Assembly (NCBI GenBank): GCA_011390155.1
Contig: JAABSW010000018.1
Span: 1-51,132, forward strand
DNA: 51,132 bases
Direction of reading: 5' to 3'
DNA from: Clostridiaceae bacterium
Lineage (GTDB): Bacteria > Bacillota > Clostridia > Peptostreptococcales > Tindalliaceae
Shown: one piece after another, positions 1-51,132 of the stretch
Position numbering within the stretch: position 1 is the stretch's first letter
Layout of the letters: each line of letters opens with the position of its first letter
Translations under genes and position numbers: made by a program
The notes under the pieces: model-generated
Seen by the model: only the letters and a program-made list of their open reading frames with translations
The model's database searches: none
What the model was told of the DNA's origin: nothing

Positions 1-1
1 A

Positions 2-166
2 CCCACAACCGTTGCAGGATCAACACTTTGCGAGGAATCTGTCAACAAGTTTATGGAAGTACAAGGCTGTGAATACGGCGACCCTGAAAGAAAAAGCCGC
101 TGTGCAGGTGTTACCGCTGATGTGACACGTAAACTAGTTGAAATTCTTAACGAACAATTAGGGTAA
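2..166 (+). CDS. 3' end of an unidentified protein (partial, left edge)
   Basis: The frame is open from the left edge and ends at TAA 164-166, giving the last 54 residues. The tail has three cysteines (in TLCEE, QGCEY and SRCAG) and ends in a helix-like stretch, KLVEILNEQLG. I do not recognise the family. A near-identical tail lies in inverted orientation at 50967-51131: one of 54 residues differs (E versus V), and ten of 165 bases differ, eight of them third-position changes that are silent or nearly so. Two conserved copies with mostly silent differences indicate two functional paralogues under purifying selection. The upstream part is outside the window. Confidence 0.8.
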   Translation, partial: PTTVAGSTLCEESVNKFMEVQGCEYGDPERKSRCAGVTADVTRKLVEILNEQLG

Positions 167-190
167 TATCCCCCAAAATCATATGACTTA

Positions 191-234
191 AATACGAAAT
201 CCCTGCCGACTGATGTTGGCAGGGATTTCGTATT
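191..234. terminator. Bidirectional intrinsic terminator
   Basis: A perfect 17-bp stem (191-207 with 218-234) encloses a 10-base loop. A and T tracts flank both sides. It lies between the rightward partial gene and the leftward arsR-type gene and can serve both. Confidence 0.85.
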
Positions 235-262
235 ATGTTTATATACCTAAGTATATGGGGGA

Positions 263-538
263 CTATTGAGTATTAACATCGATGACTTCATGGATTAAGG
301 AATGCACTTCTTCCAACTGGTCAAGGTTCAGAGAATAGAAACAATACTTGCCTGCCCGGTTTTCTGTTACTAACTCGGCTTCCACCAGGATCTTCATGTG
401 GTGAGAGACTGACGGTTGTTTTAGCTTGATCAGTTTTTCCACATCTCGTCCAGTCATGTTTCTGATTTTCAAAGTTTTTAATATCTCTAACCTGCGTTTA
501 TCTCCCATTGCTTTGAAATATTTGAAACGATCATCCAC
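263..538 (-). CDS. ArsR/SmtB-family transcriptional repressor
   Basis: A small winged-helix regulator. The core shows the ArsR pattern: KYFKAMGDKRRLEILKTL, then the recognition helix around KQPSVSHHMKIL and the wing ENRAGKYCFYSL. I prefer the GTG at 538 (91 residues): AGGGG sits 7 bases upstream, while the more upstream ATG at 580 has no Shine-Dalgarno and lies inside the operator palindrome. No classic CxC metal site is seen, so the inducer is unknown. The gene has its own promoter and a palindromic operator over the predicted transcription start, which implies autorepression. No ars transporter is adjacent; the arsenate reductase gene is 10 kb away. Confidence 0.85.
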   Translation of the reverse strand: MDDRFKYFKAMGDKRRLEILKTLKIRNMTGRDVEKLIKLKQPSVSHHMKILVEAELVTENRAGKYCFYSLNLDQLEEVHSLIHEVIDVNTQ

Positions 539-577
539 TGAATCACCCCTATCCATTTTCATTGCCAACGAATTAAT

Positions 578-591
578 CATATAATTATATG
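578..591. promoter_or_regulatory. Candidate ArsR-type operator palindrome
   Basis: A perfect 14-bp palindrome, CATATAATTATATG, placed just downstream of the -10 hexamer and over the expected transcription start of the repressor gene. Confidence 0.6.
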
Positions 592-596
592 CTTAT

Positions 597-625
597 ATTT
601 TACATTTCTTATTAAGCAATGTCAA
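597..625 (-). promoter_or_regulatory. Sigma-A promoter of the ArsR-type gene
   Basis: On the minus strand TTGACA (620-625) and TAAAAT (597-602) are separated by 17 bases. The expected start near 590 falls in the palindrome at 578-591. Confidence 0.7.
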
Positions 626-692
626 TATGAAATTACCATAAATCGGTATTTTTTTAACAAAACATTGATGGGCGATTAGCTTTTATTCATCA

Positions 693-974
693 TTAGTACT
701 TTTCAAGCATAATTTTCTTCCATTTAAAGAGTTTCGAAAAAGAGATTTCCACTCCAGAGCTTTCTTCAACCATTTTAGCAGGGATTAAGATAGAGATATT
801 TTCAACAATAAATTCTTTGTAACCCTCCGGATTACTTACGGGTTTACCCAGATCGATGACTGCCACGTCTACGGTGCCCGAATGACATCAGCCTTGTTGG
901 GTGTACCGGATGGTGGCAAACCCACCTTCCTCCTTAATATAGCTCACAGCTTCAGGTTCAATGGTTATTTTCAT
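693..974 (-). CDS. Selenoprotein of the CC/Se motif type, Sec at TGA 888-890
   Basis: Reading the in-frame TGA at 888-890 as selenocysteine gives one 93-residue protein. It starts MKITIEPEAVSYIKEEGG, has the motif QQG-Sec-C-HSG at residues 26-33, and ends at TAA 693-695. Coding character is the same on both sides of the TGA, and the residue after it is Cys, matching the small HesB/IscA-like family known as CC/Se motif (seleno)proteins. The function of that family is not established; a redox or metal/sulfur role is only inferred. The ATG overlaps the stop of the upstream isomerase gene (TGATG), so translation is coupled. A hand fold downstream of the TGA gives a short stem with a 7-base loop about 14 bases away, a weak SECIS candidate. 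yedF, a selenium-linked gene, lies 3 kb away. Standard gene callers would split or miss this gene. Confidence 0.82.
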
Positions 975-2026
975 CAATAATACTCCTTTACTCCTTGTTT
1001 TAGGTAACGATGAAGGTCATAGGGAGTGTAAATACCCTGGTCTGTGACCACACCGCTAACCAGGTGGGGTGGGGTGATGTCAAAGGAAGGATAATAACCC
1101 TTAACCCCCTCAAGTGTGTTTTTAATGCCCCTGGCTTCCAATACCAGCTGTGGATCTCGCTCTTCAATCTTGACGGTGTCTATGCCGGGGTGACCGGCAT
1201 CAGGAAAGCCGGTGACGAAGTAAGGGATGCTGTGGTACTTCGCAGTGATGGCTAATTGATAAGTACCGATTTTATTGACAATGTGGCCGTCCATACAAAT
1301 GACGTCGGCAGCAGAGGTGAATACGTCTATTTTTTTCGTTGCCATGGTAAAGGCTGGCATGTTGTCAGTGATCACCGTTGTGTCAAACCCCATGTCCTGG
1401 GCCACACTGGCAGTGAGGCGCGCGCCCTGAAAATAAGGGCGGGTTTCTGGCACAAAAAGCTTCAACTCCTTGCCTACTTCCATTGCCTTGCGCAGCATGG
1501 TGCCCACGATGGTTTCACCAAAGCACTGGGTCATGATGTGACCATCGTTAGGAAACATGTCCACTAAGTAAGCGGCTACAGTGTCCATGGTGGCATAACG
1601 CCGGTTGAGGGAATCCATGGTGCGGTTAAAGATGGCCTCCACCAAATCTTCTCCTTTTTCGCGAGCCTGGATTGCGGCTTTCAGACAACCCTCTGTTACC
1701 TGCACCATACGACTGGTGGTGGTAGGACGGGCGTGGGACAGGGTATGGGCAGCTTTTTTCAAGCACGCCCACATATCTTCTTCTTTCATGTGACGGCATT
1801 CATAGGCTGCCAATGCCATTCCCATACCTGCAGCCGTGTAAGGACCCGCACTTTGGGTCACCATGTCGGCGATTGCCTGGGCCACTTCCTGATGGGTGTG
1901 ACAATTGACAAACCGGACCTCTGTGGGGTATATACGCCTGTCGAGAATCTTGACAGCCCCCTGGTCATACCAGGCCACATTTTCGTACTGGAGCATAAAA
2001 GCCATTCCATAATCCTGACGTTCCAT
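974..2026 (-). CDS. mtnA: MtnA/eIF2B-like sugar-1-phosphate isomerase (divergent)
   Basis: A 350-residue member of the S-methyl-5-thioribose-1-phosphate isomerase family, which turns an aldose-1-phosphate into the ketose. Family motifs are clear: ARPT with Arg100, Cys168 (catalytic Cys), ETRPYFQGARLT with Gln200, AAD with Asp241 (catalytic Asp), VNKIGTY with Asn251/Lys252, and IEERDP near the end. The usual RGAP phosphate-site loop is replaced by QSAGP at residues 58-62, so the substrate may differ from methylthioribose-1-phosphate. The gene sits 26 bases after a purine nucleoside phosphorylase and overlaps the selenoprotein start by one base. An operon making and isomerising a ribose-1-phosphate-type sugar is a reasonable reading. 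Symbol by family only. Confidence 0.8.
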   Translation of the reverse strand: MERQDYGMAFMLQYENVAWYDQGAVKILDRRIYPTEVRFVNCHTHQEVAQAIADMVTQSAGPYTAAGMGMALAAYECRHMKEEDMWACLKKAAHTLSHARPTTTSRMVQVTEGCLKAAIQAREKGEDLVEAIFNRTMDSLNRRYATMDTVAAYLVDMFPNDGHIMTQCFGETIVGTMLRKAMEVGKELKLFVPETRPYFQGARLTASVAQDMGFDTTVITDNMPAFTMATKKIDVFTSAADVICMDGHIVNKIGTYQLAITAKYHSIPYFVTGFPDAGHPGIDTVKIEERDPQLVLEARGIKNTLEGVKGYYPSFDITPPHLVSGVVTDQGIYTPYDLHRYLKQGVKEYY

Positions 2027-2052
2027 GAGTAGCCTCCTTATTTATTTATCGA

Positions 2053-2874
2053 TTACATTTTTTTTACAGTTTCCTTCAACAGCACCTTGAAAGTTTCCAC
2101 TGTGCGTTCACCGATTTCTCTTACTTCTTCTATGGTAATAGGTTGGTCCAGGATGCCTGCCGCCATGTTGGAGATAAGTGACAGTCCCAGTAACTCCATC
2201 TGACAATGGGCAGCTGTCAAGGCTTCGGTGACGGTGGACATTCCCACAGCGTCTGCACCCAGGCGATGAATGGCCTGAATTTCAGCCGGCGTTTCAAAGT
2301 GCGGCCCCGGCGTGTAATAATAGACACCTTCCTGGAGGGTGATGCCCTGTTCTACTGCCACTTCGTTAACAAGTTTTCGCAGACGCTTGGTGTACATATT
2401 GGAGACATCGAAAAACCTGGGACCAAACTCATGAATGTTGACACCTCTGGTGGGGCTGGCTCCCAACAGGTTAATGTGGTCCCTGATCACCATGATGTCT
2501 CCAGGTTGATAGGCAGGGTTTACTGCACCGGCGGCATTGGTGAGAATCGTCTGTTTCACCCCAAGTGCATGAAATACCCTAATAGGGGTGGTCAGTTCCT
2601 CAAAGGCATACCCCTCGTAATAATGGAAGCGGCCAGACATACACATCACTTTTTTGCCGCCAAGGTCACCCACGATCAGTTTTCCAGCGTGTGATTCCAC
2701 TGTGGAAAGGAGAAAGTTAGGAATGTTTGCATAATCAATGACGATGGGATTTTGGATTTCCTCTGCCAAACCACCCAGGGCTGAGCCCAGTATTAATGCC
2801 ACTTCCGGCTGGTAACCGGCTTTGTTTCGAATATAATCGGCACTGGTTTGATAATGTTTATACTCGTTGTTCAT
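2053..2874 (-). CDS. Purine nucleoside phosphorylase (trimeric type)
   Basis: A 273-residue PNP/MTAP-family enzyme that cleaves purine nucleosides with phosphate to base and ribose-1-phosphate. Visible motifs are the phosphate site LILGSALGGLA, ESHAGKL (His62), GRFHYYEG, TNAAGAVNP, HFETPAE with Glu194, GMSTVTEALTA and ISNMAAG with Asn236. Glu194 and Asn236 match the pair that selects 6-oxopurines (inosine, guanosine) in this family; a methylthioadenosine phosphorylase would carry Ser/Asp there. It is the first gene of the operon with the MtnA-like isomerase and the selenoprotein. ATG preceded by a GAGGAG-like site. A weak promoter (TTGCTT, 16 bases, TATACT) is seen at 2950-2977. Confidence 0.88.
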   Translation of the reverse strand: MNNEYKHYQTSADYIRNKAGYQPEVALILGSALGGLAEEIQNPIVIDYANIPNFLLSTVESHAGKLIVGDLGGKKVMCMSGRFHYYEGYAFEELTTPIRVFHALGVKQTILTNAAGAVNPAYQPGDIMVIRDHINLLGASPTRGVNIHEFGPRFFDVSNMYTKRLRKLVNEVAVEQGITLQEGVYYYTPGPHFETPAEIQAIHRLGADAVGMSTVTEALTAAHCQMELLGLSLISNMAAGILDQPITIEEVREIGERTVETFKVLLKETVKKM

Positions 2875-2949
2875 ATGTCAGCTCCTCTATTAATTGATCA
2901 CAGTCGTTCTGCGTTGTCCAATAAACCTATGGCTATTCTGTTCCTCTTA

Positions 2950-2977
2950 AGTATATCAATATCCTGCCAACAAGCAA
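2950..2977 (-). promoter_or_regulatory. Weak candidate promoter for the PNP operon
   Basis: On the minus strand TTGCTT (2972-2977) and TATACT (2950-2955) are 16 bases apart. The -35 element is poor. Confidence 0.35.
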
Positions 2978-3122
2978 CTAATCAGAAACAAAGAGAACTT
3001 ATAGATGTTTTCAATGCAACTGACTAGTTTCATCAATAATTTCAATTTTTCACTGGTGACAAAGCATATTATAATGTTACTTGAGCGATGGTTCACATCA
3101 CATTTTCTATCGGAGGATATTT

Positions 3123-3776
3123 ATGATCATTGACCTTCACATCCATGAAAAAACATATTCCAGTGACAGTCACATTGCCCTGGAAGATATCATTGATAAA
3201 GCTATGGAAATGGGTTTAGATGGCGTGTGTATTACGGATCACGAAAGCGTCCAGCTTCGTGAAAAAGCCCATGTCATCAGCCGGGAAAAGAATTTTCCTG
3301 TTTTTGTGGGCGCCGAGGTGTTGACTTATGAAGGTGACCTGCTGGTTTACGGCCTTGATCATCTGCCTTCCTACAAAATGCATGCAGAAGAACTTGCTTT
3401 TTATGTTACATCTCGGGGTGGAGCTGTCATCAGCGCTCATCCTTACCGGAAAAACAACCGGGGCTTGGAAGATCATGTCAAAAACATTGAATGCCTGTCC
3501 GGGGTGGAAGGCCTGAACGGGAGTACACCTTTGTACCTAAACCTTCAGGCGATGGAAGCTGCTGAAGAAAGCCAGAAGCCAGTTTTTGGCGGCAGTGACG
3601 CCCATGTGATTCAGCAAGTTGGTAAATACGCCACCCGGTTCAACAAAAACATTGCCTGCGAAAAGGAACTGGCGCAGGCAATTCTGGAAGGAAATGTCAC
3701 CCCTGTGTACCACTGGCATGGAACTTATCTGGACTTTAACCTGGAAGAACTTGTCACATCGCAAGAAGCTGTATAG
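3123..3776 (+). CDS. PHP-domain metal-dependent phosphoesterase
   Basis: A 217-residue PHP protein. The metal-binding signatures are in order: DLHIHEKTYSSDSH at the N terminus, ITDHES, SAHPYR in the middle and GGSDAH near residue 160, all expected for a di- or trinuclear phosphohydrolase. Candidate substrates in this family are nucleoside bisphosphates or oligoribonucleotides; I cannot choose. The start at 3123 follows ATCGGAGGATATTT, a good ribosome site; 42 upstream in-frame bases have none. Single gene, convergent with yedF across a terminator at 3847-3889. Confidence 0.85.
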   Translation: MIIDLHIHEKTYSSDSHIALEDIIDKAMEMGLDGVCITDHESVQLREKAHVISREKNFPVFVGAEVLTYEGDLLVYGLDHLPSYKMHAEELAFYVTSRGGAVISAHPYRKNNRGLEDHVKNIECLSGVEGLNGSTPLYLNLQAMEAAEESQKPVFGGSDAHVIQQVGKYATRFNKNIACEKELAQAILEGNVTPVYHWHGTYLDFNLEELVTSQEAV

Positions 3777-3846
3777 GTATCTATTCGTCGTAACTAGAAA
3801 ACAACTGAAGCACATAAATGGATTCTACTGTAAATAGTACAAAATC

Positions 3847-3889
3847 AAATCCCGGTATTCGCGGATCAATTTCCGTGAAACCGGGATTT
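3847..3889. terminator. Bidirectional terminator between PHP gene and yedF
   Basis: Stem AAATCCCGG / CCGGGATTT with a smaller internal hairpin; T tract after it on the plus strand and T-rich on the minus strand. Confidence 0.75.
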
Positions 3890-3899
3890 TTATTTGTGC

Positions 3900-4529
3900 T
3901 TATAACTGGTACGAATTAGCAGCTCCATTCATGAGCTCCACAATGCTGTACATATTGCCTACACCACCCACTGCCAATTGACTTTTCAGTTGAAAGTAAT
4001 CCAGACAGGTGCCGCATGAGACGATTTCCACGCCCTGCTGCTCCAACTTTCTCAGATTCGCCAATGCCTCTGAGCCTTCACAGGTGAGCTTTATACCGCT
4101 GTTGATAAATAATAGGGCTTTTGGCAACGGTGCTGCCTCTGTCAAGGTGTAGAGATAACCTTTCATAAGAATTTTCCCAAGTTCTTCCGAACCTTCTCCC
4201 ATATAATCCTTTGAAATCATCACCACCAAGCCACGATTCTGAAAATCCGGTTCTCCAGTTGCATCATACATAGGATTAACATTAATGGTATCCGGTTCTG
4301 TTTCATTCCCCGCAGCGCCCTTGGTGATTTGAACCACGTAGTTTCCCTGCTCTTCTACAACTGTATAGTCAAAACCCATGTTTTTAGCAAATTTGCTGAT
4401 GTTCTCTTTTGCTGTTTCATTGTCAACGGTGGTTCGAACCATTCCTTCTTCCATGGTTTCAAGTAATTTCTTGGTCTCAACTAATGGCACAGGACAGCTC
4501 TTGCCTGTACAATCCAGTTTTTTAATCAC
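3900..4529 (-). CDS. yedF: YedF, sulfurtransferase-like selenium metabolism protein
   Basis: 209 residues: an N-terminal TusA/SirA-like domain with the CPxP motif (SCPVPLVETK, Cys12) and a C-terminal DsrE-like domain with the pair CGTC (Cys172, Cys175). This two-domain architecture is the family that co-occurs with SelD in selenium-using bacteria; a role in handling selenium as a persulfide-like carrier is suspected, not proven. It supports true selenocysteine use in this organism, together with the selenoprotein at 693-974. ATG follows AGGGAGGAATCGTC. No selA, selB or selD is in the window. Confidence 0.88.
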   Translation of the reverse strand: MIKKLDCTGKSCPVPLVETKKLLETMEEGMVRTTVDNETAKENISKFAKNMGFDYTVVEEQGNYVVQITKGAAGNETEPDTINVNPMYDATGEPDFQNRGLVVMISKDYMGEGSEELGKILMKGYLYTLTEAAPLPKALLFINSGIKLTCEGSEALANLRKLEQQGVEIVSCGTCLDYFQLKSQLAVGGVGNMYSIVELMNGAANSYQL

Positions 4530-4708
4530 GACGATTCCTCCCTTTTTATCTTTTGACCGGCTAGTGACCAGTCAGGGGTTTGTCCATTTGGGGTATTCTC
4601 ATTATTTTCATTATGTCACGAGGTTTTATTTGAGTAAAATCGAAATTTTCAATCCGATTATCGAGTTCTATTGAAAACTTTTATTGACATATTTTATTGG
4701 TTATTAAA

Positions 4709-4738
4709 TTGAAACTCAGGTATGGTGTCGTGTATGCT
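4709..4738 (+). promoter_or_regulatory. Candidate promoter for the universal stress gene
   Basis: TTGAAA (4709-4714), 18-base gap, TATGCT (4733-4738), upstream of the UspA gene. Moderate match only. Confidence 0.35.
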
Positions 4739-4814
4739 GTCGTAAACTGGGTATCAATAGAATGCACGACGTGGGAGTATTGTATGTCTATGGCTGCAGA
4801 AGAGGAGGGTAATT

Positions 4815-5255
4815 ATGAATAAAATTCTGGTCGCCATCGACGAATCCAAGGTATCGGAAACTGTATTGGAAAAAGCAAAAAAAATTGCAACTATGTTTGA
4901 ATCTGAAGTGCTTGTGGTCACTGCCATACAAAAACTGGCTCCTTCTCACTATTATCGTTTTGGCGCTGATTTCACCCACTATGATCTGGTAAATGCCCAA
5001 GCTGAGGATAACGCCAAGAAATTGCTGGCTCATGCCAAAGAAGTATTGAAAAGCATTCCCGGTAAATGCACCACTCAGGTTGTACATGGCAACCCCGCGG
5101 ACGTAATCCTTGAAATGACAGAGATCAAAGAACCCGCCTTGTTGATCATGGGCAGTCGGGGTCTGGGAGGCTTTAAACGGGCAATGCTGGGCAGTGTATC
5201 CACAAAAGTGCTTCATCATGCAACCTGTGACGTAATGATCATAAAAGATCAGTGA
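4815..5255 (+). CDS. Universal stress protein, UspA family
   Basis: 146 residues, the usual length. The start MNKILVAIDESKVSE and the ATP-binding signature G-x2-G-x9-GS (GSRGLGG then LGSVSTKVL) near residue 115 are typical of the nucleotide-binding Usp class. AGGAGGGT precedes the ATG. A strong terminator follows at 5281-5321. A second family member is at 29493-29942. Cytoplasmic; precise role unknown. Confidence 0.92.
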   Translation: MNKILVAIDESKVSETVLEKAKKIATMFESEVLVVTAIQKLAPSHYYRFGADFTHYDLVNAQAEDNAKKLLAHAKEVLKSIPGKCTTQVVHGNPADVILEMTEIKEPALLIMGSRGLGGFKRAMLGSVSTKVLHHATCDVMIIKDQ

Positions 5256-5280
5256 ACAGTGGCACAATAATGAACGAATG

Positions 5281-5321
5281 AAAGGAAATTCCTGGTATAC
5301 GCTTAGGAATTTCCTTTTTTT
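5281..5321 (+). terminator. Intrinsic terminator after UspA gene
   Basis: AAAGGAAATTCCT pairs with AGGAATTTCCTTT and is followed by a T run. Confidence 0.85.
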
Positions 5322-5332
5322 TATTATATTAT

Positions 5333-5360
5333 TTGACATCTCATCTGGGTATCATATAAT
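5333..5360 (+). promoter_or_regulatory. Sigma-A promoter of the glutamate-synthase-like gene
   Basis: TTGACA (5333-5338) and TATAAT (5355-5360), both perfect, 16 bases apart. Confidence 0.75.
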
Positions 5361-5418
5361 TAAGTTGTTAATAACATATGTCCATTATAGGTTTGTGAAT
5401 TGACAAGGGGGAATTATT

Positions 5419-6972
5419 ATGTCGTATAGCCCATCACTTGGAAGTACCATTTCCAAAACTCACATGCGTACACCCAATCATCTGTCACCTTTTTCTGGCA
5501 TGTGCGCTGTCTGTACACTGGATTGTACTGGTCCTTGCGAAATAGGTCTGTCTGCTGTCCGGGGTTCTGAGGCTATTTATCCTTATGCCACTGATGTAAA
5601 TCAATTTGCTTCTGAGAAAAACTATCCCTTGGATTTTTCACACTTCAACATTAACGGCAGGGTTTTTGGTGCCTGGGGCTGCACTGAAAACGCTGAACAA
5701 GCAACCTATTCCAACGTTAACATACGCAGTGTTTTTGGCAAAAAAAACCAGGTGCCTTTAAGGGCCCCCATTGTTCTGCCTGCTATGGCTAAACTCAATT
5801 GGAAAGATTATTATGCCGGAGCTGCTCTGGCCGGTGTGGTGGTGGTGATTGGCGAGGATGTTGTGATGAAGGACAAAAACCTTGAATTGAAACGGGGCAA
5901 AGTGTCTTCCTCTCCTCTTCTAAAAGAAATGATTGAAGCTTTCAGGGCTTACGACCAGGGATATGGCGATATCGTCCTGCAGGCCAACATGGATGACGAA
6001 CACCTGGGTGTGCTGGAATATGCCATTGAAAAGTTGAACGTAACCTCTGTGGAACTCAAATTCGGCCAGGCTGCAAAAGGAATACAGGGCATCGGAAGGG
6101 TTAAAGATCTTGACGATGCCCTGCGTCTTCAGAAATTGGGTTATTTGATCTATCCGGATCCATCCGACCCAAACATTGCAGCCAATTATAAAAATGGGGT
6201 CGGTCAGATTTTCGAGAAGGTGGGCAAACTTCCCATGTGGGACGAAACCACATTGGTGCGACGAGTGGAGCAGCTGCGTCAGTTGGGTGCACAGCGTATC
6301 TGCTTTAAAACCGGGCCCTTTGACGGTAAAGATTTGATGGATATACTGATGATTGCTTCTGCAGCTGAAGTAGACCTTGTCACCTTTGATGGTGCAGGTG
6401 GCGGCACTGGAAACAGCCCCGTAAAAATGATGAATGAATGGGGTATTCCCACGGTTTACCTGGAATCACTGGTTTACCGTATGTTAGACAAAATGAATGA
6501 AAAGGGCTATACCTTGCCTCCTGTTGCCATCACCGGCGGATTTTCCATGGAGGATCATGTGTTTAAAGGCCTGGCACTGGGAGCTCCCTATATCAGCCTC
6601 GTAGGCATAGGCCGGGCAGCCATGGCAGCGGCTATGGTGGGCAAACAGGTGGGTGATGGCATAGCTTCAGGCAATGTGCCCCAAGAATTCCAGCGTTTTG
6701 GAACCTCCATGGAAGAAGTATTCGAAAACCTCAAACGGCTAAAAGTTGTCTACGGAAATGAAGCCCTCAGCATATCGCCAGGGGCTATCGGATTATATTC
6801 TTATTTAGAACGCATATCCACCGGTTTGCAACAACTGATGGCACTGAACCGCCGCTTTTCCCTGGACTATGTAAGCCGGGACGACTTGCTTCCCTTAACA
6901 GTATTGGCTTCTTCAACAACCGGCATAAAAAACAGTGCTGACCGTCTGACAGAGGTACTGGACAACTGGTAG
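5419..6972 (+). CDS. FMN-binding glutamate-synthase-family protein with N-terminal four-Cys cluster
   Basis: 517 residues. The central and C-terminal part is the FMN/TIM-barrel synthase domain of glutamate synthase: KFGQAAKGIQGIG, then FKTGPF, FDGAGGGTGNSP, ITGGFSMEDH and the glycine-rich ALGAPYISLVGIGRAAM. The amidotransferase domain is absent. At residues 29-40 the pattern MCAVCTLDCTGPC (C-x2-C-x3-C-x3-C) suggests an added Fe-S cluster, as in relatives annotated FMN-binding glutamate synthase family protein. It may pass electrons to a 2-oxo-acid/ammonia-type reaction or a different amine oxidoreduction; the partner is unknown. Own promoter at 5333-5360, AAGGGGG before the ATG, monocistronic, 23 bases from the convergent PIN/TRAM gene. 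Confidence 0.85.
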   Translation: MSYSPSLGSTISKTHMRTPNHLSPFSGMCAVCTLDCTGPCEIGLSAVRGSEAIYPYATDVNQFASEKNYPLDFSHFNINGRVFGAWGCTENAEQATYSNVNIRSVFGKKNQVPLRAPIVLPAMAKLNWKDYYAGAALAGVVVVIGEDVVMKDKNLELKRGKVSSSPLLKEMIEAFRAYDQGYGDIVLQANMDDEHLGVLEYAIEKLNVTSVELKFGQAAKGIQGIGRVKDLDDALRLQKLGYLIYPDPSDPNIAANYKNGVGQIFEKVGKLPMWDETTLVRRVEQLRQLGAQRICFKTGPFDGKDLMDILMIASAAEVDLVTFDGAGGGTGNSPVKMMNEWGIPTVYLESLVYRMLDKMNEKGYTLPPVAITGGFSMEDHVFKGLALGAPYISLVGIGRAAMAAAMVGKQVGDGIASGNVPQEFQRFGTSMEEVFENLKRLKVVYGNEALSISPGAIGLYSYLERISTGLQQLMALNRRFSLDYVSRDDLLPLTVLASSTTGIKNSADRLTEVLDNW

Positions 6973-6995
6973 CTTCACTACTTCATCAGTGGCTA

Positions 6996-8120
6996 CTACA
7001 GCGGCTTGGCGAAAATCATTCGCCCCGCCGCTGTTTGAAGGGCACTGGTAACAACCACATCGATGGTTTCATCCATGTGTTGCTTCCCATTCTCCACCAC
7101 AATCATGGTTCCGTCATTCATATAGCCAACACCCTGGCCATGACTTTTTCCTTCTTTCACAATCAACACCTGCATTTCATCGCCAGTTAACACAGTTGGT
7201 TTCACGGCTTCAGCCAGATGGTGCATGTTCAGCACCGGCACCCCATGCAGTTCTGCAATTTTATTTAGATTGGCATCACTGGTGATTAGCTTCCCTTTCA
7301 ACTGTTGGGCCAGCTTAATGAGTTTGATCTCTTCCTCCTGCACACCGGAAAATTCTTCTTCGGCAATTCTAACTTCCACTTTTAACTCCTTTTGCAGTAC
7401 CGACATCATTTCCAGGCCTCTGCGGCCTCTTTTTTGCATGAGTTCATCTTCTTCTGCAGATATATGACGGAGGTTTACAAGTACGAATCCAGGAATGACC
7501 AATGGTCCATCGATAAACCCGGCACGGCAAATGTCTGCAATACGTCCATCGATGATCACACTGGTGTCCAATATTTTTGGCGAGCCTTTACTTCCGATAC
7601 TTATAGAATCCGATGAACCAGTTGTGTTATCCTTCTGTGATTCTTTTCGCTGTTGGCCAAAGTTGGCTATGGCCTGTTGAAGGTCAATAATCCGTTCATC
7701 ACGACTGGCCAGAGAAAAACCAAGGTATCCCATGAACAGGTAGACTATTATGGTAAGAATGATTTGCAGGTAAGGGATGGTAATGATGCTTAACAATCCG
7801 CTAAGCAGGTAGGCCAACACCAATCCTACAAACAGACCAGCCAGGCCTGTGGCAACTTTTTCTTTAGGCGCAGAGGTGATTTTTTCATGGATCAGCTCAG
7901 TGGTCCGTTTTACCATGTACACAAATCCAAGAAATATCCAGGATGAAATATATCCAGCCAATACACTTACCAGTATCATACCAAGAATAAACTGAGGCAA
8001 CGTCTCGTTGATGATCATGGAGCTGTTACGGATAATGTATATGTATATGGCATTCCCTGTCAGGATTCCTAAAAGAATAAAGGCGATTTTAAGGATTTTT
8101 TTGATTGAATAGTGTTTCAT
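6996..8120 (-). CDS. Membrane PIN/TRAM domain protein (YacL-like)
   Basis: 374 residues. Four hydrophobic segments fill the first about 140 residues. A PIN ribonuclease-like domain follows (KILDTSVIIDGRIADI with the acidic residues, then LITSDANLNKIA), and a C-terminal TRAM RNA-binding domain holds GQGVGYMNDGTMIVVENG. This is the usual architecture of the YacL-type proteins in Firmicutes; RNA cleavage is inferred. A good ribosome site, GAGGAGGGAT, sits about 25 bases before the ATG, which is far; no in-frame closer start is present. Confidence 0.85.
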   Translation of the reverse strand: MKHYSIKKILKIAFILLGILTGNAIYIYIIRNSSMIINETLPQFILGMILVSVLAGYISSWIFLGFVYMVKRTTELIHEKITSAPKEKVATGLAGLFVGLVLAYLLSGLLSIITIPYLQIILTIIVYLFMGYLGFSLASRDERIIDLQQAIANFGQQRKESQKDNTTGSSDSISIGSKGSPKILDTSVIIDGRIADICRAGFIDGPLVIPGFVLVNLRHISAEEDELMQKRGRRGLEMMSVLQKELKVEVRIAEEEFSGVQEEEIKLIKLAQQLKGKLITSDANLNKIAELHGVPVLNMHHLAEAVKPTVLTGDEMQVLIVKEGKSHGQGVGYMNDGTMIVVENGKQHMDETIDVVVTSALQTAAGRMIFAKPL

Positions 8121-8260
8121 AGTGCGGAACCAATGCTGGTCCCATCCCTCCTCTGTCGTTATCTTATTTAGCCGCTGTTCTACTTCTATTGTACCATTCT
8201 ATATGATATTCATGAATAGATGGTGAACGAAATATGTTTTTTTGTTTTTTTAAGTGAAAT

Positions 8261-8298
8261 AACAACAGACAGCCTTGCTCTCAAGCTGCCTGTTGTTT
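8261..8298. terminator. Hairpin after wrbA
   Basis: AACAACAGACAGC pairs imperfectly with GCTGCCTGTTGTT around a short loop. The poly-T tail on the minus strand is only moderate. Confidence 0.5.
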
Positions 8299-8335
8299 AT
8301 ATTTTAATGTTTTATCAGTTTGTAGTTACTTATGC

Positions 8336-8959
8336 CTATTTTCCCATACCCTGTTTCACCCAGCCGGCAATTTCTACAGTACGTTTGGCTTGATGCATGA
8401 TCGCTGTTTTTGTTGCTTCCTCATCTCCCTGCATAACACCTTCCGGACTGACAGTTACGCTGGTGCCATAAGGGTTGCCCCCAGCGGCAAAGGTTGACGC
8501 ATCTGTGTAGCCCGGGGCTGCCACAATGGCTCCCCAGTGAAACATAGAGGTATACAGAGACAATAACGAAGCCTCTTGGCCCCCATGGGGGTTTTGTGCT
8601 GAACTCATGGCACTGACTACTTTATTCACCAGTTTACCTTGCGCCCACAGACCTCCTACTGAATCAAAGAAAGCTTTCATTGGGGAAGCAATGTTCCCAA
8701 AGCGGGCTGATACACTAAAAACGATGCCGTCTGCCCAGTCTAAATCTTCTGGTTTCACATCCGGTACTTGTGATGCATTTTTCTGATGGGCCACTTTTAA
8801 GGGGTCAGCATCGATAACTGACTGGGGCATCAACTCAGGTACCTTCAAAATTTTAACTTCTGCACCTGCTGCCTCTGCGCCTTCCGCTGCCCATTTTGCC
8901 ATTTGATAATTAGTACCTGTAGAGCTGTAAAAAATAACGGCTACTTTTACTTTTGACAT
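8336..8959 (-). CDS. wrbA: NAD(P)H:quinone oxidoreductase, WrbA family
   Basis: 207-residue flavodoxin-like protein. The FMN phosphate loop YSSTGTNYQMA is at residues 9-19, and the WrbA-specific middle part includes FSVSARFGNIASPMKAF and the tail PYGTSVTV. It reduces quinones by two electrons using NAD(P)H and FMN, avoiding semiquinones. I use the ATG at 8959, after AAGGAGAG; the longer frame from 8998 adds 13 residues without a ribosome site. It follows the MarR gene by about 70 bases on the same strand, so quinone-responsive control is likely. Confidence 0.9.
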   Translation of the reverse strand: MSKVKVAVIFYSSTGTNYQMAKWAAEGAEAAGAEVKILKVPELMPQSVIDADPLKVAHQKNASQVPDVKPEDLDWADGIVFSVSARFGNIASPMKAFFDSVGGLWAQGKLVNKVVSAMSSAQNPHGGQEASLLSLYTSMFHWGAIVAAPGYTDASTFAAGGNPYGTSVTVSPEGVMQGDEEATKTAIMHQAKRTVEIAGWVKQGMGK

Positions 8960-9028
8960 GAACGATCTCTCCTTTTTAATCTCATTTACTTTATCCATAC
9001 AGTGACCTGCTCAGCATATCGATCATCA

Positions 9029-9487
9029 TTATTGCTGCATCTGCTGTGCATGGATACCTATTTTTTTTAGTTGCTGTATCAATTGGTTTTTTTCCCCGCT
9101 GGTAACACTCTCCATTACATGATGTATTGCCAAGGCATGTCCAGGAAAAATATCGGCCATTAAATCTTTGCCCGCAGTAGTTAAAGTGGCTAAAATCACC
9201 CTTCGGTCTTCTGGGCTGGCAGTTCGCTCAACATACCCTTTACTTTCCAATTTATCCACCACATAGGTAATGCTAGAGCTGGCGATAAGCACCTTCTTTC
9301 CTATGGTCTGTATTGGCTGACTTCCCTTGTGATATAACAACTCCATGACTGCAAATTCAGTAGGATTTAAGCCATAAGAACGTATGTTATCTGCAATGCA
9401 GTTACTTACGGCCCTGGCGGCCCTGGATAACACCACAAATAGTTTTAGCGATTCATTGATTTCATGATTAGATGGTGGAGTATTCAC
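9029..9487 (-). CDS. MarR-family transcriptional regulator
   Basis: 152 residues with the MarR winged helix: LNPTEFAVMELLYHKG, recognition helix ASSSITYVVDKLESKGYVER, and the wing SPEDRRVILATLT (the DxRxxxxxLT signature). GTG start with GAGGAGGGGTCAC just upstream. It is cotranscribed with wrbA. Upstream is an MhqR-like box at 9518-9535. Cys29 (AVSNCIAD) could be a redox sensor as in YodB/OhrR relatives, but that is inference. Confidence 0.9.
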   Translation of the reverse strand: MNTPPSNHEINESLKLFVVLSRAARAVSNCIADNIRSYGLNPTEFAVMELLYHKGSQPIQTIGKKVLIASSSITYVVDKLESKGYVERTASPEDRRVILATLTTAGKDLMADIFPGHALAIHHVMESVTSGEKNQLIQQLKKIGIHAQQMQQ

Positions 9488-9517
9488 GTGACCCCTCCTC
9501 GATTTCTCTATTTCGTA

Positions 9518-9535
9518 TATCTCGAATTAGTTATA
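9518..9535. promoter_or_regulatory. Candidate MarR/MhqR-type operator
   Basis: TATCTCGAATTAGTTATA. The left half equals the start of the Bacillus MhqR box (tATCTcgaAtTCgAGATa as I recall it); the right half is imperfect. It lies about 30 bases upstream of the MarR start codon in the likely promoter. Confidence 0.5.
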
Positions 9536-9668
9536 TTTATATAATACCACTCTCAATTTGCTTTAAACAAATTATTGAAAATGTATATTTTCATCTGTAA
9601 TTTTGATAAACCTTAACCCCATTTCCCCGTAGTATTGTATGATTGTTGTGATGAAGGGAGTTGTTTTA

Positions 9669-10445
9669 ATGAACATAGTCATTTTGCATGCCAGCCCTCG
9701 AAAAGGCAATACCGATGCCATCGTCGAGAGGGTAAAAAAGTATTTATCCGCGGATGAACCAATTGATTTTAATGACATCCATCTTCCCAAAGAAGCACCA
9801 GTATTTTGTCATGGTTGTTTTTCATGTTTTGAACGTGGCGAAAGCACCTGCCCCAATGCCAATTTCATCCAGCCCATTGCCAAAAAGATTGAAAAAGCAG
9901 ATGGCATAATCATTGCCACACCCATCTATGTCATGCAAATTCCCGGTGCCTTAAAAGCATTTCTTGATCACAAAGCCTATCGTTTCCTGAACCACCGTCC
10001 TGCCTATTTTGGCAAAAAAGCCTTTATCATCACCAACACTGCAGGAGCAGGAAACACCAATGCCATTAAATATTTAAAGCAGAACTTTTCTTTTTGGGGT
10101 ATCAACAACATCACCACCCTGGGAATCACCCTTCAAGCGGCGTCACTGGAGGACATGAAAAGCGCGCGGCAACAAAAGGTTATTAAAGAAATTGAGCAGA
10201 AATCTGCTGCTTTCCTGAAACAGCTGAAAACCCAACATTCAGAGAAACGTCCCTCTTTCCTGTCTGTTATCATGTTTCACATTGCTCGCTCTTTCATCCT
10301 TACCCTGCCCCAAAATAATGCAGATCGTCAGTATTGGAAAGAGAATGACTGGCTTGATGCAAGCAAGAATTTTTATGTCGATCAAACACCTCACTGGTAT
10401 CAAACACTGGTTGGAAAGATTGCATCCCGGTTTGCTTTCAAATAA
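9669..10445 (+). CDS. NADPH-dependent FMN reductase / flavodoxin-fold protein
   Basis: 258 residues. The N terminus MNIVILHASPRKGNTDAIV carries the SPRKGNT phosphate loop of the FMN-reductase family. CHGCFSCFERGESTCP near residues 45-60 has four cysteines, recalling iron-sulfur flavoproteins, and ATPIYVMQIPGALKAFLDH is the family's second signature. It probably reduces small acceptors with FMN. I start it at 9669, after GAAGGGAG; an earlier in-frame ATG has no site. Monocistronic, convergent with arsC. Confidence 0.82.
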   Translation: MNIVILHASPRKGNTDAIVERVKKYLSADEPIDFNDIHLPKEAPVFCHGCFSCFERGESTCPNANFIQPIAKKIEKADGIIIATPIYVMQIPGALKAFLDHKAYRFLNHRPAYFGKKAFIITNTAGAGNTNAIKYLKQNFSFWGINNITTLGITLQAASLEDMKSARQQKVIKEIEQKSAAFLKQLKTQHSEKRPSFLSVIMFHIARSFILTLPQNNADRQYWKENDWLDASKNFYVDQTPHWYQTLVGKIASRFAFK

Positions 10446-10449
10446 AAAT

Positions 10450-10467
10450 GCCCCCAATTAAGGGGGC
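10450..10467 (-). terminator. Terminator after arsC
   Basis: GCCCCC/GGGGGC stem with a six-base loop. The T run lies on the minus-strand 3' side, so it serves arsC. Confidence 0.6.
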
Positions 10468-10497
10468 GAGAAGGGGGAGAGATTTAACCATGAACCA

Positions 10498-10926
10498 TTA
10501 GCTTGCTTCCTCCACAAAACGGAGTATGCGTTGATGTATTTGATCTCGGATGTCACGGATCTTTTGAAGTTTTTCTTCATCTGTTCCAGTGACGCCCGAG
10601 GGATCTTCAAAACTCCATTGATAATTTATTACCTTTCCAGGAAAAATTGGACACCTTTCAGAATTGGCTGCATCACATACAGTGATTACATAGTGATATA
10701 AACGGCCTTCTTTAAAAAAGTCAAACACGCTGTCAACTGAATTGTTGGATAAATCATAGCCCTCTTCATTCATAACCTGTAGTACCATGGGATTCAACGT
10801 GCCTTTCGTTAAACCGGCACTTTCAGCCACAAAATCGTTTTTTCCATAATGATTTAAAAAGGCTTCAGCCATCTGACTCCTGGCAGAGTTATGTACACAC
10901 ATAAAGAGTACTTTTCTTTTGTCCAC
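10498..10926 (-). CDS. arsC: Arsenate reductase, thioredoxin-coupled (low-MW phosphatase fold)
   Basis: 142 residues. The P-loop CVHNSARS (Cys10, C-x5-R) and the redox pair Cys84/Cys92 (VITVCDAANSERCP) match the thioredoxin-linked ArsC class; the second pair is one residue further apart than in Bacillus. DPSGVTGTDEEKLQKIRDIRDQI is the usual C-terminal helix region. It reduces arsenate to arsenite in the cytoplasm. GTG start after AAGGGGATGATAAC. No arsenite pump is adjacent. It lies 55 bases after the EAL gene on the same strand. Confidence 0.92.
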   Translation of the reverse strand: MDKRKVLFMCVHNSARSQMAEAFLNHYGKNDFVAESAGLTKGTLNPMVLQVMNEEGYDLSNNSVDSVFDFFKEGRLYHYVITVCDAANSERCPIFPGKVINYQWSFEDPSGVTGTDEEKLQKIRDIRDQIHQRILRFVEEAS

Positions 10927-10981
10927 GTTATCATCCCCTTTTTAGATATTTTCATTTTAACTGATTAAGATTTACAGTGGG

Positions 10982-12238
10982 TTAAGGTTCTATTAAAACC
11001 TGGTTAAGTTTCTGTTCTTCCATTGTTCTGTTTAGGGTGTCTAGTAACAGCGCCACCGGAATCACTCCCACATACTTCATATTGTTGTGTACCAGCAGAT
11101 AATCATATAACTGGTGTTCATTGCGGGCCATGGCCATACGACATAAGTCATCTAATTGTGTTTCCTGGCTGACAAACAAAGGCTTTTGATCTGCAACAGT
11201 TAGTGCCTTCCTATTTAGAAAATCATCTTCGCGGCCTCTTTTTTCCATTATATAATAATATTTTGTTCGCATAATAAGCCCAACTGGTTGATCACCCTTT
11301 ACAACTGCAATACCCTGCAAATTATCATTTTCAGAAAACCATTCACTGACAAGGCTGCATGTTGCATCACTTTGTATCGCACGGTCGAATCTTCCAATGT
11401 CTTTTGCTGTCAGCATTCCGTTGGTTCTTCTTTTGGCTGCCAGCTGATGTGCATGTGAAATGATGGTATTTCTTTGAACCTCACCAATTTCCATCATCTC
11501 TGCTCCAGGACGCTGTAACCAGTATCCCTGACCATAATTAACCCCCAGTTCCATCAACGTCTTGGCTTCATCCCATGTTTCGATTCCCTCTGCAACCGTT
11601 TTAATCCCTGTCATACTGGAAAACTTCTGAATGCTCTTCAATAATTCCCTTTTTACCATGTCTTTGTCCACGTTTCTGACCAAATCCATGTCAATTTTAA
11701 GGTAGTCTGGTCTGGTTGCCGCCACCAATCTCAAACCTGAATATCCACTGCCTGCATCGTCAATGGCAATGCCATAACCCTGCTCGGAGTAATTGGCCAG
11801 CAATTTTGTAAACTGACAGTAATCCTTTACAGCCGTTTTCTCTGTCATTTCCATGATGATGGATGATGTATGCATGTAACTATTTTTTAAATATTCCCGG
11901 GTAAAGCCCCTTTTAAATTTAGGGTCTTGGATACTGTCCGGATCTACGTTAAGAAATAGTTTTTTATCACCTATACACTCACTGGCTTTACTGATCGCTT
12001 TGCTGCGGCACAACAAATCCAGTTCCCATACCTTTTCAATTTGCCTTGCATATTCAAATAATTGATCTGGTCTGTGAAACCATGAGCCCTCCGGTCCCCT
12101 GCTTAACGCTTCATACCCTAATATTTCACCATTTTTAAATGAAACAATGGCTTGAAAATGTGTTGTGATCTGTTTGTTAAACAATATTGAAAAAAATTCC
12201 TGCGCCAACTCCAGTTTTTTATATTGTCTCAGAGCCAT
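10982..12238 (-). CDS. c-di-GMP phosphodiesterase, EAL domain plus CBS pair
   Basis: 418 residues without membrane segments. The EAL domain (about 20-255) keeps the catalytic set: E43-A-L in GYEALSRGP, Asn97, Glu130/133 (EMTE), Asp160-Asp161 (IDDAGSGYSG), Lys181, Glu217 (VAEGIE) and Gln237 (GQGYWLQRP), so it should hydrolyse c-di-GMP. A CBS pair (about 285-405) follows, containing PVGLIMRTKYYYIMEKRGR and LYDYLLVHNNMKYVGVI; it probably binds a nucleotide and gates activity. The same kind of CBS pair is in the divergent GGDEF protein and the chemoreceptor downstream of it. ATG follows ATGAGGTAGGAAC. Confidence 0.9.
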   Translation of the reverse strand: MALRQYKKLELAQEFFSILFNKQITTHFQAIVSFKNGEILGYEALSRGPEGSWFHRPDQLFEYARQIEKVWELDLLCRSKAISKASECIGDKKLFLNVDPDSIQDPKFKRGFTREYLKNSYMHTSSIIMEMTEKTAVKDYCQFTKLLANYSEQGYGIAIDDAGSGYSGLRLVAATRPDYLKIDMDLVRNVDKDMVKRELLKSIQKFSSMTGIKTVAEGIETWDEAKTLMELGVNYGQGYWLQRPGAEMMEIGEVQRNTIISHAHQLAAKRRTNGMLTAKDIGRFDRAIQSDATCSLVSEWFSENDNLQGIAVVKGDQPVGLIMRTKYYYIMEKRGREDDFLNRKALTVADQKPLFVSQETQLDDLCRMAMARNEHQLYDYLLVHNNMKYVGVIPVALLLDTLNRTMEEQKLNQVLIEP

Positions 12239-12324
12239 GTTCCTACCTCATTTCTTTGTTATCATTATGTGTCCCTTGATTAGTACGTTCACTGTATCAC
12301 CTCAACACCAAGATTCCGTTTAAT

Positions 12325-12378
12325 TATCGTTAACAATTTGTAAAGACAGCGCTCGCTGCAAAAAAATATATCGTTAAC
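12325..12378. repeat. Direct repeat TATCGTTAAC in the divergent control region
   Basis: Two exact copies of TATCGTTAAC at 12325-12334 and 12369-12378, 44 bases apart start to start (about four helical turns), between the two divergent c-di-GMP genes. Each contains the palindrome GTTAAC. Likely a paired regulator site; the regulator is unknown. Confidence 0.5.
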
Positions 12379-12469
12379 CTGCTTTTGATCTACATTTTAC
12401 ATATGTACTTTATACTTCTAATTGTATCCGTATAGACACATCCAAAGGTCAAGTCAGGAGATGAGATCT

Positions 12470-14182
12470 ATGATATCCAGAAATATTTATGACCAGGTCA
12501 TTCAACAAGTCAGCGCCTCTTTGAAAGAACAACCCTGCGAAGATAACATGTCGGTAGTCTTTAAACCCATTGTTTCTGCAAGTCATCTGAATGTATGCGG
12601 GTATGAAGTTCGAGATTTTAATACTTCCAGGTTGGATGGAGAAGAGCACTTATCCAGTATACGAACCCAGATACAATTTCTGAAAGACACTTTGTTGGCC
12701 ACCCATATTTCTGAACATAACTCTCTTGGCACACCGTTGTATGTTAGTTTTGCCTCATCCTTACTAACCGACGACCAGTTTATTGAATATGTGCAACCTC
12801 TATTAACAGGACATCGTCAGATCAATTCACTTTTCTTTTTAATTGAAATAGATGAAACAACCCACTTTCCAAAATTATCGAATTTGCTGGCAAATTCAGG
12901 TTTATTAAAAATCAGAAACTGTATGCTGAAATGGGCTTATCATAAACCAAGCTTGCATCAACTTGGGTTTTACCTTGAATTTTCCCGCTGGATGGGGATT
13001 CCACTTGTTTCCAGCCGTGTCCAACAACCTGATGATCTGGAACAACTTTGCCAACACCAAGTGCCATATTTGATGGGGGCTTATGTGGCCCCTCCCATAA
13101 ACAAACTCTCAAAAAATAACAATGTTCGTTCGATAAACTCCCTTAAACCTATTCATGACACAACACATTTGAATAATAAAACCGTTCATTTAGTGTCAAC
13201 CTCCATGCCGGCTGTGAGCAGTATTATTTCTTATGTTGCCACTGTTTCACTGGGTCATATGGGATTTCATGTTAAAGAACTGTTCAATCAGAACCCGCTG
13301 TTAGAAGGCGTTGTTGTAATTTCAGATAGTGCAGCACCAGTTGGACTGATTATGCGGGAACAATACTACCGAAATTTAAGTCGGCAGTATGGTTACGAAA
13401 TTTTTATGAACCGTCCTATTTCTTTAATTATGACTTCCACACCATTGATCGTTGATGCGCAGACACCCATTGATGAAGTAGGAGAAATGGCCATGAAACG
13501 GAGTCTGGATCACCTGTATGATTATGTAATTGTCCAGAAAGACAGTCAGTACCAGGGAGTTGTGAGTATTCGAGAATTACTCATCAAAATATCAGAGATG
13601 AATATCAACATCGCCAAATACACAAACCCTTTGACAGGGCTTCCCGGAAACAAATTAATCACAGAAAAGATCCACCAGGCAATTTCCATGAAGGAATGTA
13701 CACTTCTATATTTTGATTTAGACAACTTCAAAGCCTATAATGATACATATGGTTTTGAAAAAGGGGATCAACTTCTTAGAGGGTTGGGGAGCATTTTACA
13801 AAGAACATTAATATTAAATAATCAATCCACCTCTTTTCTGGGTCATATTGGTGGCGATGATTTTGTCATTCTTCTGGATCACTATGAATATGAACCTTTA
13901 TGTCATCAGATTATTCAAGAGTTCGACGCCTCAATAGTTCAGTATTATTCCTCCGGCGATCTTGAACGAGGTTATTTGATCGCAGAAAACAGGAACCAGC
14001 AGATCCAAAAATTCTCACTCGTGACTTTATCCATCAGCGTTATTACCAATCATGATTTTGATTTTACTAATATCGACCAACTGACGATGGCCGCTGCCAT
14101 GGGGAAAAAGTGCTGCAAACAAATGCCTGGCAGTAATCTGTTTGCTGTGACAAGAAATAACCAGAAGCAGCCTGCATTCTAA
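12470..14182 (+). CDS. Degenerate EAL - CBS pair - GGDEF protein
   Basis: 570 residues. The first about 215 residues look like an EAL fold (FKPIVSASHLNVCGYEV) but lack the EAL triad, the DD pair and the catalytic Lys, so it should be inactive and perhaps regulatory. The CBS pair (about 262-375) carries PVGLIMREQYYRNLSRQYG and LYDYVIVQKDSQYQGVV. The GGDEF domain (about 383-560) has LTGLPGN, FDLDNFKAYND and GGDDF at 461-465. Asp for the usual Glu is tolerated in cyclases, so c-di-GMP synthesis is possible. No RxxD inhibitory site precedes it. The ATG at 12470 follows CAGGAG by nine bases; the frame extends to a TTG at 12422 without a site. Confidence 0.85.
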   Translation: MISRNIYDQVIQQVSASLKEQPCEDNMSVVFKPIVSASHLNVCGYEVRDFNTSRLDGEEHLSSIRTQIQFLKDTLLATHISEHNSLGTPLYVSFASSLLTDDQFIEYVQPLLTGHRQINSLFFLIEIDETTHFPKLSNLLANSGLLKIRNCMLKWAYHKPSLHQLGFYLEFSRWMGIPLVSSRVQQPDDLEQLCQHQVPYLMGAYVAPPINKLSKNNNVRSINSLKPIHDTTHLNNKTVHLVSTSMPAVSSIISYVATVSLGHMGFHVKELFNQNPLLEGVVVISDSAAPVGLIMREQYYRNLSRQYGYEIFMNRPISLIMTSTPLIVDAQTPIDEVGEMAMKRSLDHLYDYVIVQKDSQYQGVVSIRELLIKISEMNINIAKYTNPLTGLPGNKLITEKIHQAISMKECTLLYFDLDNFKAYNDTYGFEKGDQLLRGLGSILQRTLILNNQSTSFLGHIGGDDFVILLDHYEYEPLCHQIIQEFDASIVQYYSSGDLERGYLIAENRNQQIQKFSLVTLSISVITNHDFDFTNIDQLTMAAAMGKKCCKQMPGSNLFAVTRNNQKQPAF

Positions 14183-14319
14183 CCTGCAGATGGTCTAAAG
14201 ATGACACTTTATCCCTTTAACCAAATAGACTCTAAGGTTTTTACAATGATTTATTGAATCTTAATACCAGAGTTCATTCTATCAATACCAAATATATACT
14301 TACAGGTTGGTCTATTGAC

Positions 14320-14348
14320 TTGACAAATCTCTTAGATACATATAGTAT
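14320..14348 (+). promoter_or_regulatory. Sigma-A promoter upstream of the small membrane ORF
   Basis: TTGACA (14320-14325), 17-base spacer, TAGTAT (14343-14348). Expected start near 14355, about 110 bases before the TTG of the 60-codon ORF. The rest of 14183-14463 shows nothing else I can name. Confidence 0.6.
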
Positions 14349-14463
14349 TGTACATCGAACCTCAAAACGAAGCTGCATCATATGTAAACCTCATGGAGAT
14401 ATCTTCAACAATGATTATTAACATACATCACGATTTAGAGTACTAAAGAAAGGATTTGATAAA

Positions 14464-14646
14464 TTGAAACTCGGCAAAAAAGACTTTATAACCCTGTCTC
14501 TGATCATGGTGATGATACTGACCATCGGCATCTTCTTTCAAGCCAGCCTAACCCTCATGTTGACCTTTGGATTTGTTTTACTATTTCCAACAGTAATACT
14601 TGGCTCCCTGTTTAGTCAGCTTTACCCTACTGAAACACGTCGGTAG
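14464..14646 (+). CDS. Small two-helix membrane protein (hypothetical)
   Basis: 60 residues: a short basic N terminus (MKLGKKDF), two hydrophobic segments (about 8-28 and 30-51) and a polar tail ending TETRR. TTG start preceded by GAAAGGAT. A promoter is upstream and a terminator hairpin directly downstream (14666-14720), so this is a complete small transcription unit rather than a random ORF. I do not recognise a family. Confidence 0.5.
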   Translation: MKLGKKDFITLSLIMVMILTIGIFFQASLTLMLTFGFVLLFPTVILGSLFSQLYPTETRR

Positions 14647-14665
14647 TCATCGAAAAAAACAAATG

Positions 14666-14720
14666 AAGCCGAAGGATATCTCCCAGTGTTGCGAGAGTAT
14701 CTCTTACGGCTTTTCTTTTA
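14666..14720 (+). terminator. Intrinsic terminator after the small membrane ORF
   Basis: Stem AAGCCG...CGGCTT with inner ATCTC/GAGAT-type pairing, followed by TTCTTTT. Confidence 0.65.
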
Positions 14721-14826
14721 CACAAAACTAACTTCGCATTAACAAAAAACAGAACAATCTTTTTTTCTCTTTGGTAATCTTAAGATACAGAACAATAACC
14801 ATGTACACCAGAGGGGAGTATTCACC

Positions 14827-15987
14827 ATGTCATCTATCCTTAACAGCACCGTTGAGAACCATTTGATAGTATGCCCACAGATTGACCCACTCATCAAAGT
14901 TGAAAAGGCTATTACACTGTTCAATAATGACGTAAAACATCTGGTGATTGTTGAACAGAATAAACCCACTGGCCTACTGTTGCAGGATCGGTTATTCTCA
15001 AAGCTTAGTACACGTTACGGACCTTTTCTCTATACTCAAAAGCCAGTCGAAAGGATCATGCACAAGCATCTGATGACAGTGGATAAGCATATGACCATCG
15101 AAAACCTGCTAACCTTGTTGGAAAAGGCTCAGTATGATTTTGGCGAAACCGTCATTATCACTGACAAGGATACTTATCTTGGATTACTGCCCATGGAGAA
15201 CCTGTTTGACTTGCTGACAATCCTCCAGCATGAACATGCAAATAGCCAGGTGGCCGCCATTCAGGAACGGGTTCAGGAAACAGAAGCCGTTTCAATGATG
15301 GTTCACAACATGACACAGGCAGTTTCCTGTCACGAAGTTACCGGCATTAATATGATCCAGGTAACCGAACGAAGTGAAATGGCCCTTGCTGAGGTGATGA
15401 AACGTGTTCAAACCATCAATCAAGTTACTCAACAACAGGCATCTCAGTTGAAAGTGATGGAAGAAAAAATTCGTATGATTGCACCACTGGTTGCTGATAT
15501 CAGAAAAATTTCAAAACAAACAAACCTGCTTTCAATAAACGCAGCCATTGAAGCCGTTAGTGCAGGTAAACATGGCACAGGTTTTCGTGTTATTGCTGAT
15601 GAAGTCCGTAAGTTATCAGAAGAGGTAGATCATTCTGTAGTACGTATTGAATCCTACATGAATGCAACCTTGGAAGAAGCTGACAATGCAAGGCACACCA
15701 TCGAGAAAGGAGGTCGTGACATCCAGGAATCCCTTACATTGATTCAGGATATGAAAACGGATTTTATACGATTATTCGACTCCTCTGGTTCCCTTAGCAC
15801 ATCTCTGATTGAATTAACTGCCGATACACAGCAAATCAATGCAGAAATCACCTTGTTGGCTGAACACATGAGAACTATGGTTGACTTTGTACAAAGCAAC
15901 CTTGGCCAGTTATTCCGAATAGAATCTCTTAAGTCCAAAAATCAAACTGGAACTGAATCGACTGATATATATCAGCAAATTTCATAG
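14827..15987 (+). CDS. Soluble CBS-domain methyl-accepting chemotaxis protein
   Basis: 386 residues, no membrane segment. Residues 1-135 form a CBS pair (PTGLLLQDRLFSKLSTRYG, then VERIMHKHLMTVDKHMTIE and YLGLLPMENL) of the same type as in the two c-di-GMP genes upstream. The rest is the coiled-coil signalling domain with the hairpin tip AAIEAVSAGKHGTGF followed by RVIADEVRKLSEE, which contacts CheA/CheW in this family. It would sense a cytoplasmic nucleotide and feed it into chemotaxis. ATG follows AGAGGGGAG. The HAD gene begins 30 bases after its stop. Confidence 0.88.
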   Translation: MSSILNSTVENHLIVCPQIDPLIKVEKAITLFNNDVKHLVIVEQNKPTGLLLQDRLFSKLSTRYGPFLYTQKPVERIMHKHLMTVDKHMTIENLLTLLEKAQYDFGETVIITDKDTYLGLLPMENLFDLLTILQHEHANSQVAAIQERVQETEAVSMMVHNMTQAVSCHEVTGINMIQVTERSEMALAEVMKRVQTINQVTQQQASQLKVMEEKIRMIAPLVADIRKISKQTNLLSINAAIEAVSAGKHGTGFRVIADEVRKLSEEVDHSVVRIESYMNATLEEADNARHTIEKGGRDIQESLTLIQDMKTDFIRLFDSSGSLSTSLIELTADTQQINAEITLLAEHMRTMVDFVQSNLGQLFRIESLKSKNQTGTESTDIYQQIS

Positions 15988-16017
15988 CTATTTTTATAAA
16001 TTCAAGGAGGTAAACAA

Positions 16018-16596
16018 ATGTATAAAAAACAAACCATCGGTATCGATATCGATGCCACACTTACAGAAGCCTATTACTGGATTCCCTGGGCCAACGCTCA
16101 CTTTAACCGAAACCTGACGCCGGAAGATATGGTGGATTACGAAATCCATAAAGTACTTTCTATTTCAGAAGAAAGGTATTTAGCGTTTTATGAACAGTAC
16201 GGAGAGGCAATGCATGCAACCAGCCGTATACGTCCTGAGGCTCCAGAAATATTGAAGCAATTAACAGACAACCACCACTTGCATTACATCACTGCCAGGC
16301 ATCCAAAAATGCAACACGTCACTGAAGAATGGTTGTCTTACTACCAAGTACCCGTGGATGGCCTTCACCTTTTAGGGTCCCACCATAAAGTGGAAAAAGC
16401 CCACGAACTGAAATGCAACCTTTTTATTGAAGACCGGTATGAAAATGCCCTCGCCATTGCAGAAAGTGGCATTGACGTATTGTTAATGGATTGCTATTAT
16501 AATCAGGATCGTCCGCTTCCGTCTAATGTCAAGCGGGTTACTAATTGGCATCAGGTGAAGGAGTTTATTGATCTCATGAAAAAAACTGCAGCTTAA
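16018..16596 (+). CDS. HAD-family 5'-nucleotidase (NT5C-like)
   Basis: 192 residues. HAD motif I is GIDIDATLTE (DxDxT), the middle shows HYITARHP (motif II) and KCNLFIEDRYENA (motif IV acidic), as in the 5'(3')-deoxyribonucleotidase/NT5C branch. A dephosphorylase of nucleotides or related compounds is likely; substrate not determined. AAGGAGGTAAACAA precedes the ATG. It follows the CBS-chemoreceptor by 30 bases and shares its transcript, ending at the terminator 16599-16630. Confidence 0.82.
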   Translation: MYKKQTIGIDIDATLTEAYYWIPWANAHFNRNLTPEDMVDYEIHKVLSISEERYLAFYEQYGEAMHATSRIRPEAPEILKQLTDNHHLHYITARHPKMQHVTEEWLSYYQVPVDGLHLLGSHHKVEKAHELKCNLFIEDRYENALAIAESGIDVLLMDCYYNQDRPLPSNVKRVTNWHQVKEFIDLMKKTAA

Positions 16597-16598
16597 CA

Positions 16599-16630
16599 AG
16601 CAAAAAGCCCGTGGACACAGGCTTTTTGCT
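16599..16630. terminator. Bidirectional terminator
   Basis: AGCAAAAAGCC pairs with GGCTTTTTGCT around a ten-base loop between convergent genes. Confidence 0.85.
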
Positions 16631-16663
16631 TTATGGTTTACATTTTTTTCATATCTTATGTCG

Positions 16664-17059
16664 CTAATTAAGGGCAGTTTCAATGGCTTTTAGAATAACC
16701 CGGCTGCTATAGGTGGCACCGGAGACCACGTCTACCTCCAAGCTTTGGGCTTCAACCACTTTTTCAGGCAATACTTCTGCCGGCTGCCCCTGGCCATTGG
16801 AATGATCCGTTAGTTTAATCTCTATGATCTCATGGTTTTTCACTGTCACTTCAACAATGGCGGAGACGGGGAATGAACCGTAACTGCCTTCATAGATACC
16901 ATCTTCAATGCTGTTCAGGTCTACATCTGCAATGGTCAAACTGTTCAGTTCATCCAGGTTGGATTCAAGCTTGCTGGTAACAAGACGGAAGGCCACCACC
17001 AGCACCAGAATCACCACCACTAATCCGATGAAAACTTTCTTTCCTCTGCTCATGTTCAT
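16664..17059 (-). CDS. Membrane-anchored FMN-binding domain protein (RnfG/NqrC-like)
   Basis: About 131 residues: an N-terminal membrane anchor (KKVFIGLVVVILVLVVAF), then an FMN-binding domain with IEDGIYEGSYG and the covalent-flavin motif SGATYSS, in which the Thr normally carries FMN by a phosphoester. The domain would face outside. Start chosen at ATG 17059, after GGGAGG; the frame begins at a GTG that overlaps the flavodoxin stop. Last gene of the leftward QueG-like/flavodoxin/FMN operon. The flavin transferase (ApbE) is not in the window. Confidence 0.82.
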   Translation of the reverse strand: MNMSRGKKVFIGLVVVILVLVVAFRLVTSKLESNLDELNSLTIADVDLNSIEDGIYEGSYGSFPVSAIVEVTVKNHEIIEIKLTDHSNGQGQPAEVLPEKVVEAQSLEVDVVSGATYSSRVILKAIETALN

Positions 17060-17070
17060 GCTTCCTCCCA

Positions 17071-17535
17071 CTACGAAAACAGGCGGCTCAGGTTATCAAC
17101 AGAATTCCTGACGCTTTTTTCCTGCTTGGATTTTGACCAGATAGCTATTTCTGCCCCTTTGACACGGGCACCTTTTTCCTGGCAGATCTTTTTCATGGTT
17201 GAAACTGCGTTTGTACCACCAGTCCAGTTAAAGGGTAGCTGTTTCGTAACCAGAAAGGCCGCTTCTTTTCCTTCCATGGCAGGGAGTTGCTGTAAATAAG
17301 ATTCCATCACCGCACATAGGCGAAATCCCTGTACAGGTGCACCAAAAATGACAGCGTCATAGGGATCGACATCTGGTGTGGATGTAAACGTAAACTTATC
17401 TGGTGCTGCTTCTCCACTGATGGTTACCTGTTGGATGGTAACATTTTTTCCTTTTTCTTCAAGTTGTTTTTTCAATTTTTCTGCCACCGACAAGGTGTGC
17501 CCCGTTTGTGAATAAAGAATAATACCAATGTTCAT
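17071..17535 (-). CDS. Flavodoxin-family protein
   Basis: 154 residues. The FMN phosphate loop YSQTGHTLSVAEKL is at residues 8-21, followed by VIFGAPVQGFRLC in the usual second loop. It is probably the electron carrier for the two neighbouring redox proteins: the QueG-like Fe-S protein 57 bases upstream and the FMN-binding protein directly downstream. ATG start after GAAGGAAGGGAAAGCGAG. Confidence 0.85.
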   Translation of the reverse strand: MNIGIILYSQTGHTLSVAEKLKKQLEEKGKNVTIQQVTISGEAAPDKFTFTSTPDVDPYDAVIFGAPVQGFRLCAVMESYLQQLPAMEGKEAAFLVTKQLPFNWTGGTNAVSTMKKICQEKGARVKGAEIAIWSKSKQEKSVRNSVDNLSRLFS

Positions 17536-17591
17536 CTCGCTTTCCCTTCCTTCCTAATAAAACCGCAGCCCGTTCATGATGGATCAATTTC

Positions 17592-18458
17592 CTATCTGTC
17601 TTTTTCTACGAAGTTTATGCCTGATTGTCTGATTGTCTGCATCAATTCACTGGTTTTCATAGGAATTTCTTGCTCACAGGGAACATTAACCTGGCATTTT
17701 CCACAGCCATAGCGGGGACTGAATTTAACGACGGTTTCATCGAGATAGGCTCCACAGATCTCATGCTTCTTCCCTTGCTCATAGGATATGGCGTCAACAG
17801 GGCAGTTTTCCATGCAGGCACCACAGTGGTTGCAATATTCGTCAATATCGGTGTATTTTCTTTTATCCGTTGCCAGTGCAAGTGAGGTTATAACGCTTCC
17901 GAAGCGTCCTGCCATACCTTTTTTCGTAATAAGACCTTTTGAGAGGGAAAAGGTGCCCAACCCCGCCACAAAAGCTACATGTCTTTCTGACCAATTGCTG
18001 GTATAGGTGGGGGGTTTGTCATTCATTGAAAACCTGGGATCTGTGGCTGGAATAATATTAAAGTGGCCCGCTTCCCTGAGAATACTGTCCAGGTACCGGC
18101 ATAAATTCAGCACATATGCCTGCCCTTCGATACGACCATGGAGCCATTCCTGTGAAGGCCAGTCTGTTATCAGCTTATTGCTGTCACGCACTTCTTTAGT
18201 AAAAGGAAGAAAAAATGAAATGACACTTTTTGCCTCTGGCAACCACTCTGTGGGAGCCAATGCATGCTGGCCAACAACAGAGGCTTCTTTCATTTTTTCA
18301 AAGAGAGGATCCATGGCGTTTGCCACGCCAAGCAAAGGCGGGTCAAAAATGCGCAGGCCAATCACTGCTGTAGACAGGGCTTTTTCACTTCCCACGTAAT
18401 TGTAGGGGGATTTCCAGGTGTAGGTTTCACACACGTCTTCCATCCATTTTCGCTGCAT
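17592..18458 (-). CDS. QueG-like double 4Fe-4S protein
   Basis: 288 residues. The N-terminal half resembles the DUF1730/QueG core (LPEAKSVISFFLPF, then AFVAGLGTFSLSKGLITKKG). The C-terminal half has two clusters: Cys209, 212, 215, 219 (CNHCGACMENCPVDA) and Cys235, 252, 255, 261 (CGAY...YGCGKCQVNVPC). True epoxyqueuosine reductases are longer with a C-terminal HEAT repeat, which is missing, so another substrate is likely. ATG at 18458 follows AAAGGAG by eight bases. First gene of a three-gene redox operon. Confidence 0.8.
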   Translation of the reverse strand: MQRKWMEDVCETYTWKSPYNYVGSEKALSTAVIGLRIFDPPLLGVANAMDPLFEKMKEASVVGQHALAPTEWLPEAKSVISFFLPFTKEVRDSNKLITDWPSQEWLHGRIEGQAYVLNLCRYLDSILREAGHFNIIPATDPRFSMNDKPPTYTSNWSERHVAFVAGLGTFSLSKGLITKKGMAGRFGSVITSLALATDKRKYTDIDEYCNHCGACMENCPVDAISYEQGKKHEICGAYLDETVVKFSPRYGCGKCQVNVPCEQEIPMKTSELMQTIRQSGINFVEKDR

Positions 18459-18530
18459 TGATTTCACTCCTTTATCGCCTTATAACTAAAAAACAGAGTA
18501 GAAAAGAATTTTCTCTCTGTTTTAATGTTT

Positions 18531-18689
18531 CTATTTGTTAATGGACCCGCCTCTCTTGGTGCTTTTAAAAGCCTTGTTGGAACCACTCCCCATTTTATTA
18601 GGTGCAGTTGTTTGAAGCCCCTGCTGGGAACTCTTTTGCTTCTTTTCGTCAATCAGTTTTTTCATTTTTTCAATTGTCTCTTTATTCAT
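18531..18689 (-). CDS. Small basic protein, 52 residues
   Basis: A short gene on the minus strand from ATG 18689 to TAG 18531. It has a helical, Lys-rich N terminus (MNKETIEKMKKLIDEKK), a Gln/Ser linker and a basic, Gly-rich tail (AFKSTKRGGSINK). AGAGGAAC lies just before the ATG and a near-perfect promoter upstream (18737-18764). I recall similar short Lys-rich proteins in clostridia but no function; nucleic-acid binding is a guess from its charge. Confidence 0.7.
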   Translation of the reverse strand: MNKETIEKMKKLIDEKKQKSSQQGLQTTAPNKMGSGSNKAFKSTKRGGSINK

Positions 18690-18736
18690 CTTCTTGTTCC
18701 TCTTTTCTAAAACTTTCTTTAAATACTTACAATTTT

Positions 18737-18764
18737 ATTATACCCCACCTGTTACAACTGTCAA
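18737..18764 (-). promoter_or_regulatory. Sigma-A promoter of the small basic protein
   Basis: On the minus strand TTGACA (18759-18764) and TATAAT (18737-18742), both perfect, 16 bases apart. Confidence 0.75.
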
Positions 18765-18845
18765 TCGGGTACCTTATGGATATGGTGGTATTTAAGAAGT
18801 CCATATGATATGATATTGACCGGATAAAGAATAAGGAGGATCAAC

Positions 18846-19343
18846 ATGAACACAGGATTAAAAAAATTAGTGGATCAAGGTTTTATGACGGAAGAGCAGG
18901 CAAACTATATTAGTGAGGCTGTTGAAAACAAATCAACCATTTTTGTTTCCGGACACAAGGGATGGGGGACTTTACCTTTGCTGGCCACCATCGGTAATAT
19001 GGCAAAAGAAAAGTACAGCATTAAACAGGTAAAGGGATTTGAATGCCTTGCTGATGCAACAGATTGTTATCTCATTGCTGCTCCCAAGGAAACTGACATG
19101 GAACAACTGGTGATTAAGGCGCTTTCCAATAAAGAGACCAGCACCATCGCCATCAAAGACCCCGACCACCCTTACTCCATCATGAAAGCCTTAAAATCCT
19201 TTTACAAGGAAACCGGTGATGATACTAAAACCATTGAAGTGCTGGAGTGCACAAAGGCCGACGATGAAAAGAAACTTTGTAAAATCACACGGATGACCAT
19301 GGCTGAAGGTGGCAAGATCAATAAAAAGGATTTTCAGTCTTAA
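18846..19343 (+). CDS. Conserved-looking protein, possible CpaF/TadA-ATPase relic
   Basis: 165 residues, no membrane segment. I do not firmly recognise it. The order of motifs resembles secretion ATPases of the CpaF type: LVDQGFMTEEQANYISEAV then STIFVSGHKGWGTLPLLATI parallels the helix before the Walker A and the Walker A itself (normally SGGTGSGKTTLL). The catalytic GKT is lost here, so ATP hydrolysis would not be expected. TDMEQLVIKALSNKETSTIAI sits where CpaF has its Walker B segment. AAGGAGGATCAAC precedes the ATG. Single gene between two terminated units. Confidence 0.6.
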   Translation: MNTGLKKLVDQGFMTEEQANYISEAVENKSTIFVSGHKGWGTLPLLATIGNMAKEKYSIKQVKGFECLADATDCYLIAAPKETDMEQLVIKALSNKETSTIAIKDPDHPYSIMKALKSFYKETGDDTKTIEVLECTKADDEKKLCKITRMTMAEGGKINKKDFQS

Positions 19344-19366
19344 CACTTCAATTCTCTCCATCAAAT

Positions 19367-19398
19367 AGCCTCTGGAACACGACAGAGGTCTATTTTTT
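19367..19398 (+). terminator. Intrinsic terminator
   Basis: CCTCTG / CAGAGG stem with an eight-base loop, then TCTATTTTTTT. Confidence 0.75.
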
Positions 19399-19486
19399 TG
19401 ACAAATCAATGAAAAGTGATAAAATTAACGTGGATGTTTTCACATTCATTTACCCATTTTCTATCTTCTAAAGGAGTGTGAGTTAT

Positions 19487-20707
19487 ATGGTAAGTTGTAG
19501 TAAGGAAAGACTTCAGGAAAAGATTCAAACCTTTAGTACATTTGGTGACACTGGCAACAAAGGCATTACCCGGTTATGTTTTACAGAACCCAACCTGAAA
19601 GCCCGGGAAGAATTCACCAGTCGTTGTAAAGCGCTGGGAATGGAAGTGAAGACCGATGACCTGGGTAATATCTACGCTACCTTAAAGGGCACAGAAGACC
19701 TGCCAGCTATTTCCATGGGCTCACACCTTGATTCTGTGATCAAGGGCGGCAATTACGATGGTGTTTTAGGCGTCTTAACCGGTTTAGAGGTTGCCGAAAC
19801 CATTGTAAAGGAAAACATCAAAACCCGTCATCCCATCACTGTGATCGTCTGGACCAACGAAGAAGGTTCCCGTTTTCCGCCTGCCATGATGTCTTCCGGC
19901 ATTTTGGCCGGTAAATTTGATGAAGAAACCATGATGGCTTCCAAGGACAAAGACGGCGTCACCTTTAAAGAAGCCCTTGAAGCAAGCGGCTACAAAGGTG
20001 ACAGAGCCAATCGACTGAATGATAAAGAGTATAAAGCTTTTTTTGAACTGCACATCGAACAGGGCCCTGTGCTGGAAACGGAAAAAATGGATGTTGCTGT
20101 GGTTGAAGGGGTTGTGGGTATGGTAAATTATGAAATCAAAACCCGCGGCCAGGCCAATCATGCCGGCACTATCCCCATGCCCATGCGCAAGGATGCACTT
20201 TATGCCATGACCTGGATCATTGAGTACCTTCACGATGAGCTGAGTAAACTGGATTCCAAGTTGGTTTACACCACAGGTGAATTCAGTGGTGCTCCTAACG
20301 TTCACACGGTCATCCCTGACCATGTACGCATTACATTGGACTCTCGTCATCAGGACCCAGAAGTGATCAAACAGGTTGTTGAAGTGATCAAGCGCATCCC
20401 TGAAGTGGTACGGGAATGCCCTGTGGCTTACCGGGAACAGTGGGCCCGTGACACCGTTGATTTCAAGGCTGACATGGTTGACATCGTTGAAGCCGGCGCC
20501 AAGGCCTACAACTATTCTTACAAGCGAATGTATAGTGGTGCCGGTCACGATGCCCAGTACATTGCCGACATGATTCCCTCCACCATGATTTTTGTTCCCA
20601 GTATCAGCGGGTTCAGTCATTGTGAAGATGAAACAACACCCTTTGATCAATGTTGGAAAGGATGCAATGTATTATTGCAGTCCGTTTTGACCCTGGACCA
20701 ACAATAA
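19487..20707 (+). CDS. M20 hydantoinase/carbamoylase-family amidase
   Basis: 406 residues. Metal and active-site signatures: GSHLDSVIKGGNYDG, TNEEGSRFPPAM, ELHIEQGPVLE, AGTIPMPMRKD and SGAGHDAQ. This is the N-carbamoyl-L-amino-acid hydrolase / beta-ureidopropionase / allantoate amidohydrolase group; the substrate cannot be chosen from sequence and no hydantoinase or purine-degradation gene is adjacent. The ATG at 19487 is used because AAGGAG lies ten bases before it; the in-frame GTG at 19478 is too close to that site. Ends in a terminator at 20748-20793. Confidence 0.88.
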   Translation: MVSCSKERLQEKIQTFSTFGDTGNKGITRLCFTEPNLKAREEFTSRCKALGMEVKTDDLGNIYATLKGTEDLPAISMGSHLDSVIKGGNYDGVLGVLTGLEVAETIVKENIKTRHPITVIVWTNEEGSRFPPAMMSSGILAGKFDEETMMASKDKDGVTFKEALEASGYKGDRANRLNDKEYKAFFELHIEQGPVLETEKMDVAVVEGVVGMVNYEIKTRGQANHAGTIPMPMRKDALYAMTWIIEYLHDELSKLDSKLVYTTGEFSGAPNVHTVIPDHVRITLDSRHQDPEVIKQVVEVIKRIPEVVRECPVAYREQWARDTVDFKADMVDIVEAGAKAYNYSYKRMYSGAGHDAQYIADMIPSTMIFVPSISGFSHCEDETTPFDQCWKGCNVLLQSVLTLDQQ

Positions 20708-20747
20708 TCAGTTAACTAGTCGTATAAACCGGGTTCCTTACTCATAC

Positions 20748-20793
20748 AAAAAACCGCTGTCGGCCGGCTCTAATCTGGTCACAGCGGTTTTTT
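20748..20793. terminator. Bidirectional terminator
   Basis: AAAAAACCGCTGT pairs with ACAGCGGTTTTTT between convergent genes. Confidence 0.85.
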
Positions 20794-20815
20794 GCTGACT
20801 TTTGTCCGATGCTGT

Positions 20816-21187
20816 TTACAACAGCCATACCATTAGAAGGACAGAAGCGGCGGACAGTATGACAATGGTGATACCTCTGTACATAAGTGATGTCTTCTTG
20901 CTTTTTATCCCATGATAGTAGTAAGTGATGACGCCATAAACACATATTGTCACTGCCATTGACATTGCACTTCTTAAAAGCCATGTTTGTGTATAAAGGG
21001 CAACCGCCACCATGAGAAAGGAAGCACCCATGGCTGTACCTACGGCTGCATGAAGAATCATATAAGATCGCTTATCATCCAGCAGTGATTTGGTCTGTAT
21101 GGGATATAAAGGAATCACTTTTGCAGATTGTATCGGCTTGGCCAGGGGCATTGTCTGCTGATAAAAAGAATTGGTTTGTGAATTCAT
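20816..21187 (-). CDS. Small integral membrane protein, three predicted helices (hypothetical)
   Basis: 123 residues. A polar N terminus of about 40 residues is followed by hydrophobic segments near 44-64, 70-90 and 103-123, the last ending the protein (SAASVLLMVWLL). AAGGAGGAATGACCA just before the ATG is a strong ribosome site, so I take it as real. No family recognised. Confidence 0.6.
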   Translation of the reverse strand: MNSQTNSFYQQTMPLAKPIQSAKVIPLYPIQTKSLLDDKRSYMILHAAVGTAMGASFLMVAVALYTQTWLLRSAMSMAVTICVYGVITYYYHGIKSKKTSLMYRGITIVILSAASVLLMVWLL

Positions 21188-21503
21188 TGGTCATTCCTCC
21201 TTGTGGTTCACATCTTTGTGATCTTCTTATAGACATTATCCCACGGAGGTGCGACATCCCCTGTCAAAAACAGATATATATTTTTAACTTTTTTATTTTA
21301 TTTATTTTCTGCACTCTTTCATCACTTTTGCATCACAATTTGAAACGATGCTGTACTTAATCCACCTGATAAATGTGAAGATACTCAGGTGTCTGATCTG
21401 TGATAGTCATTGGATTAATGGGGAAAAAGAGAGATTCCAAATGATAATGCCAATCATAATAAAAAGCGTGGAGGATATCATTCCCCACGCCTTATAATGT
21501 CAT
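21188..21503. other. Intergenic stretch without a recognised gene
   Basis: A/T-rich leader of the leftward membrane-protein gene and the 3' flank of the GGDEF fragment. Apart from the hairpin at 21463-21493 I see no gene, RNA or clear operator. Confidence 0.6.
21463..21493 (-). terminator. Terminator after the GGDEF fragment / chemoreceptor unit
   Basis: GCGTGG / CCACGC stem, with a T run on the minus-strand 3' side. Confidence 0.7.
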
Positions 21504-21731
21504 TTATTTGCCTGCTTTCATCTCCAGGTTTCTATTCAAATCCTCTTCAGACCTAAAATCCCTGGACAGCATAATTAATTCATCGCTAAAACCTTGGTAA
21601 AAATGGTAGCGTTGCGACAATACATGATCAATCCGTTCTCTGGTAGGCTTTAACATCTGGTTACCTTCTGGGCATCCATATTTTTCATTGATCAGGCAAT
21701 AACTGTCTGCCGCAAACACAGCCACTGCCAC
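21504..21731 (-). pseudogene. Decayed GGDEF-domain fragment
   Basis: A 75-codon frame without a ribosome site. Its sequence follows the GGDEF order: FAADSYCLINEKYG (cf. FDIDxFKxINDxYG), GNQMLK, then GFSDELIML where RYGGDEFVVL is expected. The N-terminal third and the catalytic glycines are missing. I read it as a remnant of a diguanylate cyclase, not an active enzyme; a short unrelated ORF is possible. It lies 58 bases after the stop of the chemoreceptor gene, before a terminator. Confidence 0.5.
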
Positions 21732-21788
21732 TTTATTTTACTTGCTTAGAAAGAGTTTTAGCGGTGGTATATCATATCGGTAACGCTT

Positions 21789-23816
21789 TTAGAATTTAAA
21801 CCTTGAGACTGCTGATTGCATCTCTACTGCCAGTTTAGCCAACTCTTCACTGGTATTGGCGATTTCATCCATGGCAGCTGTTTGTTCTTCAACTGATGCG
21901 GAAGCTTCCTGGGTTCCTGCTGCATTTTCCTGAGAAATGGCCGACAGGTTTTCAATCATCTGGATTATAACTTCTTTTTTATCTTCCATCTCTTTACCAG
22001 ATATATTAAGATCTGCCAGGCTTGTTTTCATCCACTCAATGGCTTGGGTAATCCCTTCGAATTTGTCCTGAGTGGAATCAACGCTTTCACGCTGCTCTTG
22101 AACAATTTTCCCAACAGTTTCCATGGTGTTGACTGCTCTTCCAACTTTACCAGACAGTTCATCCACAATGACTGCTATTTCATCAGTAAATTTATTGGAT
22201 TGCTCTGCCAGTTTTCTTATTTCTTGAGCCACTACCGCAAATCCTCTGCCTGCTTCGCCTGCTCGAGCTGCCTCAATGGCAGCGTTTAGTGCCAAGAGGT
22301 TTGTTTGTTCAGCGATACTCCTGATCATTCCACTGGCACTTTCAATTTTTTCTGCACTGGTACTGGTTTCAAGAATCACCTGATGAACTTCATTGGTCGC
22401 CTCTTTGCTCTGCTGCGTTTTTTTCACCAAGTCTTCCATTGTCACAAGTCCTTCATCTTTTAATGCGTCAACATTCTTCACTGCATCATTCATACCTGCC
22501 AACAGCTGCTGGTCTTTTTCAATGGTCTGTCCCAACTGGTTAACGCTGATGGCCCCGGTTTCCGTTTCCTTGGCCTGGTCACTGGCTCCCTTTGCAATCT
22601 CTTCAATGGTTTTTGCAACTTCATTGGCCGCAGAGGCAGATTGTTGGCTGGTGGATGTCAGTTCCTCTGCAGAAGCCGCCACCTGGTCTGCTTCATCATA
22701 TATTTCTCGAATTAAGCGGGTCAGATTTTCCTGCATGACAGTGAGCGATGTTGTAATTTGTCCAATTTCATCTTGGCGAATTGCGTATTTTTGTACTTTA
22801 TCATTTTTATTAATGGTCAGGTCAAAATTGGCCAACCTATCAATGATTTTTTGCAGTTCCACAATGGGAGATGCAAAGGAAGCGCCTACAAATCCTGCAA
22901 TTAGAGCCCCTATGATTAACATGGCTGCTGCCAACATCAGCAAGAGATTGCGCATGGCATTGGCCTCTGCCAACATTTCGTTTTCTTCAGCCACTACTGC
23001 CAATACCCATTCAGTCTCTTCAATGGGGGCAAAGCCTGCATATACCTGCAGGTTATTGAAAAAATAATCTCCCTGACCCCTTTTTTCCCTGACAATCGTT
23101 TCGAACAGTGTAGCCAGAGGCTGCATTGAGGCATCCTGTTTAACTCCTTCAATAGGGTTAAAGGCATCAATGACCAATTCACGACGGGGATGTCCTATCA
23201 CAGTACCCTGTTGATCAATGATATAACCATAACCAGATTCGCCGTAACCCATGTCGTCAACAATCTGACTGAGAAAATTGCCATCGCCGACGGCCACCAA
23301 GACTCCAACGATGCTGTTGTTAAACGTGAGGGGTACCGAGTACACCATGATCACGTTTCCTCCATCATCAGGATTAACACTTACAGAGGGCGTCATGATG
23401 GCACGACTCCCCTCCAGGGATTTTTGATAATATTCTCGTTCTGATATATCAACAACACTTCCGCCGATGCCGTAGCTGTCTGATAAGTAAAGGTTACCCT
23501 GAAGGTCTGAGACGCCTATTCGAAGAAAACCACTTTTCTCAGCTTCTTCCAGGAGCAACTCCATTTTCACATTCAAATCTGCCTGGGGATCATGTAACCG
23601 TTGTATCTTTGCCAAACCTTCCAGGTAGGCAAATTGGGCATCAATACGTGCTTCCGCAATGATGGCCCCTTCACCTGCCAAGTCTTCCAGTGCCTGAACT
23701 GATCGATTCACCAAAGCCTTGCTCGCGGTGGAGATGGAGGTAGCCGATAGAATGCCACTGATTAACGCAACAACTAACACCATCACCAGAATCATTTTTA
23801 CTTTTATAGATTTCAT
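21789..23816 (-). CDS. Methyl-accepting chemotaxis protein with dCache sensor
   Basis: 675 residues: transmembrane helix at about 8-30, a large extracellular dCache-type domain (about 40-285, with YYQKSLEG and [16 protein letters not shown], typical of amino-acid or amine sensors), a second transmembrane helix around 290-312, HAMP, and the signalling domain with tip [16 protein letters not shown] followed by [14 protein letters not shown]. The tail ends [13 protein letters not shown] with no CheR-binding pentapeptide. The ATG at 23816 follows AAAGGGGGAT; the frame extends nine residues upstream without a site. Confidence 0.92.
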
Positions 23817-23952
23817 TTTTATCCCCCTTTTAGCTGCCAGCACATGATAATAGCATTTATTTTATCACAAAATTCGGTTATCTTCATCATTCTTTGTAAA
23901 TACATTCTTTGAAATAACTGTTTTTTATCCATTCATTCGATGGATAAAAAAT

Positions 23953-23982
23953 AACGATTTTCACCTTATTTTGAAAATCGTT
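23953..23982 (-). terminator. Terminator after the histidine kinase gene
   Basis: AACGATTTTC / GAAAATCGTT perfect stem with a ten-base loop and a T run on the minus-strand side. Confidence 0.85.
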
Positions 23983-24013
23983 GGATGGTTACTTTTATTG
24001 TGTTATACGAGCT

Positions 24014-25219
24014 TCATTCACATACACTGAGGGAACAGGTAAAATAGAATGTGCTTCCCTGATCTCTGGTGCTTTCAGCCCAAATACGACCACCCATCAT
24101 GTCAGCAAGGCCTTTGCAGATGGAAAGCCCCAATCCTGTTCCTCCAAATTCTCTGGATGATGATCCGTCAACTTGATGAAAACGTCGAAAAATACTATCC
24201 AATTCTTCTCTGTCAATACCAATGCCTGTATCTTTCACTATAAATGCAAGTTCCATGTCATTTTTCTTCAAAGTTGATTTTACTTCAATGCGGAGCTCCA
24301 CATAGCCACGACTGGTAAACTTTACTGCATTACCTAGCAGGTTGGTAATAATCTGTCGAAGCCGAAAAGCGTCTCCTTCAAATTGATCTGGCAATGATCC
24401 ATCTGGTTTATACCTCAATTCAACGTTCTTTTGCTCCGCTGAATACCGAAACATGTTCAATGACTCTTCAATTAGTTTCGACAATGAAAAGGGGGTTCTG
24501 TAGAGTTTTAGCTGGCCGGCCTCAATTTTGGCCATGTCCAATATATCGCTCATAACCTGGACCAATATATCAGAAGATATCATGGCATTTTCAACATATT
24601 GTTGCTGTTCCTGGTTCAACTCTGTTAACTGCAGCAGCTGCAACATTCCCATAAGGCCATTCATGGGAGTGCGAAGTTCGTGTGACATGTTGGCCAAAAA
24701 TTGGGTTTTGGCTTGATTCGCAGCTTCTGCCTTAATTTTTTCTGTTTCCAGTTTTTCTTCAACCAATTTTCGTTCAGTTATATCAATGTGTACACCCACA
24801 GTTAAATGGGTCGGCCTGCCGGCGCCGTCCATGATGGTGCGGCCTCGGGATAGAATCCAAGCCCATTCACCATTTTTTCTTCTCAATCTAAAGGTCTGTT
24901 GGTACAGCTCCCCCGAACCGCTGGCAACATAACCCAGAAAGTTTTCCCTGGCCCTGGTTCTGTCGTCTGGATGAATGAGCTTTAACCATGCATCCGGGTT
25001 TTCTGCACTGGTTAATCCTTCTGTTCTTACACCAAAATCAGACAATTCGTAACCCAACATAAAAAAATACTCAGGACTATACCAATCTCTGCCTACGTTT
25101 GCGTCATACTCCCAGGCGCCGGTATGTGAGACAGCTGCAATGGTTTTATAACGTTCTTCACTGACATTGAAAGCTTCTTCCACCAACCTGCGGTCATAGA
25201 TTTTGAGAAAATCAGTCAT
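24014..25219 (-). CDS. Cytoplasmic PAS histidine kinase
   Basis: 401 residues, no membrane helix. One PAS_3-type domain (about 20-150, ending [18 protein letters not shown]), HisKA with His180 in [12 protein letters not shown], and HATPase with [11 protein letters not shown] (N box), DTGIGID (G1) and GTGLGLSI (G2). It follows a stand-alone receiver by 33 bases and lacks its own receiver, so that protein is the likely partner. The signal is probably cytoplasmic, sensed by PAS. GAAAGGAAA precedes the ATG. Confidence 0.9.
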
Positions 25220-25252
25220 GTTTGTTTTCCTTTCTCTCAGAAATTCTATTGA

Positions 25253-25615
25253 TTACGCCATTCCCTGGACTTCTTTCATCACACGATGCAAGGTTTCTTT
25301 TTGAAAAGGCTTCACAATATAGTTCACGGCACCCTTTTGAATGGCTTCCACCACAATGTTTCGCTGAGCCATTGCACTGCAAATCACAATTTTTATTTCC
25401 GGGTTATGCTTTAGCAGTTTGGGGATAGCTGTTAATCCATCCATGCCAGGCATGGTGATGTCCAAAAAAACCACTTCCGGCATCAGATTCTTGCACTTCA
25501 CCACTGCATCCAGACCATCCACAGCTTCACCAATCACATCATAACCCAGTTCACATAACATGTTCGTCAGCAGCAAACGGGTAATGGCTGCGTCATCAAC
25601 GATTAACACTTTCAA
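25253..25615 (-). CDS. Stand-alone response regulator receiver (CheY-like)
   Basis: 120 residues, a single receiver domain: Asp7/Asp8 (IVDDAAITR), phosphorylation site Asp52 (FLDITMPGMDG), Ser80 (VICSAMA) and Lys102 (IVKPF). There is no output domain, so it acts by protein contact, like CheY or Spo0F. TTG start with AAAGGAGG seven bases upstream. First gene of the two-gene unit with the PAS kinase. Confidence 0.92.
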   Translation of the reverse strand: MKVLIVDDAAITRLLLTNMLCELGYDVIGEAVDGLDAVVKCKNLMPEVVFLDITMPGMDGLTAIPKLLKHNPEIKIVICSAMAQRNIVVEAIQKGAVNYIVKPFQKETLHRVMKEVQGMA

Positions 25616-25821
25616 AGAAAGGCCTCCTTTGGTTCACAGATCTGTTTTTGCGTTCAATATTACCCTTATATTATACCTTATAATTCAATGTTATCCACTG
25701 TTTATAATATGATGTCTTTAATGACGTTTATGCATCTTTATGTTTTGTTAAACCAACTACAAAGTCTCATTCCATCGCTGAAATATGTTATAATAGGCTG
25801 AACATTGAGAGGAGATTAACT

Positions 25822-27066
25822 ATGTACCAACTGCTTACAACCTTTATCACGTTCTTATTCATACCGGTTTTACTGCGGTTTAAAATAAGACTAAGTCACA
25901 CCATCGCCATTACAGCCATCATACTGTCACTGCTCTCGGGCATCGGTGCTAATCGTATTATCACGACTTATGTCGGTGTTTTCCTGAATCCATTGTCCCT
26001 GGACACCATCCTGACAGTGTTTATGGTAAGCCTGGTAGGTGGCACCATGAAACATTATAGGCTCTTGGACCGTGTCGTGGCCGCCATACTCAAATTAATC
26101 CGAAGCCGAAAAACAGTGTTAATGGTGATTCCTTCCCTCATCGGTATGCTCACAATCCCTGGAGGCGCTGTTTTATCTGCCCCCTTTGTGGATGACATCG
26201 GCAAGGATGTTGGTATGATCCCTCCTCAACGGGCTGCTGTCAATTTGATTTTTCGGCATATTTCCATGTTGGTGTTTCCTTTTTCAATGGTGATTCTTTT
26301 TGTCCGGTCTGCCATGCCTGACATCAATATCTATGTTATCATTTTTTACAACCTGGTCTTCATGGTGTTATTACTGAGCTTTGCCTACCTTCGATACCTT
26401 CGAAAGATTGATGAACCGCAGACTGAACCAAACAAAGAAGGAGGTAAGTTCAGCCATTATTTTAAAGAATTACTTATTTACACATCACCCATCTATATAC
26501 CTGTTGTGTTAAACGCAGTACTTGGCATTCCCTTTTCAGCTGCCATGATATTAAGTGTGGTCATGATTTTTTTGCTTTCGGACAGAAAACAGTTTGGATG
26601 GGTGCTTAAAAAATCTGCCGGTTGGGATACGGTGCTGATCATCGTCTCTGTCTTGATCATAAAAGACATTATTTTACAAATGAATGGTATGCTTGAAGTG
26701 TTTGACCTAATTTTCAGCGCAGCAGGCAGTCATCTTTCCCTGATGGGGGTTTTTATTGCCACCTCTTTGTTCTTTGGTTTTATCACAGGCAACATGAACG
26801 CCCCGCTGGCCATCACTTTGCCCATGCTTACACGGCTTAGCAGCAGCAACGGGATGAGCATCAATCAACTGCATGTATTTACCTACTTCCTGATGATCAG
26901 TGCCTTTCTTGGCTATTATTTTTCGCCGTTGCACTTGTGCCAGACTTTTACACTTAAGGTTATGAAGGTTTCCACCGGTGAACTATATAAAACCTATGGA
27001 TCTTATGTATTTGTTGCTTTGGGATTACTTGTGTTCTCCACCATGACGCTGCTGGCTTTTGTTTAA
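25822..27066 (+). CDS. DUF401-family membrane permease-like protein
   Basis: 414 residues, about ten or eleven hydrophobic segments. Signature regions include LVGGTMKHYRLLD, GMLTIPGGAVLSAPF, FRHISMLVFPF and GFITGNMNAPLAITLPML with the Pro/Gly-rich intramembrane loops of ion-transporter-like DUF401 proteins. The transported substrate is unknown. GAGAGGAGATTAACT precedes the ATG. A TATAAT lies at 25789-25794 but the -35 is poor. The PAS-GAF-GGDEF gene follows 106 bases later on the same strand. Confidence 0.85.
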   Translation: MYQLLTTFITFLFIPVLLRFKIRLSHTIAITAIILSLLSGIGANRIITTYVGVFLNPLSLDTILTVFMVSLVGGTMKHYRLLDRVVAAILKLIRSRKTVLMVIPSLIGMLTIPGGAVLSAPFVDDIGKDVGMIPPQRAAVNLIFRHISMLVFPFSMVILFVRSAMPDINIYVIIFYNLVFMVLLLSFAYLRYLRKIDEPQTEPNKEGGKFSHYFKELLIYTSPIYIPVVLNAVLGIPFSAAMILSVVMIFLLSDRKQFGWVLKKSAGWDTVLIIVSVLIIKDIILQMNGMLEVFDLIFSAAGSHLSLMGVFIATSLFFGFITGNMNAPLAITLPMLTRLSSSNGMSINQLHVFTYFLMISAFLGYYFSPLHLCQTFTLKVMKVSTGELYKTYGSYVFVALGLLVFSTMTLLAFV

Positions 27067-27172
27067 ATTGTTCTTAAGGTTAATTTTGGGGTAACATATA
27101 ACTGTATGTTGAAGTTGTCCAACTCCATTGTGATGATTGTCTTCTAAGCATGATAACATCGAGGTGAGAAAT

Positions 27173-28594
27173 ATGGAAAACATAAAAACCATGACCCGGC
27201 ACGAGCTGCACCAAATGGCTGAAACCATCCCTGTTCCCTTTGTTGTCTTAAATAGCACTGGCGTTCTTTTTGCCAATCCTCTTTTCCGGAAACTGACAGG
27301 TTATGATGCCAGCGATCTAAATTGGCCCGACATAACCCATGCCATTCACCCGGACCAGCGAAATGGTTTTTTAACTAATTTGGAAAGGATCCTAAACCTT
27401 CAACCATCATTAAGTGACCGGGAATTACAAATATTGTCCCAGGATGGACGCTTTCTCTGGATTGAATACCAGACATCCCTCGTGGTTATTGACGAAACTA
27501 AATGGGTTTTGGCAACCCTAACAGACATCACAACTAAAAAGTTGAACCAGCAGGCCCTTCGCCGTCTCATTAAGCTGCGAGAATCCATGCTGGAAATTAC
27601 TCAATCCATTATTGGCATTGTACACATGGACCATGTCTATCGTCTGGTGCTTGAAAAAGCCATTGAAGCCATTGAAGCTGCTGAGGTAGGCTCCATACTT
27701 CTGCGGCAGGGTTCTATGATGAAAGTAATCGCTCACCAGGGATTTCATAATGATTCCATCGCAGAATTTCAACTGCCTGTTGAGGAGTTGTTTTTATACA
27801 AGGCCACTCACGGAAAACTAAACAGCATCGCAAAAATCGACGACATTTCAAAGTTGGAAGATGTTTACACCATACCACTGGAGGGCGAACTGGAAAGCAA
27901 TGAATCACATATAATTAATTCTTCCATCTCGGCTCCCATCATGATTAACGGTACTTTTTTTGGAGTGGTGGGAGTGGAGTCCACTCATTTAAATGCTTTT
28001 ACAGATGATGATGTGAAGATTATGCAATTTATCCGCGACAATGTGGAAATTGCCATTTCCAGTTATCTATTACAGGAAGAGAAACATATCCTGTCTCAAT
28101 ACGATTCACTGACCGGACTCTATCACCGGACCTTTTTTGAAGAAATTTTCGAACAAATACTGGAAAAATCTAAACGTTACAGCGAATCTTTCCAACTGGT
28201 ATTGTTCGATCTGAATGATTTAAAAACCGTTAATGACACACTGGGTCATGTGGCAGGAGATCAAATTATCAAATATTTTTCTGACGGGCTAAAAAAAATC
28301 ACTCGTAAGAGTGATGTGCTGGGGCGCTATGGCGGTGATGAGTTTATTGCTGTTTTTCACTATGCCCAGCCAGAGGAACTGCACAATAAGTTAATTCACT
28401 TGCTTAGTTCATTGGAAAAAGAACCCGTGGACGTGGATGGCACTCCTTGTACCTGTTCTTTCAGCTATGGCATTGCCACCTTTGACAAGGACGGTTTGTC
28501 CCTTAAGGAACTTGTCAAAAAAGCTGATGAACGAATGTATCAGTTTAAGGAGTCTTACAAAGCAAACCATCCCTTCTTTTCCCCTAAACCATAG
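27173..28594 (+). CDS. Diguanylate cyclase with PAS and GAF sensors
   Basis: 473 residues, soluble. PAS domain (about 10-125, VVLNSTGVLFANPLFRKLTG), GAF domain (about 150-295, SISAPIMINGTFFGVVGVES), then GGDEF (about 310-465) with YDSLTGLYHR, FDLNDLKTVNDTLGH, and GRYGGDEF. RKSD five residues before GGDEF is the RxxD inhibitory site, so product inhibition by c-di-GMP is expected. The ATG at 27173 follows GAGGTGAGAAAT; upstream codons in frame have no site. Ends three bases from the convergent DUF445 gene. Confidence 0.9.
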   Translation: MENIKTMTRHELHQMAETIPVPFVVLNSTGVLFANPLFRKLTGYDASDLNWPDITHAIHPDQRNGFLTNLERILNLQPSLSDRELQILSQDGRFLWIEYQTSLVVIDETKWVLATLTDITTKKLNQQALRRLIKLRESMLEITQSIIGIVHMDHVYRLVLEKAIEAIEAAEVGSILLRQGSMMKVIAHQGFHNDSIAEFQLPVEELFLYKATHGKLNSIAKIDDISKLEDVYTIPLEGELESNESHIINSSISAPIMINGTFFGVVGVESTHLNAFTDDDVKIMQFIRDNVEIAISSYLLQEEKHILSQYDSLTGLYHRTFFEEIFEQILEKSKRYSESFQLVLFDLNDLKTVNDTLGHVAGDQIIKYFSDGLKKITRKSDVLGRYGGDEFIAVFHYAQPEELHNKLIHLLSSLEKEPVDVDGTPCTCSFSYGIATFDKDGLSLKELVKKADERMYQFKESYKANHPFFSPKP

Positions 28595-28597
28595 GTT

Positions 28598-29203
28598 TTA
28601 TCCCAACAATATCAGAATGGCGCCCTGAAAAAAGCCGATGATCATGCCCAACAGCCCACCAATCCATTCAATGTGTTTTAACTCACGGTCTGCTACTGTT
28701 AATACCATGTTCTCCAGCCTTTCCATAGGGAAGGCGTTTATTTTTTCCTCCACCATGACTGCCAGTTTTATATTGGCTGAGCCTTCTTCCACCAGATATT
28801 CAAGTATTTCATTAAGCAGTTGGTCACTTTCCCTTTCCATCATATCAGACACAAAATGATTCACAGGTTTTTTCATCACATCTTTCAGGAAAAAAGGAAC
28901 CTTCTCTAAAAGCATTTCGTTAAAATATAGTCGAAGAAACAGTTTCAGTTCCTTTTTTTGTTCTGGACTTCCAAAAGCAAGAAGTATTTCTTCCACCGAC
29001 AACAGCTCCGTTTCAATCTGCACTCCCACACTATGAGCCAGGTCTGCTTTACGCCGGGGAATTAACCCCTGGAGGATGAAACCCAAAAGTGGAATTCGAA
29101 CAGGTTCATAGGGTTTAAAAAGCAAGCGTATGGCCATTCGATTTGTAAACCAACCAATGAGACCTCCCACCAATATCAACAACATCCATTGTAAGATTAT
29201 CAT
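28598..29203 (-). CDS. DUF445-family membrane protein
   Basis: 201 residues with an N-terminal helix (LQWMLLILVGGLIGWFTNRMAIRLLF) and a C-terminal helix (GGLLGMIIGFFQGAILILLG), and a polar helical middle. The GWFTNxxAIxxLFxP signature is that of DUF445. The function is unknown. A ribosome site GAGGTGGACTAA precedes the ATG. Convergent with the GGDEF gene; no terminator between them is seen. Confidence 0.85.
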   Translation of the reverse strand: MIILQWMLLILVGGLIGWFTNRMAIRLLFKPYEPVRIPLLGFILQGLIPRRKADLAHSVGVQIETELLSVEEILLAFGSPEQKKELKLFLRLYFNEMLLEKVPFFLKDVMKKPVNHFVSDMMERESDQLLNEILEYLVEEGSANIKLAVMVEEKINAFPMERLENMVLTVADRELKHIEWIGGLLGMIIGFFQGAILILLG

Positions 29204-29492
29204 TTAGTCCACCTCTTCATCCATTTAAATCAAATTGACTGCTACATTTATCCAATGCACCTGGAGCCTTCTTTTATAAGTCTTTTATATGCAATAGCAA
29301 CAGGTTCTTTATTCTTTTATGATATTCATTGTAGCATAGATCTGGCCCATGTGCGAGCAGCAAGGGATCAGTTGCTGCAAGGCGTCAGATCGTTAGTTGT
29401 TTATCATAGTACGTTTGTTTTTAATACCTGTGGGTATGTTTACAATAGACAGGATTGATCATTGATAAGTCTTTACGTGAGGAGTGAAATAA

Positions 29493-29942
29493 ATGAAGTT
29501 GTTACTTTGTGTGGATGGTTCAAAAGAAAGCGAAAAAGCCCTTGATAAAGCCGTGATGATTGCTTCCGGGTGTAAGGCTGACCAGGTGACTGTGCTACAT
29601 GTTTTTGAAAAGATCACCTCACCCTCCCACGTGGTGAGCACCCACCAGGACGCCCCTGAACACATGGAACTGATCACCCAGGCAAATGATGAACTGCTAA
29701 AAGATCACGAAGAAATCCTTGACAAAGCGATAGCAAAAATAGTGTCACATGGCATTAAAGCAGATAAGATGATGGAGGAAGGACATCCGGCGCAGACCAT
29801 CTCCAGAATTGCTGAAGAGGGTGATTATGACATGGTGATCATAGGCAGTCGGGGTCTCAGTGGTTTGAAGGAAAAATTACTTGGCAGTGTCAGCAATGCT
29901 GTGTTGCAACGTACCCATACCAGTGTGTTGGTTGTTAAATAA
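29493..29942 (+). CDS. Universal stress protein, UspA family (second copy)
   Basis: 149 residues; MKLLLCVDGSKESEKALDKAV at the start and GSRGLSGLKEKLLGSVS near residue 115 give the nucleotide-binding signature. Not closely similar to the copy at 4815. GTGAGGAGTGAAATAA precedes the ATG, and a terminator follows at 29957-30001. Confidence 0.92.
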   Translation: MKLLLCVDGSKESEKALDKAVMIASGCKADQVTVLHVFEKITSPSHVVSTHQDAPEHMELITQANDELLKDHEEILDKAIAKIVSHGIKADKMMEEGHPAQTISRIAEEGDYDMVIIGSRGLSGLKEKLLGSVSNAVLQRTHTSVLVVK

Positions 29943-29956
29943 GGTTATATAAAACT

Positions 29957-30001
29957 AAAACTCTCCCCTTCGCTGTATTCAGCTGACAGGGAGAGTTTTT
30001 T
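29957..30001. terminator. Bidirectional terminator between UspA and ilvB
   Basis: AAAACTCTCCC pairs with GGGAGAGTTTT; a nested GCTG...CAGC helix fills the loop. It also closes the leftward ilv-leu operon. Confidence 0.85.
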
Positions 30002-30038
30002 ATCTTTCTATAAACAGGATTTATTTCATATTCCGTTA

Positions 30039-31721
30039 TTAATTCAACGTTTCTTCCATGATCAAATCTTTGATAAAGGCTCCCGGAGGTACCATGGGGA
30101 ATACTTTATCATCCTTATCTATGGGTACGTGGACCACTACAGGTCCATCCTGCGCCAAAGCTTCCTTTAAAACAGATTCCACATCTTCCACTCTATCCAG
30201 TCGATAACCCTTGGCACCAAAGGCTTCAGCCAATTTCACAAAATCTGTGTTTCGTTCTATGGTGGTGCCTGAAAAACGCTTATCAAAGAAGAGGTCCTGC
30301 CATTGGCGTACCATACCCAAGACGCCGTTGTCTAATATGATGGTGAGCATGGGCAGTTTGTAATAGACCGCGGTTGCCAGTTCGTTGCAGTTCATCAGAA
30401 AACTTCCGTCACCGGCAATGTTGATCGGTTTTTTATCCGGACGTCCCAAGGCAACTCCCATGCAGGCGCCAAAACCAAATCCCATGGTGCCTAATCCACC
30501 TGAAGTAAGGAAAGTACGGGGTTCGCTATGTGTGTAATACTGGGCTGCCCACATTTGGCTCTGCCCAACTTCCGTGGTTATGATGGCTTTTCCGGAGGTG
30601 AGTTCACTGAGTTTACGCAGAATAGTATGAGGTTTTATTTTTCCATTCTGGTTAGTGTCCAGTGGAAATTCTTGTTTCCACGACTGTACCTGGTTGACCC
30701 AGATCTGTCGTTCTGTTTCGTGGACAGGCTGAAGTCCTTCATTGATTTTCTGAAGCGCAACTTTTACATCACCACTTACATGGTGAATGGCCTGCACGTT
30801 TTTGTTCACTTCTGCAGGATCCACATCGATGTGCAAAATTTCAGCATCCGGTGCAAAACCTTTGACATTACTAATGACCCTGTCACTGAACCTGGAACCA
30901 ACAGCCACCAGCAGGTCACACTGGGTAGACGCCATGTTGGAAGTTTTACTGCCATGCATGCCAATCATTCCTGTGAACAATGGATGTCCGGTATTGATGC
31001 CTCCCAGACCCATTAGGGTGGATGAAAAAGGTGAATTCATTTTTTCAACGAATTCCAATACTTCTGCCCCGGCATCTGCACGGATCACGCCGCCACCAGT
31101 GAGCACAAAGGGATTCTTGGATTTTTTTAGTATTTCCATGGCGTTGGCCAGGGATTCTTCAGAAATATTATCATGCTTTTCAATCACACTTGGTTGTTCC
31201 GAGATATATTCTGCCATTGCAACAGATAAATCTTTGGGGATATCAACCAATACAGGACCGGGCCGTCCGTCATTGGCGATATAAAAAGCACGGCGGATGG
31301 TTTCGGCGATTTTATTCACATCTTTGACAATAAAGCTATGCTTGGTAATGGGCATTGTTACCCCGACAATGTCCACTTCCTGAAAACTGTCCTTCCCAAG
31401 GAGGGGAAGGGCCACATTCCCTGTGATCACCACCATGGGAATGGAATCCATGTGTGCTGTGGCAATGCCTGTGACTGTATTGGTGGCACCGGGGCCTGAA
31501 GTGGCGATGACCACACCGGTTTTTCCAGTCGATCGTGCATATCCGTCGGCAGCATGTGTGGCTCCCTGTTCGTGGGAAGTCAGGATATGCCGTAAACGGT
31601 CTCTGTATTCGTATAATGCATCAAATATATTGATCACGGTACCGCCTGGGTAGCCAAATACAGTGTCAACACCCTGTTCCAGCAGGCACTCCATGATAAT
31701 TTGCGATCCATTGAGTTGCAT
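30039..31721 (-). CDS. ilvB: Acetolactate synthase, large (catalytic) subunit
   Basis: 560 residues. ThDP enzyme of branched-chain synthesis: condenses two pyruvates, or pyruvate and 2-oxobutyrate. Seen are SHEQGATHAADGYAR (catalytic Glu), ATSGPGATN, the FAD region, and GDGSFLMNCNEL (Mg-ThDP motif) with the C-terminal FPMVPPGA. I start it at ATG 31721, eight bases after AAAGGAG; the alternative ATG at 31727 overlaps the leuB stop. It is the last gene of the operon, seven genes away from its regulatory subunit. Confidence 0.93.
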   Translation of the reverse strand: MQLNGSQIIMECLLEQGVDTVFGYPGGTVINIFDALYEYRDRLRHILTSHEQGATHAADGYARSTGKTGVVIATSGPGATNTVTGIATAHMDSIPMVVITGNVALPLLGKDSFQEVDIVGVTMPITKHSFIVKDVNKIAETIRRAFYIANDGRPGPVLVDIPKDLSVAMAEYISEQPSVIEKHDNISEESLANAMEILKKSKNPFVLTGGGVIRADAGAEVLEFVEKMNSPFSSTLMGLGGINTGHPLFTGMIGMHGSKTSNMASTQCDLLVAVGSRFSDRVISNVKGFAPDAEILHIDVDPAEVNKNVQAIHHVSGDVKVALQKINEGLQPVHETERQIWVNQVQSWKQEFPLDTNQNGKIKPHTILRKLSELTSGKAIITTEVGQSQMWAAQYYTHSEPRTFLTSGGLGTMGFGFGACMGVALGRPDKKPINIAGDGSFLMNCNELATAVYYKLPMLTIILDNGVLGMVRQWQDLFFDKRFSGTTIERNTDFVKLAEAFGAKGYRLDRVEDVESVLKEALAQDGPVVVHVPIDKDDKVFPMVPPGAFIKDLIMEETLN

Positions 31722-31723
31722 GA

Positions 31724-32821
31724 TCATGCTCCTTTCTTTTCAAGTTCTTTCAATTGACTCACCACAGCCAGACCCATTTCTTTGGTGCTGGTCATTTGTC
31801 CACCAGCAGTAAAAATATCCCCTGTCCTCAGCCCTTTCTCCAATACCTGGTTGACGGCTTTTTCAACCATTGAGGCAGCTTCTTCCATTCCGAAAGAAAT
31901 ACGCAGCATCATAGCAGCCGATAAAATGGTTGCCATGGGATTGGCTTTGTTCTGTCCTGCGATGTCCGGTGCCGATCCATGTACTGGTTCATACATACCC
32001 CCCTTGTCTTCCCGCAGGCTGGCGGAAGGCAACATGCCGATGGATCCTGTTATCATGCCGGCTTCATCAGAAAGAATGTCCCCGAACATGTTCTCTGTCA
32101 GTATCACATCGAAGGTTTGTGGGTGTTTTACCAACTGCATGGAGGCGTTGTCCACATACATGTGATCCAGTGTGATCTCCGGGTATGCTTCTGCTTCTTC
32201 CAGTACTACTTTTCGCCACAGACGTGAGCTTTCCAGTATGTTTGCTTTGTCCACACTGGTCACTTTGCCCTTGCGTCCCTTGGCCAGGTCAAAGGCCACC
32301 CTGGCAATGCGGCGAATCTCGTCTTCATGGTAAAACATGGTATCATAGGCAAATTCTTTGCCTTCCTTGTCTTTCAAACGTTCCTGTTTTCCAAAATACA
32401 CGCCACCGGTTAATTCTCTCACCACCATGATATCAATTCCTTTTTCAGCCGTATCAGGATGGAGTGGACAGGCTTGTTTCAGCGCTGGAAAGAGAAGGGC
32501 TGGCCGCAAGTTAGCAAACAGTCCCAGGCCTTTTCGAAGGCCCAGCAAAGCCCGCTCCGGGCGTAAATCACCTTCAAGGTGATCCCATTTTGGACCGCCC
32601 ACAGCCCCCAGTAAAACTGCATCTGCAGCCATGGCTGTCTGTAGGGTTTCTTCAGGCAGGGGATGGCCTGCCGCATCCAACGCAGCTCCGCCGGCCAGAA
32701 GCATGGAGTAAGAGAAAGTGTGTCCAGTTAAAGTTGCCACAACCTCCAGGACTTTGATGGTTTCATGAACCACTTCCGGTCCGATTCCGTCTCCGGGTAT
32801 GGTCGCTATGTTGTATTTCAT
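31724..32821 (-). CDS. leuB: 3-Isopropylmalate dehydrogenase
   Basis: 365 residues, typical length. [17 protein letters not shown] at the start (nucleotide/Thr-Gly-Asp region), ELTGGVYFG with the substrate motif, and [20 protein letters not shown], the NAD-site signature of the family. Oxidises 3-isopropylmalate in leucine synthesis. Its ATG overlaps the leuD stop (ATGA). Confidence 0.95.
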
Positions 32822-33318
32822 GCTTTCCCCTCCAGTTCCTTTTTCGCCCAGCCCACCAATCCGTCCGCTTCAATAATCGCTTGTATAAAGGTGGGAAACG
32901 GCTGTGTTTCATAGGTTTTGCCTTGTGTCTTATTTGTGATGGTACCTGCTGTAAAATCAACCTCCAGCTGGTCACCCTTTTTGATTTCCCTTGCTGCTTC
33001 CCCACATTCCAGGATGGGCAGCCCAATGTTGATGGCGTTACGGTAAAAGATCCGGGCAAAGGTTTCTGCAATGACACAGGACACACCAGCCACTTTTATG
33101 GCCAATGGCGCATGTTCACGTGATGACCCACACCCAAAGTTCTTTCCTGCCACGATTACATCTCCCTGTGCCACTTCTGTGACAAAAGCAGCGTCAATGT
33201 CTTCCATACAGTGGCTGGCCAATGCGGCTGGGTCGGAGTTATTCAGGTATCTGGCGGGAATAATGACATCAGTATCCACATTGTTTCCATATACAAAGGC
33301 TTTTCCTTGTGCAATCAT
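32818..33318 (-). CDS. leuD: 3-Isopropylmalate dehydratase, small subunit
   Basis: 166 residues, the short LeuD form. [13 protein letters not shown] and [14 protein letters not shown] are the swivel-domain signatures. Works with LeuC. SD GAGAGGAAGTGGATT before ATG. Overlaps leuB by four bases; 30 bases after leuC. Confidence 0.95.
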
Positions 33319-33348
33319 AATCCACTTCCTCTCAGAATCAGTTCCAGT

Positions 33349-34608
33349 TTATAGGTGTTCCGGACTGCTTATTTTTCCAGTAATGGCTGAAGCCGCTGCC
33401 ACAGCTGGACTTGCAAGATATACCTCTGATTCCGGATGGCCCATACGGCCTACAAAGTTACGGTTAGTGGTGGACACCGCCCGTTCTCCCTTTGCCAGTA
33501 TGCCCATATGCCCTCCCAGACAAGGACCACAGGTGGGTGTACTGAAAACTGCTCCAGCTTCTACAAAGATTTCTGCCAACCCTTCCCGCACAGCTTCCAG
33601 GTAAATTTTCTGGGTGCCAGGGAAGATGATGCACCGTAAATGTTTTGCCACTTTTTTTCCTTTTAAAACTTTGGCAGTCATACGTAAGTCATCCATGCGT
33701 CCGTTGGTACAGGAACCAATGACAACCTGGTCCACCTTTATATCCCCTACTTCTGACACAGGCCGGGTGTTTTCCGGCAGGTGAGGAAAGGCCACTGTGA
33801 GGGGAATGGTACTTAAATCAATTTCATGTACTTTTTCATAAACAGCGTCTTCATCTGCTTCATACACTTTGTAATTTTTGGTGGAGTGATCCTTCACATA
33901 CGTAAGAGTCTTATCATCCACAGGGAATATCCCATTTTTGGCACCAGCTTCAATGGCCATGTTGGCCATGGTAAACCGGTCATCCATTGTCAGGTTGGCC
34001 ACACCATCTCCGCTGAATTCCATGGATTGATACCTGGCACCATCAACACCAATTTTTCCAATAATATGCAGGATTACGTCTTTTCCCGTGACCCAGGGTT
34101 TCATTTTCCCTGTCAATTTGAATTGCTGGGCTTCCGGTACCTTGAACCAGGTTTTGCCCAAAGCCATGCCCACGGCCATGTCAGTGGAGCCAATGCCCGT
34201 GGAAAAAGCTCCCAGGGCTCCGTAGGTGCAGGTGTGAGAATCAGCTCCGATGATCACATCCCCTGGTACCACCAAGCCTTTTTCCGGCAACAGTGCGTGC
34301 TCTATGCCCATTTCTCCCACTTCAAAATAATTTTCCAGGTCCTGCTCAACGGCAAATTCCCTGATCTGTTTGCAGTGTTCCGCTGAATGAATGTCTTTGT
34401 TGGGTGTGAAATGATCCGGTACAATAACCACCTTTTCTTTGTCAAACACTTCCGTAGCGCCTATGCGCTTAAATTCAGGCAAGGCCACTGGAGTGGTCAC
34501 GTCGTTACCCAACACTAAATCCAGCTGCGCTTCAATTAATTCTCCTGCAGTTACCTGTTCCCGACCGGCGTGATCTGCCAGGATTTTTTGTGTCATCGTC
34601 ATTCCCAT
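33349..34608 (-). CDS. leuC: 3-Isopropylmalate dehydratase, large subunit
   Basis: 419 residues, the short HacA-like form rather than the about 465-residue proteobacterial one. The 4Fe-4S ligands are in SCTNG and CGPCLGG, with [19 protein letters not shown] (third Cys). Isomerises 2- to 3-isopropylmalate; may also serve citramalate in the isoleucine branch. ATG after AGGAGGAATAGTA. Confidence 0.95.
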
Positions 34609-34628
34609 TACTATTCCTCCTGTCCGTG

Positions 34629-36233
34629 CTACATATAGGCACTTGCTTTTTCTTCGATGTTTTTCAACAGCTTGTATTCGATGGAATCAACCAATGCCAG
34701 CCAACTGGCCTGAATGATGTCACTGGAAACGCCCACCGTACTCCACACATAACGTCCGTCACTGGATTCAATCAGTACCCTAACCTTAGAGGCAGTGGCT
34801 GCTCTTGTGTCCAGCACCCGCACTTTGTAGTCGGCCAGGTAGACTTCTTTCAATTCCGGGTAGAAGGTTTCCAGGGCTTTTCGTAAGGCCTTGTCCATGG
34901 CATTGACTGGCCCATTTCCTTCCGCCACCGTGACTTCATCCTTACCATCCACCTGTATCTTCAGAATAGCTGAGGAGGCATGGGTGCCGTCTGGCAGTTG
35001 TTCATCCATAATTTTGTAGTAATCAAGTGAGAAAAATGGTTTGTACTTTCCCAGTGTTTTCCGAATCACCAGCTCAAAACTGCTTTCCGCCCCTTCAAAC
35101 TGGTAGCCCTGGTGTTCCAGTTCCTTCAGTTTGTCGATAATTTGCCTGGTTTCTTCAGAATCTTTCCGAATGGCCGGGTTTACTTTTCGGATCTTTTTTA
35201 GGATAGTGCTTCTGCCCGCCACTTCTGACATGAGAAAACGACGTTTGTTCCCGATTTTCTCTGGATCAACATGTTCAAAAGACATCACATTTTTATGAAC
35301 CCCGTCAATGTGCATACCGCCTTTGTGGGCAAAGGCACTGTTGCCGATAAAGGGCTCCCGCTCGTTTAGGCTAACGTTGGCCACTTCGGCAATGTAACGA
35401 GCGGTGGGTGTTACCTCTTTCAGTTTATCTTCCGGTAAACAGCTCATTTTTTTCTTTAGCTGCAAGTTGCTGATGACAGAGCAAAGGTTCACATTGCCGC
35501 AACGTTCTCCAAACCCGATGTAGGTTCCCTGAACCTGTGTTGCACCTGCTTCAACAGCCATGATGGTATTGGCCACAGCCATACCTCCGTCATTGTGACA
35601 ATGAATGCCAACTTTACCGCCAATCTCCTGTAACACTCTGGCGGTGGCATCGAATATTTCCTGGGGAAAAGCTCCGCCGTTGGTGTCACAAAGCACAATC
35701 CAATCAGCCCCACCGTCTTTGGCCGCCTGTAGCGTCGCCATGGCGTACTCCGGATTGTTTTTATAGCCATCAAAAAAATGTTCTGCGTCGTAGACCACAT
35801 CTTTTTTTAAGGATTTAAAGTAGGTCATGGTATCCCTGATCATATCCAGATTTTCTTCCAGTGTGGTGTTAATAATTTCTGTCACGTGAAAGTCCCAACT
35901 TTTCCCAAATATGGCTATGGCAGGTGTTTCCGCCATCACCAGGTTTTTAATGTTGTCGTCCTCAGATGTCTCAACTCCGGGGCGTCGTGTACTTCCGAAT
36001 GCTGTCAGAACTGAATGTTGAAGTTGCATACCTTTGATGCGCTGAAAAAATTCCAAGTCTTTGGGGTTGGAACCAGGATTTCCCGCTTCAATGTAGGCCA
36101 CACCCAGTTCATCCAATGCCCGGGTTATTTTTAATTTATCATCCACCGAGAAAGAAATGCCCTCTGCCTGGGCCCCATCACGAAGGGTGGAGTCGAAGAT
36201 GGATATGCTGGTGTTTCCCACTGACTTTTTCAT
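34629..36233 (-). CDS. cimA: (R)-Citramalate synthase
   Basis: 534 residues. The HMGL-like core [16 protein letters not shown], the long second domain, and the C-terminal LeuA allosteric domain ([21 protein letters not shown]) are typical of CimA, which joins pyruvate and acetyl-CoA for isoleucine. [12 protein letters not shown] and [13 protein letters not shown] hold the metal and substrate residues. Having cimA beside leuA gives the threonine-independent isoleucine route. ATG follows AAGGAGCGTGAAACA. Confidence 0.94.
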
Positions 36234-36246
36234 TGTTTCACGCTCC

Positions 36247-37764
36247 TTACTTCTTTGTATCGCTTACCATACGGTTAATGGCGTTCAGGTATGCCTTGAT
36301 ACTGGCTTCAATGACGTCGGTGCTGACACCGCTGCCATGGTATTTTTTATTATTGCCTCTTATCTGTACAAATGCTTCACCCAAGGCATCCTCACCTTCA
36401 GTTAATGCCTGGAGAGAATAGTCCTCCAGTGAAAACGCAAGGCCCACCAACTTATCAATGGCCCCGAAGGAAGCATAAATGGGACCCGTGCCCGTTGACA
36501 CCTCTTCCATTTCCTCGCCGTTCACCAGCTTTACGGTGGCGGTGGCGGTCATTTGGTTACCGCAGTTAATAACAAACTGCTTTAATTTATAATGTTCTTC
36601 CATTTTCATGGTCTTATCCTGCACCAGTGCTTCCAAGTCCCTGTCATAGACCACTTTTTTCTTGTCGGCCAGTATTTTAAAAGCCTGAAATACGGTGTCC
36701 AGCATTTCTTTTTCCAAGGTATAACCCAAATCTTTTAACCGGTCTTCAAAGGCATGCCGGCCGGAGTGCTTGCCCAGTACCAGCTGGTTGGTGGGTACAC
36801 CCACCGATTCAGGCGTCATAATTTCATAGGTGCTTTTATTTGCCAACACGCCATGTTGATGGATCCCTGATTCATGGGCAAACGCATTTTCCCCAACAAT
36901 GGCTTTGTTCCGTTGCACCCGCATGCCTGTGATCTGGCTCAGCATACGGCTGGCCGGGTAAAGTTGTGTGGCTTCAATGTTGGTGTACACACCGTTAAAC
37001 TGATCTGCCCTGGTGTTAAGTGCCATGACAATTTCTTCCATGGCAGCGTTTCCTGCCCGTTCACCGATACCATTGATGGTGCATTCCACCTGTGCAGCCC
37101 CTGCTTTAACGGCTGCCAGGGAATTGGCCACCGCCATGCCTAAATCATTGTGGCAATGAACTGCGATCACTGCTTTATCAATGTTGGAGACGTTTTGACG
37201 AATACCCGTGATAATGTTGTAAAATTCATCCGGCGTGGTGTAGCCAACGGTATCGGGTATGTTCACCGTGGTAGCACCGGCTTTGATGACCGCTTCCAGA
37301 ATTCGATACAGGAAGGCGGTGTCTGTTCGAGTGGCATCTTCAGCAGAAAACTGCACATCACTCAAATAATTTTTGGCATATTTCACCATGGCCACCGCAC
37401 GTTCAAGCACTTCTTCCTTGGTGGATTTTAGCTTGTATTGAATGTGGATGTCTGATGTGGCAATGAAAGTGTGAATTCTTGGTGCCTCTCCCACCTTCAC
37501 CGCTTCATAGGCTCTGTCAATGTCCTGTGTCATGGCTCTGGAGAGACTGGCAACGCGTGTATTTCTGACAGTTTGTGCCACAGCCTGCACGGCTTCAAAG
37601 TCCCCGGGAGAAGCAATGGCAAATCCGGCTTCGATCACATCCACTTTAAGTTTGTCCAGCTGGCGGGCCACCTCAAGTTTTTCTTTCAGGTTCATACTGC
37701 ACCCCGGTGACTGTTCTCCGTCCCGCAGCGTGGTATCAAAAACCATCAGATGCTTACGTTCCAT
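36247..37764 (-). CDS. leuA: 2-Isopropylmalate synthase
   Basis: 505 residues. [33 protein letters not shown] and [14 protein letters not shown] mark the catalytic domain; the C-terminal regulatory domain ([20 protein letters not shown]) is complete, so leucine feedback is likely. The ATG at 37764 is chosen because AAAAGGAG lies before it; an ATG 21 bases upstream has no site. Near cimA but clearly a separate enzyme. Confidence 0.95.
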
Positions 37765-37811
37765 TATTTTCATCTCCTTTTCCATGTAAATTGAATAAAT
37801 TCATTTTTTTT

Positions 37812-38807
37812 TTAGGATTTCTTTAACCAACTCATCATTTTTCGAAGGTCTTTGCCCACCACTTCAACTTGGTGTTCCTGCTCCATTTTTCGTCGAGCTG
37901 TGAAACTTGGACGATTGGCCTGGTTTTCCAGGATCCAGTTCTTGGCAAAGGTGCCGTCCTGCACTTCTTTTAGTACCTGTCGCATTTCATTTTTGGTGTC
38001 TTCTGTGATGATACGTTTGCCGACGCTGTAGTCACCATATTCAGCTGTGTCACTGACAGAATACCGCATGTAGCTGAGACCGCCCTGGTTTACCAGGTCC
38101 ACAATGAGTTTCATTTCATGCAAGCATTCAAAGTAAGCACTTTCAGGCTGATATCCAGCTTCTACCAGTACTTCGAATCCGGCTTTCATCAGTTCACTGA
38201 CACCCCCACAGAGCACTGCCTGCTCTCCGAACAGGTCTGTTTCCGTTTCTTCTTTGAAGGTGGTTTCCAGTACTCCGGCACGGGCACCGCCGATGCCGGC
38301 GGCGTAGGCCAAGCCCACTTCCAGGGTGTCACCGGTAACATCCTGGTACACAGCCACCAGACATGGCACTCCCTTGCCCTCTTGGTATTGGCTGCGTACA
38401 GTGTGACCAGGACCCTTGGGTGCCACCATAAAGACATTGACATTCTCAGGTGGTACAACTTGACCATAATGAATGTTGAATCCATGGGCAAAAACCAGGT
38501 AATTACCAGGCTCCAGGTTAGGTTCAATTTTTTCTTTGTAAAGCTGGGGTTGTTTTTCGTCGTTAATGAGGATCATCACGATGTCTGCCTGCTTTGCTGC
38601 TTCTTCTGCCAGCGTAACCTTTAACCCTGCTTCTTCTGCCAGTTTCCATGATTTACTCCCTTCATAGAGACCTACCACCACGTTGACACCAGATTCCTGT
38701 AAGTTTAGTGCATGAGCATGGCCCTGGCTGCCATAACCAATCACTGCAACAGTTTTACCCTGTAATTTTTCCAGTTTGCATTCTTCTCCATAGTACATTT
38801 TCGCCAT
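37812..38807 (-). CDS. ilvC: Ketol-acid reductoisomerase (class I)
   Basis: 331 residues, class I length. Rossmann motif [25 protein letters not shown], and the Mg-binding knotted domain ([30 protein letters not shown]). Turns acetolactate into dihydroxyisovalerate with NADPH. GAGGAATTAATA before the ATG. Confidence 0.95.
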
Positions 38808-38866
38808 TATTAATTCCTCCTCAAATTTTTTTCATTTCGACTATTCAGAACATTTTTGATAAAACA

Positions 38867-39349
38867 TTAGTTGTCCTTTCTTCCTAAAGCTGTTAATCCG
38901 GTCCGGACGATTTCCTTAATGCCATGGGGTTTCATCAGGTCAATAAAAGCCTCCAGTTTTCGATGTTCACCCGTTACTTCCACAATCATACAGTCCGTTG
39001 CCACGTCGATAACCTTGCCTCTAAAAATGTTCACCACTTCCAGTACAGAAGCTCTGTTTTCATCGTTGGTGCTTACCTTTACCAGCGCAAGTTCACGGTA
39101 GACCGAATCTTGGGGTTTCAGTTCTTTAATGCTGACCACATCGATTAACTTGTTCAACTGTTTTTGAATCTGTTCCAATATTTCCCTGTCACCGTTTACT
39201 ACCAATGTGATCCGTGTCATACCAGGTAATTCTGTACTGCCGGAAGAAAAGCTTTCAATGTTATAGCCCCTTCGGGTAAACAAACCTGATATTCTGCTGG
39301 TGACACCCGGTTGGTCTTCAACCAGTAAAGACAACACATGTTTTTCCAT
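38867..39349 (-). CDS. ilvN: Acetolactate synthase, small (regulatory) subunit
   Basis: 160 residues with an N-terminal ACT domain (LSLLVEDQPGVTSRISGLFTRRGYNIES) and the C-terminal half typical of IlvN/IlvH. It confers valine feedback. First gene of the operon, directly after the T-box terminator; AAAGGAGGAACAGGA before the ATG. Confidence 0.93.
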   Translation of the reverse strand: MEKHVLSLLVEDQPGVTSRISGLFTRRGYNIESFSSGSTELPGMTRITLVVNGDREILEQIQKQLNKLIDVVSIKELKPQDSVYRELALVKVSTNDENRASVLEVVNIFRGKVIDVATDCMIVEVTGEHRKLEAFIDLMKPHGIKEIVRTGLTALGRKDN

Positions 39350-39372
39350 TCCTGTTCCTCCTTTTTTTCATC

Positions 39373-39411
39373 AAAAAAGCCCCGTCTCTGCATATTTGCA
39401 GGGACGAGGCT
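39373..39411 (-). terminator. T-box controlled terminator upstream of ilvN
   Basis: On the minus strand AGCCTCGTCCCTGC pairs with GCAGAGACGGGGCT and is followed by a T run. The T-box motif (39418-39431) is directly upstream, as in standard T-box attenuators. Confidence 0.88.
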
Positions 39412-39606
39412 ATGCCACGCGTTACCACCCTAATTGTCTTTGTGGTACACCACAAAAACCTCTCCATCAGGTTCAATCAAACCCTTTGCCTGTAACGGGA
39501 CTTCCCGTTGACTCTTACTGGCCATCTTCAGAGTCACTGCTCCGGAGTGAGTCGCGCCTTTCCCGCAGTACCGATTCACAGCTGCCACCGGCTCTCTGAG
39601 ACTGCT
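39373..39606 (-). promoter_or_regulatory. Downstream T-box unit, apparent leucine (CUC) specifier
   Basis: The conserved antiterminator motif AGGGTGGTAACGCG is at 39418-39431. Stem I features precede it (AGAGAGCCGGTGG, GTGAATCGGTAC, AGTAAG, CCCGTTACAGGC). In the specifier position the sequence GA-CUC-ACUCCGGAG places CUC (Leu) at 39549-39551, aligned by eye with the upstream unit. Uncharged tRNA-Leu would stabilise the antiterminator and allow ilvN to ilvB transcription. Specifier assignment is inferred from position. Confidence 0.82.
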
Positions 39607-39647
39607 TTGGTTTGGACGCTAATTCCATCAACGCATTTTCTTCTGAT

Positions 39648-39806
39648 CAGGTTCAATCAAACCTTTAGCCTGTAACGGGGCTTACCGTCTACCCTTACTT
39701 GCGGCACTCAGACCATTTTTTGGGGGAGTCTGCTCAGGAGGGATTCTCTTGTGACAACAGTATCGGTTCGCAGCAACCACCGATTCTCTGAAACTGTCAT
39801 TTTGTC
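39648..39806 (-). promoter_or_regulatory. Upstream T-box stem I unit, apparent isoleucine (AUC) specifier, no terminator
   Basis: A second, related copy of the stem I-III region (AGAGAATCGGTGG, CGAACCGATAC, AGTAAGG, CCCCGTTACAGGC, then the shared TTTGATTGAACCTGAT). At the aligned specifier position it reads GA-AUC-CCUCCUGAG, i.e. AUC (39742-39744). No terminator follows, and only a degenerate T-box-like string (TTGATGGAATTAGCG) lies before the downstream unit. Confidence 0.7.
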
Positions 39807-39854
39807 ACCCGACTGTCTCCGTCTTCGCATTTCGTAATTACTAATTTAAAAAGA

Positions 39855-39883
39855 ATTGTAACAGGGAAAAAGACCCTTGTCAA
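39855..39883 (-). promoter_or_regulatory. Promoter of the ilv-leu operon
   Basis: On the minus strand TTGACA (39878-39883), 17-base spacer, TACAAT (39855-39860). Both T-box units lie downstream. Confidence 0.8.
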
Positions 39884-39951
39884 CCACGAAATTGATAATT
39901 TTTTAAATATTTGCCACTTTTCTTCTATTCTGCTTATATGACATCGTTTTC

Positions 39952-40842
39952 CTACTCTCTGGTCGTGGCTTCTTTCAACAACACTTCCATTTCTTCCCGG
40001 CTAAACTGGTAAGCTGATAAACAAAAGTGACAGGTTATTTCAGCACCGCCATCTTCATGAATCATGTCGTGAATTTCCTTTTCCCCAAGGCTGATGAGGG
40101 CCTTTTCCATTCGCTCCCGGCTGCAGTCACACAAAAAGTGAGGTTCAAGCTCTTCCGTAATCACAGGATCAAGACCTTCCATAATCACTTCCATCAACGC
40201 TTTGGCATCCATATTTTCTTCAAGGATCTGACTCAGCGGTGGTAATCCAATTAAACGTGCTTCCAGTAAGCGAAGCGCTTCTTCTGTAATATCAGGTAAC
40301 ACCTGAATGATAAAACCGCCTGCCGCCTTGATGTGGTAATCCACATCCACCAAAACACTGAGTCCCACAGAAGAAGGTTGCTGTTCTGAATACATCAGGT
40401 AAGCTGTCAGGTCTTCAGCGATTTCACCTGTGGTAAGTGCATACGTACCAATGTAGGGTTGTTTCATTCCTAAATCTTTGATCAAAGTGATTTCACCATC
40501 GGTGCCCACCGCTGCACCCACGTCCATTTTTCCAGGTGCTTTATTGACGGTTTCCACCAGCGGATAATCAACCAAACCTTTTACCGTGCCGTTTTTCTGA
40601 GCTACACTCAATATGGTGCCAATGGGGCCGCCACCATTAATGCGCAGTGTTACCTTTTGGTTTTCACTTTTCAGGGTTTGGGCCATCATAATAGCCGCTC
40701 CCAAACTGCGGCCAAGGGCGGCCGAAGCCACTGGTGATAATTGGTGAATTTCTCTGGCTTTTTCAACGGTTTGTGTATGCTGAATAAAAAAGCCTCTAAT
40801 CTGGTTGTCGGCTGCTGTAATTCGGATTAATTGGTCTTTCAT
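39952..40842 (-). CDS. hslO: Redox-regulated chaperone Hsp33
   Basis: 296 residues. The C-terminal zinc switch is C238-x-C240 and C271-x2-C274 (CDC ... CHFC), which releases zinc and forms disulfides on oxidative stress. The body shows LINGGGPIGTI-like LRINGGGPIGTILSVA and GYVQSSGQIAEDL-like GTYALTTGEIAEDLTAYL. The ATG at 40842 follows AAAGGAGGTGGCGTAAAG. A longer reading up to 41139 would run through the cold-shock gene in another frame and is rejected. Confidence 0.94.
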   Translation of the reverse strand: MKDQLIRITAADNQIRGFFIQHTQTVEKAREIHQLSPVASAALGRSLGAAIMMAQTLKSENQKVTLRINGGGPIGTILSVAQKNGTVKGLVDYPLVETVNKAPGKMDVGAAVGTDGEITLIKDLGMKQPYIGTYALTTGEIAEDLTAYLMYSEQQPSSVGLSVLVDVDYHIKAAGGFIIQVLPDITEEALRLLEARLIGLPPLSQILEENMDAKALMEVIMEGLDPVITEELEPHFLCDCSRERMEKALISLGEKEIHDMIHEDGGAEITCHFCLSAYQFSREEMEVLLKEATTRE

Positions 40843-40920
40843 CTTTACGCCACCTCCTTTATAAACATTAACACATAGATCGAAGACAGTAACTGAATAT
40901 ATTATTTTTTTCTTATCATC

Positions 40921-40949
40921 AAAAAACAGGCTGGTAACTCCAGCCTGTT
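40921..40949 (-). terminator. Terminator after the cold shock gene
   Basis: AACAGGCTGG / CCAGCCTGTT stem and T run on the minus strand. Confidence 0.88.
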
Positions 40950-40981
40950 CAGGTTCGGGTTTATTTGAAATCCGATTAGGA

Positions 40982-41182
40982 TTAAGCCCTTTGAACGTTA
41001 GTTGCTTGAGGACCTTTATCACCATCGACAATTTCAAAGCTAACTTCTTGTCCTTCTTCCAGTGTTTTAAATCCATCCATCGTAATTGCAGAGAAATGAA
41101 CGAACACATCTTCACCATTTTCTCTTGAGATAAATCCATACCCTTTTTCTGCGTTAAACCATTTTACTGTACCTTTTTCCAT
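40982..41182 (-). CDS. Cold shock protein (CspA family)
   Basis: 66 residues, standard Csp size. RNP1 KGYGFIS and RNP2 VFVHFSAI are visible, as is [13 protein letters not shown] at the start. Binds single-stranded nucleic acid. AGGAGGTCATGTAAG before the ATG. Own promoter at 41247-41276 and terminator, so monocistronic. Confidence 0.95.
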
Positions 41183-41246
41183 TCTTACATGACCTCCTAG
41201 ATCCTTAAAAAATTAATGAAAATATCGTGTATTCCCACCAATTAGA

Positions 41247-41276
41247 ATAGTAACACAGTTGTTCGACATTTGTCAA
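41247..41276 (-). promoter_or_regulatory. Promoter of the cold shock gene
   Basis: On the minus strand TTGACA (41271-41276), 18-base spacer, TACTAT (41247-41252). Confidence 0.65.
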
Positions 41277-41333
41277 CCAATTTGATGAATTTCGGGTCGA
41301 AAAAGAAATCGTTTGCAAAAACCAAGACGCTGG

Positions 41334-42401
41334 TTAGAACCGTCCCAACAACATGGAAATTTGAATAACCGCCACATGAATAAAGAGGGGAATCACTCCG
41401 GTTAAGGGAAAATACTCCCACCACTGAACAGAATTATCACTTTCACCATCTTCTGTTGTTTCAGCCTCTGGAATTTTTGATTCAGAATCATTCTGAATTC
41501 TTTTTTCCACTACGCCAGGGATTACTTTCTGTTTCTGATGAGGTTCATTCTCCAATGGCAAGGTGAATGATTCTGTCGATTGATCATTGTCCACAACAAC
41601 TGTGAGCGATTTCAATTTATTATACAGGTAGTAAGAAATAACCATCCCCACTACAGCCAGCACACCAAAGAATATCAGGCTGACCAAAAGTGAATCACCC
41701 AGCGTCACTTCTGCCAACTCCATTTCTTCCGCTGGCAGAACACCGGCTAATAGATTGAACACATACCCAAGGGTTATGGCAAGTGCATTGTTCATAATGT
41801 GTCCAATAATACCTGCATAAAGGGAATTGGTTACCCAAACCAAAGCCCCAAAAACCAGTCCCAGTACTGTGGCACCTAATAAATTGTAGAGATTATAATG
41901 GAACAACCCAAAAAGGATACCACTAATGAGAATAGCTTTCCCCTGCCCCAATTTTTCATATCCTCTCAGAATAAAACCCCTGAAAAAAACCTCCTCACAA
42001 ATACCTGCCAACAGGGAAACGATGAGCATGAGGCGAATGTATTCAAATGGAGTGCTTGCGGTAGGCATTTCAGGGATATCAATGGTACCAATACGTGTCA
42101 GTATGTTAAACATGATCAAGTTTCCTGTAACGGCTGTCGGGTACATAAAAACGGTGATTAAGGCTGCCATAGCTCCCTGCTTCAGGGTTATCCGATTAAA
42201 GCGCAGAATTTTACGTACATCCATTCGAAATATTTCAAGATAGAGAAAGGGAGGTAATAACACCACCGCCAGTTGTGTTATGATGAGACCGGTGTATAAT
42301 TCCCGTTGCTGCACCATATAACCAACGGTAAAAAATAATAAACTGCCAATGAGAAATAGTAAATTGGCATCAAATACGCGAAGGGTTGTCCTTCTAACCA
42401 T
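41334..42401 (-). CDS. CPBP-family intramembrane metalloprotease
   Basis: 355 residues. About eight hydrophobic segments, with the family motifs EEVFFRG (Glu136, Glu137, Arg141), FGLFHYN (His168) and HIMNNALA (His201, Asn205) giving the metal and catalytic site of the CAAX/bacteriocin-processing type. A polar stretch of about 70 residues (TEDGESDNSV region) lies between the last two hydrophobic segments. Substrate unknown. AAAAAGGGAGTGAAATCAAC before the ATG. Confidence 0.88.
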   Translation of the reverse strand: MVRRTTLRVFDANLLFLIGSLLFFTVGYMVQQRELYTGLIITQLAVVLLPPFLYLEIFRMDVRKILRFNRITLKQGAMAALITVFMYPTAVTGNLIMFNILTRIGTIDIPEMPTASTPFEYIRLMLIVSLLAGICEEVFFRGFILRGYEKLGQGKAILISGILFGLFHYNLYNLLGATVLGLVFGALVWVTNSLYAGIIGHIMNNALAITLGYVFNLLAGVLPAEEMELAEVTLGDSLLVSLIFFGVLAVVGMVISYYLYNKLKSLTVVVDNDQSTESFTLPLENEPHQKQKVIPGVVEKRIQNDSESKIPEAETTEDGESDNSVQWWEYFPLTGVIPLFIHVAVIQISMLLGRF

Positions 42402-42431
42402 GTTGATTTCACTCCCTTTTTGGTGTCTGCC

Positions 42432-43610
42432 CTAAAAATCAAAGGCTGCCTTGTGTATCAAAATGTTTAAAAAAGCCTGAACACCTGTGGCCAAAACCTG
42501 TTCATCAAAATTGAAACGGCCATGGTGCAATGAGTGAATCAAACCCTTCTCTTCATTTCTGGTGCCCAGAAAGAAAAAGACCCCTGGAAATTTTTTCTGA
42601 TAAAAGGCAAAATCCTCTGCCAACATCACTGGATCCGTCAGTACCACATGTTCTTTCCCCTGTGCTTGAATCCATTCTTCCACCAATTCTGGCGGGTTAT
42701 TGACAGCCGGATACATTTCCCTCAGGTCCACATCAATTTCGCAGTTGTAAGTGATTTCCATGCCATGGGTGATTGCCAGCAGTCGCTGTTTCAATGTCTC
42801 ATAGGTTTCTTCACGAAAAGTCCGGATGGTGCCTTCCATAGTAGCCTTTCTTGCCACCATGTTGCGCACCTCGCCTCCCTGTATTTTCCCAAAACTGATA
42901 ACAGCAGGGTCCAGGGGATTCAGGTTGCGGCTTAAAATGGTTTGATATGCCAACAGCAGATTAGCTGCTGTGACCAGGGCATCCTTGCCTGCATGAGGGG
43001 TGCCTCCGTGAGCGTTTTCGCCCCACACCGTAATGTCTATTTCACTGTTCTGGGCCATCATGGGACCAGGTCTGATTCCTAATTTTCCTTGCTCTATTCC
43101 AGGAAATAAATGGAGTCCATAAATTTCATCCACCTTCAGTTCATCCAGCAGACCAGTATTGATGATCTTCTCCGCGCCACCGGTACCTTCTTCTCCTGGT
43201 TGGAACAATAACAGTACATTATCACGCAACTGGTAACCGCCTCTGGTTAATACTTCAGCAAAACCCAGGAGAATGGCCATATGACCATCGTGGCCACAGG
43301 CATGCATCAATCCTGTGTTGTGCGAACGAAAAGGCACTTCATTCAGTTCCATCACTTCCAAAGCATCCATGTCTGCCCGAAAACAATAAGTTTTTCGACC
43401 TTGACTGCCGGCTATAAAAGCTGCAATACCTGTTTCCACAATTCCAGTACGGCAATCAAGTCCCAAATCTTCCAAGCGAGTCTTAACATAGGCTGCAGTC
43501 TTGTTTTCATGAAAAGCAAGTTCTGGCATCTGATGAAGGTCATATCGGGTATGAATGAGTTTGTCCATCACCTTATCAACTTCTCTTGACCAGGGCATTC
43601 CCCGATTCAT
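42432..43610 (-). CDS. M20D-family amidohydrolase
   Basis: 392 residues. Metal ligands are in HACGHDGHMA, GEEGTGGAE, GLHLFPG and HHGRFNFDE; RADMDALEV and AEDFAFYQ are also typical of the hippurate hydrolase / N-acyl-amino-acid deacylase group. Amino-acid or peptide deacylation is likely; substrate open. The gene is 41 bases after hpt and 30 before the CPBP gene on one strand. Confidence 0.88.
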   Translation of the reverse strand: MNRGMPWSREVDKVMDKLIHTRYDLHQMPELAFHENKTAAYVKTRLEDLGLDCRTGIVETGIAAFIAGSQGRKTYCFRADMDALEVMELNEVPFRSHNTGLMHACGHDGHMAILLGFAEVLTRGGYQLRDNVLLLFQPGEEGTGGAEKIINTGLLDELKVDEIYGLHLFPGIEQGKLGIRPGPMMAQNSEIDITVWGENAHGGTPHAGKDALVTAANLLLAYQTILSRNLNPLDPAVISFGKIQGGEVRNMVARKATMEGTIRTFREETYETLKQRLLAITHGMEITYNCEIDVDLREMYPAVNNPPELVEEWIQAQGKEHVVLTDPVMLAEDFAFYQKKFPGVFFFLGTRNEEKGLIHSLHHGRFNFDEQVLATGVQAFLNILIHKAAFDF

Positions 43611-43651
43611 AGCACATCCCCGCTTTCACTGTTATTTTGATTTAGTTCCGA

Positions 43652-44191
43652 CTAGCGGTCCTGGTCTGTCACCACAAAAACATAGGGTATATTTCGATAA
43701 TAGTCCCCATAATTCAGCCCGTACCCTACCACAAACCGGTCCGGTATGGTAAAACCAATATAATCAGGATTCAGTTCCACTTTTCTCCGAGATGGTTTAT
43801 CAAGTAATACGCAGGATTTTACACTGTTTGGATTCTTTGTTTTCAGGTGGTTCATCACATAACCCATGGTCAGTCCTGAATCTGCGATATCATCCACCAC
43901 CAGTACGTCAAAACCAGTTAAATCTTCTTCAATATCTTTTAAAATCTGAACCGACCCACTGCTTTCCTCGCCATGTTCATAGCTGGAGCTGGTCATGAAA
44001 TCCACCTTCAATTTCAGATCAATTCGTCTAACCAAATCTGCGGCAAAGACAAAACTTCCCCGAAGCAATGATACAACAAACAGGTTTTTATCTTTGTATG
44101 CATTGGTAATTTCTGCACCCAGTTCCCTGGTGCGTACCTGGATTTCTTCTTCAGAACAAAGCACTTCCCATACCTTTTTTTCGATATCCAC
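43652..44191 (-). CDS. hpt: Hypoxanthine phosphoribosyltransferase
   Basis: 179 residues. PRPP-binding motif VLVVDDIADSGLTMGY and base-site region KPSRRKVELNPDYIGFTIPDRFVVGYGLNY are diagnostic. Joins hypoxanthine or guanine with PRPP, complementing the purine nucleoside phosphorylase at 2053. GTG start with GAGGGGGATTGAACA upstream; no better start nearby. Confidence 0.94.
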   Translation of the reverse strand: MDIEKKVWEVLCSEEEIQVRTRELGAEITNAYKDKNLFVVSLLRGSFVFAADLVRRIDLKLKVDFMTSSSYEHGEESSGSVQILKDIEEDLTGFDVLVVDDIADSGLTMGYVMNHLKTKNPNSVKSCVLLDKPSRRKVELNPDYIGFTIPDRFVVGYGLNYGDYYRNIPYVFVVTDQDR

Positions 44192-44397
44192 TGTTCAATC
44201 CCCCTCTTTGTTTAATTAACAATTATATCCTCCTGAATTCCTGGATAATGCATTCTATGCTGCAGACGAAATAAACATTTAACATGGAGCCAACAACACT
44301 GTTGAAGATAACGAAAGAATGATTTCTGTTCATTCTATTCGATAAATCTAGGTATGTCAATGGGTACAGCAGTCAAAGACAGTGGGTTGACTAAAAA

Positions 44398-44556
44398 CTA
44401 TGCGAAAGGTGGATTTTGGTCATCTGATTCATCTTTATCTAATATTTTTTTTATTTGAGTCAACAGATGAACAATACGGTTTAAGGCGTATTGGATGGAA
44501 ATTAGAATGATAAACAAAACCACCAATGGTACGATGATCATTTCAACGGTAAACAT
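44398..44556 (-). CDS. Small single-helix membrane protein, 52 residues
   Basis: A short gene from ATG 44556 to TAG 44398. One hydrophobic segment (about residues 5-22, MIIVPLVVLFIILIS) is followed by an amphipathic basic helix (ALNRIVHLLTQIKKIL) and an acidic tail (DKDESDDQNPP). TTAGGAGAG five to six bases before the ATG is a strong ribosome site. Divergent from bioY and so close to its operator that shared control is possible. No family recognised. Confidence 0.65.
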   Translation of the reverse strand: MFTVEMIIVPLVVLFIILISIQYALNRIVHLLTQIKKILDKDESDDQNPPFA

Positions 44557-44589
44557 AAACACTCTCCTAACTTGGCATCTTTGATCGTT

Positions 44590-44623
44590 TAGTCAACCTT
44601 ATTTTTTTTTAGGTTGACAATTA
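44590..44623. promoter_or_regulatory. BirA-type biotin operator
   Basis: Inverted repeat TAGTCAACCT (44590-44599) and AGGTTGACAATTA (44611-44623) around a T-rich spacer. It resembles the Firmicutes BirA box (TTGTTAACC...GGTTAACAA) and covers the -35 of the bioY promoter. Confidence 0.75.
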
Positions 44624-44642
44624 GCCATTGGATCATTATACT
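44614..44642 (+). promoter_or_regulatory. bioY promoter
   Basis: TTGACA (44614-44619), 17-base spacer, TATACT (44637-44642). The -35 is inside the BirA-type repeat. Confidence 0.8.
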
Positions 44643-44676
44643 CTTTATTGTAAACGATCTGAAGGAGGTTCGTCCA

Positions 44677-45219
44677 ATGAAATCACGTTTAAACGTCATT
44701 GATACAACCCGCATTTCCCTTTTTGCCTCGCTTATCTGTATTTCAGGTTATTTGATCATACCATTACCCTTTTCTCCTGTACCTGCAACAGCCCAATCCT
44801 TGGCAGTGATGCTGACAGGAAGTTTGTTATCCCCACTCCATGCATTTGTTACATTGTTGTTGTTCATTCTACTTGGCATCATTGGTTTACCTGTTTTTGC
44901 TGGGGGTGCTTCCGGCATTGGTGTTCTTTTTGGCCCTACCGGAGGATACCTGGCAGGATTTCTATTTGGCGCAGTGGCCGTTAGTCTGTTAAAAGGCCGA
45001 AAACCTGACCTCCTTCGGTACGGACTGGCAAATCTGATAGGTGGCATTGTGGTGGTCTACCTGCTGGGCATACTGCGTTTATCACAGATGACCGGCATGA
45101 CATTGAACAATGCCTTTGTGGTCGGTGCAGTGCCTTTTCTAGCGGGAGATGTGGTCAAGGTATTTCTGGCGGCTACCATTGCCTGGAAAACAATGCCCCA
45201 CCTTCATCGAAAATACTAA
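44677..45219 (+). CDS. bioY: Biotin transporter substrate-binding component
   Basis: 180 residues, about six membrane helices. The family hallmark GGASGIGVLFGPTGGYLAGF is present, as are PLPFSPVPATAQSLAVML and the tail LAGDVVKVFLAATIA. The S component of the biotin ECF transporter; energy-coupling genes are not in the window. The ATG at 44677 follows GAAGGAGGTTCGTCCA. Biotin-controlled by the operator at 44590-44623. Confidence 0.95.
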   Translation: MKSRLNVIDTTRISLFASLICISGYLIIPLPFSPVPATAQSLAVMLTGSLLSPLHAFVTLLLFILLGIIGLPVFAGGASGIGVLFGPTGGYLAGFLFGAVAVSLLKGRKPDLLRYGLANLIGGIVVVYLLGILRLSQMTGMTLNNAFVVGAVPFLAGDVVKVFLAATIAWKTMPHLHRKY

Positions 45220-45311
45220 GTCCCACCGGATGAACAGAATCGTCTTTCCCTGTGTAAATCTGTCGATTTAAGGGTAATCTATTGACAAATTTACCTGAGA
45301 GGATGAGTTCA

Positions 45312-46808
45312 GTGGCGAGCCAAACTGTTATGTACCCTTGGTTTATTACTTTTCTATTTTTAGCTGTCTGCGGGATACTGGTTTTTGCACTTTATCGCAA
45401 CCGCCGAGAGTATAAACAAGTTCTTTTTTCTTTGGAAAATGAAGAGCAAGGGTTGAAAGCAGTAATGGAGGAACAAACAAAAGAATTGCATCAAGTCAAA
45501 CACCAGGAGGCGTTTTATAAACGTCTGGCCGAGAATGCCATGGACTGTATCTGGTTATTGGATCTACAAACATACACCTTTGAATATGTCAGCCCCTCTG
45601 TTTATCAGCTGAGAGGCTTAACAGCTGAGGAAGCCGTTGGCGAAACTTTGGAAGATGCATTTACCCCTGATTCCGTTTCAAAAATTTATAAAATGCTAAA
45701 CCAAACCATGGAACAACTGATGTCAAAGGAAGAAGAAGATGTCTCTACCGGTATTGTCTGCCAACTGGAACAATACAAACACGATGGCACCATTGCTTTC
45801 ATGGAGGTTTCCATACGGATGATTTTTGAACAACAGGGAACATTAAAGATACTGGGTGTCTCCCGGGATGTTTCAGAAAAACGCCAACTGGAAGAAACCT
45901 TATCCCAGGAACAGGAAGAAGCTAAAGTACAAAGCTGTATTTATGAAGCACTTTTTAAGAACACCCGTGATGCAGTTGCTTATTTTGATGATGAGGAACG
46001 GATTGTCGCCATTAATGATCGTTTTTCGTCCCTCTTCGGCTACACCCGTGAGGAAGCTAAGGATCAATACATAAACAATGTGGTTTTTAGTAAAAATCGC
46101 AAAGCTGATTCAGAAGTAATGCCAATTGCACTCGAAACCATCCAAGCTTCTACTGTTGAACTTCAAACCACTCGCTATCACCGTGACGGTACACCAATCC
46201 ACGTGCTGGCCAAAGGGGTGCCCATTTATATTAACGGAAAATTCTGGGGCGGTTATGGTGTTTACACAGATATTACCCCTTTGAAGCAAACGGAGAAAAA
46301 GCTGCAGCTTTTAGCCACCACAGATGCCCTGACAGGTTTGTTTAATCGCCGCCAGTTTATGGACTCCGCCAGTACAGAACTTCGAAAAGCCATGCGTTAT
46401 CACTTACCCCTGTCACTGATCTTGTTAGACATTGACCATTTTAAAAGCGTTAATGACAACTTTGGCCATGATGTTGGTGACATGATCCTCGTCTTGTTAG
46501 CCAATCAATTGAAACAACATGCACGGAACACGGATGAAGTTTTCCGTCTTGGCGGCGAAGAATTCGGCATGTTGCTGCCAAGTACCAATGCAGAAGGTGC
46601 TTATATAGCTGCTGAACGTTTACGCAAAGCCATTGAAGGCGAGAAATACATGAATGGCCTTACGGAAATTCGCTTTACCATCAGCTTGGGAATTGCTCAC
46701 ATGTCAGAAAAAATCACTGATGTAGACACATTGTTCAAACAGGCAGACAATGCCCTTTATGCTGCAAAATCCAGGGGTCGTAATCAAGTAGTGCTGGCCG
46801 AACAGTAG
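45312..46808 (+). CDS. Membrane-anchored PAS-PAS-GGDEF diguanylate cyclase
   Basis: About 498 residues. One N-terminal hydrophobic segment (FITFLFLAVCGILVFALY), a short coiled coil, two PAS domains (about 70-190, ending LGVSRDVSEKR; about 210-330, ending GVYTDITPLKQ) and GGDEF (about 335-490) with TDALTGLFNRR, LDIDHFKSVNDNFGHDVGD and RLGGEEF. RNTD precedes it by five residues, an inhibitory RxxD site. I prefer the GTG at 45312, nine bases after GAGAGG; TTG 45282 and ATG 45303 are in-frame alternatives. Confidence 0.88.
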   Translation: MASQTVMYPWFITFLFLAVCGILVFALYRNRREYKQVLFSLENEEQGLKAVMEEQTKELHQVKHQEAFYKRLAENAMDCIWLLDLQTYTFEYVSPSVYQLRGLTAEEAVGETLEDAFTPDSVSKIYKMLNQTMEQLMSKEEEDVSTGIVCQLEQYKHDGTIAFMEVSIRMIFEQQGTLKILGVSRDVSEKRQLEETLSQEQEEAKVQSCIYEALFKNTRDAVAYFDDEERIVAINDRFSSLFGYTREEAKDQYINNVVFSKNRKADSEVMPIALETIQASTVELQTTRYHRDGTPIHVLAKGVPIYINGKFWGGYGVYTDITPLKQTEKKLQLLATTDALTGLFNRRQFMDSASTELRKAMRYHLPLSLILLDIDHFKSVNDNFGHDVGDMILVLLANQLKQHARNTDEVFRLGGEEFGMLLPSTNAEGAYIAAERLRKAIEGEKYMNGLTEIRFTISLGIAHMSEKITDVDTLFKQADNALYAAKSRGRNQVVLAEQ

Positions 46809-46833
46809 AAAATTTTACACTTCTATCAACATT

Positions 46834-46867
46834 CAACCCCCTGACAATTTAAATTGCCAGAGGGTTG
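46834..46867. terminator. Bidirectional terminator between GGDEF gene and metH
   Basis: CAACCC-CTG-CAATTT pairs with AAATTG-CAG-GGGTTG around the centre, with two mismatched positions; T run on the plus strand. Confidence 0.75.
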
Positions 46868-46884
46868 TTATTTTTCTCAGTTTA

Positions 46885-49242
46885 TTATCCCAGCACTTTT
46901 TTAGCGATATCGACAGATGCTTTGGCATCTTTTGCATAGTAATCGGCACCAATAAAAGCCGCGTATTCAGGTGTGAGCACTGCTCCGCCTACCATCACTT
47001 CGCATGCAATCCCAGCCTCCCTCAAAGCCAGGATGGTCTCTTTCATAGCACCCAGGGTTGTGGTCATCAATGCACTTAGCCCCACAAGCCTTACCCGGTG
47101 CTCAACTGCAGCTTTTACAATTTGTTCCGGGGATCTGTCCCGGCCAAGGTCAATGACCTGGTAGCCATAATTGGCCAGAATGGTCTTAACAATGTTCTTC
47201 CCGATATCATGAATGTCTCCCTTTACAGTGGCCACAAGAATTTTATCTTTTTTTACGTCTTCCTGTCCCAATGCTTCAAGATGTGTTTTAAGAACATCAA
47301 AGGCTTCCACTGCCGCATTGGCGCTTTGCAGGAGCTGGGGCAGGTAGCAGGTGCCCTTTTCAAAATCATTCCCTACAATGTCCAGGGCAGGAATCAGCAT
47401 CCCGTTAACAATGTCCTCCGGCTTCAAGGTCTTCAGGGCTCTTCTAGCTGCCATGGCAGCCGGTTTTTTGAGACCCTGCAACACAGCATCCTGCAAAGAC
47501 ATCTCCGTATCCTGGTTTTCCACCGGTGGCGTTGTCCCTGCATAACACTCCAGGTATTCTTTTGCCTGCTCATCATAATTATACAACACATTAAAGCTGG
47601 CGATGGACGCCATCATGGGTTCACTCAGGGGGTTAATAATTGGCATGTCCAAACCATGAGCCAGTGCCAGGGTTAAAAAACTCGTGTTGATTTGTTGGCG
47701 GTTGGGCAGCCCAAAAGAGATGTTTGACACGCCCAAAACTGTTCTGACACCCAGTCTTTCTTTCACCATCTTCAGTGCATCCAACGTTTCTTTCACATCT
47801 TCCTGTTGGGCACTGGCGGTGAGGGTAAGGCAATCGATGTAAACATCTTCCCGTGTCAACCCATGTTTTGCTGCTTCATTAACAATTTTTTCAGCAATGA
47901 TGAATCGCTCTTCAGCACTGGTAGGTATGCCTTTTTCGTCCAATGTCAGTCCCACCACAGCAGCTCCGTATTTTTTACAGATGGGGAGCAGTTGATCCAG
48001 TACTGCCTGTTCTCCATTCACAGAGTTAACAATTGGTTTTCCGTTGTAAACCCTCAGTCCGGCTTCAATCACATCGACCCGGGTGGAATCAATTTGCAGG
48101 GGTAAATTACTGACACTTTGAATTGCCTTTATCGCTGAAACCATCATGGATACTTCATCGATTTCCGGCAGCCCCACGTTCACATCCAACACTTTTGCCC
48201 CCGCTTTTTCCTGGGCAATGGCCTGTTCTAGAAGATAATCCATGTTTCCGTTGCGAAGTGCTTCCTTCAAGCGTTTTTTTCCTGTGGGATTTATGTTTTC
48301 TCCAATAACCGTTACCCTGTCCACCGTTACCGCTTTTATCGCGCTGCAAACAACACTTTTTCTGACGCTTACTTTCTGTTGAATTACAACTCCCCGAAAA
48401 GAAGCGGCTAACAGCCTTACATAATCCGGGGTTGTTCCGCAGCAGCCTCCTATAGCCGCGACTCCCAGCGCCTTGTACTCTTTCATTTCCTCACAAAACT
48501 GCTGGGCTGAAATATTGTAAACCCCTGACCCCGGGTCAGGCAACCCTGCGTTTGCCTTGATAAACACAGGTAAACTTGCTACCTCACACATGCGGCGGGC
48601 TAAAGGAAACACTTCCACCGGTCCAAGGGAACAGTTAATGCCCAATCCGTCGACACCAAGCCCCTCTAAAGTAGCCACCATTGACTCGATGCAGCAGCCT
48701 GTGAAAGTGCGTCCATTTTCCTCAAAGGTCATGGATGCCAGCACCGGGAGATTGGTGTTTTCCTTTGCTGCCAGTACACCCGCCTTCACTTCATATAAAT
48801 CCGTCATGGTTTCAAACAAAATCAAATCGGCGCCGGCTTCTTCCCCCGCCACCACTATCTCTCTGAAAACACTATAAGCTTCTTCAAACTCAAGGGTTCC
48901 TGCAGGTACAAGCATTTCACCAATGGGACCAATGTCAAGCATCACACGGGAATGGGTGCCTTCACAGGCTTTTCTGGCGCAAGCAGTTGCTGCAAAAACG
49001 ATGTCTCTCACTGAGTACCCGCTGCCTTCCAACTTTTTAGCATTTGTTCCGAAGGTGTTGGTACAAATCAGCTCCGATCCTGCTTCCACATAAGCACGGT
49101 TAATCTGTGTCACAATGTCTGGATGTGTCACTGAGTATAGATCCGGACGCTCACCTGGAGATAATCCCTTGCTTTGCAACATGGTTCCCATGGCGCCATC
49201 CATGATCAACATTTTGTTGGATTTTAATAGACGATCTCGCAC
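46885..49242 (-). CDS. metH: B12-dependent methionine synthase lacking the activation domain
   Basis: 785 residues: homocysteine-methyltransferase domain (1-290; zinc Cys in GINCSLGP and IGGCCGTTP), pterin/folate domain (about 305-575), cap and B12-binding domain with KGDIHDIGKNI (the DxHxxG cobalt-ligand motif) near residue 675. It ends after the B12 domain, so the AdoMet activation domain is absent; that domain is the separate gene next door. The GTG at 49242 follows AAGGAGGGAAATACCT; it would overlap the upstream gene by 92 bases. Makes methionine from homocysteine with methyl-THF. The shorter start at internal ATG codons would cut the first barrel strand. Confidence 0.92.
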   Translation of the reverse strand: MRDRLLKSNKMLIMDGAMGTMLQSKGLSPGERPDLYSVTHPDIVTQINRAYVEAGSELICTNTFGTNAKKLEGSGYSVRDIVFAATACARKACEGTHSRVMLDIGPIGEMLVPAGTLEFEEAYSVFREIVVAGEEAGADLILFETMTDLYEVKAGVLAAKENTNLPVLASMTFEENGRTFTGCCIESMVATLEGLGVDGLGINCSLGPVEVFPLARRMCEVASLPVFIKANAGLPDPGSGVYNISAQQFCEEMKEYKALGVAAIGGCCGTTPDYVRLLAASFRGVVIQQKVSVRKSVVCSAIKAVTVDRVTVIGENINPTGKKRLKEALRNGNMDYLLEQAIAQEKAGAKVLDVNVGLPEIDEVSMMVSAIKAIQSVSNLPLQIDSTRVDVIEAGLRVYNGKPIVNSVNGEQAVLDQLLPICKKYGAAVVGLTLDEKGIPTSAEERFIIAEKIVNEAAKHGLTREDVYIDCLTLTASAQQEDVKETLDALKMVKERLGVRTVLGVSNISFGLPNRQQINTSFLTLALAHGLDMPIINPLSEPMMASIASFNVLYNYDEQAKEYLECYAGTTPPVENQDTEMSLQDAVLQGLKKPAAMAARRALKTLKPEDIVNGMLIPALDIVGNDFEKGTCYLPQLLQSANAAVEAFDVLKTHLEALGQEDVKKDKILVATVKGDIHDIGKNIVKTILANYGYQVIDLGRDRSPEQIVKAAVEHRVRLVGLSALMTTTLGAMKETILALREAGIACEVMVGGAVLTPEYAAFIGADYYAKDAKASVDIAKKVLG

Positions 49243-49888
49243 AGGTATTTCCCTCCTTCTTATTCTGGCAGACAGATTCCAACGCACATGTATCGCACCC
49301 CGCCAGATGGCCTGTCACAGGTTGTGTGGAAATACCACACACAGCCGTGATGCTTTTACGAGGTGTCAGGATGTGGGTGGGTGTTGCGTAAAGACCAATT
49401 TTTCTGCCAGCGTCAAGCAGACGCAGTAATTCATTTTGCACGGTGATGGGAAAATCCCCATACCCAGGGGAAAAACGCGACGTGACGTAAAGTCCCTGTT
49501 GGTGATATTCATCCCTCACCAATGCTTCAAATTCCTCCACCACCCCTTCAATCAGAATACTTGTCACTGCATCCATGATGACTGCTTCATTCATATCACT
49601 CACAGAGGCTTTGCGGATCAGTGTATCGATTTGCGACCCCAGGGTTGCGGCAATCAACAAGCATTTGTGGCAATGAACCAGGTGCCTGTCAATGTCTTTT
49701 CCAGTAAGGAATGGCTCAAGAGATATAACAGTAAACTCCTTTTTAATTGACCTGATTGCAGCTGTTTTCATAACCTGGTCCATAACTTCATTTATTTTTT
49801 GACAAGTATATTCATCTGGTTTGTTATCAACAGGGTATCCCAAGCGTCTGTACACATCTTCAAGAATGATCATTTCTGTCAGTATCAT
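49151..49888 (-). CDS. Methionine synthase reactivation-domain protein (stand-alone)
   Basis: 245 residues. RFSPGYGDFPITVQ and ATPTHILTPRKSITAVCGIS are the AdoMet-site signatures of the MetH activation domain, here as a separate protein, as known in clostridia. It would methylate and reduce inactive cobalamin on MetH. Start ATG overlaps the metF stop (ATGA), with AAAGGAAC before. The C terminus (GCDTCALESVC then about 40 residues) is longer than I expect and runs 92 bases into metH; those last residues look non-homologous. Confidence 0.85.
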   Translation of the reverse strand: MILTEMIILEDVYRRLGYPVDNKPDEYTCQKINEVMDQVMKTAAIRSIKKEFTVISLEPFLTGKDIDRHLVHCHKCLLIAATLGSQIDTLIRKASVSDMNEAVIMDAVTSILIEGVVEEFEALVRDEYHQQGLYVTSRFSPGYGDFPITVQNELLRLLDAGRKIGLYATPTHILTPRKSITAVCGISTQPVTGHLAGCDTCALESVCQNKKEGNTCARSSIKIQQNVDHGWRHGNHVAKQGIISR

Positions 49889-50766
49889 GTGTTGTTCCTT
49901 TCCGGCAATAAATCTGAGATGCCTTCATACACCTGAGAGGCAACCTCTACATTGTTCATAGCGTAGAGATGAATACCATCAGCACCGCCTATGATCAAGT
50001 CGCGTATTTGGTGAATTGCAAATTCAATGCCTGCTTCGTAAAGGGAAGCGGGATCATTGTCGTATTTACTAAGCATCTTTGTCAAAGTTGGCGGCATACT
50101 GGCAGAACTTAGGGCAATGGTACGCTGTACCTGCCGCGTATTGACAATGGGCATCACCCCCGCCTGCACAGGCAGGCAGTACCCAGCTTTTCTTGCCATG
50201 TTGAGAAAACGATAATAGCTTCCGTTATCAAAAAACAGTTGGGTGACCAAATGTGACAATCCTGCTTTTATTTTTTGTTGCATATTCTTCAGGTCCTGGG
50301 TCAGATCAGAGCTTTCCACATGCCCTTCCGGATAACAGGCGCCTGCCACGTTGAAAACTCCCTGGCTGTGAATAAAATGCACCAAATCACTTGCATATAA
50401 AAAGTCTGTTTTTCGGGGAAGATGTGGGTTTATATCGCCGCGCAGTGCCAAAATATTTCTCACATCATGCTGCTGCAATTTTTGCAATGTATCCACCACC
50501 TGCTCCCTGTCAGCATTAACACATGTCAGGTGTGCCAACGGCTCTATGTTCAGGTTGTTCTTCAGATAACAGGCAATCTGGCAGGTGTCATCGCCTGCTG
50601 TTGTTCCTCCTGCTCCATATGTGACACTGATATAGTCCGGCTGCAATTCAGCCAATGCATTCAAAACCGGATAAAGACTCTCCGGTGTGCCATTGGTTCT
50701 TTTAGGTGGAAAAACTTCAATGGAGAAAACACAAGGTGACTGCTCAAACCTTTCATAGATAAACAT
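49885..50766 (-). CDS. metF: Methylenetetrahydrofolate reductase
   Basis: 293 residues, flavin TIM barrel. FSIEVFPPKRTNG (catalytic Glu), SVTYGAGGTT, HLTCVNADR and ILALRGDIN mark the family. Makes methyl-THF for MetH. The ATG at 50766 follows AGGGGA; upstream ATG codons at 50775 and 50772 overlap the ribosome site. First gene of metF / activation protein / metH; the next gene overlaps it by four bases. Confidence 0.94.
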   Translation of the reverse strand: MFIYERFEQSPCVFSIEVFPPKRTNGTPESLYPVLNALAELQPDYISVTYGAGGTTAGDDTCQIACYLKNNLNIEPLAHLTCVNADREQVVDTLQKLQQHDVRNILALRGDINPHLPRKTDFLYASDLVHFIHSQGVFNVAGACYPEGHVESSDLTQDLKNMQQKIKAGLSHLVTQLFFDNGSYYRFLNMARKAGYCLPVQAGVMPIVNTRQVQRTIALSSASMPPTLTKMLSKYDNDPASLYEAGIEFAIHQIRDLIIGGADGIHLYAMNNVEVASQVYEGISDLLPERNNT

Positions 50767-50795
50767 GCTCATCATCCCCTAAATATTTAAACTCT

Positions 50796-50824
50796 ATTAT
50801 AGACCCGCGCTTTAGTATTGTAAA
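50796..50824 (-). promoter_or_regulatory. Promoter of the metF operon
   Basis: On the minus strand TTTACA (50819-50824), 17-base spacer, TATAAT (50796-50801). The leader to the ATG is about 20 bases, so no riboswitch fits. Confidence 0.75.
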
Positions 50825-50887
50825 GCATAATTCCACAAGTAATTGAAAGAAGATTAACTCAATTATGACGAAACATTCATTGTATAC

Positions 50888-50920
50888 AAAAAACCCCTGG
50901 CACGATGTGTGCCAGAGGCT
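50888..50920 (-). terminator. Terminator of the right-edge gene
   Basis: CTCTGGCAC pairs with GTGCCAGGGG around a five-base loop, then a T run, on the minus strand, about 45 bases after the stop of the edge gene. Confidence 0.88.
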
Positions 50921-50966
50921 CATTTAACTACTATTTTATCCGATGCATATTGTTCGTGATAACTGT

Positions 50967-51131
50967 TTATCCTAATTGTTCGTTAAGGATTTCAACCAGT
51001 TTACGTGTTACGTCAGCGGTAACACCTGCACAGCGGCTTTTTCTTTCAGGATCGCCATATTCACAGCCTTGTACTTCCATAAACTTGTTGACAGACACTT
51101 CGCAAAGTGTTGATCCTGCAACGGTTGTGGG
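50967..51131 (-). CDS. 3' end of an unidentified protein (partial, right edge, inverted near-copy of 2-166)
   Basis: Frame open from the right edge, ending at TAA 50967-50969, 54 residues. Only one residue differs from the left-edge fragment (Val for Glu at position 12), and ten of 165 bases differ. The 3' flanks and terminators are unrelated, so the similarity ends with the coding part. Family not recognised; the same three Cys are kept. Confidence 0.8.
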   Translation of the reverse strand, partial: PTTVAGSTLCEVSVNKFMEVQGCEYGDPERKSRCAGVTADVTRKLVEILNEQLG

Positions 51132-51132
51132 C

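Follow-up and report, generated by a model that had tools for sequence, protein, structure and literature searches.

A small gene on the minus strand of the window, that is, of the whole 51,132-nucleotide stretch of DNA analysed in this study, has a single TGA codon in its reading frame. Is this TGA translated as selenocysteine (Sec)? If so, what could direct the recoding, and what might the protein do? I performed a computational analysis of the gene, its homologues, and the genes around them. The explanation that I consider likely as a whole is that the gene encodes a HesB/IscA-like selenoprotein, that its recoding would be directed by a distant hairpin (SL2) lying behind a spacer domain (SL1), that the protein would have a metalloid-related role linked to arsenic-resistance (ars) genes, and that its present neighbours in the window are incidental.

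The UGA codon and the protein family

The gene (693..974, minus strand) runs from an ATG to a TAA codon and encodes a protein of 93 residues. The UGA codon at 888..890 (minus strand), in the context QQGUCHSG, would be read as Sec at residue 29 (GUCHSG). A preliminary description of this DNA had proposed that the frame is open on both sides of the TGA and that a Cys follows it; translation with TGA as U gives U29-C30. The description had also placed the protein in the CC/Se family. This assignment was confirmed by NF041239, the model of the CC/Se motif family (seleno)proteins, which matches residues 1-91 with 60.6 bits at a curated cutoff of 40, while a Pfam search at E-values up to 1 listed no family for the protein. 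The kind itself is not new, since NF041239 is listed as a selenoprotein family with the motif CxxU in a part of a published review (PMC13188914). The window protein has GUCHSG in place of CxxU, and other members above the NCBI cutoff show CU, UC, and GGU forms as well. Because the motif varies among members above the cutoff, I take CxxU as the description of one representative and rest membership on the curated score. Compared with the known (Moorella) type of NF041239, the window protein shares a score above the cutoff across the full length and a Sec or Cys at one site. Its clade differs in the GUC[HR]S motif instead of the reviewed CxxU, in a SECIS-like hairpin at 59 nt, and in its ars neighbours.

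The host genome encodes the complete Sec machinery. It has a tRNASec gene (selC, 73.4 bits), selA (608 bits), and, both on one contig, selB (396 bits) and selD (372 bits). All four genes whose presence had been suggested as a check were thus found, which bears out the selenium use proposed earlier from the nearby YedF (3900-4529; TIGR03527, 223.8 bits). Two further NF041239 matches in the genome have one TGA each, one of them scoring under the curated cutoff. In the same genome, the selD gene (L041, G000:C28, 8862-9959, minus strand) carries its own in-frame UGA near the start (LTSLTKSAGUAAKIGP) and shares its contig with selA, selB, and selC. A HesB-like gene (L224, 1456-1752, minus strand; G000:C94:65324-65548, minus strand) also has an in-frame TGA, in the context GIGUAGP, and scores 37.2 bits against TIGR01911, under its cutoff.

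How is the TGA distributed among the homologues? NF041239 matches were found in 33 of 60 genomes (E up to 0.001, own genome counted), and in 27 of the 60 they lie above the cutoff. A family set of 100 loci was assembled from 58 of the 60 NF041239 matches (the two weakest being dropped), 36 of the 43 non-window matches, and six clade-profile matches; it is a non-random sample, 42 of whose loci came via the clade profile. At the site in question 76 members have Sec, 22 have Cys, and two have neither, the Cys site having been chosen by a simple rule and not by alignment. In the tree of the 100 members, the window protein falls in a clade of 17 (support 100/99). TGA occupies the Sec site in 17/17 of these, a count that is partly built in because the members were picked by GUC[HR]S, a motif that includes Sec itself. 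The tree clade is exactly the set with this motif, with no Cys member joining it. The TGA is present in each of the 16 clade-profile matches (E up to 1e-15), and the Cys version of the motif, GCC[HR], is absent from all 100 family members. The Cys homologues that had been suggested as a check therefore exist in the family but not inside the clade. The copy of Anoxynatronum buryatiense, 60-61% identical to the window protein, has its TGA at the same position. An assembly error at the window TGA, which the preliminary description had named as a danger, is very unlikely, because A. buryatiense, the rest of the clade, and the profile matches share the TGA at the same site. A search of 391 genomes of the class (E up to 1e-15) gave no additional clade member, and searches of plasmids and viruses gave no relative of the window protein.

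It is scarcely credible that the UGA is a true stop leaving a 28-residue peptide and a relic frame beyond it: UGA reads as stop by default and the Sec reading is a sequence-based one, but the residues after the UGA are conserved across distant genomes (so that the homologues do not end at the TGA, another point raised earlier), the UGA is kept throughout the clade, the 22 Cys members have an open frame, and the genome has the full Sec machinery. On these sequence grounds, the window gene almost certainly encodes a selenoprotein, one that belongs to a known family.

The HesB-like relationship suggested earlier was supported at the level of profiles and of the predicted fold. A 20-row family profile was compared by hhalign with the HesB-like protein of the same genome, a single HesB-like sequence; the probability was 95.9 and the E-value 5.8e-9, with the Sec sites aligned. 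The window protein itself gave no match at E-values up to 1 to TIGR01911, the model of the HesB-like selenoproteins. A structure model made from two sequences (pLDDT 69.5) gave SufA/IscA-type proteins in the first seven Foldseek rows, with E-values of 0.015 to 0.19 and none below 0.001. The fold Z-score was 5.6 at most, a range that the tool grades as middling, and the ten top rows are nearly all IscA-type or putative iron-sulphur biosynthesis proteins. In a sequence search of solved structures, every match had an E-value of 0.74 or higher. The A-type iron-sulphur carriers IscA and SufA have three cluster Cys residues, including a C-terminal CxC. The window protein resembles them in its predicted fold and differs in having no Cys at the C-terminus and hence no CxC. 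It is probably a small selenoprotein of the HesB/IscA type, with U29 and C30 as a pair of neighbouring Sec and Cys residues at the site that aligns with the Sec of the HesB-like selenoprotein.

Arsenic-resistance genes beside the clade

Genes of arsenic resistance lie beside 9 of the 17 clade members, neighbours being counted within 4.5 kb; many of the loci had about 5 kb per side and some had less than 1 kb on one side. The fullest row in the clade is arsR - CC/Se - arsC - acr3 - arsD - arsA. In seven of the nine ars-linked members, which span two taxonomic families, arsR is directly upstream of the CC/Se gene. Profile searches identified the neighbours in two loci of different families. In G008, acr3 (381 bits), ArsD (117 bits), and an ArsR/SmtB regulator (99.7 bits) are above the profile cutoffs, accompanied by a TRC40/GET3/ArsA-family ATPase (253 bits) and by an arsenate-reductase-like protein under the cutoffs (113 vs 157.6 bits). 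In G428, acr3 and ArsR/SmtB were found. One of the nine members (G047) has an arsC-like gene alone. Outside the clade, arsC-like or acr3-like neighbours occur at 4 of 83 loci (G230, G106, G170, and G134), and all four encode all-Cys forms. One genome has a second ars-linked copy (L184, G526:C1:1935308-1935586), whose match holds two TGA codons.

The 17-member clade (100/99) has two deep branches, and ars-linked members occur on each of them. Eight members have no ars match nearby, except for the ArsR of the window. Six of these eight form one clade (f6) beside a sigma-70-region-2 gene. The other two, the window copy and that of A. buryatiense, form a pair that joins seven ars members (99/78, a non-starred branch); the A. 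buryatiense gene has methionine-sulphoxide-reductase and RibD-C-type genes nearby. Since ars members are found on both deep branches, the simplest reading of these sequences is an ars-linked ancestor with two departures, one by the f6 clade and one by the window and A. buryatiense pair. The window copy would then have an ars ancestry. At the level of whole genomes, Acr3 is present in 14 of the 16 genomes that carry the clade. The contrast among 60 relatives is weak, with Acr3 in 8/10 carriers vs 22/50 non-carriers.

The window copy itself is outside any ars operon, with no adjacent arsC, acr3, arsD, or arsA. Downstream of it lies a gene for an ArsR/SmtB-family regulator (263..580, minus strand; NF033788, 68.8 bits, cutoff 55), which is probably a unit of its own. 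I considered this regulator as a sign of arsenic control and rejected it, because it lacks a CxC and its gene comes with a separate promoter-like site at 625-597. This site matches in 11/12 positions, and chance alone yields many of the kind (12 found vs 8.4 expected in the region). The genome does have an arsR-acr3 pair on another contig (C45), on which the NF041239 search found no CC/Se gene.

Taken together with the tree, these neighbourhoods make the clade look like an arsenic-resistance lineage of the family, which is possibly new: among literature titles covering part of the print record, I recognised none that joins NF041239 to ars genes. The clade would have arisen or spread next to arsenic-resistance genes, and the protein would likely use its selenol-thiol pair to retain or reduce a thiophilic metalloid, in the first place As(III). 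The ars neighbourhood could also be a frequent landing place and nothing more, the protein being an iron-sulphur carrier or a redox carrier of a general kind, not specific for metalloids. I judge this to be the less probable account, yet one that deserves serious weight, as the fold is HesB/IscA-like, 8 of the 17 members are located elsewhere, and neither arsC nor acr3 lies near the other Sec-type members of the family that were tested. Several points speak against it: the recurrence of arsR immediately upstream in two families, the presence of ars members on both deep branches, the four all-Cys relatives that also adjoin arsC or acr3, and a C-terminal part that offers no Cys for a cluster. 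The ars neighbourhood offers this orphan selenoprotein family its first candidate substrate that could be tested.

A distant SECIS-like hairpin and a foldable spacer

What could direct Sec insertion at this UGA? In the bacterial SECIS (bSECIS) model, as outlined in a part of the review (PMC13188914), a stem of 4-16 bp carries a loop of 3-9 nt with a G in its first two positions, the apical loop lies 16-37 nt from the UGA, and the minimum free energy is at most -7.5 kcal/mol; some genes do not fit. The fold of the bases after the UGA is not unusual (z -0.37, and -0.09 in a second test). SL2 (819..835, minus strand in the window), which I propose as the SECIS, is a hairpin of 7 bp with a GGA loop, whose apical loop is 59 nt past the UGA. 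This distance is 59 nt in 16 members and 58 nt in one. Sixteen members have a 7-bp stem and a GGA or GGU loop; the remaining member has an 8-bp stem and a loop of five bases.

I scanned the Sec members of the family for hairpins with a G in the first two loop positions and an energy of at most -3. Such a hairpin at 50-65 nt is found in 17/17 clade members vs 0/59 other Sec members. At the canonical 16-37 nt, the numbers are 2/17 in the clade vs 50/59 in the others; the scan is imperfect, as nine of the 59 have no canonical hairpin at this threshold. A stricter scan for GG- or GU-loop hairpins (at most -4 kcal) recovered them in 60 of the 76 genes with Sec but in only one of the 22 with Cys; one of the two genes with neither residue had such a hairpin, as did 69 of 760 codon-shuffled Sec genes. 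Being common in Sec genes and rare in their Cys relatives, these hairpins track Sec and not the protein family itself. In one CC/Se paralogue from the window's own genome (L043, G000:C1:213933-214196), a gene with a TGA, scanning revealed no clear hairpin with a GG/GU loop.

The SL2 stem covaries. In the alignment of the 17 rows, 118 of 119 cells are paired and 17 cells are changed on both sides. Neither the covariation score nor the percentage paired was reached by any of 500 shuffles, while two further measures were unremarkable against shuffles, namely the number of double-change pairs (61/500) and of further pair types (499/500). Because the stem is coding, nulls that preserve the codons were also applied. 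When codons were exchanged between sequences that share a residue, at most 114/119 cells were paired in 2000 trials; with redrawn codons, the maximum was 106/119 in 1000 trials.

SL2 thus resembles the bSECIS model in its stem of at least 4 pairs and its GGA/GGU apical loop, and differs from it in the distance (58-59 nt vs 16-37 nt), in the foldable spacer that intervenes, and in the weaker energy of the window hairpin (-6.7 kcal/mol for SL2 alone vs the published limit of -7.5; -19.8 for the region of SL1 and SL2). As 59 nt falls outside 16-37 nt, I file SL2 as a variant SECIS. It would be used by SelB with Sec-tRNA to decode the UGA.

It is unlikely that SL2 is a conserved hairpin with some other role and that the true SECIS is a degenerate structure closer to the UGA. 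The published distance range favours such a structure, as do the 5 of the 17 members, each with ars neighbours, in which positions +18 to +38 form a complete 7-bp stem, and a canonical-position hairpin of -7.6 that the A. buryatiense gene has in addition. However, I rejected the stem at +18 to +38 as a common SECIS, since it pairs in only 58.8% of cells over the 17 members, no better than shuffles. A G-loop hairpin at 16-37 nt is likewise confined to two members, whereas SL2 matches the published loop pattern, of which the Cys relatives have so few examples.

If SL2 is the SECIS, how would it act from such a distance? According to the part of a published source that bears on this point (PMC8659212), the SECIS stem-loop of E. 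coli is 11 nt from the UGA. The spacer between the UGA and SL2 is predicted to fold as a closed domain, SL1 (839..880, minus strand). Folded distances were calculated by counting one base pair as one step, and the null was made by redrawing the codons of the spacer. The mean distance from the UGA to SL2 is 15.8 steps over the 17 members vs 21.5 in the null; in 15/17 members less than half of the nulls come as close, and in 7/17 members less than 5% do. For the window gene the distance is 13.2 (null 20.3). The folding of the spacer (+10..+51) has a mean z of -2.0 over the 17 members and a z of -0.42 in the window, so that for the window alone SL1 is not significant, neither by the folding z nor by the fraction of nulls at or below its distance (0.08). 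Two members, G047 and the second copy of G526, have no shortened ensemble distance. The inner stem of SL1 shows no covariation at fixed columns and its register varies between members. For these reasons the role of SL1 as a spacer domain is put forward only as a model. By this model, folding of SL1 would put SL2 at about 11 to 20 steps from the UGA in 15 of the 17 members, comparable to most paralogues, whose hairpin stems start 12 to 19 nt away. Outside the clade, L078 (5102-5138, plus strand) and L085 (3202-3162, minus strand) carry a hairpin of 8 bp at +15 and, beyond it, a second one with a GGU loop at +35 or +37, and they may be intermediate cases of the folded-spacer layout.

The displaced SECIS-like hairpin may be new, more surely so than the ars lineage; I recognised no literature title, within the part of the print record that was covered, describing a bSECIS so far from its UGA. 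A broader proposal is that there is a second layout of the bacterial SECIS, in which the spacer folds, the hairpin bound by SelB is about 59 nt away, and the folded distance sets the recoding, and that this layout is used by a Sec-Cys protein of ars operons that binds or reduces As(III). I would give this proposal an even chance. Selenoprotein finders that demand a distance of 16-37 nt would overlook the clade genes or model them wrongly. A far hairpin in 17/17 vs 0/59 members within one family is also a natural experiment on what counts for SelB and the ribosome, the number of bases in between or the folded distance.

Neighbours of the gene in the window

In the window, the CC/Se gene is the final gene of a row on the same strand, behind a purine-nucleoside phosphorylase (PNP) gene (2053..2874, minus strand; PRK08202, 354.4 bits) and a gene for an MtnA-like sugar-1-phosphate isomerase (974..2026, minus strand; PRK05720, 346.5 bits). 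Its ATG overlaps the stop codon of the isomerase gene as TGATG, as had been noted before, and GGAG motifs closely precede it. The contig terminates 692 bases beyond the CC/Se gene. The preliminary description regarded the gene as the last of a nucleoside-salvage operon; the terminal position in the PNP-isomerase row stands, but a meaningful link to salvage does not.

The overlap, the shared strand, and the terminal position behind PNP and the isomerase might suggest a joint role of the selenoprotein and the overlapping isomerase in nucleoside or 5-deoxyribose salvage. I regard this as very doubtful. No isomerase or PNP was found in the flanks examined of the other family loci, either in a survey of 57 of them or in one of all 99. 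Conversely, none of eight orthologous isomerase loci in relatives has a CC/Se gene in the sequence examined; in this survey a ninth orthologue (G058), at a contig end, was left out, and G050 covers only about 0.2 kb past the isomerase. The salvage link was rejected on both counts, and the PNP and isomerase neighbours of the window gene are probably incidental.

What, then, is the isomerase? It is a paralogue, as another MtnA-like gene, 33% identical to it, is present on contig C1 of the genome. Its orthologues in nine relatives have 53 to 72% identity. A gene of the S-methylthioribose-kinase family, checked by profile, is near the orthologous isomerase in L155, L156, and L162, and a gene of the fuculose-phosphate-aldolase family is near it in L155 by profile, other loci being similar by eye. 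A three-gene set for 5-deoxyribose salvage has been described in part of a published account (PMC6079011). Because the kinase and aldolase neighbours of the orthologues resemble this set, the window isomerase is probably DrdI-like.

A few further observations were made in the window. A low-molecular-weight arsenate-reductase-like protein is encoded at 10498-10926 on the minus strand, with 106.6 bits against arsC_pI258, under the cutoff of 174.3. Two Rfam matches lie on the same strand, a T-box leader at 39397-39640 (112.2 bits) and a cspA thermoregulator at 40921-41352 (82.3 bits). Finally, the pair of PNP and DrdI-like isomerase may lead from nucleosides to 5-deoxyribose 1-phosphate without a kinase, whereas the orthologues of the isomerase sit with kinase and aldolase genes.
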